Shown here: positions 1 to 64,000 of the stretch, one piece after another | Numbering within the stretch: position 1 is the first letter of the stretch | Layout: each line of letters starts with the position of its first letter | From: Siphonodentalium dalli | Lineage: Eukaryota > Mollusca > Scaphopoda > Gadilida > Siphonodentaliidae | Assembly: GCA_032622095.1 (NCBI GenBank) | Contig: CP136062.1 | Span: 56,027,849 to 56,091,848 of the forward strand | Direction: 5' to 3' | DNA: 64,000 nucleotides | Position numbers and translations under genes: made by a program | The notes under the pieces: model-generated | Told to the model about the DNA's origin: nothing | What the model saw: the letters and a program-made list of their open reading frames with translations, nothing else | Databases searched by the model: none

Positions 1-405
1 TTGGTTTTGAAGCTGCTATATAACCTTGAAGTTTTCTGTGCCACCCTTCGACGTGGTTTGTGGTCCAGGGCCGGTAATTGTATTATAGTGATTCCACATG
101 GTACGACCTTCGTCACATTCAATCCACTGCATAGTCACATAATCGGAAAACTTTGTCACGCGGTCGTCGATTGGGCGGTCTGTTGTTTCCATATATTCTT
201 CCCATTCTTCTATTACATTGAGCGAAGCATTTGGCAACTTTGGCTTCGTTTTGGAGCGGGAGACGGCACGGGTCTAGAGCACTGCGGACAGACTGCTTGA
301 GATCTGCGACGAAGGCTTGATGCGGAATTTGAAGTCGTTGAAGACCAGGTGTTTGCCTCCTCGATTGTTGGCGATGAAGAATACATTTACTTGAGAACTT
401 GCCAT
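1..405 (-). pseudogene. MULE-type transposase remnant, duplicate copy (partial)
   Basis: Identical in content to the remnant at 5741-6356, cut by the window edge. On the minus strand it starts with MASSQVNVFFIANN and GGKHLVFNDFKFRI, resembling the start of a FLYWCH zinc finger. It then reads an acidic stretch and WNHYN, where a MULE transposase C-terminus would lie. It is broken by an in-frame TAG near 274 and a frameshift near the GP codons at ~75. No function is expected. Confidence 0.75.
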
Positions 406-1634
406 GATGAAGATAGAACATTGAATATGATCAACTTTGGAGAGACATGGGGGTTTTATAGCTCAATACGATCGCTCAATACGAATAACAGTTTACTACT
501 ATTTCACTGAGTGAACATGAAAATCGCTCATCTGATGACGACTCACGTGAAACTCATTTAGCGGCATGCTAAAACAACATTGCAAACGGGAGCCTGGAAA
601 ACTGTTATTTAATTAATACAGACTATAGGCGCGACGATCACACCTTGCCGGCGATATTTTTGCAGGCTCGTCGGCAAAGTGAGAATAAGCCCCCTAAACA
701 TCTGGCTAGTGACAGCTCGAATCATGAGTATTTTATAAAATTGCATGCATGTGACTATAGCCACCGTTGTGTATTGATTGTGACAATATAAAACTGTTGC
801 CACACGTTTAAATTGACTGTACGTACCCACATGCTACCTTTTCGGGTTGGTAACGGAGAAAACATGCATACAAGTGCCTACCGTTTTCATGACAGCTGAA
901 AAGTATAGGAACATGACCCTCCGGTGCTCATTTTAACATGACACATTCCACACATACTATATTTTCATATTATGATGATGATAACCGGCATATTGAAAAT
1001 TTATTTTGTCGATTTTATTGCAAACTACATGTCGATTTAAGGAATTTTAGGCCTTTGCCTCTTTTGAGATTTTGTCTCACCTCCTGGTTTAGCTGGTTAG
1101 TGCCACACGGGTACAACACTGATTAAGACATTGTTGAAGACATTGATTGTATCAGATCGAAGATCGAATGAAATTGTCAGCGTTGACTTCATACTTACAC
1201 ATACACCCTGCAGACACTCAATAATCACTGATGGTTGTGTTGTTTCAACATTTTAACTTCTCATATTTTCTACAATGACATGCAGTAATTAAGCTGTCAC
1301 CTCTAATCAGTCTACCGCTTTACTATTACTAATTAAAACGTGTAAGTGTGGTTCCTAATCCGATACCACGAGTAAGCTTCAAACAATGCGCGGAAGATAT
1401 CGCGCAGTAAGCTTTTCACGAAACAGTGCGCGGTAGATTCTACCACTCACTATCTCTCTCCAATACGAGTTAAAACATTAAAATAACCTTACAAATTCGC
1501 AACCGAAGACTGTCTACTACTATAGTTCATGTTTTAATTCAACCCCACCTGCCCCTGTGCATAATAACTGTTTTATTTGTACCGCGCAATTCCGCGTAGT
1601 TCTGCGCAGTTCCGCGCACTGTTTCGAGGTGCCG
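1..1634 (-). mobile_element. Right part of a Mutator-like element (duplicate copy)
   Basis: This is the duplicate of 5952-7585. It holds the transposase remnant on the minus strand (1-405), about 0.9 kb without a recognisable gene, and the right terminal inverted repeat (about 1345-1634) with repeated gcgcactgtttcgag-type motifs. It ends just before TGTATTTTG (1635-1643), the sequence that also flanks the complete copy. The left end lies outside the window. Confidence 0.85.
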
Positions 1635-1708
1635 TGTATTTTGTAAACCATTCTCTCCTATATTATATAGCTGGAGGAAATAAAGATGATATATCTATTA
1701 TAGAGGAT

Positions 1709-3409
1709 ACTAGAAGGTGACCCGACTTCGTCCGGGCTATTCAAAAACCAAATTTCAAGTCGATAGCTCCACCCGTTTCCGAGATATATAGCCCAATGTC
1801 ATTTGCGGATACCTCGGCCGGTGATGAGTTAACGCGACATCGGCCGGTTATGAGTTAAACGCGATCACGTCACGATCCATGTTGACGGCGTAATATATTT
1901 ACGCAATGTTTTTCGATGAGCGAAGCATGGTCCTGCGTTCTTCCCGATAATTAAGGTAGAAACTTTAAACGTACACAGGCGTGTGATACATCATTGGAAC
2001 GATGAAGCGCCACATATTCTAACAGTGCAAATTATATGACTGGCAATTTATTATTCGCGCTATATCGAATCGATTTGTGAGCACCGAACTGAAATATATT
2101 AGCGCAAAACGGCGTAAAAACAGATTTGACGTCGGCACGTGAAAAGTTGACCTCGGATTTGAAAATTAATATGCCTATGCCACTTCCCGACCAATAGTAC
2201 CCTCACATACGAAGTTTCATCGAAATCGGGTCGGCCGTTTTCGAGTTCATCGCGAACACACACACAGACCACAGATACACAGACAGATCTTCCAAAACAT
2301 ATAATAGACTAGCCGATGAGCCCGACGTTGTCCGGGCTATTCAAAAACCAAATTTCAAGTCGATAGCTCCACCCGTTTCCGAGATCTCGTCTGCGCATGC
2401 GCGAAGCTGGCGTCGCACGGGATCGGCGACCCGATAAAATTCGTATCCGGGGCAAGATACATTCACATACCAAATTTCAAGTCGATAGCTCCACCCGTTT
2501 CCTAGATCTGGTCTGCGCATGCGCGAAGCTTGCGTCGCACGGGCTCGGCGACCGGATAAAATTCGTATCCGGGACAAGATACATTCACACACCAAATTTC
2601 AAGTCGATAGCTCCACCCGTTTCCGAGATCTGCTCTGCGCATGCGCGAAGCTTGCGTCGCACGGGCTCAACGACCCGATAAAATTCGTATTCGGGGCAAG
2701 ATACATTCACATAGCAAATTTCAAGTCGATAGCTCCACCCGTTTCCGAGATATCGTCTGCGCATGCGCTGCATGGGCGTCGCACGGGTTCGCCAATACGA
2801 CAACGTCCACCACCTGGTCAAACTACACGCACGTACCAAGTTTTGTCCCGATCGGTCGAGAATCGTAGATTTGTATCAATGACAGACAGACAAACATACA
2901 GACATACAAACAGAGGTCTTCAAAATATATATGAGACTAGCCGATGAGCCCAACGTTGTCCGGGCTATTCAAAAACCAAATTTCAAGTCGATAGCTCCAC
3001 CCGTTTCCGAAATCTGGTCTGCGCATGCGCGAAGCTGGCGTCGCACGGGCTCGGCGACCCGATAAAATTCGTATCAGCGGCAAGATACATTCACATACCA
3101 AATTTCAAGTCGATAGCTCCACCCGTTTCCGAGATCTGGTCTGCGCATGCGCGAAGCTGGCGTCGCACGGGCTCGGCGACCCGATAAAATTCGTATCCGG
3201 GGCAAGATACATTCACATACCAAATTTCAAGTCGATAGCTCCACCCGTTTCCGAGATCTGGTCTGCGCATGCGCGAAGCTGGCGTCGCACGGGCTCGGCG
3301 ACCCGATAAAATTCGTATCCGCGGCAAGATACATTCACATACCAAATTTCAAGTCGATAGCTCCACCCATTTCCGAGATCTCGTCTGCGAATGCGCGAAG
3401 CTGGCGTCA
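1709..3409. repeat. Composite repeat with 122-bp monomer array, copy 1
   Basis: It begins with actagaaggtgacccgac and has a ~600-bp leader. The monomer arrays lie at about 2341-2810 and 2965-3409, separated by a cagacagacaaacatac-type tail (about 2880-2940) and a renewed start motif. The monomer spacing is 122 bp (for example 2397, 2519, 2641). Almost every monomer carries TGCGCATGCGCG. No protein gene is supported: the monomer is open in several frames on both strands only because it is GC-rich and repeated. Confidence 0.85.
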
Positions 3410-4084
3410 TGAATGGCATGTTGCATTGCTCCGATGGTCAGTTAACATGCTAGATATAAAATAAAGTCACAATTCTTAACCAGTTTCTCTTAACCAAACA
3501 ACAGAGACAGATCTTAAAGATATCAGTAAAAAACGTAACATTTCTACTTCCGGCCGCCATTTTGGCGACCATCTTGGACGGTGAGTTCCAATTTTGGCAC
3601 AAAAAGATGACGTTATGTCTTAGCTTCAGAAAAATGTTTACATGTGTATACATATGACAAGATTTTCTCACTATCTTTGTGTTTACGGGAGTATGTATAT
3701 GTGTGTGTATGTGTATGTGTGGGTGTTGGTGTGTACTGATGGTATTTGTGCATGTGTGTGTATATACGTATGTATGTCTATGTGTATACATGAATTCGGA
3801 TGCGAGCTGTTGAGTATGTGCGCATGTATGCGTTTATGTGTGTTTATCTTTGATACGAGTGTGGTGGGCATCACTGTTGCGTGTTGTTTTTGTCAGCCAG
3901 AATATAACTAAGTGCGTACGTGGCTATGTGAATGTATCCATGCATATGAGAGAATGTTTAATGTTGACATTGTATGCCTGTGCGAGATTACTTGTTTGGA
4001 TGAGTGCATGTGTTCATGGTGGTGGGAATTATTACTTACTTTACTTTCTATGCTATGTTGTTATGTTATAATTTGATTATAGCA
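3410..4084. other. Gene-free spacer with GT-rich microsatellite
   Basis: Unrelated to the array at its left. Bases 3690-3870 are an imperfect (TG)n/(TATG)n tract, and 3550-3580 holds a ggccgccattttggc motif common in repeats. The open frames here are low-complexity Thr/His/Tyr or Cys/Val/Met runs made by the dinucleotide repeat. No gene seen. Confidence 0.7.
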
Positions 4085-4093
4085 TGTATTTTG
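4085..4093. repeat. MULE target-site duplication, left
   Basis: TGTATTTTG, identical to 7586-7594, abuts the left inverted repeat. Nine bases is the characteristic duplication length of Mutator-like transposases. Confidence 0.85.
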
Positions 4094-7000
4094 GGGTGCC
4101 TCGAAACAGTGCACGGAACTGCGCAGACAGAACAGTTATTATGCACGGGGAGTTGATTTAAAACATGTATATTAATGAAATATAGTAGTAGAAGGTCTTC
4201 AGTTACGAATTTGCAAGGTCATTTTACCGTTTTATTAGATATAGTGAGTGGTAGAATCTACCGCGCACTGTTTCGAGAAAAGCTTACTGCGCTATATCTT
4301 CCGCGCATTGTTTCGAGAAAAGCTTATATATAGGGGCCTACTGCGCAGTTGATTCCAGAAAACTTACTGCGCGGTATCGGATTAATATAGCCATAGTTAC
4401 GTGATAAATTAGATATTATAAAACAATTTTTTTTAAACTCCCATCAGCTTTTATTCGGGCATTGAACCGGCAGACTAAAAAAGTCAGGTAGTTGTCTTTC
4501 CTATAGCGAACATATTATTTTTAGCAGCATCTGGGACTAATATAATATGTCTATATTAGTCCCAGGCAGCATATTGGCCAAAATGAAATTACCGGAGCCA
4601 TATATGGCAAATCTTATCTCTCTCTGTTCGTTGATCAGTTATTATGTCAAGAAGTCTGTCCGTCAAGTCAGGTAATTTCAATATTTTCCAATCAGTCTCT
4701 ATTTTGATCACATTGTTTAAACTTTGACAGTTATTATTAGTCCAATCTGAGACTAATATATTATATATTATGTATATATTGGTCCCTGGTCCAATGGCGA
4801 GGAATAATGTTTGGAAATTTAAGTGCTGGCAATTAAGAATACTTTTTCCTTTAATTTTGGAATAAGAGTTGATCTGAAATAGTTATTACTGCCATAAATG
4901 TTCAACAGATCAGTTTCGATTTCCTCATATGTTGCACAAATCTATAGTATTCCATGGTCATATAGTGTGAATGTGGTCTCATCGAGGGCTTGCTTCCCTC
5001 ATATGGTGTGGCTGTACATACATACACATTCAAAGTACATGGGACTGCATGTAGTTTCAAATAATAGTTAATATGTTTCCAGCGAAGTTAGAAATTCAAC
5101 CGAACACGTTTGTGTCACATATAATTCAAACTTTAGTGTGTATCAACGATTCGCAATATTTAGGAACATAAAGGCCCAAAATGTGTTGGCTCCGTTACCA
5201 CGCCCACTGTAATGTATGTGTGTCGCATATCCCAAACGCCACATCAATATTTCCCACATGTTTTGTTTTCTAAAACGTATATATCCCCACATAAGAAATT
5301 GGCCAATTTCGTCTGTCTATACACCATATAGAGTGATAGAGAGTGTTCGATTCGGAATGAATTTTTAATTGCACGGTAATCCTAAGATATACGGGTAGCC
5401 ATTGACCCTAAACGGGAGCATCTCACTTTGCCGACGGCTATTGTTTCCGGGGGTACCTGCACGAGGTGGCAATAATCCCTTACTTCAATCATTTGCCGCT
5501 TATAGTCTATTCCTCTTTTCTTTTGGTGTTTTAATGGTTTGTCCTCTCTTTTTGTAGGTTTTTAATGATTTGTCAATTTGGGAACGAGGGTTTTGGAACC
5601 TTTGGTGCTGATTCAATGTTGATGTCAGGAAATAATCTATGTCATGTTTTATCTATTTATTGATTCAAAATAATTAATAAAATACATACAAGGAGATAAC
5701 AAACATATAACAAATACACGACAATACTTTAACAAAAAGCTCAATTGCGAACTAATTTAGCGATTGTATCTAAGTATTCAACAACGTCGATCTCGTTTTC
5801 CCTGAATATTCTCTTGAAATGTCTAAGAGACGCGTTGACCGCCCGATATTTCTTCTCTGTGGTTGAACTCTGCCGCCACCAGTCAGTTGAAGTATCGTCG
5901 ATTCTGTATATGCTTGGACTTTTTTAATATGGTCGATCATGTCGAATATATTTGGTTTTGAAGCTGCTATATAACCTTGAAGTTTTCTGTGCCACCCTTC
6001 GACGTGGTTTGTGGTCCAGGGCCGGTAATTGTATTATAGTGATTCCACATGGTACGACCTTCGTCACATTCAATCCACTGCATAGTCACATAATCGGAAA
6101 ACTTTGTCACGCGGTCGTCGATTGGGCGGTCTGTTGTTTCCATATATTCTTCCCATTCTTCTATTACATTGAGCGAAGCATTTGGCAACTTTGGCTTCGT
6201 TTTGGAGCGGGAGACGGCACGGGTCTAGAGCACTGCGGACAGACTGCTTGAGATCTGCGACGAAGGCTTGATGCGGAATTTGAAGTCGTTGAAGACCAGG
6301 TGTTTGCCTCCTCGATTGTTGGCGATGAAGAATACATTTACTTGAGAACTTGCCATGATGAAGATAGAACATTGAATATGATCAACTTTGGAGAGACATG
6401 GGGGTTTTATAGCTCAATACGATCGCTCAATACGAATAACAGTTTACTACTATTTCACTGAGTGAACATGAAAATCGCTCATCTGATGACGACTCACGTG
6501 AAACTCATTTAGCGGCATGCTAAAACAACATTGCAAACGGGAGCCTGGAAAACTGTTATTTAATTAATACAGACTATAGGCGCGACGATCACACCTTGCC
6601 GGCGATATTTTTGCAGGCTCGTCGGCAAAGTGAGAATAAGCCCCCTAAACATCTGGCTAGTGACAGCTCGAATCATGAGTATTTTATAAAATTGCATGCA
6701 TGTGACTATAGCCACCGTTGTGTATTGATTGTGACAATATAAAACTGTTGCCACACGTTTAAATTGACTGTACGTACCCACATGCTACCTTTTCGGGTTG
6801 GTAACGGAGAAAACATGCATACAAGTGCCTACCGTTTTCATGACAGCTGAAAAGTATAGGAACATGACCCTCCGGTGCTCATTTTAACATGACACATTCC
6901 ACACATACTATATTTTCATATTATGATGATGATAACCGGCATATTGAAAATTTATTTTGTCGATTTTATTGCAAACTACATGTCGATTTAAGGAATTTTA

Positions 7001-7585
7001 GGCCTTTGCCTCTTTTGAGATTTTGTCTCACCTCCTGGTTTAGCTGGTTAGTGCCACACGGGTACAACACTGATTAAGACATTGTTGAAGACATTGATTG
7101 TATCAGATCGAAGATCGAATGAAATTGTCAGCGTTGACTTCATACTTACACATACACCCTGCAGACACTCAATAATCACTGATGGTTGTGTTGTTTCAAC
7201 ATTTTAACTTCTCATATTTTCTACAATGACATGCAGTAATTAAGCTGTCACCTCTAATCAGTCTACCGCTTTACTATTACTAATTAAAACGTGTAAGTGT
7301 GGTTCCTAATCCGATACCACGAGTAAGCTTCAAACAATGCGCGGAAGATATCGCGCAGTAAGCTTTTCACGAAACAGTGCGCGGTAGATTCTACCACTCA
7401 CTATCTCTCTCCAATACGAGTTAAAACATTAAAATAACCTTACAAATTCGCAACCGAAGACTGTCTACTACTATAGTTCATGTTTTAATTCAACCCCACC
7501 TGCCCCTGTGCATAATAACTGTTTTATTTGTACCGCGCAATTCCGCGTAGTTCTGCGCAGTTCCGCGCACTGTTTCGAGGTGCCG
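4094..7585 (-). mobile_element. Complete Mutator-like element (MULE) with 9-bp target duplication
   Basis: The ends are inverted copies: gggtgcctcgaaacagtgc at the left and, read in reverse complement, cggcacctcgaaacagtgc at the right. The terminal inverted repeats are about 290 bp (4094-4385 and about 7296-7585). Directly outside, TGTATTTTG occurs at both 4085-4093 and 7586-7594, a 9-bp direct repeat typical of Mutator insertions. Inside is only a broken transposase (5741-6356, minus strand). The 4.4-5.7 kb interior has no gene, only short AT hairpins such as 4531-4566 around gggactaatataatatg. The copy is non-autonomous and internally deleted. Confidence 0.88.
5741..6356 (-). pseudogene. 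FLYWCH/MULE transposase, internally deleted and frameshifted
   Basis: On the minus strand from ATG at 6356 it reads MASSQVNVFFIANN then GGKHLVFNDFKFRI, resembling a FLYWCH zinc-finger start. It then passes an in-frame TAG near 6225 directly into ...ASLNVIEEWEEYM...WNHYN. After a frameshift near 6026 it reads TTNHVEGWHRKLQ and KPNIFDMIDHIKKVQAYTE, the TNN-x-EGWH region and C-terminus of MULE transposases. A further shift leads to FRENEIDVVEYLDTIAKL and TGA at 5741-5743. The DDE catalytic middle is missing, so this is a dead remnant. The FLYWCH part is less certain than the C-terminal part. Confidence 0.8.
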
Positions 7586-9374
7586 TGTATTTTGTAAACC
7601 ATTCTCTCCTATATTATATAGCTGGAGGAAATAAAGATGATATATCTATTATAGAGGATACTAGAAGGTGACCCGACTTCGTCCGGGCTATTCAAAAACC
7701 AAATTTCAAGTCGATAGCTCCACCCGTTTCCGAGATATATAGCCCAATGTCATTTGCGGATACCTCGGCCGGTGATGAGTTAACGCGACATCGGCCGGTT
7801 ATGAGTTAAACGCGATCACGTCACGATCCATGTTGACGGCGTAATATATTTACGCAATGTTTTTCGATGAGCGAAGCATGGTCCTGCGTTCTTCCCGATA
7901 ATTAAGGTAGAAACTTTAAACGTACACAGGCGTGTGATACATCATTGGAACGATGAAGCGCCACATATTCTAACAGTGCAAATTATATGACTGGCAATTT
8001 ATTATTCGCGCTATATCGAATCGATTTGTGAGCACCGAACTGAAATATATTAGCGCAAAACGGCGTAAAAACAGATTTGACCTCGGCACGTGAAAAGTTG
8101 ACCTCGGATTTGAAAATTAATATGCCTATGCCACTTCCCGACCAATAGTACCCTCACATACGAAGTTTCATCGAAATCGGGTCGGCCGTTTTCGAGTTCA
8201 TCGCGAACACACACACAGACCACAGATACACAGAACACAGATACACAGACAGATCTTCCAAAACATATAATAGACTAGCCGATGAGCCCGACGTTGTCCG
8301 GGCTATTCAAAAACCAAATTTCAAGTCGATAGCTCCACCCGTTTCCGAGATCTCGTCTGCGCATGCGCGAAGCTGGCGTCGCACGGGATCGGCGACCCGA
8401 TAAAATTCGTATCCGGGGCAAGATACATTCACATACCAAATTTCAAGTCGATAGCTCCACCCGTTTCCTAGATCTGGTCTGCGCATGCGCGAAGCTTGCG
8501 TCGCACGGGCTCGGCGACCGGATAAAATTCGTATCCGGGACAAGATACATTCACACACCAAATTTCAAGTCGATAGCTCCACCCGTTTCCGAGATCTGCT
8601 CTGCGCATGCGCGAAGCTTGCGTCGCACGGGCTCAACGACCCGATAAAATTCGTATTCGGGGCAAGATACATTCACATAGCAAATTTCAAGTCGATAGCT
8701 CCACCCGTTTCCGAGATATCGTCTGCGCATGCGCTGCATGGGCGTCGCACGGGTTCGCCAATACGACAACGTCCACCACCTGGTCAAACTACACGCACGT
8801 ACCAAGTTTTGTCCCGATCGGTCGAGAATCGTAGATTTGTATCAATGACAGACAGACAAACATACAGACATACAAACAGAGGTCTTCAAAATATATATGA
8901 GACTAGCCGATGAGCCCAACGTTGTCCGGGCTATTCAAAAACCAAATTTCAAGTCGATAGCTCCACCCGTTTCCGAAATCTGGTCTGCGCATGCGCGAAG
9001 CTGGCGTCGCACGGGCTCGGCGACCCGATAAAATTCGTATCAGCGGCAAGATACATTCACATACCAAATTTCAAGTCGATAGCTCCACCCGTTTCCGAGA
9101 TCTGGTCTGCGCATGCGCGAAGCTGGCGTCGCACGGGCTCGGCGACCCGATAAAATTCGTATCCGGGGCAAGATACATTCACATACCAAATTTCAAGTCG
9201 ATAGCTCCACCCGTTTCCGAGATCTGGTCTGCGCATGCGCGAAGCTGGCGTCGCACGGGCTCGGCGACCCGATAAAATTCGTATCCGCGGCAAGATACAT
9301 TCACATACCAAATTTCAAGTCGATAGCTCCACCCATTTCCGAGATCTCGTCTGCGCATGCGCGAAGCGGGCGCC
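5952..9374. repeat. Tandem segmental duplication, copy 2
   Basis: Near-identical to 1-3408, offset 5951 and then 5966 after a 15-bp insertion (about 8234-8248) in a cacagataca tract. Copy 2 continues into monomers with a gcgggcgcc variant where copy 1 shows gctggcgtc followed by unrelated sequence. Confidence 0.93.
7586..7594. repeat. MULE target-site duplication, right
   Basis: TGTATTTTG, identical to 4085-4093. The same nine bases also follow the duplicated copy's right end at 1635-1643, so the insertion predates the segmental duplication. Confidence 0.85.
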
Positions 9375-9534
9375 GCACGGGCTCGCCAATACGACAACGT
9401 CCACCGCCTGGTCAAACTACACACACGTACCAAGTTTCGTCCCGATCGGTCGAGAATCGTAGATGTGTATAAATGACAGACAAACAAACAAACATACATA
9501 CAGACAGAGGTCTTCAAAATATATATGAGACTAG
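7675..9534. repeat. Composite repeat with 122-bp monomer array, copy 2
   Basis: Same organisation as 1709-3409: start motif, ~600-bp leader, monomers at about 8307-8775 and 8931-9420, and a tail of acagacaaacaaacaaac ending near 9530. Eight monomer junctions carry the TGCGCATGCGC palindrome, seven of them with the full 12-base form. No protein gene. Confidence 0.85.
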
Positions 9535-9878
9535 AAGGTGACCCGACTTCGTCCGGGGTTTAACCTTGAATTGTCTATTTTGAAGGCCAAGGTCAAGTGG
9601 GGTCACGATTATAGTCTGCGCATGCGCGAAGCGGGCGCCGCACGGGCTCGCCAATACGACAACGTCCACCGCCTGGTCAAACTACACACACGTACCAAGT
9701 TTCGTCCCGATCGGTCGAGAATCGTAGATGTGTATAAATGACAGACAAACAAACAAACATACATACAGACAGAGGTCTTCAAAATATATATGAGACTAGA
9801 AGGTGACCCGACTTCGTCCGGGGTTTAACCTTGAATTGTCTATTTTGAAGGCCAAGGTCAAGTGGGGTCACGATTTGA
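9349..9878. repeat. 265-bp direct tandem duplication
   Basis: The stretch from gtctgcgcatgcgcgaagcg at 9349 recurs at 9614, offset 265. It includes the tail and the start motif tagaaggtgacccgacttcg plus a caaggtcaagtggggtcacg extension. The second unit ends near 9878 and leads into a gacccgtccaaaacactg segment. Confidence 0.88.
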
Positions 9879-11205
9879 CCCGTCCAAAACACTGCCCGAA
9901 CAAAAGTACCCGACAAAAGTACACGTCGAAATCCATCCGGTTTTACCCGATTTGACCTTTTAACCCGATTTGATTTCCACTAAAGTATATAAACGCGCCT
10001 CATATACACACGCTCATTAATTATCAAGTTTCAACGTAAAGATAAATTACCATCGGTGCCCGAGATATCGCCAAGACGTCTGAAACAGTCAAATGCATCG
10101 GCCGGTTAAGCGTCAACGTGATCTAACGTTATGAACTCTAACGACGTCATAGAAGTTACGCATTGTTTTTATCCTGATGGAAGATAGTACCACTTCTTCT
10201 TGATAATTGAGGCAGATAACTAAAACGGATACATACGCATTATATATCGTTGGAAAGAGGAAACACGAAAGATTCTCACAGTGTCATTATTATGACTGGC
10301 ATTTAATTATTCGCGCTGTTTCGAATCGATTTGTAAGCACCGAACTCAAATGAAAGTCCCATAACACAGCGTAAAAACAGATTTGACCTCGGCACGTGAA
10401 AAGTTGACCTCGGATCTGAAAATTAATATGCCTATGCCACTTCCCGACCGATAGTACCCTCACATACGAAGTTTCATCGAAATCGGGTCGGCCGTTTTCG
10501 AGTTCATCGCGAACACACACACAGACCACGGATACACAGACCACAGATACACAGACAGATCTTCCAAATCATATAATAGACTAGCCGATGAGCCCGACGT
10601 TGTCCGGGCTATTCAAAAACCAAATTTCAAGTCGATAGCTCCACCCGTTTCCGAGATCTGGTCTGCGCATGCGCGAAGCTGGCGTCGCACGGGCTCGGCG
10701 ACCCGATAAAATTCGTATCCGCGGCAAGATACATTCACATACCAAATTTCAAGTCGATAGCTCCACCCATTTCCGAGATCTCGTCTGCGAATGCGCGAAG
10801 CTGGCGTCGCACGGGCTCGGCGACCCGATAAAATTCGTATCCGGGACAAGATACATTCACATACCAAATTTCAAGTCGATAGCTCCACCCGTTTCCGAGA
10901 TCTCGTCTGCGCATGCGCGAAGCTGGCGTCGCACGGGCTCGGCGATCCGATAAAATTCGTATCCGGGGCAAGATACATTCACATACCAAATTTCAAGTCG
11001 ATAGCTCCACCCGTTTCCGAGATCTCGTCTGCGCATGCGCGAAGCGGGCGCCGCACGGGCTCGCCAATACGACAACGTCCACCGCCTGGTCAAACTACAC
11101 ACGTACCAAGTTTCGTCCCGATCGGTCGAGAATCGTAGATTTGTATAAATGACAGACAAACAAACAAACATACATACAGACAGAGGTCTTCAAAATATAT
11201 ATGAG
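9800..11205. repeat. Third, diverged copy of the composite 122-bp-array element
   Basis: The leader (about 9880-10560) is recognisably related to 7741-8270 but diverged, for example in gatttgacctcggcacgtg. Monomers follow at about 10613-11090, and the tail ends near 11205. The monomer with gcgaatgcgcgaag near 10786 matches the last monomer of copy 1 (near 3384) rather than copy 2. This suggests exchange between arrays. Confidence 0.8.
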
Positions 11206-12110
11206 ATAATCCTCTTCAAAAGACCAACTTAGTCCAAATTTTTCTAGATCAAATCTGTTATCGACCAAACTATAAGGTCCAATAACCATACCAATGTATA
11301 GGTTGCCTGCAGTATATATGCGACAAACATGTGTAATTTGTGTATGCACAGTACGTATTACGTCACGTTGTGACTGGGCCCGCGGCTGGATGACTAAATG
11401 TTCGTCCAGCCTGTGTATTAATACTATAGTTCTCCATCTGCAGTACATTAACCAATAGCAAGTAATTGAAGAACACACTGATATATTACATGTATTCTTT
11501 GCAAATGGCAGAAACACAGTACAGGGGATTGTAACGCGCTCGCAGCTCTGCCTCACCCCAATCGCATTATACCCTTAAACGCCGTACCTCTGTATACAGT
11601 ATTTTAAAAATCGTAGCAAATTATTTCCGAATGATATGCCATTTATTTTTGCTCCAAAATACACTGTACATTATGCCTGAGTTGGCAGTAGAGTTCCAAG
11701 AAAAATAAGATGGCGTCTATCGACCCCGTATATGAATCCATATCCTCCCGGTGCTTTCAATGTGGGGTCGATGTCAATCAAGGTGAACCTGATTATCCCA
11801 CATCTCCTGATAGTAGATTTCAAATGTCATTGGTCAATCTAGTAGGCCACCATGATTAATTTGCCTACCTCGCACCCCCGGGTATACTACTAGGGTATAT
11901 AGTAGTATATAATCACTGTCCACCCATGCATGTGATATAGCCCGCCCTGTCCTCGTTAACTAATGCGGCAATATCGGTATTGTCGCATATCGTTTCACGC
12001 GGATACGCGAGAATACGCGGCGATATTGCCACATGAGTTAAAGTTTAATTGTCACTATATATACATCAGATTTATATTGTAGGTGCATACCCCAGATGGC
12101 AACATATCTA
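11206..12110. other. Gene-free interval
   Basis: Mixed single-copy-looking sequence with moderate AT. A 153-codon minus-strand open frame (11095-11556) starts in the repeat tail and shows no domain I recognise. I see no convincing exon, RNA gene or terminal repeat. Confidence 0.5.
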
Positions 12111-12507
12111 TATGGCAGGCCGTTTTTAACATGAATGCGCTTAAGTACATAATTAAGCGCAATTCATTTAACATTATGTGGGCAGCAATTGTGCTTAAAA
12201 GCGCAATTAAAAACTCTGTAATTTCAATTGGGCTTCTAAAAGTGCAATTGAATTGCACTTAAGCGCAGTTATTGACCACAATATAGAAAAAACCCTTAAT
12301 TCTTATATAATAGTCTGCAGGAGGAATATTCGGCCCTAACCTGATTATGAACCTCATTTTATCTTCGATATGTGAAAACTTGTTATGGCTAATATTGCGC
12401 AATTCAATTGCACTTATGGTAGAGATGTAAGTAATTGCTCTTAATGAAATTGAATTAAGGGCTTAAGTCAAATTACTAATAAATGTGAAAACGGCCTCCC
12501 ATATATA
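12111..12507. mobile_element. MITE with aggccgtttt ends
   Basis: The left end reads ggcaggccgtttttaacatg and the right end, reverse-complemented, gggaggccgttttcacattt. Both inner arms continue to cttaag. The interior is full of short gcgcaatt/aattgcac inverted motifs. The flanks are TATA-like, so the target duplication cannot be read unambiguously. No coding capacity. Confidence 0.65.
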
Positions 12508-13202
12508 GGCCTACATATCAAGTTTATGGAACTTAATATTAGTCATTTTCAAATCATTTTAGTATCAGTATCCGAATGACTTCCATTGGCGCCAAAATTC
12601 ATTTTAACACAGGGAAACGCGTCGTTTTGAATGTAGCCTAATAATTATGTTGGCCCTAACAAAAATTCGCGGGGGGGGGGGTGGCGACTCACCGGCCCGG
12701 TCCACTCGCCACTTCGCGGCTCCGATGATATTTCGCATAATATATCAATGTCCTCCCTTTTTTTTTTTTTTTCTGGATCCTCCACTGTATTTCTCTTAAG
12801 ATAAGAAAATATAAATCAGCGCAATTCATTCCGTAACACGACGGCCATGTTGGAGGCCATCTGCGGTACCGGTACGAATTATTCCGAGTACAGAAATGTT
12901 AACTTTGACATGATCCGAACTTGTTTATGATTTTTTTTAGCAAAGCAGTTTTCTCGAAATAGAGGAGATGTCAACGTGTTTAGCATAAAGAAAAGTTGTA
13001 ACCGACAGAGAAACTTTAGCTTTATTGCAAATTAATTAGAAGACTTTTCCAAGTGTAAGTTTTCGGGTCAAAAAGTCTCTTGAAGTTACCATATTTCGTG
13101 CACATCATCTCAGGTGACACTCAGTGCTAGACCCAGTTGAGTCACATACATGATATACACATGTATGAGACTCAGATCTCGTCAGTAGTGGACGGATCTG
13201 GT
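12508..13202. other. Gene-free interval with homopolymers
   Basis: Contains a run of ten G (about 12670), a T run (about 12759) and an A/T-rich stretch. No exon, RNA gene or mobile element end was recognised. Confidence 0.5.
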
Positions 13203-14957
13203 GCTCATACCTTTTCTAATTACAGGCGACAAAGGACTCCTGGTCGCAGATTCTGCTTGGTTCTCTTCTTATGGTGACTCCAAAGACAAGATTCGACCAA
13301 AAGTTCCAAAATCCGCACCTTCGTGAGCTAAAATAAAGACATTTGTCATTTGTGCAAAAAAAAATTGTTGTCTGTTTCATTAAAATCATTTCCTGTTTAC
13401 AAATAAGCACATGTCTGTCATGCGCATGCAGTGGCATGGTTTCATAATGGTTAATAAAACGTGTACTCCGCCCCCGACACCGACTCGGGGGGGAAATGTA
13501 TGGACGGAAGATAAATGAAAAAAAAAAAAAATTCTTTTGTTAAATTATAATGCTACTTTGCCAATTTATTACATATGTAATAAAAATATTACAGAAGAAA
13601 TTACTAACATACTTTTTAATAGCATTTTTGCTTCGAAAATACACTATTTAGCCAGAATGAGAAAAAGTGTAGCTGAGTTGCTTTATTATCCAATTCTACT
13701 ATATGTTGTATAATACTTTTAATAAGTTGTAGAACTATATTGGTGATATGAAGTAATTGTTTTATTCAGAGAAGCTTAATGAGTTCTCACATTTGTCGTG
13801 GTGTCAAAAAATGTCATAATCACACCGGCGCGCGTTGATAGCTCTGCGCGAGCAGTGTTTGCATTCTAACACGCATAAGGTTTGCTTTCGTATTGCGTAT
13901 ATACAACAACAACAACAACAACATTTCTTCAAAATAAGCTTTAGTTATCAGAATCGATTTACTGCAACAGAATAATGGTAATTACCACTGTCAACTGTAT
14001 GGTAAAAATTTCTCAAAACGTGCATGTTAATTAGGCCTATTTATCAACATTAATATGGCCATATTATCACTAAAGTATCACTAAATAGGTTAGTATAATT
14101 AGCGTTTGTTTCGGTAATGTGAGAACATTTTACACCTAAAAAATATTTGCTTTGGAAAAGAGCATTCCGTGTTAGTCTATTCCTGCATGATATATATGGT
14201 ATAAATAAAGATCGTTTGTTTCACTACTGTGACTAACATTAAAAGTGTACGGTACTCCTGCTCCGACGCAGCATGCAGCCAACGTCGGGGTTTTTTCATT
14301 CGGTGTCTATATTCAGTGTTCATTTTAATTATCCTCGTCCTTTATCTGGGCTTGGGACCAGCAGACTTCGTGGAAGCCTCTGGTCGTCCGTTTTATTGGA
14401 TGTAGGCTACAATTTATTGTAATAGGAGAATAATTTGTATTGTTTAAATGAAGTTAACATTGTTATAACTATGACTTTGTTGACTTATAGTTTATTGAAA
14501 TAATAAAGTATATACGAATAGTGATGCAATTGTACATAGCCTATCATATATATCTTCCGAGTAGGCTACACAATTTCCCGAGTCGGGGCCGGAGTAGGCC
14601 TATAGCAAGTACGTAATAAAGGTACATGCATATAGATGATATTTTTTGACACCAAGACAAATGTGAGAACTGATTATGCTTCTCTGAATAAAACAATTAC
14701 TTCATATCACCAATATATTTCTACAACTTGTTAAAATTATTATACAACATTTAGTAGAATTGGATAATAAAGCAACTCAGCTACACTTTTTCTCATTCCG
14801 GCTAAATAATTTATTTTCGAAGCAAAAATGCTATTAAAAAGTATGTTAGTAATTTTTTCCGTAATATTTTTATTACATATGTAATAAATTGGCAAAGTAG
14901 CATATAATTTAGCAAAAGAATTTTATTTTTTATTCATTTATCTTCCGTCTATACATT

Positions 14958-14999
<42 letters not shown>

Positions 15000-15278
15000 A
15001 GTCGGTGTCGGGGGCGGAGTACACGTTTTATTAACCATTATGAAACCATGCCACTGCGCATGACAGACATGTGCTTATTTGTAAACAGGAAATGTTTTTA
15101 ATGAATCAGACAACAATTTTTTTTTGCACAAATGACAAATGTCTTTATTTTAGCTCATGAAGGTGCGGATTTCGGAACTTTTGGTGGAATCTTGTCTTTA
15201 TTGTCACCATAAGAAGAGAACCAAGCAGAATCTGGCACCAGGAGTCCTTTATCGCCTGTAAATAGAAAAGGTATGAGC
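13203..15278. mobile_element. 2.1-kb giant inverted repeat (long-TIR element)
   Basis: The left arm (13203-~13812, from gctcataccttttctaatt) and right arm (~14640-15278, ending agaaaaggtatgagc) are inverted copies over ~610-640 bp. Matching landmarks are gcagattctgcttggttctc, ccgacaccgactcggggg, ttacatatgtaat and tagctgagttgctttattat. The central ~830 bp is unique and codes for nothing recognisable. A long-TIR non-autonomous transposon is likely; I could not read a convincing target duplication. The arms differ at a homopolymer (about 7 G left, 40 C right). Confidence 0.85.
14959..14998. repeat. 40-base poly-C tract
   Basis: Uninterrupted C run inside the right arm of the giant inverted repeat. 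The left-arm equivalent near 13484 is only about 7 bases, so this tract expanded after the arms formed, or is a sequencing or assembly artefact. Confidence 0.9.
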
Positions 15279-15862
15279 TTCAGATAGAAAATGGACACAC
15301 CCAATCCGAAACTCAAAAGAGTGTAAATCTTTCGAGTTTCCCCGGAACTAACTCAGTGCACTCCACAGTCATGACAGTGACAGTGGGGTGATTCTATTCA
15401 TTAGACATTACCCTGGCCAAAATGAATGGAATGATTTTTGGTGATCTGAGTAATCAGAAATCAGCACTATTTACAACTGAAACAAAATATAATTTTTTAT
15501 TGAGAAAATTTGACAAAACTCACATTTGGCGTGTCGAACAGACGAAGACTTAAATTAAGTAAATCTAAATGATCAAAAATATCTGATATTCACGATGAAA
15601 CTAACGAGAATTTTGACTTTTATCAAACTTTGTTATTCTAAGCTGTGTATTTTGTAAATGTTATTTTCGGATATTATGGCATGTATACGCAGTCCATATC
15701 ATTTTCTCTATTTCTGATGTCTGACTTCATAACTGCTCATTATGTTCGGTTGTTAGTTGAAAAAAAAAATAAAAAGCAAAATCGCCTGCCCGCCCCAATA
15801 TTTTTTGGACCCGTTACCAGAAACACGCATTCATATTATTTTGGCCTTATGCCATGGGAAGC
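15279..15862. other. Gene-free interval
   Basis: AT-rich sequence. Open frames here are short and show no domain or splice context. Nothing recognised. Confidence 0.5.
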
Positions 15863-16886
15863 AAGACGATTGGTACCTTGGACGATTGGTACCTGGATGT
15901 ACCCACGGGACGATTGGTAGGCCTACCAGTCTGGTTTGGATGATTGGAATATATTTAATGTTTTACGAATATTATGGTTTTATATCAGTATTTGACATAC
16001 TCTGGACAATTGGATCTTGTAAGGACTGGTACCATACTTACTAGTACTGGTACATCAATACGGTCTATTTTGCAAGAGTTTTAAGTGAAGCATAGGCTTA
16101 GATAATCATGATTATAATTAATGTAAATTGGCCTGGCTAACACATGTGCATACTCTCAAGTGCCTAATAATCGTGATGGCCTGATAATAGTGATGGGTGG
16201 GAATTTAGGCTGAAATTAATAATAGTGATGGCAATTTCACTCTATGTCTCATTGCCAAATAATAGTGATCGTTGGGAATTTTCTCCAAAATTAATAATCG
16301 TGCTGACACTTTTATTAGGCACCTGAGAGTACGTTTTATTTATCAAATTATCACTTTGGAGGGTCTTTAATGTCAATATTTGTAATATTATACGAGCCAG
16401 CAATGTGTATTTAGTGGGGCTGCCACGATTCATCACAATTCCTATGAATCGCTTTTTAAAATTCATTGTCTTGGGAGGGTGCAATGCAATGCAAAAACAA
16501 TTCATATTATAAGTGCAGAGTTATCAATAGTCAGAGATCCACACTTTTCCACTCAAAACTTCCATTATGGCAGGTCTGGGGACTGTATTATAACTGCGGT
16601 ATTATAGTCTACTTCTAATACCTGGCCATGCATTTTGGTCACATTGTGTGTTTGTATAAGCTAGCTGTATATAGATGTCTGATTCTTAATCACTAACTGA
16701 GCAAGTAGTAGTCACTGAGTTGTAATGACCAGGCTTTGTGACGAGAATAACCGGTCGTTGATCAAAAGTAAAATGTTTTTAGAATGATAGCTCACAATAA
16801 AAACAACCATGGGTGCGATTCCCTGTAGAAATCATTTCTGGTATGAAACGTCCAGGTACCAATCATCCAAGGTACCAATCGTCTAG
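15863..16886. mobile_element. ~1.0-kb element with ~36-bp inverted ends
   Basis: gacgattggtaccttggacg plus attggtacctgga at 15864-15898 recurs inverted at about 16849-16886 (tccaggtaccaatcatccaa then ggtaccaatcgtcta). The interior has no gene and hosts a 177-bp MITE (16153-16329). The target duplication is not clear. Confidence 0.6.
16153..16329. mobile_element. 177-bp MITE, TA target
   Basis: Ends are ctctcaagtgcctaataa and its inverted partner ttattaggcacctgagag, flanked by TA at 16151-16152 and 16330-16331. The interior repeats taataatagtgatgg-like motifs. No coding capacity. Confidence 0.75.
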
Positions 16887-16979
16887 AAAATAGAACAAGT
16901 CTTCTCGGTCCACAACAGCTTGGGATATTGGTTAGGTTGATGGTGTTTTGGACCGAGTCCCATCCCCATTGCCCTTCTA

Positions 16980-17019
16980 CAGTAATGCCCTAATTAATCA
17001 ATTAATTAGGGCATTACTG
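16980..17019. mobile_element. Minimal 40-bp palindrome of MITE family B
   Basis: cagtaatgccctaattaatc followed by its inverted copy, flanked by TA on both sides (16978-16979, 17020-17021). The ends are those of the ~213-bp family-B elements elsewhere in the window (such as 37711-37923), so this is a deletion derivative retaining only the termini. Confidence 0.8.
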
Positions 17020-17519
17020 TATAACGAACTTCATTCAAAAGATATCCTACATATACATGGAGCCCGGTCATTCACATAGACCCATAATGTGATTAATCAT
17101 CTGACATGTCCGTGATTAATCTGTCTTCAAAATGATATATCATTTAGCGTGATAGATAAAAGGTATACATAGTGATGATATAATATGATCGTTTAATTTA
17201 CAGGGTATTGTATACATGCTTTTTCTGAAAGCGCTACAAATCAAAATTCTCTGGAAAACAAGGTTTCTTTACTTGTAAATCTTGTTGCTTTGACATTTAA
17301 GTGACCTCTGATATATGCATGTTTGATACCATCATCAGGCCTTCATATTTCACAATTATTCGTAACCTATTTTTCGTTTGCCTGGTTTGTGCTTAGGTAA
17401 ACCATAGGTTACACAAACTGTTATAATCAGGACAACTGGCATTATTAACTAGAGATGGGCAGCTCATTGAACTAATGTCATGATTTCGAATGTCTCATTT
17501 CTTTTTTAGTTTAGTTTCT

Positions 17520-17766
17520 CTTATGTCCGCAAATTGGCAGACGACTCACTGCATAATCGAGGTTCCCAATGGGTGTACATCACAATATTCACCATTTGGG
17601 AACTTCAAATCTGAGTCTTTGTCTCCTATAGCATATGAGACCATGCAGAATGAGGTCCCCAGAGGGTGAAGTTGGTGATGCTAGCCCACTATACAGGATA
17701 GCGTCCCAAAATTCACCCTCTGGTGACCTCATACTGCAAATAACAGGCACACTAAACTCAGACTAG
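17520..17766. mobile_element. MITE family A copy, 30 bp upstream of exon 1
   Basis: Contains gcagaatgaggtccccagag then a foldback through gatgctagcccactata to ttcaccctctggtgacctca. It is preceded by the variable arm cgaggttcccaatgggtg. The element stops about 30 bp before the splice acceptor of the first recognised exon, so it may overlap its branch-point region. Confidence 0.8.
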
Positions 17767-17796
17767 CACCTTAACCTTACATTGATTTATTTTCAG

Positions 17797-17987
17797 ATGA
17801 GTAGCAGAAATCGAGTGTTGAGTGTTAACCTCATTCATAATGAGTTGGCAACACATTTCCTCAGTTTGGGAGTTGTGGTTGTAGAGGAACCAAAGATGCC
17901 ATTCATGAATGCAAGAGAAATAAGAATGTTGTTGAAGAATCAGCTTCCAGCATTGCCAGCTATGTTTGCCGTCTGCTCCAAAGATAG
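17797..17987 (+). CDS. TIR-protein gene, exon 1 (first recognised)
   Basis: Encodes MSSRNRVLSVNLIHNELATH through LPALPAMFAVCSKD. The acceptor ttattttcag sits exactly before ATG, so ATG may be the start or an internal Met after an unseen upstream exon. The donor is AAAGATAG|gtaaga, leaving two bases of an Arg codon. The family is not recognised; the evenly spaced hydrophobics look like a folded alpha/beta domain. Confidence 0.8.
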
Positions 17988-20900
17988 GTAAGAAGTTGAG
18001 TAATGCCCTAATTAATCGACTCTTTAACCCTTTACCCAACAGAATGGCCCTGTGGCAGTGCCAATGCATTCTCTTATATATGCATTGGCTTAACATATTA
18101 AAAATGATAAAAATGTAAGAAAAAATTATAAAATTGTTGTAAGAAAAAATGGTAAAAAGTGTTAAAAAACATTTTTTTTAGGCCAATGCATTCTCTTATA
18201 TTTGCGAGGCGACCTATGGTCGACTCGCATATATAAGAGAATGCATTGGCACAGGGCATAACTGTAACCATCACAATGTGGTCAATGAACCGGTTCCAAT
18301 GATATCCATATTTGTATGGTGTTATTGAGACAGACCGAAGATATTTTAGGCTGTTGAAGCTTTATTTGGGCATTTTTGGCCGTTTTGTTGGGTAAAGGGT
18401 TAACCACAGCAGAATTATGGGTAACTTTTCAGGATTTAGTCGGAAATATCATATGGCTTTACGTCTCTGGAAAGTGGTGAAGCACGTGCATGATTTCATT
18501 GGGTTATGCCATAATGGATCATTTCCCACGCATTCTCAAACTCAACTATTGTTGGAAAACTGAATACAGGCAAAATATCCATAAGTCATTTTACTCATCG
18601 CAATATACCCCGCTGGACAAAACAAGTGTCCATTGGCACTGCGGTGTATTTGCCGTTCGGTCGCGGTGTCAGAGTTTGTAACTGCAGTTGAGCACCGCGG
18701 CCGAACGGCAAGTACACTGCAGCCGAGCGGCAAGTACACCATGGCCGAAAGGCAACTACAACGCGGCCGAGTGGCATGTACATCGTGGTTAGATTTCGGG
18801 TTTGTATCATCTTTTTTCAGTTTAATGAACGTACACCGCGGCAACTACACCATGGCCGAATGGCAAGTACACCGCAGCCCAACTGTTGTTAGCCGGTGGA
18901 GCCGCAGTGTAGTTGCATTTCGGCCGCGGTGGCAACGCTAACCGCACCGCGGTTAAGTGGACACTTGTTTTGTCCAGCAGGGTAGGACACATCATCTTCG
19001 AGTTTTTATTAGTCAATGATATTCGTGACTGATTATTCTTTCGCATCTTGTTATATTTATAACTATTTCTAAATACTACGATTCTCAGAGACATTTAAAA
19101 CACCAGGAATGCACTCCATATTTGGAAATAGTCTATTATGTCATGTTGGGAATGCCATGTTGTTGTAGAAATGAAATTTAGTGGACACTTCAGGAGACGT
19201 ACATCCGTTAGTATTATCCTCATCTTTTTAACCCTGACAGTGCCAAGTCCGATTTTTGTATCAACCCATATTTCCTTGATCATTTTTTCAAATTTATTGA
19301 TTATAATAATGTGATACATTGATGGAAAGAGCTCTAAGAGCTGAAAGGGTTAAAGAGACTGGGTGATGGGCAGCAAGATAGTAAATTAGCAATTGCCAAT
19401 CGTGATAGTTATCCTTTTAGTACAGAGGCCAAAAGTGGTCGGGTACCCCTACCCACGGTAGAACAAGTTAAAACCAACTGTTTTTGAAGGAGAAATATAT
19501 ACTGTAGACGAAAATGATAGTGAAAAATAACGGAATTGGTGGTGGCTATTCTCAAATCGACGATGAACGATACCCACCAGTGACTTTTCCCAGAAATTAA
19601 CGATTTTGGTAAAGTGAGCCCTGCAGCTATGTCCTGAGTTATTAGCCCACATTGTAGGCGTTAAAATGACTACAGCATACCATATCTGTACCTGATATGC
19701 AAGAAGTGTTGGTTAATTTTGATTTTCGTGCCATTTGGAGCCGAAACATTCATTTTTTGTTGAAAAATCGCTCTTTTTCAAAAATAAATTATTTTTCGAA
19801 CATTATCATTCAAACGGATTTTGTAATAATATTGAAATATTTAGTCCATATGGTGTAGTAGTTATCTGTCAAGCATATGAAGACAGAAGTCAACAAAAAT
19901 TTTGAACGGTTTGCGAGATATTGGATTTTAGCTACCCCTCCCCCAAACACGTTTTTGGTCGAAAAAAATACATATTTTTGATAATGACATTACAAACATT
20001 TTCGAATTGATCTGAATGGGACCCCATATGAATCTTGTACTGAAAGTGTTGTCCAGAGATGCCGTTTAATCGATTACAGATGTGTTCAGGCTTTCAGACC
20101 CCCAGTTACAACAACAACAATTATTTTATTGATAACAGTTAATTTTGCATGCATTAACATCGATGTTATGTTCTAAAACCTTTGTTATAAACAATACGTG
20201 ACCAACTATATAATTCATATGGCTCAGTAGTTATCTGGACATCACAAGTAGAAAGAATTTGACAGAAATTGTCAACGGTTTTCAAGATATCGGAATTAGG
20301 TACCGCTCCCCCGGACGCGATTTGGTAGAAAAACTACATATTTATGATAACAAGGCAGACCTTTCTAAATTATTCTAATGAGCATCTAATCATTATTCGT
20401 GTGATGAAAACCTGATCCGTAGACACAGCGAGCCTGGTTTTAGATGAACCTCAGGTTTCCAATTAAACCCCCAGTTACAACAACAACAACAACAACACAA
20501 TATTTTATTTGTGACATGTAATTTTATATTAACACATATCGACTTTGAGCAACTGAAGTATTTGTTCTAAACGACACATAATATAGACTAACATAATCAT
20601 ACAGAACAAAATCATTATTGCTCCCCCGCCCTATTAGACGTCCTGAACACACCACGAACTGAACAAAATATGATCTCAGTATTAAGAATCATGTAATTAT
20701 AAAGGACAATTACATAAGGAAATATACAATGTTTATGGATGGGTTTGTTCCCGAAACAGTGTGGCACTTTGCTTGGCAAATATGAAGGGCGAATTTGCTA
20801 TATTTTTCAAGAACACTCTACCCAATTTAAAGACTTCAATGCAATACGAAATTAAGCTATATGATCTCTAATTCTCTATATTAACCGAGAGTGTGACGGG

Positions 20901-23900
20901 AATGTAGTTCTATCAGAGAATACATAATTTGTATGGATGGGTTGTGCATGTGTCGCTTTACACAAAGTGGCTGATAAATAAGAAACACGAATTTGCTGTT
21001 TTAGGCCCCCATACACAATTGAAGTGTTAAAGTTGAACAACTCACGAACTGAAATGATTGCTGTAAATATTAACTGAGGATGTGGGCAAAAATAGTAATA
21101 TCGGGGCGCATACATGGTGTTGATGGATGGGTTGGTTGGATCCCGAAAGCCTTTAGCACTTTACGAAAATCGGATGGCAAACTCCAAAGGCGAATATTTT
21201 TTGTTTTGTGGGACCCCTTTATATGCCCATTTAAACTCTTAAACACACCATGCGCCGAATATTCATGCTTTTATTATTAAATCACAGTGTGAACGAAAGG
21301 TAGTGCTATCAGGGAATATACATGTTATATGGGTAGTTTGGTTCCCAAAATCCTAGGGTACTTTACAAAAGGCGGCTGGCAAAAACCAAAGCTGAATATT
21401 TTCTTTGAGCACCCTACCCCATTTAAAGTCTTAAACACACTAATGGATGGATGTGCTCCCATTATTAACTGCGTGTGTAGAGAAATGGACGCTATATAAA
21501 GAGTATAGTATACCAGGGTCTTGAATGTCTGGGTCACTTTACAAAAAGTTGTTGATGAAAGAGAAAGGCGAATACTCACTGTTTTGGGGGGACCCCAATA
21601 ACCCATTTAATATCTTGATCAGAGCATGAACTGAAGTTATATTCTCTCATACTTAGCTGAGTGTGTGATCGAAAGGTATTGCTGTCATGGAATTATTAAT
21701 TGATATATGGGTGATTTGGTTCCCTCGAAATCCTGGAACACTTTACAAAAAGCGGCTGGCAAACAAGAAGGCGAATTTTCTATATCTTGAGGACCACACT
21801 ATCCAACTTGAAGTCTTAACAAAATGATATGCTCTCAATGTTAACTGAAGTTGTGGACAAATGGGATTATTATCTGGCAATACGAATCTGTTATGGATGA
21901 GATGGTTCCCGATAGCCTATGGCACTTTACAACAAATGGTCAGCAAATGAAAGGGCTAAATTTTACTCTCAGGGGACTCCATCCCTATCTGAAGTCTTGA
22001 ACACAACACTAGCTCAAGGCATAAGATATCCATATTACCCGAGATTGTGGCCGAATGGCAATGGTCTCGCGAGCCCGCCGTTCGCGAGAACACCGTGGCA
22101 CCTTACACAAAGCAGATGGCAAATGATGAAGGCGAATTTTAAGGGACCCCCTACCCCATGTAAACCATTGAACCTACCACGAACTGAATGGATGTGCCCT
22201 CATGGTCAAACGACGATATGGACAAATGGCTATTCTATAAAGAAATACACAATTGTTATAGATGAGTTAATACCCGACAGTCAGGGACACTTTACAAAAA
22301 GCGACTGAAAAATAAATAATGCGATTTTTCAATGTTTGTATTACCCCCTTCCCAATTTGAAGACTAGAACACACCACGGATTGGAACGATATCATCATTG
22401 ACTGCGTGTATGGAGTCTATGGACAATGGCGAGTTAATTGTACAAGGACGTAAACAATGTAAATAGATGGATTTGGGTTCTGAAAGAATGAGCACTTAAC
22501 GAAAAGTGACTGGAAAATAAGAAAGGCAAAATTTTGAGGACCCCTACTCTATTTGAAGTCTTGGAAGACACCACATGGTGAAATGATATGACCGCAATAT
22601 TAATTGAGGGCTTGACCAAGGTTAGTTTTTATCAGAATATACATATGTGTTGGTTCCAGAAAGTCTGCATCGTGTGGCACTCCACAACAAGCGACTGGCA
22701 AATGTTCACTGTTGTATGTACTCCTACCCCATTTGAGGTCTTGAACACATCATGTACTGAAGGGATTATGAATTCAATATCAACATATATTGTGGCCGAA
22801 ACTATGCGATATATAAGTATGTGGTAGTTCTATACGGAGGTAAACAATTTATCTGGGAGGGAGATTGTATGGGGAAAATTAGGATGTAATCCAGTTGGAA
22901 CTGATTGGATACAATGATAAACACATAGTTTCGTTGGAGCTGATTGGACGCAATGCTACACAGATAATGTTGTTTTCGTCATTGATACGCCCGTCGCCGT
23001 GAGATTGCAGACGATCTGGAGGTGGTAAATTTCGCGCTCAGCAGGGTTTCAATGCTTTTCACGAAGTTTTAACAAATGACAGCATTATGGAAATCGCTTT
23101 GTTTTCGAGATAAATGTCTGAACCCCGTCAACTATTTTAATATTTTTGCGCTGACTGAGTTGCTGTACATAAAAAGAGTATTTCTGATAAAATTACATTC
23201 AGTATGGCGCATAGAAGTTCAGTCGTATGTCTTATGTCTTGAGGACCACACTATCCAACTTGAAGTCTTAACAAAATGATATGCTCTCAATGTTAACTGA
23301 AGTTGTGGACCACTGTATTCCAAAAAGTAATGATACATGTATGTTTTTTTCTATTTGCCACAATGACAGAGAGGGGACGTTTTAATGTGATTACTCAATT
23401 GGCCATAGTTCAAACTACTGCATTTCAATCTTAAACGCGAATGGAGTACTTGTGCATCTATACGTCGGACATGCTGGGTTCTCCAGCTGTCCAATTATTG
23501 TAATCTCTGTATACCATTATTTGTTTTTTGAGAATAAACTATTGATTGGTTGATTGATATGCGACACTTATTGTATGTAATAGCAAATAAAATGCATTGT
23601 TGTTGTAATTTGGAAGCCTAAACACGTCTTTAATCACTTAAGCAATGTCCCCGGGCTCAATTTTCAAAAGAATTATGTTGGGTTCCAGTATGATCAATTG
23701 GGAAATTTGGTAAAGTTCTGAACAAAAATATGTAATTTTTCGACCTAAAACGTGTTTGGGGGAGGTGTAGCTAAAATCCATTATTTCGCAAATTGTTCTA
23801 AATTTCTGTTAACGGCTTTCTGCACATGCTTGGCAGATAACTGCCTCACCATAAGAATTAAATATTTGGGCATTATAACAATATTAATTTGAATGATAAT

Positions 23901-26900
23901 GTTCGAATAATAATATTTTTGTGAAAAAGTGCGATTTTTCAGCAAAAAATATATATTGTGGCTCAAAATGGCAGGAAAATCTAAATTAACCAACACCTTT
24001 TTTCATATCAGGTAGAAGTATTGCATGATTTAGTAATTTTAACCCCAACAATATGGGCAAATAGGCTAGGACATAGCCACAGGGCTCGCTTTACCAAAAT
24101 CGTTAATTTCTGGAAAAAGTCACTGGAGGGTATCGCTCATCGTCGATTTGACAATAGCCACCACCTATTCCGTTATTTTTCAATTTCTGTCAAATTCTTT
24201 CTACTTGTGTTGTCCAGATAACTACTGAGCCATATGTTATATAGTTGGTCACGTTGTTTATAACAAAGGTTTTAGTACTTAACATCGATGTTAATGCATG
24301 CAAAATTAACTGTTATCAATAAAATAATTGTTGTAACTGGGGGTCTGAAAGCCTGAACACATCTGTAATCGATTAAACGGCATCTCTGGACAACACTTTC
24401 AGTACAATATTCATATTGGGTCCCATTCAGATCAATTAAAAAATGTTTGTAATGACATAAAAAATATGTATTTTTTTCGACCAAAAACGTGTTTGGGGGA
24501 GGGGTAGCTAAAATCCAATATCTCGCAAACCGTTCAAAATTGTTGTTAACTTCTTCCTTCATATGCTTGTTAGATAACTAATACACCATATGACCTAAAT
24601 ATTTCAATATTATTGCAATATACGTTTCAATGATAATGTTCGAAAAATAATTTGTTTTTGAAAAGAGTGATTTTTCAATAAAAATTAAATGTTTCGGCTC
24701 CAAATGGCACGAAAATCCAAACTAACCAACACTTCTTGCATATCAGGTACAAATATGGTATGCTGTAGTCATTTTAACACCAACAATGTGGGCAAATAAC
24801 TTAGGACATAGCCGCAGGGCTCACTTAACAAAATCGTTAATTTCTGGGAAAAGTCACTGGTGGGTATCGTTCATCGTCAATTTGAGAATAGCCACCACCA
24901 ATTCCGTTATTTTTCACTATCATTTTCGTACAGAGTATATATTTCTCCTTCAAATAAAGTTAGTTTTAACTTGTTCTACCGTGGGTAGGGGTATCTCGAA
25001 AACTAGAGCTCTTTTTCGATTTGGCCGCTGCACTATTTATCGCCCGACAGTGCGACACTATGGACATACCTATGTGATGGATGATTGCATGTTCGTCAAA
25101 TGACTTGACATAGCTGGAATTGGCTTCATTTAAAATACACTTTGATGTTTTCGGAATCACATAATTAATGGAAATGTACAGGTGGAGAAATGTCTGGGAG
25201 GGAAATGTCCAGTTGTGGAAATTTTGGGGTGTGGAAATGTCCAGGGAGGGAAATGTCTTGGTGGGGAAATGTTCAGGTGGGGTATCCAAGGAGGGTAATG
25301 GCCTCATTGTCCTGGTGGAGAAATGTCCAGTGGGGAAATGTCCGGGTGCATATCCATGGAGGGAATGTCCTGGTGGAGAAATGTCAAGTGGGGAAATGTC
25401 CGGGTGGAAATGTCTGTGTGGAGTAATACCCGGGAGGGAAATGTATGTTGGGATCTGTTCGGTGGGGAAATGTCTTGGTGGTGGAAATGTCCGGGATGGG
25501 AAATGTCTGGGGTGGATAATGGCCAGGGCTGGAAATGTCCGGGTGGGGAAATGCCTGGGTGGGAAATGTCTGATACCCTGATGCATATATGTCATGTTCT
25601 TCATGTGAGACTGTTGTTTTTCGTTTTGTGATCCGGCTAAGCCTTTCTCTTTATCTTTTTTTTAAGGAGAGCATTAACAGAACAACAAGAAGTTGCTGTT
25701 GATATGCGGACAGTTATAACGGCCAATGATGAAATATTCATACTCAGGCAGTTTGGTATGTAAGATTTTATATAAATTCCATTTTGAGTGATGTGTTGTG
25801 TGAGGTAGAGGGGTAATGTCGCAGGAGCTATACTCGACCTTCACCCCATAATTGGCAGTCACGTTATATTCAACTAATTAACGGATCTCTTTCGGGTGGT
25901 TTTTAAAACACCACAGTGAGTAGAACATCTTGATATATAGGTCAAATTGCACATGCGGAGTGGGTGGAGTTTATTTGAGATTATAGATGCATGCCCTACG
26001 AGTATACTGTTAAATATTTATGCAAATAAATGCTTACGAAACACATATTTGAAAAAGCTATGGAAGGCGTTCATTGTCGGGACAGCTATGTCTTCCATAG
26101 CAGATGAGGCCATGCAGAATGAGGGTCCCATAGGGTGAATTTAGTGAAGCTAGCCTACTGCAAATGAAAGGTACACTAATCTCAGGCTTGTTAGAATTCA
26201 AGCCTTGAAATAGTGTGTCTGTCATTTGCAGAATGAGGTCCCCAGAGGGCGAATTTAGTGATGCTATACCACATAGCGGGCTAGCATCACCAAATTCACC
26301 TTCTGGGAACCTCATTCTGCTGAGGCGTAAGCAGAATGAGGTCCCCAGAGGGTGAATTTGGTGATGCTAGCCCACTATGTGGGGTAGCATCACTAAATTA
26401 ACCCTCTGGGGACCTCATTCTGCAAATGACAGACACTATTTCAAGGCTTGTTACCATTAACACCAAGAAGAACATAAATAATAGAAAGAATCTTTCTTAT
26501 ATCTCATTATCAATAACTCTCCAGTGACAAGATTACGCATGTTGAAATCATATACACAGGCAGTCAGTAATGTTTACGTTATATGCAAAGAACAATAACA
26601 CTAAAATACAGATATTATTGATTATGATCAGTTGCGGTGTGCTGTGTATTTCCTCATTAAATTATTTGCAGCAGCAACGGCAGCACTCAAGTCACCTTAT
26701 ATTATTTCTTGGTATAAACAAAAAGAAAACATCACTTGTAGCACTTTACATAAATGTTGTGGCATGTACATGTAGCTTAATTAGTCAAATTTGGACAAAC
26801 CGAGAAGCAGATATGTTTCTAGGTTATACATGTATATACTGATATGGTATTCGCACAAGTAATTATCTGTTACTTGATCGGTGAAATTTCAATAACCTAC

Positions 26901-29900
26901 TATTCACATTGCAAATGCCTTGAGAGTCTATAAATTCTGACTTGTATGGGTATGTCATTGTCAGATCTAATTATACCCTATTTATTTTTTTTTGAAAGGG
27001 TGATATACTGTTTTGCACCTGTGTGTTTATGGGGTTTGGACTTCGGTTTAAATATATATGTGACCCGCCATATCAAAACCAGTCGTAAGTCGGGATTTTT
27101 TTTACCCTGTGCCAATGCATTCTCTTATATATGCGAGTCGACCATAGGTTGCCTCGCATATATAAGAGAATGCATTGGCTTAACAATTTTTTATCATTTA
27201 AAAAAAAAATATGTTTCTTACAATTTTTAGGACATAAAATAAAAAACATCCATTACCCTGCAGGGAGCCACATGCATATATAGAAGCATATAGAAGAGTC
27301 TTGTCTGCTCTTGTTTGTCTGGGGCTCTGTATGGGTGAAATTATAAAATTGTTAAAGAATACAAGAAAAAATTATTAAAATTATAAAAAATTGTTAGGCC
27401 AATGCATTCTCTTATATATGCGAGGCGACCTTTGGTCGACTCGCATATATAAGAGAATGCATTGGCACAGGGTAAAAAAATCCCGACTTACGACTGGTTT
27501 TGATATGGCAGGTCACATATGTGGTTTAGGGGCTTTTTGGATTTAAGAGCTTAAGCAGTTAAACCTTTCTGTTTTTGCCATATTATCATTTAACAGTTGC
27601 TTGGGGTCTATAAATCATTCTAGCACAACTTTCTAAAAACCACAAAAGTTTGGACAAAATTTATGTCCACCCTGTCCTTGCATTTAAGGACAAGGATTGA
27701 GGGCTTAAGCTCATTAACCCTAGATGTTCATAATAATATATCTGCTAATATTTTTTATTTTTCTCTTGAACTGAAGAGTTTACATAACACATAGAGTTAT
27801 AGACATAAAATTACTAATTCTAACAGAGTTTACAGAGATAATAAATGTTGTATATGTGGTATGCTAATATCAATATTGAAAGTAGCCCTTAAACCTCTTT
27901 CGTTGGTGCACTTTTTGATGCCTCGTTTATGCTCGTTAATATGGATTGACCTCAGTACGTAAACCACTATCCTTTCGTTTGTCTACTCTTTCGTATGTGT
28001 GCGTGCATACGTCCGATGTCTATTCAAGTCATAACTTGAAGAGTTTTGCTCGGATCTCAATGTAATTTGGTATGGATGTTCACTACTATGAGGACATTCA
28101 ATGGAGTGTCATTTCTTTTGTTCGGGTTTTCTGTTCCAGAGTATTCATCTTTGTTTATCTGGAAATGTTGGCTTTTTTTGTCCTTCTGATATCTGTTTAG
28201 GTCATAACTTGAACAGTAGTGCTCGGATCTCAATGAAATTTTTTTAATGGCTGCTGAAATTATTATAAACCCTAATACCATTTTCATTACAGAGAAACTA
28301 AGATGTGGTATTGGCATCAGGAACGGCGAGAAAACATCAAACTCTGGCTTTATCTTCATCGACTATAACTGTGTGCTAGCAAGTTTACGAGTCCAAATAA
28401 AACAGAAGGTATCAGGCCCTCTTTACATGTGATATGCCGTCGTTCGGTTAGCTACAGTAATGCCCTAAGTAATCGACTCCTTTAGCACAGCAGAATTATG
28501 GGTAACTTTTCATGATTTAGTCGGAAATATGGCTCTCCCCGAGAGCTTTCCGATGAATGGCAACAAGCCATGTTTCCGACTAAATCCTGAAAAGTTACCC
28601 ATAATTCTGTGGTTAAGGAGTCGATTACTTAGGGCATTACTGTACCCGGATAACCGTTTATTATCCGGATTAAGTCTGTTTTGACTCTTCACATGGCAAA
28701 CATACTGGAGATCCAGTGGATACCAAAAAAAACTTGACCAAGCCATCTTTGATGTGCAACCCTTGTTTATACCATTATCCTACCAATAATATAAGAATAA
28801 TATTAGAAAGTTACAACTTAAAATGGTTAATATTGTGATGTACACAGAAAGCTGATGTCGGGGAGTGACCTCTCCGAATTTGAATCCTCCAGGCTGGTCT
28901 CACTCCAGTCGTGACTTCAGCAGATGGATAATAGTTTGAAGACAACTTTAAACATGGAATAAATGTGTCAGCACTTCAACCCTCAATGGACCCTGCGGTA
29001 ACTCAGTACATTGGTACTGTTACCCAGCGAAGGGATATGAAACCTGAGGGAATTGTGAAATTGTATACAAAAGCTATTGAAATTTATGATAACAAATTTT
29101 TAGTCACATAATATCACAAAGTGTCACATAATATCACAGATGTATGAAAGTATAACTAACATTTTGTTTATTAACATGTCAACTTGGAACTATATTTTGC
29201 CATTGAATGATCAGTACTGATGTTACTGTAATGCGACACGTTGTAGTCCCTACTGCTGGTATATCACTTTCCCGTTCAAAATTCATGGAAACTTTTATAC
29301 CCTCATTGAGCCTTTATGCCCACAGTGGTGACTAGCAACTTTCTTTTTACAATGATCTTTAACCCTTTCAGTGCCAAGTCCGATTTTTGTATCAACCCAT
29401 ATTTCCTTGATCATTTTTCAAATTTATTGATTAGAATAATGTGATACATTGTTGGAAAGAGTTCTCAGAGCTCTTTCCATCAATGTATCACATTATTATA
29501 ATCAGTAAATTTGAAAAATGATCAAGGAAATATGGGTTGATACAAAAATCGGACTTGGCATTGAAAGGGTTAATTCTATAGTAGAGTACGTGGTCATGGT
29601 ATAAAATAAAATACAACAGTTCTATTGTTTTGACACACTTTCATGTTCATTTCCACTTGAGTAGACCTTTATTTGATTAACATATTGTTATATCAGCAAC
29701 TTTCGTATACAGTAATGCTCTAAGTAATTGACTTCTTAACCAAATCAGAATTATGGGTAACTTTTCAGGATTTAGTCGGAAATATGGCTTGTTGCCATTC
29801 ATCGGAAAGCTCTCCCCGAGAGCTTTCCGATGAATGGCAACAAGCGCATGCACACAAGTGCATTTTGTTTCTTCGCGCATGCACACAAGTGCATTTTGAG

Positions 29901-32900
29901 AAATGCCTTTTGTCGTATGCAAAGGATAAGAATTTTGTTATAAATATATAGCGCGACCAAAGGAAGCCGCAATATAATCTATATGTATATTGAATGTGGA
30001 ATGGACTGTCTCATTGAAATATCTTGTGACATGTTTCACTGCAAACCAGTTCAGTCAGCATAGTTGATTGCCGTATAGTTGAGCTTGTATAAATGTATAT
30101 ACATACCAGTTAAGAGCATTTTGAGTTACATCGCCAGAACACTATATATTACGTCAGGCGCCTCGGGTTGGGGTCATTGAACGTTCAGGACGTCAGGTTC
30201 AAAGGGTTAAGCGTTGTTTCCTTCATCTTAGGTCTGTTTTATACCTCATGTCCAACCCAGGTCCCGCTATCTTCTGCTTGATTGCTCATTCATGATTGGC
30301 TGTTTATTATTATTTGATTTTGAGTAATATTGTTTTTACAGTTTTGTTGGCCATTTGACTTTGAGTTTCTCGACAGTAATGGATGGACAGTAACCCAGGA
30401 TGACGAGGACGACCTGACAGCAATAGATTGTCTCAGTGATCACATGATCACAGTACATTCCAAAGATCAGAGACGGAGGTCCATAGGCTCTGTAGATCTC
30501 AACTGCTCCATGAGTTCCGGGCCAAAGTCTAAAAAGCCAAGGTATGTCCTTACCCTTTCTATACTAAATTGATTCTCCAACTCAGTTATAAAAGTATGAG
30601 CGTCAGATGGGCTTGATCTTAGATATTAGACATTGCTCCACCCCCGTTGTGCGCTTTGCCCAATTGATCATTTAATTTAAACAATAAACATTTTGATTTA
30701 AAAAAAAATTCATTTTATAAATTTTTAAAAATTAAATTAAAATTATTTTGATATTTTTAAATAATTTTTTTTCTTTTTAAATCAAAACTTTGAAAAAACT
30801 AATGGCGTTATAACATCTGCAGGGTTACAGGCAAACAGATAGACAGACAGATCCTTCTCTTTTATATGTATATATAGATAATAATAGTACCCATGTTGTT
30901 GTTGTAATTGCGGCCCAGATACAATAAACTGTCTTTAAATGGTTAATTTTAAATAGAGTTGACTCCATAGCCTGATGATAAGTGTTTGTTCAAGGTAAGT
31001 GACCTATGGTCAAGTTGAGTTAAAAGTGGGCATATACAGTACAGTAATGTCCTAAATAATCGACTCCTTAACCACAGCAGAATTATGGGTAACTTTTCAG
31101 GATTTAGTCGGCCATATTTCCGACTAAATCCTGAAAAGTTACCCATAATTCTGATGTGGTTAAGGAGTCAATTATTTACGGCAGCATTACTTTAAGTGAC
31201 CTATGGCTACCTGATTGAGTTTGTTTAGGACAAAATATCATTGGTGGGCTTCTAAAACATCGTACATCAGGAAAATCAAAATGTTCATTAAGAGACACAA
31301 AAAACTTTATCTCTGGAACTAGAATTGGTATCTGCCAATAACTTTGCACAATAATTCTTTATTTCACATTTGTTGTAACATATACACTTTCATATTCAAT
31401 TATCTCCTAATTGATGAGAAAACGTGAATTTATGCTGTTATACAACACTTTAGAAGTAAAAAGTAGAAATCTTTGAGGTAAGACATTTTAGTTTTGATGA
31501 TTTCTGCAGCTTCGTTAGATTCTGCCACTCAGGATAAGGAAGATACGTCCTATGGCCAATCCTCTTCAAAACAAGCCAATTAAAATTATCCTAATAGGAA
31601 CATTTTCAGAAATGGCGGGAAACTCAGATACAGCATTTTAGACCACGAATTTCCCTGAAAAATAGCATTTGTACTTGAAATATTGACAAGTTATCTGATG
31701 TACAAGTTTATGTAATCTGAAAATGCAATAATAAGTTCTGTGCCAAAATGACATGTACGACATTTTAGAAGCCCACGTCCGAGGATATGTGATTTCCGGC
31801 TGAATACAGTAAATATTAAAACACATATAAATGTGCCAACTGATAGACTGGTACATCTAGTCCTTTTATTCATTTCGGATTGAAAAGTATCTGAGGACAT
31901 AGAGAACGTATCCTATATAAATGGATCAGTGATGTTGCAAATCGTTATCTATGTCCCAATGCTCAGCAAAACAGGATTTAGAAGAAAAAAAGCAAGAGTT
32001 GGGATCAAGCCTTGAAATAGCGTGTCTGTCATTTGCAGAATGAGGTCCCCAGAGGGTGAATTTAGTGATGCTACCCCGCATAGCGGGCTAGCATCACCAA
32101 ATTCACCCTCTGGGGACCTCATTCTGCTGAGGTGTAAGCAGAATGAGGTCCCCAGAGGGTGAATTTGGTGATGCTAGCCCGCTATGCGGGGTAGCATCAC
32201 TAAATTCACCCTTTGGGGACCTCATTCTGCAAATGACAGACACAAATAGTAATGGAGTCTGTGGATATTAAGCCTGAGTTTAGTGTGTCTGACATTTGCG
32301 GAATGAGGTCCCCAGAGGGTGAATTTAGTGATGCTATCCCACAGTGGGCTAGCATCACCAAATTCACCCTCTGGGGACCTCATTCTGCTTAGGCCTCAAC
32401 TGCTATGGGAGACCTAGGATCAGATTGAAGTCCCCCAGTTGAAGTTGGTGATGTTCACCCATTAGTAACCTCAATTATGAAATTTATCTTCTGCAAATTA
32501 GGGGATATAGAAACTTCCCAGAAGGGAAAAAGTAATTAAAAAAACATTGTTAATTTAAGACTATAGATACTTCCCAGAAGATGAGGCCTAAGCAAAATTG
32601 GATCCCCAGACGGTGAATTTGGTGATGCTAGCCCGCTATGCGGAATAGTATCAATAAATTCACCCTCTGGGGACCTCATTCTGTAAATGACAGGCACACT
32701 AAACTCAGGCTTGGTTGATATTCATTTAAGTTATTACACTAACGTTTTTAAAACTGATAAATTGTTATTTTTTTAATTCATCTTTCACACCTGGTTTATT
32801 TTTGTCTTACAGGTTGGAAGAGTTACCTTCCCTGACACGAGATGACTCGTCATTCTCACATGGTCTACCCGATGACTGTCATCTGAATGAGTCATCATAC

Positions 32901-35900
32901 TTTCAAATGTCCAAACAGATCTTAGTCAGTTACTGCAGGGCGGAGTCGGCCCAGCACGCCCTCAACTTAACGGGAGCTCTCTCCAAATTGGGATACAGTG
33001 TATATCTGGTATGTTTTTTTCATTAAATTAAACACATGCAAACAGTGAGCCCTCCATATGTACTCCATAGATCGCTGCAAAAGAATTCGCACTATTTCAA
33101 GTAGGCAGAGTTTAGGTATTTATGACTTGGGAATTCTCGTAAAAAATATGGAAATATATTAATCTGCATGATATTTTTTATCATTCATGTTCCAAATTCT
33201 CAAAAATGTCGAGGCACATTGTGGTCATAACTTCCCCTTTTAGAAAAGGCGGCATGCATTGGGGGGATGGGCAAGGGCGTAATTCTGGGTACGGCTGGAC
33301 GGTTTTGGCCGTACCAATATTTTGCTGGCAAAGGTGAATAATATACTTCTAACAGGACCAATGTTAATAATCCTGTCATTCCCATCAGTATGCCCAATTA
33401 ACTTATTATGAGTATTGGAACAACTAATTGATCATAATGTTTTATCAGTACACGTTGTTATGATAAGTTGCATCATGTTCCTGTAGGCATGTGCGTGGTA
33501 TAGATCTGGCGTTATATATAAACATCACGACCAATGGCCCTTTCAGTCATAACACAAACTCCTTTCCATATTATATAGGGCTGTATGGGCCTATTCCTAA
33601 GTTATACTCCATGGCTAAGCACTGCCAGGAAAGTGCATGGGCCAAATGTGTACGTGGTATTGACGTATGGATTTTGGTAAATTTAGTTGTTACGATACAT
33701 GTATTGCCAACCGTAGGCATGTTACTATCATGTGCCAAATTCAGTCAATCAGGTATAGGCTATAGAATTTTGTTCAACCAGCTAGCACTCCACACTCCCC
33801 TCACCACACTCCCCTCACCAACTTCCTGCAGTGACATGGCTGCATCGGCGAATGTAATTATGTGATTGTCACTCACTCATGTATATAATCTACTAGAAAT
33901 ACCACCGATGTCAGGATTTAGTTGATCTAACTCATTATTACAGTAAATATTACTTATTTCCATTTTTGTAACCACTTCTATATGCATGTATATATATCAG
34001 GAAACCAAGTAAAACGTGTCATTTTGAATGCAATATTAAAAGATTTCCTCAGGGCAGGCCCCCGAACCCCCTCCTCTTGTGTTCTCTCCCACTCTTGTGT
34101 TCTCCCCCACTTACTGCTTTGCAGCTCGGATAATGCTTCACAGCATATGTAAATTGTGCCCATATTATTCGGCCGTACGCATAAATGTATGACCGCTACG
34201 CTCTGGGGATGGGGTAGATAAACTATGTTTTTTTTTCAAAAAGAATTTTCCAAACTGTAATTTATTGCATTTGCCTCAGAAAAACATGCTTCATTGTCAC
34301 CATTGATAGTTTTTCTGATTCACATAGTCATATTGAATGATAAAATAAGAGTAACTTGCCACTACATTTTAAGGTAAAAATATTTGGGAGAAAATGATCA
34401 GGGTGGGAGATTATCTACAAAAATTATAGTATTATCAGTATAGACATTTAATATCAACTGGTTATACGCAATAAGATAACTTCCGTCCACTTGGTCTGGG
34501 ACTAAAGTATGTGGCAGGATAACCAAGGATTAGATCCTTTGAACTTGGCTGGCCGGTTTTCGGCCAGAAAGTTATTGTATATATATTCGACAGGCCGATT
34601 TTTTGCCCATAACGTAATCTCGTTCTATCGTCATTTAAGGACTCTAATTAAGGCTCCCAAATTACGATTTCTTTGGCTTCGGAGGTAAAAAAATATTTGA
34701 ATCGAGTCGAGGATCTCACCCATCAAAGCTCAGAGTGACCAGATATCGATTTTTGAAATTTCTCGAGATATGTACTTATTTGTGGCCTGTCAGACAAAAT
34801 TGCGGATGAAGATGGATAACTCTAAAATCAAGTGGTAATACGGCCAAATTTTGTGATACTCAAGTGACAATTTGGCCATTATTCGTTGAACAACATGTTG
34901 ATAAATAACACGCTTTGTGGAAATGTTATACCATAGTTGACAGTGGTTAGAAGAATTATTTTGTTGTAATTAATCGATTCTGATAATTAAAGCGAATTTT
35001 GAAGAAATGTTGTTGTTGTAACTTGATGATATAGGGACTGTCTGATTGGATTGAGTACCTTTAATTAATGTATCATCTGCCAAGTTGATTACAACAACAG
35101 AAGGCGGTGCTTTAGATTCATGTTATTGTCAACCTGTATACAGGCATGTACATGATGAGCCAAAACAAACTGTCTGTTGATCAAACATTGCAATTATTAT
35201 TGGATGATGGCAAGGATTGCAACTGGGACGAATAGGCTACAGGGAGTGAATTTGAAAAGGAAAGCAAATCAGAAGGAGACAGATGGGCAAAATATACCAT
35301 TTGCAGGCCAAGCGTGTGGGGGCTACTGGTAAAGGTCCTGTACAGGAGCAGGTGGGGACGTGTCTTCACCCATGACGTCACAATTAAACTCCTGTTCCTC
35401 TGTGACATTTGATTACATGATAAAAGGATACAAAATGTTGCAAATTTCAGAGATTTTTCCTTTCAATTCTGGGTAGCTGCTTAGCAACCATTACTAAGTA
35501 GTAGTCGGGTGGCAAAGTATCCTGAACTTATAATGCTCAGTGGTGCACGGTGAACATACAGTAATGCCCTAAATAATCGACTCCTTAACCACCGCAGAAT
35601 TATGGTTAACTTTTCAGGATTTAGTCGGAAATATGGCTTGTTGCCATTCATCGGAAAGCTCTTACTGAGAGCTTTCCGATGAATGGCAACAAGCCATATT
35701 TCCGATTAAATCCTGAAAAGTTACCCATAATTCTGATGTGATTAAGGAGTCGATTATTTAGGGCATTAGTGTAGCTTAAAGTTTCAGACGTGTCTCACAA
35801 TTTTAACATAACCAGCTGGAGTCATAAATTCATATTCATTATAATTACCATGTTGTTTGCATTGTTCATAGAGCACATGAGTGCACATGGCTCAAATTCA

Positions 35901-38900
35901 TTCATTTGTTGCATATAATTTGTTGAGTATAAAAGGAGATGGTCCCATAACTGGCCGGATTTAGTGTACAGTACCCCTTTAAAGATGTTATATACAATAA
36001 CAATTTTAATATTTTACATTCACATTTTCAGGATGTTCATGAGATAAAATCTGGGTTTGATTGGCAGGATTCGCTAAACTATGCCGTGAGCAACTGTGAA
36101 GTGTTCATTCCATTGGTTACTCCGAGATACGGGGAGACTCAGTGGACCAATCGAGAGGTAGGTTCCATCATTATTTATGCCTTTACTAAATGGATTCTCC
36201 CACTCAGATATAAAAGTAAATACTGGAATTATTAAATGGTCTTTTGTTTGTTTAAAGGGGTTTTCAGGAAAAATAAGCTGATGACAGATAATGCAGATGG
36301 AGCGCTATTTATTGGTGTCAGATAAATTGTATTTCAACCTTTTCTAAACTAAATGGATTCTCTCAGTCACATGGCAAGTGTACATCGGAATGGTCTAATG
36401 TTGATTTGGAAGGATGTTCAGGTTATAAAAGTAGATGGCAGAAAGAGCCCTATTTATTGAGGGAAATGGTTAGATAATAAGTTCAACAAACATTCTATCG
36501 TTTGTTATACCCCCCCCCCCCCTACTCTCGACGTGAATGGGGGAATACTGGATTGACCTCATCCGTCCATCCGTCCGGGCAGATATCTCAAAAACCACTT
36601 GTCTGATCTGAATGAAATTTGGTATGGATTTTCACTACTATGAGGGCATTCAACAGAGTGTTCAACCGTTTTTTCCGGATTTTCTGTTTTGGAGTTATTG
36701 ATCTTTGTTTATCTGGAAATGTTTTTCTTTTTGTCCGTCCGACCAGATATCTCCACCACCAGTTGACGAATCTCAATTAAATATGGTATGGATTTTCACT
36801 ACTATGAGGGCATTCAACGGATTGTTCAATTGTTTTTTCCGGATTTTCCATTCTAGAGTTATTCATCTTTGTTTATCTGAAAATGTGGTTTTTCTGTCCT
36901 TCAGATATCTCCACCACCGGTGACGAATCTTAATGAAATTTGGTATGGATGTTCACTACTATGAGGCCATTGTCCATTTTTTTTTGTACGAATTTTCCAT
37001 TTTACAGTTAATCATCTTTGTAGATAAGGAAGTGATGTTCTTTTGTCCATATCTCTACCACCAGTTGACGGATATCAATTATATTTGGTACGGATGATCA
37101 TTACAATCATGGCAATCAATTGCTTGGTTTATATTTTCCATTCCGGTGTTATTTATCTTTGTTTATGTTAATGTTCACTATTATGAAGGCAATCAATTGA
37201 GTGTTCAATTGTTTTGTTCATGTTTTCCATTCTACAGAGTTACCTTTGCTTATGTGAAATTGTTGGAGGGTTATTTTCCCGTCCAAGCAGATATCTCACC
37301 TATACTTTATCAATTTGCCACCATGGGGTATGTCATCACCGCTGGTGCAATCTCTAGTTGAATTTATTATTTGAACATTTCCTGTGGGATAACTGCTCAT
37401 CAATGATGCTTTGGTATAGAAAGGGTTAAACTTATTACCTGAACATTTCCTATGGAATAACCCCCCCCCCCTCACCACCACCAAAAAAAAGTAACATTGA
37501 TGTGATAAGTGACTACTAAACACAATGTTTGTATTGAGAAATCGTGAAAATTAAATTATTGTTGGTTTCATTATTTGTTGAATAAATACCTTGAAATTAG
37601 CATCATTATACAATATAGTGGTGTATAGGATAGAAAATTATATACAACTGGATGCATACATGTGGTTGTTTAGTATAATAGATATAATGATGACCTGGAT
37701 CAAGGAGATACAGTAATGCCCTAAGTAATCAACTCCTTAACCACAGCAGTATTATGGGTAATTTTTCAGGATTTAGTCGGAAATATGGCTTGTTGCCATT
37801 CATCGGAAAGCTCTCACTGAGAGCTTTCCGATGAATGGCAACAAGCCATATTTCCGACTAAATCCTGAAAAATTACCTATAATTCTGCTGTGGTGAAGGA
37901 GTCGATTATTTAGAGCCTTTCTGTACATTTATTGCATTGGTTCGAGGTTGACATGAGGATTTATTAATCCGAGGAAGTTAACATTTACCAATGCCGCAGG
38001 GCCAGGGGAATATTAACTTCCAAGGGTTGATAATTCCTCATGTTAACCTTGTAATAATGCAATATGGGTTTTATTATATGATCTACCAATGTTATCAAGC
38101 GGATTAGGCCTGAAACACCTTACTGAACTAAGTATATATGTACATGGATCGATCAAATGCACAAAAATGTGACCGAATAAGTCAAATTTTAATAAACAGG
38201 ATATACAATTCCCATTAATAACTCATGACATCACCGGAGCTTTAGTGTTTATAGAAAAATGCAGTAGATATCATGATTTATCAATTTCTTTTCTTTTCCA
38301 TATCATTTAGTATGGGACTTTTATAAGAAAGTTTAGGCTGGCAACAATCACTGCTGCCTGCTGACCAGGGTAGGGATCTGCGAATCGGGGATTTTGCATC
38401 GAATCGAATATCGACATCGAATCAAATCTCGAATCGAATCAGCTATTGATTGAAATTGTTTACCAGTGTTCATTTCGGTGTCTCATGACAAAAAAACTGC
38501 AAAATTCACTAGATACTATATAAGGCCAAAAAAAAAAAATTGGGTTTTCAGGCCCCGCCGCATTGAATAAAAAGGGCCGCATTAGGCCTTTTTATTGCAA
38601 TGCCTGATGTTATGACAAACAAAAAAACTTACGAAAAAATAAAAAAAATAAAATTTATTTTTTTTTATTTTAAAAACATGTCCGTAGCAGATATGTGTTG
38701 AATAATAGTGTGCATTGAGCTCTAACATGTAATGTGTTAAAAAGTGACTTGCAGGCTTACAACATGAAGTAGATGACTACAATTAAGAAAATGATAAGCT
38801 GACCCTCATGCTCTTCTTACAATTAGTCATTATGAACTAACTTACACTAATTGTAACTTTATACAATTGAAAGGCATAGAACTAAATTTAGGATCACATA

Positions 38901-41900
38901 TTAGAATGGGGAGGTATCAGTTTTTAGACAACAATAACAGTAGTTAATGTCAGGGGCATTATATAATGTTAGGTAATCCCAGTCATACACTGGTAGTACA
39001 ATGTCATTTTTATATAAGATTAAGTGAGTTTATATGCATAACAGTTCCCTCTACATTTCTGGTTATTACTAGACAGAGGAAGGTATATTTGTCCATGCTT
39101 ACTATGCGCAGAAAAAATTAAAAATAAAAATAAAACCCTCCCTCCCTCATTGATTTGAAAAAAAAATTGCCCAGAACCAAAACTCTTTTTTTTTTTTGGC
39201 CTAACAATGTTAATCTTCTTAAACATCTGTTGGAACTTGTGTTTTTTTTTTAGGAAAATCATGAAATAGGCAAGTCACTCTCAGTCTCATGTAGGGTTTG
39301 GGATATGTTGCATGGAATTTCTATCTAGCTGCGTCATGGCAAACATGACACAAGAGGTGACACAAAATTTGAACTTGATTGGGACTTTCTCATATGAAAT
39401 CCACATACTAAGTTTCATAAAATTCTGTCAAATAAAATAGCTGAGTAAGCCACTTAAAAGACAGTTCAATCAACGTATCACAAACAAACCCAATGAAATG
39501 GAAGTCAGTTGTCTACATTATTTAATAAAGATTTGACACACTTGGACATGGGTACAGCATTCAGCTATATAATTGTTGCAGTCCGATACCAATGGTAGTT
39601 AGCTGTTAAACTGTTCACCCCACAATAGATCTAACACCTACATCACATATTCACAGTAGTTGTCTTCACGGAGGGAGTCCCAGAAAACAGACATAAATTA
39701 CAAGTGTTAAATGTTATCAAAATGATTCAACGTATCGAAACTTGGTGCAATGCGCTCGATTTCACGGGAAACAGAAAGAAGGAAATTTCGAGGAATTCTG
39801 CCGGCAGTGTCGCAGATAACTGGTCGCACATAATGACATCCATTTAAGAATGTAATAGACCGATTGTTCCAAAGTTTCTATTCATTCCAATCTATGTTTT
39901 GTCGTGCGGCTGACATTGTATTTTATTCATATAATCTGAATTGGATATCTGTAGTTCAAAACATAAGGTAATCAATTGAGTTCCACATCTAGCGATCACA
40001 CATCGTGTACACCATACTTATAGTGTCGAAACAGATTTCAAATATATGATACTTTTATCGGGAAAGTGTTATTCTATCCTATTTCCATCGCAATAGGTAA
40101 TTAAATATATTCTTGTTGAAATTATGATGCCATATTGGCAGATTTGATATACATTGTGTATATTCTTACTGGTGTACAACATAATAGATATGGTTATCAT
40201 GCATGAATTCAACTGTACACTTATCCCTTATATCATATTTCTTCAGCTTGTTTGCATTGTTATACCCCCCGCAACGAAGTTAGGGGGGGTATACTGGAGT
40301 CAGCTTGTCAGTCCGTCCGTCGTCTGTCGTCCGTCGTCCGTCCGTGGACACAAATTTGTCCGAGTTTTTCTCAGTCGTTTTTTGATCAATTGTCGTGAAA
40401 CTTGGCACAGACATCAACCACCATGGGAATCTGTGCACCTGCGATTATGACGTCTGTCGGACTTTTTTTCGTGGAGTTATCCCCCCTTTTTCGACTTAGA
40501 AATTTTTATGCAACATGTATACTTTTGTCCGAGCTTTTATTCCTACATTTTTCGGTCAATTTAAAAAAAACGTGGCACAGATATTTAGTACCATGGGAAC
40601 TTGTGCGCCTGCGATTATGACGTCTGTCCGACATTTTTTGGTGGAGTTATTCCCCTTTTTCGACTTATTTTGCGCAACATACATAATTTTGTCCAAGCTT
40701 TTATTCCTACATTTTTCGGTCAATAGGTTTAAGATTAGGGTTATGGTTGTACACCTGCAATGGGAACTGTTATTTTATTATTTTAACTAAATGTTTACTG
40801 ACATGTGAAACATCTTAGTATTTTAAAAACAGGGGGGTATCCGTAGTCCCATTGGGACAGTCACACCTCTAGTTATTATTGCAACATAATGTATTTCGTG
40901 CGGTATGTTCTTGCGAGTTTTGATACATACAGTAATGCTCTAAGTTATCGACTTCTTAACCACAGCAGAATTATGGGTAACTTTTCAGGATTTAGTCGGA
41001 AATATGGCTTGTTGCCATTCATCGGAAAGCCCTCGAGGAGAGCTTTCCGATGAATGGCAACAAACCATATTTCCGACCAAATCCTGAAAAGTTACCCATA
41101 ATTGTGCTGTGGTTAAGAAGTCGATTACTTAGAGCATTACTGTATGTATGCACATTTATGAAATTGACAACTGCTTAATAGCTTTTGTGTACAAGACAAC
41201 ATACCATCAATGAATATGCCAAATTGTAGAAGAACATACTTCTATGGCTTATTGGTTTACATTGCATGGACCGATTTTTATGATATAATCACCAAAATGA
41301 GGGCAAATAAATGGCAATAATCAAAATACTAACGTCTTGTCTAACTTATATTAATAGACATCATATATGACGATACAAAATTATTGAAACTATAATCTTG
41401 AGAAAAGCTCTCACGAGATGCAATGACTCAGTGCAATGTTGTGCATATGAATGACAAGGAATTTGTCTTTAGTTTAGTAATCGGATAACAAAACAGTTGT
41501 TCCCGTCGGCAGACATTGAGATTTGTCACCCGCTCGAAAATGGAATATCATCCTCTGACCTGCACTCCTCGGGAGACATTCCATTCTCGAGCAGGTGACA
41601 AAGCTCACTTCTCCCTCAACAGTTGTCACAATGTGTTCCTCTGGGAGACCATATACACAATGTCCACCTCGTGCCAGGTCATCATTTTTATACACCCTTT
41701 TTAAAACAACTGGACATATTATGTTATTTGTCCATCCATCCGTCTGTCTGGTCGTCTGAATTAGTGGTTTATTAGCCCAAAATACAGGTCAAGTTCAAAT
41801 TTGGTTTCTGCTCGCCAATTTTCACCAGCAAGCCTTGAAATAGTGTGTCTGTCATTTGCAGAATGAGGTCCCCAGAGGGTGAATTTAGTGACGCTACCCC

Positions 41901-44900
41901 ACTTAGCGGGCTAGCATCACTAAATTCACCCTCTGGGAACCTCATTCTGCTGAGGCCTAAGCATAATGAGGTCCCCAGAGGGTGAATTTAGTGATGCTAA
42001 CCTGCTGTGCGGGGTAGCATCACTAAATTCACCCTCTTGGGACCTCATTCTGCAAATGACAGACACACTATTTCAAGGCTTGGTCACCAGACTTATAGCC
42101 CTTTGTAGGAATTATCATGGTCCTATTTTGCCTCACCCTAGTGATGCTCTTTTTATAATATGTCTGCAGGTAAAGTTAGCTGATGTTCTGGGGAAGTCCA
42201 TCCTTCCGATTTCATTCCTCGATGAATGGCCGCCAAAGTGTCTAGCGATCCAGTTTGCTACAACACAGTATATCTGCTGGAAAACCAAGGCACAAATTGC
42301 TACAGGTAACCAGTCTAACCCTTTCTTTACTAAATGGATCCTCCTTCCCAGTTATTTAAGTCTATATTGGAAATGTCTATTATTATCCCCCGCAAACAAA
42401 ATTTGGTGGGGGATATATAAATGGGCTCTGACAAATGCTCGGAACCAGCTGAAATTTGACGAATATCATATTCATGGTAGCATGCAAAGCAGTCTCATTC
42501 AAATCACATCAAGTCTCATTTTAATCGACCCATACTACCCGATATCAGTACAAAAGCCAGCTAATGTACGTTACTTCATGATTGGGGAATGATCAGACAG
42601 AAAACGTGTACCCAATAGAAATGTTTTTTCTAAGATATTAAATTTTGTTAGTGTACAAACATTTATGTAAATGAGTAATCATTCTGATGTTAACCCTTTC
42701 AGTGCCAAGTCCTATTTTTGTATCAACCCATATTTCCTTGATCTGATACATTGGCGGAAAGAGCTCTAAGAGCTCTAAGAGCTCTTTCCATCAATGTATC
42801 TCATTATTATTATCAATAAATTTGAAAAATGATCAAGGAAATATGGGTTGATACAAAAATCGGACTTGGCACTGAAAGGGTTAATAACACGTATGTTTCA
42901 CAGTGTGTGATATAATTATACAGTTGGTAACTACATAACATTTTCGGTGTATATTTCATATATCATGAATTAACGAAAGTTACACAGCTATGGATTTTGT
43001 ATGTGAAGTAATTTTATGAAATATGATTAATGCTTGTGTATTTATACACATGTAGCACATGATAATAAATGTGCTGAATTTCCAAATATTTGATCTGCGG
43101 CTTGTCTGTGTTTCGGAAAGCAGGTTTCCTCCTTTAAATGTTTTTTTTCACCTGACTGCCGTCGCTAACCAGATTGATTATAGAATTGTATTATGTGTAA
43201 TCATTGCATGTGCCTTTTTAGCTCAACTTACTTTTGTAAGTTTGTGCTATTGCCATGGTTTGTCGTCCGTCGTCCGTGTGTCCATCAACAATTTCCTTTG
43301 GCGCGGGCTACAGGTTGTACCTTTGGTCTGATCTTCATGAAATTTGTCATGAATGTTGACATTGACATGTACATGGCAACGAGTCATTTTGGGGTCATTC
43401 GGCCTAAGCACATGGCCGCTGGCACCCATCTTGAATTTCAAGATTCAATCCATTGGCGCGGCCTACAGGTCGTACTGTTCATCTGATCATCATGAAATTT
43501 GTCATTGATGTTAATATTGACATGTAGATGGGAACGAGTCATTTTGGGGTTGTTCGGCCAATAAACATGGCCGCCAGCAGCCATCTTGGATTTTACTCTT
43601 TGCATGACTAAATCCTTTGGCGCGGGCTACAGGTCGTAGCTTCGATCGGAACATCATGAAATTTGTTATGGATGTTAACAATGACATGTAAATGGGAACG
43701 AGTGATTTTGGGGTCGTTTGGCCGAAAAACATGGCCGCCAGCAGCCATCTTGGATTTTACTCTTTGCATGACTAAATCCTTTGGCCCGGGCTACAGGTCG
43801 TACCTTTGGTCTGATCTTTATGAAATTTGTCATGAATGTTGACATTGACATGTAGATGGGAACGAGTCATTTTGGGGTCATTTGGCAAAAAAACATGGCC
43901 GCTGGCAGCCATCTTGGATTTCAAGATTCAATCCATTGGCGCGGGCTACAGATCGTACTGTTCGCCTGATCATCACGAAATTTGTCATTGATGTTAATAA
44001 TGACATGTAGATGGGAACGAGTGATTTTGGTGTTGTTCGGCCAAAAAACATGGCCGCCAGCAGCCATCTTGGATTTTACTCTTTGCATGACTAAATCCTT
44101 TGGCGCGGGCTACAGGTTGTACCTTTGGTCTAATCTTTATGAAATTTGTCATGAATGTTGACATTGACATGTAGATGGGAACGAATAATTGTGGGGTCAT
44201 TCGGCTAAAAAACATGGCCGCTGGCGGCCATCTTAGATTTCAATATTCAATCCATTGGCGCGGGCTACAGGTCGTACTGTTCGTCTGATCATCATGAAAT
44301 TTGTCATGGATGTTAATATTGACATGTAGATGGGAACGAGTCATTTTGGGGTCGTTCGGCCAATAAACATGGCTGCCAGCAGCCATCTTGGATTTTACTC
44401 TTTGCATGACTAAATCCTTTGGCGCGGGCTACAGGTCGTACCTTTGGTCTGATCTTTATGAAATTTGTCAGGAATGTTGACATTGACATGTAGATGGGAA
44501 CGAGTCATTTTGGGGTCATTCGGCCAAAAAACATGGCCGCTGGCAGCCATCTTGGATTTCAAGATTCAATCCATTGGCGCGGGCTACAGGTCGTACTGTT
44601 CGTCTGATCATCATGAAATTTGTCATTGATGTTAATAATGATATGTAGATGGGAACGAGTGATTTTGGGGTCGTTCGGCCAAAAAACATGGCTGCCAGCA
44701 GCCATCTTGGATTTTACTCTTTGCATGACTAAATCCTTTGGTACGGGCTACAGGTCGTAGCTTTGGTCAGATGGTCATGAAATTTGTCATGAATTATAAC
44801 AATGACATGTAGATGGGAACGAGTCGTTTTGGGGTCATTCGGTCAAAAAACATGGCCACCAGCATTTTACTCGTTGCATGACTAAATCCTTTGGCGTGGG

Positions 44901-47900
44901 CTACAGGTCATACCTTTAGTCTGATCTTTATTAAATTTGTCATGGATGTTAACACTGACATGTAGATGGGAACGAGTGATTTTGGAGTCGTTCGGCCAAA
45001 ATACATGGCCGCCAGCAGCCATCTTGGATTTTACTCTTTGCATGACTAAATCCTTTGGCACGGGCTACAGGTTGTACCTTTGGTCTAATCTTTATGAAAT
45101 TCAATCCATTGGCGCGGTCTACAGGTCGTACTGTTCGTCTGATCATCATGAAATTTGTAGGTCGTAGCTTTGGTCAGATCTTCATAAAATTTGTCATGGA
45201 TGTTAACAATTATACGTAGATGGGAACGAGTCCTTTTGGGGTTAATTGGCCAAACAAAAATGGCCACCAGCAGCCATCTTGTATTTTACTCTTTGCATCA
45301 CTAAATCCTTTGGCGCAGGTTAGACATTTTAATTAGCACCTTTCCTATTCCTCCATTTACTGTCAACCATTAAATTATTCCCCTACCTAAGTTGAGCTAC
45401 AGTGTCATTGACACTTTCATTTCATATTTTCAATAAATGCCAGTCGGGTTACTCGGCATGGCTCATTTGCAACGAGTGTGTTTTTATTATAAGAGAATTG
45501 GGAATGAATACTAGTTGTATACATTACCAGGCTTGAAAATATGGTGCCGGACATTTGCAGAATGAGGTCCCCAGAGGGGTGATTTCTGTTTGGGCCTCAT
45601 CTTCTCTGGAAAGTATCTTTATTATGAAACTAGCAGGGTTACCCGGCGTTGCCCAGGTTAATGTATGCTGTGGATATTTGTTGGGAATAGAGAATGCTCT
45701 TGCTTAAAGTGTTATACGTTTTCTCATAAATTGTATATTCAAATAGCATCACAAAACATGATTATTACAGTCATGGAATATAAGTAGTGGCTCACCTTGT
45801 CAATTGTCATTCTGTTTATCGCGATTAATCCGTTCCACCAAAAATGAAGTATTTATTTATTTACAACTGCGTATACATTAGACGTTATAATATGATACAT
45901 GAACATCATAAACACATTAGTTCGATAAAAGATGATAATTGGGTTTTACATATTGAGATGTATCAATCAATCTAGTGGGTTGGACTAAGATCTCGAGGAC
46001 ACCTGGCTATCATATCTCCATGAAGATACAGATGTTTCAAAGAAATTTCCAGGTGCTCCTCTGTTCATGGTGCTATATATTGGCTAAATATTCTTAGTTT
46101 AAACGAAATGTTGCTGCGCACATATATCAGCTACATGTGCACAGAGCGAGATTTTGAGTTTATGTCAGTCGATGAGTCTGTTCTAAAACCCTTGTCAGAT
46201 GTCAGTATTGGTAGGATCCTCAAAAGTCTTGTGCTACTAACTGCATTTTCTTGTATATCAGAAGAAACTATATTTGACTGCACACTGTGACCACTATTTT
46301 TGAACAGGCCTTCCATATCTCTTGACAAATTGTAACTTTTTGTGGAAACTGTATTGAATGGAACAGACTAAATTTTGTGATTATATATATGCAATCCTCT
46401 GACGGTTCGAGGTCTCTCAGTTTGCACGAATATATGTATCTCTTCAATAGAATGATAAATATAGGTTTAATGCTTCTTCTAGTTATCTCTTTTTGCTAGC
46501 TCATTGTGTGAACGCCTTGATTGCCATTCCCATATAAATATTACTGTTAAGAAGATATAATTGTTCAAGTGACTTATGTGGGTCACCATATGTCAAGATT
46601 GTGAAATGTGAACACCCAACTACTTAAAATGATATGGAGATGGCCTGGTGACTGTATATAACTTATATGTGGATATCGGCGAATAGCAATCTTATCAATG
46701 ATAGTGCATATCCGCTCGCCATCCGTGACGCAAACGACACCAAATGTGATTTAATTCATGGTATATCATTAGAGAAAAACGTGTATGAATTTGGTGGAAT
46801 TTGGTTTATTAAATCAATTGTTGATGCAACGCTGACTCGAACAACGCCATATTGCGAAGGTGATTATTCGTTTGGTGGAAATCAGCGACAAAACAATTTC
46901 ACCATATTTTTTTAATTTCCCCTCCCACCAACAGCGTCATTTTAGAAAATTTTAACCCGCACCATTATCTTCCTTGTAAAAAGTTACCCCTCTTAGAACG
47001 CCTTGGTGCCATCTCGATTGTACCGCGTGAAGTTATATATAGAACGCACACAGACAGACAAAATGACAGACAGACAGCACGATTTTATTTCTTGTATCAT
47101 TTGAGAAGAACGTGTCTGAATTTGATGGTAATTGGTACTAAAAATATTTTGTATCAGTTTTGGTGACCCTCCCGTCCCATTGTCGGACTCAAGCTGCACA
47201 CACTAAGACTCATTAGAGATTAGAGATGCATATATATGAAATTGGTGAAAATTGGCGAGTATACAAATTCGTATCAAATTTAAGGTCCCCATATCTCTCA
47301 CCATAGGGCACCAATTTGGTGTATCTAAACCACACAATAAGATTCCTCGTATCACGGAGAAGAATATGTATCAATCTGGTGGAAATCGGCACTAAACATA
47401 TATATATAATTTTTTGTGTCCCTCTCATCTCTATACACCACTGACTCGAATGGCCCCACTTGTGACATCCTTAAACCACACGATTACACTCCTGATATCA
47501 TGGAGATGATTGTTTATAAGTTTGGTGATAATCGGCGACTAAACAATTTGTTTTATCAAATTTGGTGCCGATCCCTCCCCTCTCCATCTCTCACCCAAAC
47601 AGCACCACTATGGCGTCTTTAAATCACGATTAGATTCCTCGTACCATGGATAAGAACGTGTATCAATTTGGTGGAAATTGACGCTAAAAAAATTGTGCAT
47701 CAATTTTGGTGCCCCTGTCCCTTTCAATGCAACCCTGACTCGAATGAGGCCACATTTGACAGATAAAAGCCACACCATTAGACTCCTCATACCATGGGGA
47801 TGATTTTGTATAAGTGTGGTGGCAATCGGCGACTTATTATCAAATTTAGTGCCCACCCCTCCCAATCTCTCATCCAAAAACAACAATTTGGCGTTGTTAA

Positions 47901-50900
47901 ATCGCACAATTAGATTCCTTGTATCATGAAGAAGAATATCTATCAATTTGGTGGAAATCGGCGCTAAAATTAGTTTTATCAATTTTGGTGCCCCTCTCCC
48001 CTTCCGTTCATCCCTGACTCAAACGACGCCACTTTTGACATATTTAAACCACACCGTTGGATTCTTCATATCATGGGGATGATTATATGTAAGTTTCGTG
48101 GCAATCGGCGACAGAAAAAAAATCTGCCCCCCCCCCCTTCCGGGCACCCCTGACGTGAAAGGCGCGACTTTTGCCATATTTAAACCACGCCATTAGATTC
48201 CTCATATTATGGGGATGATTATATATAAGTTTGGTGGCAATCGGTGACAAATCTTTTTTCTGCCCCTCCCCCTTTTCTGCCCCTATCAACAACGGCGTCA
48301 CTTTAGAAAATTGTAACCCCGACCATTATCTTTCTCGTAAAAAGCTACTCCTAATAGACCCCTTTGGCATCATCTAGATGGTCCCCTGTGAATTTCTATA
48401 GAACACAGACAGACAGACATTCGCAAATATAGATATAGATTAAGTTTCTCTATATCCCTAAATTGGTAGACAACACAAAACATAATTGAGGTGCCCAACG
48501 GGTGCACATCACCATTTCATGATCTGAGAACTTAAATCTGAGTTTTGATCTCCCATAGCAGATGAGGCCATGCAGACTGAGGTCCCCAGAGGATGAATTT
48601 GGTGATGCTAGCCCACTGTAGTCCAGTGCATTTATGAGAAAAAGTGCCAAACCCGGAACTAATTGCAACAAATTTTTTTTTTGCTGGAATAAGTACATAA
48701 ACCCTCCATAAACAACATACTAAAAATCGGTAAAAATTTTAGAAAATCAACTTATGGCCCTATGAATACTTTTGATTTAGCTTGTTTCCCAAGATGCCAT
48801 TTTGAGGCATTTTTGTCCATTCTAAAAGGTTTTGGGCCATAAACACAAAAAACAATGGGTGTTTTAATGTGTAAAATTATTTGAACTTTCCTCCCACAAC
48901 ACGTTAGTGTTAAAAAATTAGCCTTACATTGGTTATGCCATGGTATGTCACTTGATTTCTTTCATTTTTCAGGAAACTGATTCCAAATTTTAACGTTGGT
49001 ATAGGGGTAGGAAAAATCATAAAATGCAATCTTATCACCAAATTACAGCCATTTCAGACACAATATTGTTTTCTTCCAGTTTGCGTACATTCCTGTTGCA
49101 TTATAAAACTGCTTAATACGTTATTTGACGTTGATTAAGAATTTTATGGCCATGTTGTTTAAAAACAATCCCAAAATGCCAATTTGACATTTCACTGCCA
49201 AATTATGACAAAAAATAATATAGCTCTGTCAATAAACATAAACAAAGGAAATGTTCAATTATGTATGAAAGAACATTGTATGCAGAAGCTGTTAATATAA
49301 AGTTTTATGCTTCAAGATGCATAATTTTGAAGTTTTTGTTGATATGCTTTCCCCTACCCATTGTTCTGCCGTTCAAATTTGGAGTAAGTTTCCATAATAA
49401 GGAGTGAAATTCAGTGACATTGAAATGCATTGAAATGCTATTTTCTCCAAAAAAAAATGATTTGAGCGGACAGATCAAATAATTTTACACAATAAACTTT
49501 CGTTCATTTTTCTGAATATACCTAAAACCTTTAAAAATTGACAAAAACGCCCCACAATAGCATTTTCGGAAAAGAGGCTAGACTAAGAGTTCATAGGACC
49601 ATAAATTAATTTTCTTCAACAATGTATTTGGAAATTCCTTCACATTTTGTTCAATCTAGTATTCTAAAAATGTTATGAGAAAAGCAGAGCACATAGATAT
49701 TAATTTATTGAGTTACATGACCTCAAATATGGCATTTCATCACACAAGTTCTGTGTCAAGGCAATTTTGGCTAAGTCCATACAATGGAACACACATTTTG
49801 TTTGAGAATATTTTATTCTCCTTATTCATAGATGCACATATTAACCATATTTTGGGTTTCATCTAGTGAGGAGATTACTAAAACAGTGAAAAAGTAATTA
49901 ATTTTGCTTTAGTTTTTTAAATAATTAACCATATAATACGGCATTTGGCTCATTCTGCAAAATTAAGGCTCTGAAAAACAGGTAAACTAGCGTTTTTGAA
50001 GGCACACAACTCGAAAAATACTTAAGGAATCTGGGAATGGTTTCCAGTTCTGACTTCAGCAAAATGTGATCGACAAAAGAGGCATAATAATTGTAGGACT
50101 TTTAAATTTGAATTTTTTATATACATTCATGAAGATCCATAAATTGACACTTGACCAAATTTTCCAAATTTTTTTTCACAAAATTCACCAATTTCCCTTT
50201 TTCCGATTTTTGCTGATTTTTAGTATGTTGTTTATGGAGAGTATGTACTTATTCCAGCTAAAAAAAATTCTGTTGCAATTAGTTCTGGGTAAAACCATAA
50301 ATGCACTGGACTACTTTGCATACTTGCGTCACTAAATTCACCCACTGGGAACCTCATTCTGCAAATATCTGGCATAATATTTTCAGGCAGTACATATGTC
50401 ATGCAGGATGAAATCACACATATATGTTCTTTACTATTTTTCAGAAGCAGCAGAAGGTTGTGGTGCTTCATCAAAGGACATATCTATTTGGGATGAAAAA
50501 TACATTAATTATGTTGCCAATGCTATCGACGAACGTATGAAAGCTCTCTTGAGGAGACGTGATGAACCTAATGAATCAAACTTATCACTGCTAAAAGTCC
50601 CGACTCTCAATAAAAGGGTGTTTATCTTATTATACGCTTTTTGAAAAAAATGGGACATGTTATGTTATTAGTCCGTCTGTCGTACTGTCAAGTCGTCTGT
50701 CCAATCTTACATTTGGATACTTATGTGGCTATTAAGGCTGCAACGATTCATCTTTAAATCAATGTATCGCGATACACTTTCAAACGATACATGTATCGTA
50801 TCGTTTAATGTATATCGCGATACAGGAAATCAAGTAATGTCTGAAGATGCGATAGTGCAACAAATCAAAACCTGCAATTATCTCTCAAGTTTACATGTAT

Positions 50901-53900
50901 ACTATGTATATTTGACTCATCTAGCCAACAATTAAACTCCTTTTTAGTTTAAAATGAATTCTACCTCCAGTTATAAACTTGTTGTTTCTGATAATTCAGG
51001 CGGTATTCATTTGGAAAACTAATTTAGTGTATCGTGATATGTATCATATCGTTGATCGTGTATTGTGATTCATATCATATCGTGACAAAGTGTATCGTTG
51101 CAGGCCTAGTGGCTATCTATAAGAAAAATGTATATTTATGTGTCTAATTTTGGTTGCATGGCTAGCCACGTAACATAATTCAGATGAACCCTCAAAAATT
51201 AGCTATTTGGCCTTATCAGCCTATTTAAATTTAAAGTCACTCAAAAGTTAAAAACAAAAACTCCATAGATTTAGACATTCATGATCTGTCAATAAGAGGT
51301 GTTCGGACAGTTATGTGGCTTGTCACCCAATCACGGACCTGTCAGTTTCTCCTATCCCACTGTCCTAGTTGCTGTATGCAACCTTTTGGGTTTCAATCAG
51401 CTACTTCTGCTATAATTCCTTCATGTTCTGATTCCATAATCTGAAATTTTATTCTTATCAGCTCACTGTTCAGCTAGTAGATAGCCACATAAAATTTGAT
51501 CAACTACTTGATAGCCACATAAATTTGTAGACACATAATTATGTTAGCCACATAACTCAAACGTCACATATCTACCCATTTGTTTTGTACGTCCGTTCAC
51601 TTTTTCATTTCCAGAAAACAACTTCAGTAAGTCTAAACTGAATGAAAAATTAAATTTTGTACCAAAGTTTAATCAAAGCTTGATGGTAAACTTGAAAAAA
51701 TGTCAAAGCATTGAAAAATATTCTGAAAATCGTATTCAGATTAAAATTTTTGAACTTACTACAAGATTTACAATGTTTGTCTCATTATTGGAGAACTATC
51801 AATAATGAATAAAAGAACAAAGTTTTATTATTATTTTATTATTTATTTTTCCATGTTCTTCTTAGTGGAGATGTTTTTACAGACTTTTATATTTTTTTTT
51901 TCACATTTACTGACTGCGAGTGCTTTGGGTACCTTTAGTGTGATGTTTTTCAAACTTATATTTTTGCACATTTACCTGCTGCTTGTGTCTTGGGTGCCTA
52001 TAATAGTGGTGATGTTTTTACAGACTTTTATATTTTTTTGCACATTTACTGACTGCGAGTGCTTTGGGTACCTTTAGTGTAATGTTTTTCAAACTTATAT
52101 TTTCTGCACATTTACCGACTGCAAGTGCCTTCAGTGCCTTTATAGATGTTTTCAAACCCAACAACCCCAAGTTACAACAACAACAAAAAAGTAGACAAAT
52201 CCAATATATACCAGAAAATTTGATTGATATTCTCATATCTGTTACATTTCGATTTTTACAATGTTTTTATTTTCTTTGCATAGAAAACTGTTGTAAGAAG
52301 TTACGCATTAAAAATAGATGACGACATCCTGGAGCAGAGCTGTGCCGTTCCCGAGGACAGAGAGGGGAAACCACTGATACTGGTGTGTCTGCATCCCGAT
52401 CAACGAGAATTGGTAAGTCTGCATCCCGATCAACGAGAATTGGTAAGTCTGCATCCCGATCAATGAGAACATGCCTTGAAATAATGTGTCTGTCATTTGC
52501 AGAATGGTTCTGGGGACCTCATTCTGCTTAGGCCTCATTTTCTGGGAAGTATTTATAATCTCAAAATAACACTGTTTTTAGTTACTTTTTCCCTTCTGTT
52601 CAGTTTCTATATTCCCTAATTTGCAGAAGATAAAATATATAATCGAGGTGACTAATGGGTGAACATCACCAACTTCAACTGGGGAACTTCATTCTGATCC
52701 TAGGTCTCCCATAGCAGTTAAGGCCTCAGCAGATTGAGGTTTGCAGAGGGTGAATTTGTTGATATTTATGTAACCCATGTGTGTTACACTAAATCCTTCT
52801 TGGTTATTGGTCAACTACAAATTGAGTCATGCATTTCAGATGCCAATAAACAGCATAACACGAACCGACGTCAGATCTTGTTGACCTATATGACTAAGTG
52901 TTGTAGATTAAATAACTGGTCTTGTTTTTTTATCAATCAGTCGATAATTTACAGGTAGAATATTGGCCTAACTTACACATCTGCAAGCTATAATACCCAA
53001 CTACAGAAAGAGTTCAGTAAAAATTCAGATAAGTTTGTGGAAATTAATAATGGAAAAGCTTTATAAATATAAGAATTTAATGTAGTTTGAGTATGTTTTA
53101 TTGAGGATTATGTTGCTGTGTGAGTTGGAGCACATTTAGCACAATATGACTAATATTCACAGCAGTATACCTTCAATAAAACACACTCAGACCAGCTCAT
53201 AGGTCACAAGAGAATGTTCAGATAAAAAGTTCAAAAACGACCATAGGTTGTTTTTAGTCGAGTTTTTCAAGTTTTTAAAAAACTCGACTTTTGGTTTGAC
53301 GAGGGACGGTGGGCGGGCGGGAGGGTGGTCGGGCGGACCTAAAGAATGCCTTATAACTTTGACATTTGTGAACGGATTCAAAAAAATTCTGGAATGTGAG
53401 TTGCTCCCCATGACTATTTACTTACTGCATGTAGAAAATAAGTCATGTCCAAACATTTTGACAAGAGTTATCCATCTTAGATGGTTTTTAGTCAAGTTCT
53501 TTACTGTTAGCACGATAACTCAATCAAATATTAACCAATTTCAACAATATTTGGTATATGAGACTCTTGCAACAATATCTCGTACGAGTTCGAAAACCAG
53601 GTTTGTCCGAATTTTTTATCCGGAGTTATGGGTCTTAGTTTGTCTATTTTTAGCAATTTTATCATCAGCGCGATAACTCGATGAAATATTAACCGACTTC
53701 AACAATATTTGGTATATGAGTGTCTTGCAACAATATCTCGGACGAGATCGAAAACCTGGTTTGTCCGAATTTTTTTTCCGGAGTTATGGGTCTTAGTTTG
53801 TCTATTTTAATAACAATTTTATCACCGTTAGTGCGATAACTCAATGAAATATTGATATTTGGTATATAGGTCTATTGCAATAATATACCACCGTCCGACT

Positions 53901-56900
53901 TTTTTTTCCGGTGTTGTCCACCTTATTGTCAGAAGTTTGGTTCGACTGCCAAAAAACTCGACAAAATCATCTTAGATGCGTACCCCTTGTTTTACTTATT
54001 ACCTGAACATTTTACTCTAATATATAGGACTCTTTCTGCACTTTTATTATCTGTCGTCTGCTTATATTACCTGTACATTCCTGCATTTCAATAAATGACT
54101 ATTCCGATGTACACTTTTTAACTTACTGGGAGAATCCATTTAGTATAGAAAGGGTTAAACTAAGGTCATATTACAAATACAGTGTAACCCGAATTATTTT
54201 TAGGGTGGAAATTTGAGACAATGGTTACAGAAACACGACTATGAGGTATGGCTGACCAATGAGGTGAGCACATGGGATAACGATTTGCTAACCACACCCA
54301 TGTCACAGGAATGTGGTGAGTTGATTATTGTCCCCGACATACTGTTGAGGACTATAGTAATGACCCTCGTCCATCCGTCTGTAGCTTTGTCCGAGACTGT
54401 AGTTTTTAATTTTATGTCAATTTTGTTAAACTTGGCACATATATCAAACTGATAAATTTCCAATTAGTCCAATAAGATACCAAAGTTTAATCAAAACATC
54501 ACATTAAAGTGATGTGAAACACTCCGATTGGGTGTTCAAATAGAAATGGAGAATAATCTTGCTCAAAGTAGTTATTTTTATGAATATTAATCCAAATTTA
54601 CAGCACACATCGTCATTCTTATATATTAATACAATGCATTGACTCTCGATGGCGAAATCATTTGCGTTAGTTTATCCAATTGTTGCATCCCGAATCGAGA
54701 TGTAAATATTTACAATGAAGCGTAGTTCAGACGGTGATATCTATGTAGTGGTATGGTCCATTTCTTTGAGATTTTCGGTGATGTTTAGTAGAATGCTACA
54801 TTCCCACAGTCGGCACAGCACATGAGTACTATTTTATTAGTTTCACGCCCCCGAGCAAGTCTATAATATGTCTTTAAACATTTGTCCAGTCATGTTTTAT
54901 AGAATTGTGGCACTATTAATAAGTGGCTTGAGTATGGCTTGAAGTTGACTATACAAGGGTATAGTGCCCAGTGGGGTGGGTATAGTTCATGACGACGAAG
55001 TGGAGCGAACTATAGCCACCCCACTGGGCACTATACCCACGTAGTCAACGACAAGAAATGCTCTATTTATTATATTTCACCGAACAATTCAAACTTGTAG
55101 CATGCATACTACATATAACTATATCCTACCAGCATGCCCCAACTGCCCCAAATTCCATTTATAAGACGCTAAAAGAAATCATGTACAACTCGTTTTACTG
55201 AGAACAAATACACTGTATGATTATTAACTTTCCTGACAAGTTTAACCCTTTCATTGCCAAGTCCGATTTTTGTATCAACCCATATTTCCTTGATCATTTT
55301 TCAAATTTATTGATTATAACATTATCACATTATTATAATCAATAAATTTGAAAAATGATCAAGGAAATATGGGTTGATACAAAAATCGGACTTGGTACTG
55401 AAAGGGTTAAGAGAAACACAATCATGGCAAGAATGTGTTGAAATAAAGTTCTGTAAACCGAAACGTGCACGAAAACCCGAAAATGTATTACAAGGTCAAT
55501 TCAACTGAATGTTGCCACTTCGCAAGATGACGTCGTTCCTGTGAAAACAGTGTTCGCAGTAATGTTTTAATTTCATTTGGACATGCCTTAGTAAATTGGT
55601 GGACACATATATGTATATATGTTTTCGAGATTGTTGCTTCTGTTCATAGCTTTTTGCATGCTATAGTGTGGTCGTCAGATGATTCGACCCGGAAGAAATC
55701 GGTATAGAAGCGATTTTGGTATCATTAGAAGCGGGAGAATCTCCAGTATTACATATCCAAAATCCGCTAAAATCCGCTTTGGGCAAAATTCACAATCCAA
55801 TATGGCGTCCAACATGGCCGACACACTCTGAAACCCATAGTATGGCCGTTATGCGCAAATTGGCACTGCATTATGCAGGATTTAAAGGCGAGTATACACC
55901 ATGAATTGAACTCCACATTCCAAGGTATAATTTGGGCCGTAAATACGTTCCAGAAATGAAGATGGCTACCAAAATGGCCGCCAAAACTGATAAACATACA
56001 GCTCGACTTAAATTCAAGCTGAACCAACATTGTGTTATTTTGAATCGCTGGAAGAAGGTAGTATAACCAAACAAGATAGAGGAACTTCTCCACCAATGTA
56101 TTATCTTTCATTCTAAACTTTGTATGGTACCATAAGTGACTTCTGCAAACAGAGCTGAGCACCGGAGTGGTATGATTTGAAAGGTAATCGGTACGGACGG
56201 CATCCAATCAACTAACACAAAGCATCCGGTTTTGAAGTTTGATTCCGACCCAAATAGTAACCTAGAGCACCAATAATGAAATTAAGATGTTACTCAGCCA
56301 AAGGCTCAACATCAACTTCATCATCTCCGACAATAATAGCTTCTGAATTTCTGCAGCCTTCACCATGACAGTCACCACAGGCTACAACACATTTGAGTCC
56401 ATTTTTTCTACAGGAACACAAATTAGCACCGCACAGATTTCTACTAGCCAGCTTGCATTTGCAGCGTACGAATTTTAATAGTGTTTCTGGTGCAGGAGCC
56501 AGGTCGGTCATAATGGGAACTAAATGAGAATCCTGAATTTGCCATCCCCAATCAGTTGGGTCCATAGTAGTGTTCCCCAGGGTTTTCCAGATAACCACTT
56601 GCAAATGCACACGTAAGCTATGGAAATAAGCCGCTCGTTCTGTTGGTGGTAATTTATGTGGATCTAAGGAGCCTCTTGTCGAGGATACCATTTCCATAAA
56701 TTTTGTGTACCGCAAACCATTGAGGGTGTCACTCTGCTTTCCAGCATATAACGTCTTGAACAGTTTGACTCCAGCCTCGCCAACTTTATTTTTGTCAGCA
56801 GTGGTATCGTTCATAATGGATGATATCCGCTGTATTTCGGGGGACTCGATCTTTTTTAAGATGCCGGTTTTGCCCTGGCCATATGTAGCAGATGTTGTAT

Positions 56901-59900
56901 CACACCCGGCCCAGGCATGGATAAAGAGAATATGCGCCGTTTTTACTTTGCCGGCCTTCTGCACAAGATCTCGTATTTTCCATTTGGCTCTGCCACCCTT
57001 GACTGTCTTTCGTGCTTCTGAAACAAAATAAACATCTGCCATGTCTTCAACCCAATGGTACAAGAGAAGAATTAGCAGATCCGTATCATCTGCAGCCATA
57101 ATAACATCCGTCCCTCGAGATGCAAACTCAAGGGCGGACGACACTATCATCGTATCTGCATCACCACTGCTGTTGCGTACCATTTGTCCATCAGCTATCA
57201 GCAATCGCCCCAACAGTTTGATAAACTGAGTTTTGTTTTTCTCATTTGATAAATATGCCTCCTGATTATAGTGTGCCTCCACATTCTCAGATAAACGAAT
57301 ATCGGCACAACACTTTCCGATTCGTCTACTGTGCTCGTGGTCCTTGATGGCCGGACCAATTTCATAACCATCGAAAACAATGCAAGCATTTGCGTACTTG
57401 GATCGAACATAGCAGACGTATTGGTTAGCAATTTAAATGTAAGTGGATTTTTTTGCCCACTTGACACGATGCAACAGAGCCCCACCGTCAACAACATGCA
57501 TAGTGACAGATGGGAGGTTTGTCTGCTCAGAATAATCAGTGAGAGCCTTAGCCAAATGCGTTTTAGTTGGCTTTCTCATTAAATTGTCCTTAAACAGTGA
57601 TGTGGGTGCTGCAGTTAGTTCATATTTAAAATATGTTGCCATATTCTCCTCTCGCTGTGCAATAGCTATCAACCATGAGAAGAGAATTGTCAGGTTAATG
57701 TGCACTTTTTTATTATCTATCTTAACTCCCGGCTGCAGACTGTCCAGTGCTTTGACATGTTCGCTCTTTTTTATGGACACTACAGCAACACTCAATCCAA
57801 CTATCTTTTCTTGTATTCCCATACCCACTATTTCTGTCTGATCGCAGTTCACACCGTCACCATCTGCAGCCGTGAGGCCAGACGATAGGGAACGCAACTT
57901 GGTTTCGTTCATATCGAATGGCTCATGGTCAGCGAACCTCTGCTCGAGCTTCAACAGATCGTTGTAATCTCGAATTCTTCTTGAGGTACCCAGTTCAATA
58001 TGCTGCTCGCTAGTATTGTGTTTGGCGCATGTCAAGGTTGTCATTGATTCGTGTATTTCAGCACACTTGTGCATACTGAATACCCACTGCTGGCGGCCAG
58101 AATCTGTCATACCCCTCCCCCTTGTCAGACCACCTCTACTCTTAATCGACCTCATTAGGACCTGTTCTATGATCAAATCAGTCGACAGACCTGCCCAAAA
58201 CCTGCTACTTCTACGAACAGTGTGGAAACCATGCTCTGCAAATGACTTATACAACACCGGATGAGTCAACGGTAGCTCAATCATCAGCTGGAGATAGAGG
58301 CGGCAGCTTTTCGCATAATGTATGTGTCCTGTGGCAGCAAAGAGATTTAACATCTTTCCTGTCGTGAGGAGATGTAAGTGCCAATCTCCTGTCCTCTCAG
58401 CTCGTATGAAATCTTTTAAAGTTTGTACATAAATAACATACTGCAGCCATAGTCTTGCCGTTGGTGATTTCTCTGCAAGCAATGTTTTGTACTCAGCCAA
58501 ACACTGTTCGAGCTTGATAAATTCGTCTGGAAGAGCATCACCTGGAAAATGTATGTTTCTTTCTTCAACATCATCAAACAATGTTCTAAGTGTCTCAGTT
58601 TCCACTGTGCTTAGTCCAGGTAATTGCTCATTCGTAGTCGGACAATGTTCACATGCTTCATTTTCTGGGGAAGATATGTAATCTTCGTCCTTGCGTTGTG
58701 TCGACGTATGCGGCTGGTCAGATTCTGGTTGGTCTGTGTCAATAATTGTAAAATGAGACGATGGTACCACTTCTCTTACTAACTTGTTGACCAGGACCGC
58801 TTCTACTAGGAAATGAACACGTAAAGCTCTTGAGATTGCTTTACCAGAGACCATTTGCTGAACTGCATTTGGGCCATAGACCCTTTCTAATGCCTCTTCC
58901 AGCCCAGAGCCTTTCATCATTGCACCAATGCTTCCCAAAAAGCTCATCATGACATGAAAGCCACCGAGTCTACAGACTACATTCATAGACCGCGAAGTGA
59001 TTATTCCAACCGCCTTGAGCCACAGGGGCTGATCAAATGTCAAGCAAGGGGTCGAGATATTTAATTTGTTGGCCTGACTATGGATGAAAACCAATGTCAA
59101 ATAGATACAGTCTTCATCCGATGGATTCAAATCAATTATCGGCAAAAACACAACTTCCGATTTCTTGGAAGGACCACTGCCAGAATCAGCGAATATATGC
59201 TGCATATAACCTGTCCAATTGGGTCGAGGTTTAATCGCGTTTCTGAATAGCCACCCAGAATGCCAGAGCAAATCTGAATTCATATCGGGGGGCAATGTAT
59301 GGGGGAACTGTAATTGAATAAGAGGTTTGTATGCAATTGTTGATAGACCCTTCTCTGGACAGCTGGCATACTGATGAATAGGTATCCCTTTGTCTTTGAC
59401 TATGTTATCAACATTAGCACGTTTTTGTCTAATGACTACTTGTGGCTCCGGGCGGAGTGGCGAATCGTCTGTTGGGGTGCACACGGCAATTATTCCCATC
59501 CCATGAAATGTCCCATGACCATCTAGAGTAGCAACATTATGGTCAACATTATCTGCGACCCACTGCGTGAAGGAGCCAGGGAAATATTCACTTGGAAGAC
59601 TTTCATGATCATGGGCCTGAATTACTGACTGTTTGTACCTTTCAACTTCGTCATATGTGATCGAAAAGCCTAACCGAGATAGTTCTGTCACAAGCCATTT
59701 AGATCCAAACATATGATCAAGTTCAACGCCAAGGCCAAATAGAGTTGGTGCCAGCACTGATTTTGGTCTTGCGGATTGAATTATAGAATGTCCTATACTG
59801 ATCTGCTTCAATTCCGAAGGGATCAGGACTTCCAGCAGACATAACATATGTGATGGTATCCAGCCCTTTCCTCTTTCAATGTTGGTTATTTCCTCGCTTG

Positions 59901-62900
59901 TAGGGTATGAATTAGTAGTATACATCATCTCCCTCAGTTGTGCTCGAATAATCTTAGCTGCTGTCATAATTATTCTCTTGTGTTCTTCTTCAATGTCAGT
60001 TTTCTTATCGGTGTACCACTTCTCGTTGATAATAAAGCTAGCCATGTTTCTGAAGCAAATCACGTTGCTCCTACCCTGGACTTCGGCAAAGAATATGTAT
60101 GACCCATAGTGATCCTGTAGTTTTTCTTTCAACCATTTTTGTGTATAAACTTCCGACCCCTCAGCGAATTCTACCATCTTATCATGAAGTTCAGATAGCG
60201 TATACAGCTCCGCACCAGCTTCCGACTCAATCCATACACATACCTTTTGAAACAGTTTTTGCCTTGAATTGTCTGTTTTTCTGCCAATCTGTTTACGTTC
60301 AGATGGATTCGGGCTTATCTCCTTGTTCAACTTAAAACGGGACAAACATATGCTATGGTAGACAGCTTCAGCTGCAACCAGATCGATACAACCATTAAGC
60401 CTTTTCTGGACCTCAAAACTTATCGAATCCCCCCTTTCTGCACAACAATCTAATAGACTCTCACGCATTGGGAGTGTTGAACATCGATGCACTTGTGTTC
60501 TGTCAGTATGTTTGGGGTCAAACGGGGCTGCCTTCCCACAAAACAGACAGTCCTCTTTGTAATTGAAATCTGGCAGACTTGACCGGAGCCTCTTTGTAGA
60601 TGACAGATCAACAGAATCTGAGCTCTCACACAAACCTCTCTTGCTGTCTGTGAAATTCCGACGGCAAATTTGGTGTACCAAAACTTTCCCTATGGGTGTT
60701 GTATTGAGTCAACGATTTAGATATCGGGCCAGCTCCAGCTTACCCCTGTTTCTCAGCGAAATAAATGAGAGTCAGTATGCCTTTCCTAGAAACATTGACT
60801 GCCGGATCATCTTCAAAACCAAGCTTACAGTCAATACAGTGATCTTCAGAAATATAACTAATATCCGATGATGCTTTCTCGTCTGCCATAGCTACTAATA
60901 ATACGATGCGATAAATTCAATAATGGAGCATAGAATATCAAAAATATATATTGCAGTATAACGATCTCACTGAGATACCCTCATCAATGAGAATCTTTTA
61001 TCAAACAGGTCTCAAGCGTGCGTTGTCACCGTTAGGTTTCAGCAAGAGATCTGAATTCGTAAAACAACTGCTATATACTACATTCAAATGTTTTCCGTGA
61101 CAAATTGACTTGCAGAAGCTATATATCTGACGCACGTGCTCGCAGAGTCTGAATAATAAAGCGCGTTTCGTGTATAGCGATATCAGAACGCTAAGACAAT
61201 AAAGAGCGTCTATACAAAGCCCAAGACAATAAAGAGCGCAACTTGCGCTAAATTATCTGATGAATACGGGGACAACAATCTGTTACGTGCATTTTATGCA
61301 GACCATAGTATATGGTATAAGTAATAGAACATATATTAATATTCAATAATATATGTGTCAAAATATCATGAACGATGTGTAGGCCTATCAATATTTTTTA
61401 TAAACGCTCTTTATTGTCGACGCTATACTTTTTCCCGCAGCCAACGTATCACACGATCATGTGTATTACGTATCCCGAATTATTTCCGACTATTAGCTTC
61501 CAAGATATGTCTGATTTGGGCCGTCAATCTGATTATGTTAGCTGAGACGTGAGGCATATCCGATATGAACACAAGAAAGGAGGTCCCTATTTCAACATGC
61601 GATAAAAAAATTTGCCCAAAGCGGATTTTAGCAGATTTTGGATATATTATACTAGAGATCCTACTGAGTCGAATGACACCAAAATCGCTTCTATACCAAT
61701 TTCTTCTGGGTTGACCCCTTTTTTTGCGTACCACGACCACAGTACTAGTTTGGTATAGCAGTGTGCTAAATTTAGCATGATATTATACAAGTATAGTGGT
61801 TTGCTAAATTTAGCTCTACTACACAATATAGAACCCAGCTTTCAACTAATTAGAAGGTGCCATTTCTGTGTGATGTGAAACATAGAATGTTCAGTGCATT
61901 CACCTATGTGTATGTAAATATTAACTTCTAATCGCTGTATCTTAGGCCTGACTGAGACATCTCTTGAATTAAGCTACCTCAATGAGAAGCCACCTTTGCT
62001 GGGTAATGCAGTGTCTTTTAGACCAAAGAAAGTTGATATCTTGCAAGCCTTGTAATAGTATGTCTGTTATTTGCAGAATGAGGTCCCCAGAAGGTGAATT
62101 TAGTGATGCTATCCTGCACAGCAGTCTAGCATGACCAAATTCACCCTCTGGTGACCTCATTCTGATTAGGCCTCATCTTCTGGGAAGTATGTAAAGTATC
62201 AAAATAACATTTTTTTTAGTTACTTCTGTTCGGTTTCTATATCCTCTAATTTGCAGAATATAAAATGCATAATCGAGGTGACTAATGGGTGAATTTCACA
62301 ACTTCAACTGGGGAACTTCAATCTGATCCTTGGGACATATTATATTATATATTATTTGTCCGTCAAGCCATTCGTTTGTCTAGTCGTTTGCTTTTTTCGT
62401 TTCCGGATGATAACTTTAGTAAGTCTGTACTGAATGGAATGAAATTTGGCATGTGGGTTTGCTAGCCAAATATACAGGTCAAGTTTTAATTTGGGTTCCA
62501 CACGCCAATTGTCACAAGAGTTATTACCCTTTGTTGAAATTACCATGGGCCTATTTTGCCATTCCCTAGCGATGCTCTTGTTTATAAAACAAATCTTGAA
62601 AATCATGATGAAAACTTTAGGGTAAGTTTAAAATTAGGTCGGTAAGGAAACCCGAACCAAATTGTTTTCTTCGGTCTTATGTGAACTATTTCTTTATTTT
62701 AGTGTTTAGTCAGTTTGAAATGAACGGTGACGATGACAGTCGAGATGTCAAAGAGAAACAATTGTTCCAGGAGAAGGCTGATGAAGCAAGCGTAATTTTA
62801 GCTGTCATCTCTACGTCATTCTCAAAATCAACAACATGCAAACAACAGGTTTGTACTATATCACTTTAACCCTTCCATGAGGCTCATGACGGGAGCTGTG

Positions 62901-63551
62901 CTGGTGCAGCATTAAAGATCCTGTGCATTCTCTTATATATGCGAGTCTCCCATAGGGATCCTCGCATATATAAGAGAATGCACTGGCTTACAAGGTCAAG
63001 GTAAATATTGTTAGGCCAATGTATACCGTATATATAAGAGTATGCATTGGCACATGGTTTTCGCAATATTTCTGGAAGCTCCTTCATGAGTTATGGCCCT
63101 TGTTCTATTTATAGGAATTTTATGGCCGTTTGCGTGATAACTTGAATGTCAACTGATTCCATTCATATTTCATGTATGGATATTTTACAAGTTATGATCA
63201 TTTTTAAAAACCAGATTTGTCCAATTTTGATCACCTGAGTTATGGCCCCTAGTTTGTCTACATTCCCCTCAAAATGTACGTTACACACTGAGCTGCATGG
63301 TATATCCCTTTTTATTCATAATTCTATTCATCTATGAGACACCCTAATTCATATCTATTATTTATATAAAACAAGCTTGCTGGGAAGAGATTGATAAATG
63401 TTGTATGATAAGAGAGACAGTCTTCAATAATCTTATTTTCTCTTCACAGTTATTTTATTGTGAAAACAGAAAGCGGGTGCTCTTTCTGAAGTATGACGAC
63501 TTTAAGATTCCTGGCTGGATGAAAATGCTGGTTGGAAGCAGTTCTATTGAG
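17797..63551 (+). CDS. Multi-exon gene for a double-TIR-domain protein (extends beyond window)
   Basis: Eleven exons with GT-AG borders assemble to about 530 codons: 17797-17987, 25667-25755, 30342-30541, 32813-33008, 36032-36157, 42170-42305, 50445-50617, 52284-52412, 54204-54315, 62703-62848 and 63450-63551. Exons 1-3 (~160 residues) show no family I recognise. Exons 4-6 encode a TIR domain (KQILVSYCRAESAQ, GYSVYLDVHEIKSGFDWQDS, IPLVTPRYGETQWTNRE, ILPISFLDEW). Exons 8-11 encode a second, diverged TIR (PLILVCLHPDQREL, DYEVWLTNEVSTWDND, ASVILAVISTSFSKSTTC, RVLFLKYDDF). TIR domains act in innate immune adaptor signalling or, as in SARM1, as NAD+ hydrolases; which applies here is inference. All junction phases agree except exon 2/3. 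Exon 11 ends at a donor, so the C-terminus lies beyond the window, and 5' exons may be missing. Confidence 0.88.
17996..18450. mobile_element. MITE family B half-copy split by a TTAA element
   Basis: gtaatgccctaattaatcga (17998) is continued after the insertion by ccacagcagaattatgggta (18404). Intact copies read these two pieces contiguously across ccttaaccacagc. The inserted piece is 18028-18399. Confidence 0.85.
18028..18399. mobile_element. piggyBac-type MITE, TTAA target, nested in family B
   Basis: The ends ccctttacccaacag and ctgttggg-type ttttgttgggtaaaggg are inverted and flanked by TTAA at 18024-18027 and 18400-18403. Inside lies a second module with two gccaatgcattctcttatat palindromes (about 18048-18255), also found at 27103-27473 with other ends. 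Non-coding, 372 bp. Confidence 0.85.
18480..19090. repeat. Old dispersed repeat, interrupted copy (related to 63740-64000)
   Basis: aactcaactattgttggaaa and actgaatac... before the inserted element, and acatcatcttcgagttttta through taaatactacgattctc after it, match 63820-64000, where they are contiguous. The repeat hosts the TA element 18608-18982. Confidence 0.85.
18608..18982. mobile_element. 375-bp TA-target MITE with GC-rich interior
   Basis: The ends are ccccgctggacaaaacaagt and, inverted, ccctgctggacaaaacaagt, flanked by TA at 18606-18607 and 18983-18984. The interior is an imperfect minisatellite of ggccgaacggcaagtacac units in both orientations. The paralogous repeat at the right edge carries a single TA at the same place, giving an empty-site control. 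Confidence 0.9.
19232..19349. mobile_element. TTAA MITE family C, short copy
   Basis: TTAA at 19228-19231 and 19350-19353 brackets ccctgacagtgccaagtccg ... agctgaaaggg. Intact relatives are at 29363-29569, 42694-42880 and 55246-55406; this copy lacks most of the second arm. Confidence 0.8.
19446..24991. mobile_element. 5.5-kb long-TIR element with internal satellite
   Basis: The outer arms (about 19446-20240 and 24205-24991) are inverted copies of ~790 bp, from cccctacccacggtagaaca inward past gatctgaatgggacccc/gggtcccattcagatc and ccagttacaacaacaacaa. TA flanks both ends (19444-19445, 24992-24993). A second, diverged copy of the right arm lies inside at about 23590-24200, and a partial one at 20240-20520, so the termini are themselves repeated. 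The centre (20.6-22.9 kb) is a degenerate ~190-bp array. No transposase is seen, so it is non-autonomous. It lies in intron 1 of the TIR gene. Confidence 0.85.
20600..22860. repeat. Degenerate ~190-bp tandem array (about 11 units)
   Basis: A block resembling cactttacaaaaagcggctggcaaa recurs near 20765, 20950, 21152, 21358, 21535, 21738, 21920, 22097, 22290, 22490 and 22676, spaced 177-206 bp. The intervening text cycles through ccatttgaagtcttgaacac, tgttaactgaagttgtgg and ggatgggttggttcccgaaa. A further, almost exact fragment of one unit (near 21783) reappears at about 23238-23310, outside the array. Non-coding. Confidence 0.85.
25000..25164. other. Short gene-free spacer
   Basis: Sequence between the long-TIR element and the G-rich minisatellite. 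Nothing recognised. Confidence 0.4.
25165..25585. repeat. G-rich minisatellite upstream of exon 2
   Basis: About 420 bp of units like ggtggggaaatgtccgg (roughly 16-19 bp), G-rich on the transcribed gene's coding strand. It ends 80 bp before the exon 2 acceptor. Its long open frames on both strands are repeat artefacts. Confidence 0.88.
25667..25755 (+). CDS. TIR-protein gene, exon 2
   Basis: Encodes RALTEQQEVAVDMRTVITAN then DEIFILRQF. The acceptor tcttttttttaag and the donor TTTG|gtatgtaag are both strong. Its first base completes the Arg codon from exon 1. It leaves one base of a codon, which does not match the zero-phase start of exon 3, so a small exon may be missing between them. Confidence 0.78.
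26100..26456. mobile_element. MITE family A, dumbbell-shaped copy
   Basis: The outer arms aagccttgaaatagtgtgtc / gacactatttcaaggcttg enclose two inner palindromes, each gcagaatgaggtccccagag ... cctcattctgc. A further partial copy precedes it (26104-26180). In intron 2. Confidence 0.85.
26457..27059. other. Gene-free intronic stretch
   Basis: AT-rich. The short open frames show no domain or splice support. Nothing recognised. Confidence 0.45.
27060..27516. mobile_element. 457-bp nested MITE (outer and inner elements)
   Basis: The outer inverted ends are gtgacccgccatatcaaaac and its partner gttttgatatggcaggtcac. Inside, 27103-27473 is a second element with ends ccctgtgccaatgcattctc, bracketed by ttttta and taaaaa and holding two palindromes around tatgcgagtcgacc and tatgcgaggcgacc. 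The same inner module occurs within the TTAA element at 18028-18399 and, diverged, at 62915-63060. Confidence 0.82.
27517..28000. other. Gene-free intronic stretch
   Basis: AT-rich sequence with no recognised exon or element end. Confidence 0.4.
28000..28300. repeat. Fragment related to the ~160-bp array at 36.5-37.3 kb
   Basis: tttggtatggatgttcacta with ctatgaggacattcaatgga and ttcatctttgtttatctgga recur in the tandem array at 36560-37330. About two units are present here. Confidence 0.7.
28455..28642. mobile_element. MITE family B, 188-bp copy
   Basis: Near-perfect foldback with ends cagtaatgccctaagtaatc, flanked by TA (28453-28454, 28643-28644). Landmarks are gaattatgggtaacttttca and ggatttagtcggaaatatgg. 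One arm has lost about 25 bp next to the loop compared with the 213-bp copies. Confidence 0.87.
29363..29569. mobile_element. TTAA MITE family C, 207 bp
   Basis: TTAA (29359-29362 and 29570-29573) flanks the foldback ccctttcagtgccaagtccg ... cggacttggcattgaaaggg, with an agagctctttcc-type centre. The CCCTTT ends and TTAA target are piggyBac-like. In intron 2. Confidence 0.88.
29710..29900. mobile_element. MITE family B, broken copy with tandem 33-mer
   Basis: The left arm cagtaatgctctaagtaatt runs through the centre gctctccccgagagctttcc. After gatgaatggcaacaag the right arm is replaced by two tandem copies of gcgcatgcacacaagtgcat. The right terminus is lost. Confidence 0.8.
30342..30541 (+). 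CDS. TIR-protein gene, exon 3
   Basis: Encodes FCWPFDFEFLDSNGWTVTQD and on to SSGPKSKKP, an acidic then basic, probably flexible linker ahead of the TIR. The acceptor tgtttttacag is strong and the donor is CCAAG|gtatgtcc. It starts in phase 0, which does not fit exon 2. A weaker acceptor at 30323-30324 (gattttgag) would add 17 bases and restore the frame; otherwise an exon is missing. Confidence 0.75.
31042..31192. mobile_element. MITE family B, 151-bp copy
   Basis: Foldback from cagtaatgtcctaaataatc, TA-flanked (31040-31041, 31193-31194). It lacks the gttgccattcatcggaaagc segment in both arms, a symmetrical shortening about the hairpin tip. Confidence 0.82.
31193..32000. other. Gene-free intronic stretch with an inverted pair
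   Basis: gtgggcttctaaaacatcgtac (31235-31256) recurs inverted at about 31749-31776. Otherwise nothing is recognised, and no exon is supported. Confidence 0.45.
32008..32720. mobile_element. MITE family A cluster
   Basis: A dumbbell copy (32008-32245) is followed by single and degenerate copies at about 32285-32400, with the cctcaattatgaaatttatc/gggatatagaaacttcccag arm to 32580, and at 32585-32715. It lies in the intron ending at exon 4. The inner palindromes contain gcagaatgaggtccccagag ... ctctggggacctcattctgc. Confidence 0.83.
32813..33008 (+). CDS. TIR-protein gene, exon 4 (start of TIR-A)
   Basis: Encodes a ~30-residue linker (LEELPSLTRDDSSFSHGLPD) and then KQILVSYCRAESAQHALNL and LSKLGYSVYL. 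These are strand A, helix A and strand B of a TIR domain. The acceptor is tttttgtcttacag, and the donor CTG|gtatgt follows a complete codon. Confidence 0.9.
33009..35557. other. Intron 4, gene-free part
   Basis: AT-rich; the open frames of 60-124 codons here have no splice or domain support. Some short poly-T and gttgttgttgtaac tracts occur (35010). Nothing else was recognised until the family-B MITE at 35560. Confidence 0.45.
35560..35771. mobile_element. MITE family B, 212-bp copy
   Basis: Complete foldback, TA-flanked (35558-35559, 35772-35773), with the tip around ggaaagctcttactgagagc. In intron 4. Confidence 0.87.
36032..36157 (+). CDS. TIR-protein gene, exon 5 (TIR-A core)
   Basis: Encodes DVHEIKSGFDWQDSLNYAVS and EVFIPLVTPRYGETQWTNRE: the BB-loop region, helix B, strand C and the following segment. 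By eye, the final Glu (codon 36155-36157, the last of the exon) aligns with SARM1 Glu642 in its WVHKE motif, the NADase catalytic residue. The acceptor is cacattttcag; the donor is GAG|gtaggt. Both junctions are phase 0. Confidence 0.9.
36510..37340. repeat. ~160-bp tandem array (4-5 units)
   Basis: Units contain gatatctccaccaccagttg, ggtatggattttcactacta and attcatctttgtttatctg. The array starts after a poly-C run (36511-36524) and ctcgacgtgaatgggggaat, and a related unit pair lies at 28000-28300. Non-coding. Confidence 0.8.
37711..37923. mobile_element. MITE family B, 213-bp copy
   Basis: Complete foldback cagtaatgccctaagtaatc ... ttagagcctttctg, TA-flanked (37709-37710, 37924-37925). In intron 5. 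Confidence 0.87.
37928..38066. repeat. Foldback repeat next to family B
   Basis: attgcattggttcgaggttg and gacatgaggatttat recur inverted as gataattcctcatgttaacc and ttgtaataatgcaat. Probably another MITE; target duplication unread. Confidence 0.6.
38067..40254. other. Intron 5, gene-free part
   Basis: AT-rich with A/T homopolymers (38529, 38640, 39188). At 38370-38450 a tcgaatcgaatatcgacatc tract resembles a hAT-type terminus but has no visible partner. No exon supported. Confidence 0.45.
40255..40875. repeat. Dispersed repeat with taccccccgcaacgaag start
   Basis: It begins tataccccccgcaacgaagt and ends ggggggtatccgtagtccca with gggacagtcacacctctagt. Inside are two to three tandem ~140-bp units (gtccgagcttttattcctac, cgattatgacgtctgtc). 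Non-coding. Confidence 0.7.
40930..41142. mobile_element. MITE family B, 213-bp copy
   Basis: Complete foldback with ends cagtaatgctctaagttatc, TA-flanked (40928-40929, 41143-41144). In intron 5. Confidence 0.87.
41515..41612. repeat. Imperfect inverted repeat
   Basis: gagatttgtcacccgctcga pairs with tcgagcaggtgacaaagctc about 60 bp away. Short foldback of unknown origin. Confidence 0.5.
41829..42083. mobile_element. MITE family A, complete dumbbell copy
   Basis: Symmetrical: caagccttgaaatagtgtgt outer arm, two inner palindromes joined by ctgaggcctaagca, then acacactatttcaaggcttg. It ends about 86 bp before the exon 6 acceptor. It is the best copy for defining the family. Confidence 0.88.
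42170..42305 (+). CDS. TIR-protein gene, exon 6 (end of TIR-A)
   Basis: Encodes VKLADVLGKSILPISFLDEW and LAIQFATTQYICWK, the helix-C, strand-D and C-terminal part of the TIR; GKSILPI matches the GKNIVPI region of SARM1. The acceptor is atatgtctgcag. The donor ACAG|gtaacc leaves one base of a codon, completed by exon 7. Confidence 0.9.
42694..42880. mobile_element. TTAA MITE family C, 187 bp
   Basis: TTAA at 42690-42693 and 42881-42884 flanks ccctttcagtgccaagtcct ... cggacttggcactgaaaggg. The left arm lacks about 20 bp near the tip. In intron 6. Confidence 0.87.
43290..45330. repeat. ~160-bp tandem array with alternating monomer types (~13 units)
   Basis: gaaatttgtcatgaatgttg-like blocks recur about every 155-166 bp (43339, 43494, 43660, 43820, 43976, 44140, 44296, 44458, 44614, 44779). 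Two monomer types alternate for much of its length: one with ttcaatccattggcgcgggc and ctgttcgtctgatcatcat, the other with ctaaatcctttggcgcgggc and cctttggtctgatcttta. This gives a ~320-bp higher-order period. Each monomer has catggccgccagcagccatc. Non-coding. Confidence 0.87.
45535..45625. mobile_element. MITE family A fragment
   Basis: gacatttgcagaatgaggtc and cccagagggg followed by cctcatcttctctggaaagt; truncated and without the second arm. Confidence 0.65.
45633..48440. repeat. Composite repeat with ~143-bp array
   Basis: It starts actagcagggttacccggcg and ends with acagacagacagacattcgc and tatagatatagatta near 48440. Units containing tcatggggatgattatata and agtttggtggcaatcggcga recur near 47352, 47498, 47642, 47789, 47925, 48072 and 48210. 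Start motif, array and cagacagaca tail mirror the layout of the 1.7-11.2 kb repeat, although the sequences differ. Intron 6, non-coding. Confidence 0.75.
48441..50385. mobile_element. MITE family A copy split by a 1.7-kb TA element
   Basis: The left part (48441-48618, ending gtgatgctagccc) and right part (50314-50385, gcgtcactaaattcaccc) together form one family-A unit interrupted by 48621-50311. Confidence 0.82.
48621..50311. mobile_element. 1.7-kb non-autonomous TA-target element
   Basis: Inverted ends of >110 bp (gtccagtgcatttatgagaa; inverted partner gtccagtgcatttatggttt) include gctggaataagtacata and ataaacaacatactaaaaat. They are flanked by TA at 48619-48620 and 50312-50313. The inner region has further inverted tracts (48746 versus 49600) and no long open frame. 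Confidence 0.83.
50445..50617 (+). CDS. TIR-protein gene, exon 7 (inter-TIR linker)
   Basis: Encodes EAAEGCGASSKDISIWDEKY and NYVANAIDERMKALLRRRDE, then a polar tail to LNKR. It probably includes a C-terminal helix of TIR-A and a flexible linker. The acceptor is ctatttttcag. The donor AAAAGG|gtgttt is less canonical. The phases agree with exons 6 and 8. Confidence 0.8.
50733..51108. mobile_element. hAT-type MITE with 8-bp target duplication
   Basis: The ends are taaggctgcaacgat and taggcctgcaacgat (inverted). GTGGCTAT occurs immediately outside at 50725-50732 and 51109-51116, the 8-bp duplication of hAT transposases. The interior is rich in gtatcgcgatac/cgatacatgtatcg motifs. Non-coding, 376 bp, intron 7. 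Confidence 0.87.
51109..51860. other. Gene-free intronic stretch
   Basis: Contains repeated tagccacataa motifs (51480-51560) and an AT-rich tract. No exon seen. Confidence 0.4.
51865..52145. repeat. Direct repeats of ~75/155 bp before exon 8
   Basis: gatgtttttacagactttta with actgactgcgagtgctttgg occurs near 51868 and 52010, and diverged units with cacatttacctgctgcttgt lie between. Non-coding, about 140 bp upstream of the exon 8 acceptor. Confidence 0.75.
52284..52412 (+). CDS. TIR-protein gene, exon 8 (start of TIR-B)
   Basis: Encodes KTVVRSYALKIDDDILEQSC and AVPEDREGKPLILVCLHPDQ, then REL. PLILVCLHPDQREL resembles strand A and the following loop of a TIR. The acceptor is tttctttgcatag and the donor TTG|gtaagt is consensus. 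The donor region is tandemly repeated downstream; a second in-frame donor 30 bp later would add VSLHPDQREL. Confidence 0.85.
52387..52470. repeat. 30-bp tandem repeat spanning the exon 8 splice donor
   Basis: gtctgcatcccgatcaacga and gaattggtaa (30 bp) occurs at 52387 and 52417, then a decayed third copy at 52447 ending caatgagaac. Two intact gtaagt donors therefore exist (52413 and 52443). Confidence 0.92.
52471..52760. mobile_element. MITE family A, diverged copy
   Basis: ccttgaaataatgtgtctgt and gcagaatgg are followed directly by ttctggggacctcattctgc, so the first palindrome has collapsed. Then comes the arm with ataatcgaggtgactaatgg and ggtctcccatagcag. Intron 8. Confidence 0.75.
53250..53970. 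repeat. Element with gtcgagttttt ends and ~160-bp units
   Basis: tagtcgagtttttcaag near 53257 and ccaaaaaactcgacaaaatc near 53950 are inverted. Between them units with cgataactcaatcaaatatt, tttggtatatgagactcttg and tttgtccgaatttttt recur about every 160 bp (53513, 53672, 53834). A 142-codon open frame here follows the repeat and is not supported. Intron 8. Confidence 0.7.
54204..54315 (+). CDS. TIR-protein gene, exon 9 (TIR-B)
   Basis: Encodes GGNLRQWLQKHDYEVWLTNE and VSTWDNDLLTTPMSQEC: helix A, strand B and the BB-loop region of a diverged TIR. The acceptor is attatttttag. The donor TGTG|gtgagt leaves one base, completed by exon 10. Confidence 0.85.
54316..54945. other. Gene-free intronic stretch
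   Basis: Ordinary AT-rich intron sequence; nothing recognised. Confidence 0.4.
54950..55052. repeat. ~100-bp foldback
   Basis: gttgactatacaagggtata and gtgcccagtggggtggg pair with ccaccccactgggcactata and cccacgtagtcaac. The loop is around cgacgaagtgg. A MITE-like palindrome of a family not otherwise seen in this window. Confidence 0.7.
55246..55406. mobile_element. TTAA MITE family C, 161 bp
   Basis: TTAA at 55242-55245 and 55407-55410 flanks ccctttcattgccaagtccg ... cggacttggtactgaaaggg. The tip is shortened symmetrically. In intron 9, just outside the FEN/CXC element. Confidence 0.87.
55666..55790. repeat. Left terminal inverted repeat of the FEN/CXC element
   Basis: Contains gaagaaatcggtatagaagc and ccgctaaaatccgctttggg, matching the reverse complement of 61613-61742 with scattered substitutions and a short length difference near the outer end. 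Confidence 0.85.
56350..56481 (-). other. TSO1/tesmin-like CXC motif
   Basis: VRCKCKLASRNLCGANLCSC followed by RKNGLKCVVACGDCHGEGCR. The C-x-C ... C-x4-C-x-C ... C-x3-C-x2-C spacing is that of one CXC zinc-binding repeat, which contacts AT-rich DNA in tesmin/LIN54-type proteins. It could direct binding to the AT-rich element ends. Confidence 0.8.
56870..57500 (-). other. FEN1/XPG-like nuclease domain within the element gene
   Basis: Codons checked on the minus strand: D1065 at 57487-57489, D1104 at 57370-57372, D1261 at 56899-56901. GDADTMI plays the part of FEN1 EAEAQCA, AADDTDLLIL that of the EDSDLL segment, and FIHAWAGCDTTSATYGQGKT that of the LLGCD...GIGPK (helix-three-turn-helix) segment. 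The stop at 57433 falls between the first two acidic motifs, so this copy cannot make the whole domain without readthrough. Confidence 0.85.
61613..61742. repeat. Right terminal inverted repeat of the FEN/CXC element
   Basis: Contains cccaaagcggattttagcag and cgcttctataccaatttctt, the inverted partner of 55666-55790. Confidence 0.85.
61745..62040. other. Gene-free intronic stretch
   Basis: Includes two gctaaatttagc palindromes (61768, 61801). No exon seen. Confidence 0.45.
62045..62340. mobile_element. MITE family A copy
   Basis: aagccttgtaatagtatgtc, gcagaatgaggtccccagaa, foldback to ctctggtgacctcattctga, then the arm with ataatcgaggtgactaatgg. Intron 9, between the FEN/CXC element and exon 10. 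Confidence 0.8.
62341..62702. other. End of intron 9
   Basis: Contains a gtccgtcaagccattcgttt tract and gtttataaaacaaatcttg. The exon 10 acceptor follows (tctttattttag). No other feature. Confidence 0.45.
62703..62848 (+). CDS. TIR-protein gene, exon 10 (TIR-B)
   Basis: Encodes VFSQFEMNGDDDSRDVKEKQ, LFQEKADEASVILAVISTSF and SKSTTCKQQ. The ASVILAVIS strand followed by TSFSKSTTCK matches TIR strand C and the segment leading to the catalytic-Glu position. The residue expected to be Glu is Gln here. The phase joins exon 9 (one plus two bases) and exon 11 (zero). Confidence 0.87.
62915..63060. repeat. Palindromic module D, diverged copy
   Basis: gcattctcttatatatgcga and inverted ctcgcatatataagagaatg, then gttaggccaatgtatacc ... 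aagagtatgcattggcacat. Same double-palindrome layout as 27103-27473. It lies just after exon 10. Confidence 0.75.
63061..63449. other. Intron 10 remainder
   Basis: A unit resembling the 53.5-kb array (gagttatggcccttgttcta, ccagatttgtccaattttga), otherwise nothing recognised. Confidence 0.45.
63450..63551 (+). CDS. TIR-protein gene, exon 11 (last in window)
   Basis: Encodes LFYCENRKRVLFLKYDDFKI and PGWMKMLVGSSSIE. RVLFLKYDDF matches the strand-D segment (IVPII in SARM1). The acceptor is tctcttcacag. The donor GAG|gtaaat at 63552 shows the gene continues past the window. Confidence 0.87.
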
Positions 63552-63739
63552 GTAAATATACCCATTCACACTTTGTGGACTCACCCATTCAGGTTTAACG
63601 ATGTACACTGCAGTCTCTTTGAAAAACCGATGATTATCCTATATCAGAATTAAATTACGTCTCTAGAACTCTCCATTAAAATTAGGTTCTGTGTTGAAGG
63701 GATTCCCTCAATTTCATTGGAGATTGGCACAGACTGTGC

Positions 63740-64000
63740 ACTATTTCATTGGTTAATGGCAGAGCAGATCACGTCAGATCAGAGGTCAGTGACGTGTTGA
63801 CAATTTTCCCATGCATTGCCAAACTCAGCTATTGTTGGAAAACTGAATACATGCGATATATCCATGATTCATTTTACTCAGAGGAATATATGAGACATCA
63901 TCTTCGAGTTTTTTTATCAGTCAACGATATTCATGACTGACTATTCTTTCGCATATACACGTAGTTGTATTTATAACTATTTCTAAATACTACGATTCTC
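63740..64000. repeat. Old dispersed repeat, uninterrupted copy (empty site)
   Basis: aactcagctattgttggaaa through gaatatatgagacatcatct and taaatactacgattctc matches 18530-19085 without the 375-bp TA element. It runs off the right edge. Confidence 0.85.

Follow-up and report, generated by a model that had tools for sequence, protein, structure and literature searches.

The 64,000-nucleotide stretch of Siphonodentalium dalli DNA analysed here (the window) contains a transposon of which some copies have moved recently. Its single large protein, one chain of about 1,500 amino acids in open copies, unites a transposase core with a DNA-repair-like flap nuclease. The element is quite likely a terminal-inverted-repeat (TIR) transposon of the Academ/AcademX type, with a DDE core, a Rad2 nuclease and a CXC domain in one protein, Academ being matched by description. 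It probably represents a new AcademX-type family, likened to Academ through its printed description rather than through sequence. The nuclease perhaps cuts the strand that is left by the DDE core.

The element, its ends and its copies

The limits of the element come from comparing the window copy with 18 further copies that have both ends.

55664..61744: whole element, 6,081 bp, minus-strand gene
55664..55790, plus strand: left terminal inverted repeat, about 127 bp, beginning 5'-TAGTGTGGTCGT
61608..61744, minus strand: right terminal inverted repeat, with the tip TACTGTGGTCGT in the window copy
55661..55663, plus strand: target-site duplication, left copy, CTA
61745..61747, plus strand: target-site duplication, right copy, CTA

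The inverted repeat of about 125 bp that the original prediction placed at the ends of 55666..61742 is present, and its limits now lie at 55664 and 61744, with a length of about 127 bp. The arms are 86% complementary over 107 nt (55684-55790 and 61608-61714), and comparison with other copies shows that they run farther outward, to the two outer limits. The right tip of the window copy, TACTGTGGTCGT, differs from the TAGTGTGGTCGT that the 18 remaining two-ended copies have there.

Flanking duplications of exactly 3 bp are found at 14 of the 19 two-ended copies, duplications of 4 bp at none, and five copies have no match; among mismatched flank pairs, a control that also takes in pairs from spurious in-gene end matches, 33 of 812 (4%) show a 3-bp match. 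Exact 3-bp duplications are also present at all three copies of distant families, and in the one empty-site test, made for L025, the unoccupied sites fit a 3-bp duplication. TA, which had been read at both borders, does stand at both ends, but it belongs to the inverted repeat, of which it forms the first two bases; 18 of the 19 copies have it at both ends, the exception, L014, having TG at one end, and the flanks of multiple copies rule it out as the target duplication.

The search for the gene scored 42 of 3,695 candidates and listed 50 matches, so that the 16 main-family loci found gene-first are a part of the family. Thirteen of these 16 carry both ends, which assigns the gene to a TIR transposon, as had been proposed; the right tip is altered or eroded in two of the 13, and the remaining three loci show one end or a mere remnant within the stretches fetched. 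The relative L032 (71%) shows no ends, and L020 and L023 a single end each, within the stretches fetched, so these three were left out of the duplication count. A high-copy 4.3-kb element has only the ends in common with the 6,081-bp element.

The gene

The gene lies antisense in the window and is distributed over three stretches.

60709..60889, minus strand: N-terminal coding stretch with the ATG at 60889, like the N-termini of relatives in a by-eye comparison with P0001
57433..60708, minus strand: main open frame, 1091 aa, with a zinc-finger-like N-terminus, the DDE core and the start of the nuclease domain
56290..57432, minus strand: 380-aa continuation without a change of frame, with the remainder of the nuclease domain and the CXC domain

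The one long antisense frame of the original prediction is thus recovered as the second and third of these stretches. The break between them is an in-frame TAA (57433-57435), so that the split does not stem from a frameshift, and a frame change and a TGA interrupt the coding stretch between the ATG at 60889 and position 60708. The in-frame TAA and the separate N-terminal break together mean that the window copy is damaged; the copy L009 has an uninterrupted frame of 1,510 codons.

The predicted transposase core

Structure prediction places a DDE-type RNase H core upstream of the nuclease in the same polypeptide, and the best structural matches of this predicted fold are DDE-type recombinases. 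As modelled, it is an RNase H transposase core of the DDE type with a helical insertion ahead of the catalytic glutamate, and the following invariant residues are candidates for its active site.

59542..59553, minus strand: D-N-x-D, reaching from strand 1 of the RNase H-like core to just past it; candidate for the first catalytic D
59032..59034, minus strand: D of the FDQP motif, past strand 4; candidate second catalytic D
58165..58167, minus strand: E in the helix after the helical insertion, in DxxxEQ; candidate catalytic E

The nuclease and CXC domains

The C-terminal part of the protein is a FEN1/XPG-superfamily (Rad2-type) nuclease, as judged by its predicted fold and its conserved catalytic residues. 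This agrees with the assignment in the original prediction, the model showing the Rad2 fold.

56557..57567, minus strand: Rad2/EXO1/FEN1-type nuclease domain (model residues 52-388)
57487..57489, minus strand: aspartate matching FEN1 D34
57370..57372, minus strand: aspartate matching FEN1 D86, in FDGY
57154..57162, minus strand: D-A-D matching FEN1 E158/E160 (codons 57160-62 and 57154-56)
57079..57087, minus strand: D-T-D matching FEN1 D179/D181 (codons 57085-87 and 57079-81)
56899..56901, minus strand: aspartate matching FEN1 D233, in GCDTTS
56347..56466, minus strand: CXC-type cluster of nine cysteines

All seven acidic residues known from FEN1 are present in the predicted order. In the full-length relative P0004, residues 1110-1330 include 24 acidic positions, exactly seven of which are at least 98% conserved in an 81-row alignment that includes the window row and disregards gaps, and these seven are the FEN1-matched residues, which is more than chance. 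The catalytic residues are kept in 78-80 of 80 full-length relatives, these being the relatives of at least 1,240 aa among the 120 listed of 233 found; identity among those 120 is 35-59%. An invariant Lys and an invariant Arg follow 9 and 16 residues past the FDGY aspartate.

The domain resembles the Rad2 nucleases EXO1, FEN1, XPG and GEN1 in its predicted fold over about 250 residues, the seven acidic ligands and a Lys/Arg pair 7 residues apart; unlike them, it is located inside a transposase of about 1,500 aa, some 1,090 residues in from the N-terminus of P0004, and identity is 10-16% among the structural matches listed. A sequence-profile search of the PDB gave no match. Profile comparison with 44 archaeal FEN1 sequences gave P 0.045 and a probability of 1.2% in local mode and nothing in global mode, the core as negative control giving P 0.33, and the XPG_I profile matched one of 26 relatives (E 0.18) and found nothing in the window protein. 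The nuclease had been regarded as the main cargo of the element; the gene does encode it, but as a part of the transposase polypeptide and not as separate cargo.

The CXC motif follows the nuclease, as predicted, and its pattern is shared by 40 of the 43 relatives whose sequence extends to that part of the protein (80 aligned). A Cys8 zinc finger is reportedly given as an Academ trait in the AcademH paper; the element has the nine-cysteine CXC cluster, a possible equivalent.

Classification

The element shares with Tc1/mariner the organization of a TIR transposon whose outermost bases are TA, but differs from Tc1/mariner in that its duplication is 3 bp and TA is part of its end. CACTA/EnSpm elements make 2-3-bp duplications and have CACTA/TAGTG at their tips; the tips of the window element run in the opposite sense, 5'-TAGTG...CACTA-3', and the 5' ends of the two-ended copies are TAGTG or a one-base variant instead of CACTA.

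According to passages of PMC10045372, the AcademX lineage of the Academ superfamily encodes a nuclease and makes 3- or 4-bp duplications, the AcademH lineage has a helicase and 9-10-bp duplications, and the type of enzyme seems related to the length of the duplication. Academ elements are further described in print as DDD/E transposons with a mean size of 5.6 kb in bivalves; the further literature drawn on comprises PMC9587614, PMC10294476, PMC9143410, PMC10799480, PMC9004415, PMC5199201 and PMC5753468. The predicted core has the DDD/E trait, and by description the element can be set beside AcademX also in its nuclease and its duplication. AcademH belongs to the same superfamily by name but differs in both enzyme and duplication, and the 3-bp duplication does not fit it. 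No helicase family was found in the Pfam scan of the window protein or among the 25 families listed, of 29, for 26 relatives, and the same scans gave no KDZ (Kyakuja-Dileera-Zisupton) transposase domain, although a profile miss does not exclude one. The view that no named superfamily fits is not supported, since a named group that has a nuclease and 3-4-bp duplications, Academ/AcademX, is already described in those passages (PMC10045372). On the whole, the observations of the original prediction stand for the ends, the antisense frame, the seven acidic residues and the CXC motif but not for a TA duplication or a frameshift, and its interpretation stands for the nuclease type, the CXC domain and the TIR transposon but not for DDE-less movement, a TA duplication or the lack of a named superfamily.

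Alternative explanations

Pfam scans detected no family in the window protein and none above the cut-off in five relatives scanned singly, and NCBIfam scans of four relatives likewise gave none above the cut-off. DUF6589, the one Pfam family to recur (in 4 of 26 relatives, with E up to 1), has its best match (E 1.2e-5, 24.7 bits) under the Pfam cut-off of 27, and no mention of it was found in the literature searched. These results, together with a likeness to Academ that is known from description and not from sequence, would suit an unnamed superfamily apart from Academ, to which the element would belong as a TIR transposon combining a DDE core with a Rad2-type nuclease; such a placement is nevertheless unlikely, considering that the printed traits of Academ fit (DDD/E, nuclease lineage, 3-4-bp duplication, 5.6-kb mean in bivalves). 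It could also be imagined that transposition continues without the nuclease, which would serve, for example, target-site opening, host nucleic acid degradation or the countering of silencing, much as, according to PMC12730594, removal of silencing marks is a speculated function of the TET/JBP enzyme in fungal transposons. This is rather improbable for a domain that is fused to the transposase and whose catalytic residues persist in 78-80 of the 80 full-length relatives, with identities of 35-59% across the 120 listed, and the apparent relation between Academ enzyme type and duplication length (PMC10045372) also argues against it.

The original prediction had left room for the nuclease as the sole catalytic centre, with movement that does not involve DDE chemistry. 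Although the nuclease is the better-matched domain, this is very improbable and not supported, because the predicted RNase H-type core with its invariant D-D-E, best matched by DDE-type recombinases, precedes the nuclease, the ground on which DDE-less transposition was rejected; the fixed length of the 3-bp duplication also speaks against it. The damage in the window copy could finally suggest that a host gene, or a fragment of one, had become enclosed by inverted repeats unrelated to it, but the multi-copy data contradict this and leave it practically no probability: gene and ends occur together at 13 of the 16 main-family loci and in L029-L031, and L030 and L031 have different flanks yet share 99.06% identity over 5,930 bp.

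Proposed mechanism and significance

DDE enzymes differ from group to group in the way the non-transferred strand is handled. In Tn7, the DDE enzyme TnsB acts on the 3' ends, and TnsA, an unrelated nuclease with a restriction-enzyme-like fold, cuts the non-transferred strand as a separate chain. The window element similarly pairs a DDE enzyme with an unrelated nuclease that, in the role we infer, could cut 5' strands, but its nuclease is of the Rad2 type and part of the same chain. In the window element, the DDE core would cut and join the 3' ends and insert the element with a 3-bp stagger, the CXC domain and the N-terminal fingers would bind the element ends, and the nuclease would act on the 5' strands, where it might either cut, at each end, the strand that is not transferred, the part that TnsA plays beside TnsB, or trim the 5' donor flaps remaining after strand transfer. 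By this analogy we tentatively suggest a one-protein counterpart of TnsA/TnsB, in which an EXO1/FEN1-type nuclease, once captured, processes the 5' strands by cutting or trimming while the DDE core acts on the 3' ends, giving a clean double-strand excision with no hairpin. If so, an element with its nuclease disabled would yield copy-type instead of cut-and-paste products.

To our knowledge, Academ elements have been little studied. Open-framed, recently moved copies, defined ends, unoccupied sites and the two predicted active sites on a single chain make the role of an accessory structure-specific nuclease in transposition directly testable. The element also illustrates how a nuclease of the repair type can become part of a transposase.

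Ends and coding capacity of the element

The central observation of the original prediction, a TIR-flanked element whose gene encodes a FEN1/XPG-like nuclease and a CXC domain, is sound and was well chosen. A repeat search of the window found inverted arms of 107 nt that are 86% complementary, and comparison with further copies in the S. dalli genome (2.23 Gb in 9 contigs) extended the tips to 5'-TAGTGTGGTCGT. The TA that had been placed at the borders belongs to the inverted repeat, of which it forms the two outermost bases; beyond it CTA is present on both sides. The features discussed are:

55664-61744, gene on the minus strand: whole TIR element of the window, 6,081 bp
L025:200-4535: example of the short family

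The gene, located on the minus strand, has an ATG at 60889 followed by a damaged N-terminal stretch; its open frame of 1091 codons meets an in-frame TAA at 57433-57435, after which 380 codons follow. The same frame resumes after this stop; the window copy is thus defective, but a frameshift in the nuclease is not the cause. An uninterrupted frame of 1,510 codons is present in one (L009) of the 13 copies measured, among which the window copy is counted; the 12 copies besides the window copy are 97.5-98.5% identical to the latter. In the distant families, the L030 locus is open over 1,575 codons and L031 has an ATG frame of 1,547 aa.

A near-perfect fold-back (55242-55410; arms of 78 nt, 97% complementary, loop of 13 nt) lies a short way to the left of the element, and more fold-backs are located at 54952-55043, 62074-62164 and 62920-62986. 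The 231-codon frame at 24966-25661, made of repeated proline/histidine/phenylalanine-rich units (HFPTRTFP-like), is probably a translated tandem repeat and no gene.

Target-site duplications and linkage of the ends to the gene

An exact 3-bp duplication flanks 14 of the 19 two-ended copies (window, L009-L019, L021, L022, L024-L028) and a 4-bp duplication none; L014, L015, L017, L018 and L019 lack a duplication. Of 812 comparisons between mismatched flank pairs, 33 agreed over 3 bp; this control was built from 29 pairs, 10 of which were spurious in-gene end matches. The distant families (L029, L030 and L031; 59% protein identity) carry the 3-bp duplications TGG (read by eye), CTA and CTA (both by script), respectively.

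Searching the genome at the protein level yielded, among the matches listed, at least 16 main-family gene loci at 94% identity or more, and both ends are present on 11 of these 16 (window, L009-L012, L014-L018, L021). When the expected end regions of the other five were examined as 1.2-kb pieces, two proved two-ended with an altered or eroded right tip, two were one-ended and one retained only 23 inner end bases. Both ends thus bracket the gene in 13 of the 16 listed loci; in the remaining three, where both ends were not seen, a large indel could mask an end. L030 and L031 share 99.06% identity across 5,930 bp, a stretch that takes in the element and its duplications with no flank beyond, and this group appears to have moved recently.

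A short non-autonomous family and its unoccupied sites

Six copies of 4.2-4.3 kb (L022, L024-L028) represent a high-copy family that has the same ends, with the left one matching at 92-93%, but an unrelated interior, which gave no blastn match to the body of the window element at E 1e-5. All six have 3-bp duplications. A 1.5-kb query from this interior is found in at least 40 places at 98% or more, L025 included (1,309 first-look candidates), and the longest stop-to-stop frame of L025 is 154 codons. The ends by themselves seem sufficient for mobilisation. An additional terminal repeat, the third, points inward and lies about 700 bp from one end of L025 (L025:3705-3830) and at the matching place in the other five, preceded in all six by the same 25 bases; it resembles a nested remnant that has become fixed, or an end that was duplicated.

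Unoccupied sites were compared for one copy, L025, which sits in an approximately 165-bp tandem repeat abundant in the genome (3,663 first-look candidates; an example is G000:C4:226384809-226385107). Its flanks, joined with one trinucleotide, matched across the junction at 40 places or more; the 40 scored are tandem-repeat units. Four of these align gap-free over 180 of 180 bases, and at the position of the duplicated CAG they have CAG (two units), CAA and TAG (one each); they are unoccupied paralogues, not the locus of L025 before insertion.

Proposed mechanism

In DDE transposition the core cleaves the 3' ends and joins them to the target, and the distance between the two points of joining determines how long the duplication is; in the present element this distance is 3 bp. 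The fate of the 5' strand varies among DDE transposons, and Rad2 nucleases act on flaps, nicks and branches, where they cut the 5' strand. Most simply, processing of the 5' strands would fall to the fused nuclease, during excision or once strand transfer has taken place; the printed relation in Academ, where duplication length seems tied to the enzyme encoded (PMC10045372), points the same way.

Relatives and classification

Among 5.8 billion proteins 233 relatives were found; 120 were listed, 80 of them at least 1,240 aa long. Three of those listed name an organism, the sponge Dysidea avara, the sea cucumber Holothuria leucospilota and the limpet Patella caerulea, and two of the three are labelled Tesmin/TSO1-like CXC, a label probably taken from the C-terminal domain. 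In one relative, P0095, the transposase core shows a weak match to Pfam DUF6589 (E 1.2e-5, below the cut-off), and at E up to 1 four of 26 relatives match it (P0095 and three others); DUF6589 could represent a further branch of these transposases.

Academ is described as a DDD/E superfamily (PMC9587614) with 3-bp duplications (PMC5199201) and a mean length of 5,565 bp in a bivalve library (PMC10294476). Within it, AcademX encodes a nuclease and makes 3- or 4-bp duplications, and AcademH has a helicase and 9-10-bp duplications (PMC10045372). In the traits that were compared, the window element, with its nuclease and 3 bp, fits the AcademX description, and it is therefore probably an AcademX-type family; a separate superfamily without a name is rather improbable. 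The kind of element, for which the original prediction gave no named superfamily, is already in print. What the present analysis may add to the AcademX-type reading is the placing of both predicted active sites on a single chain, with confident models and strict conservation, along with the unoccupied sites matched to L025 and indications that the element was recently active.
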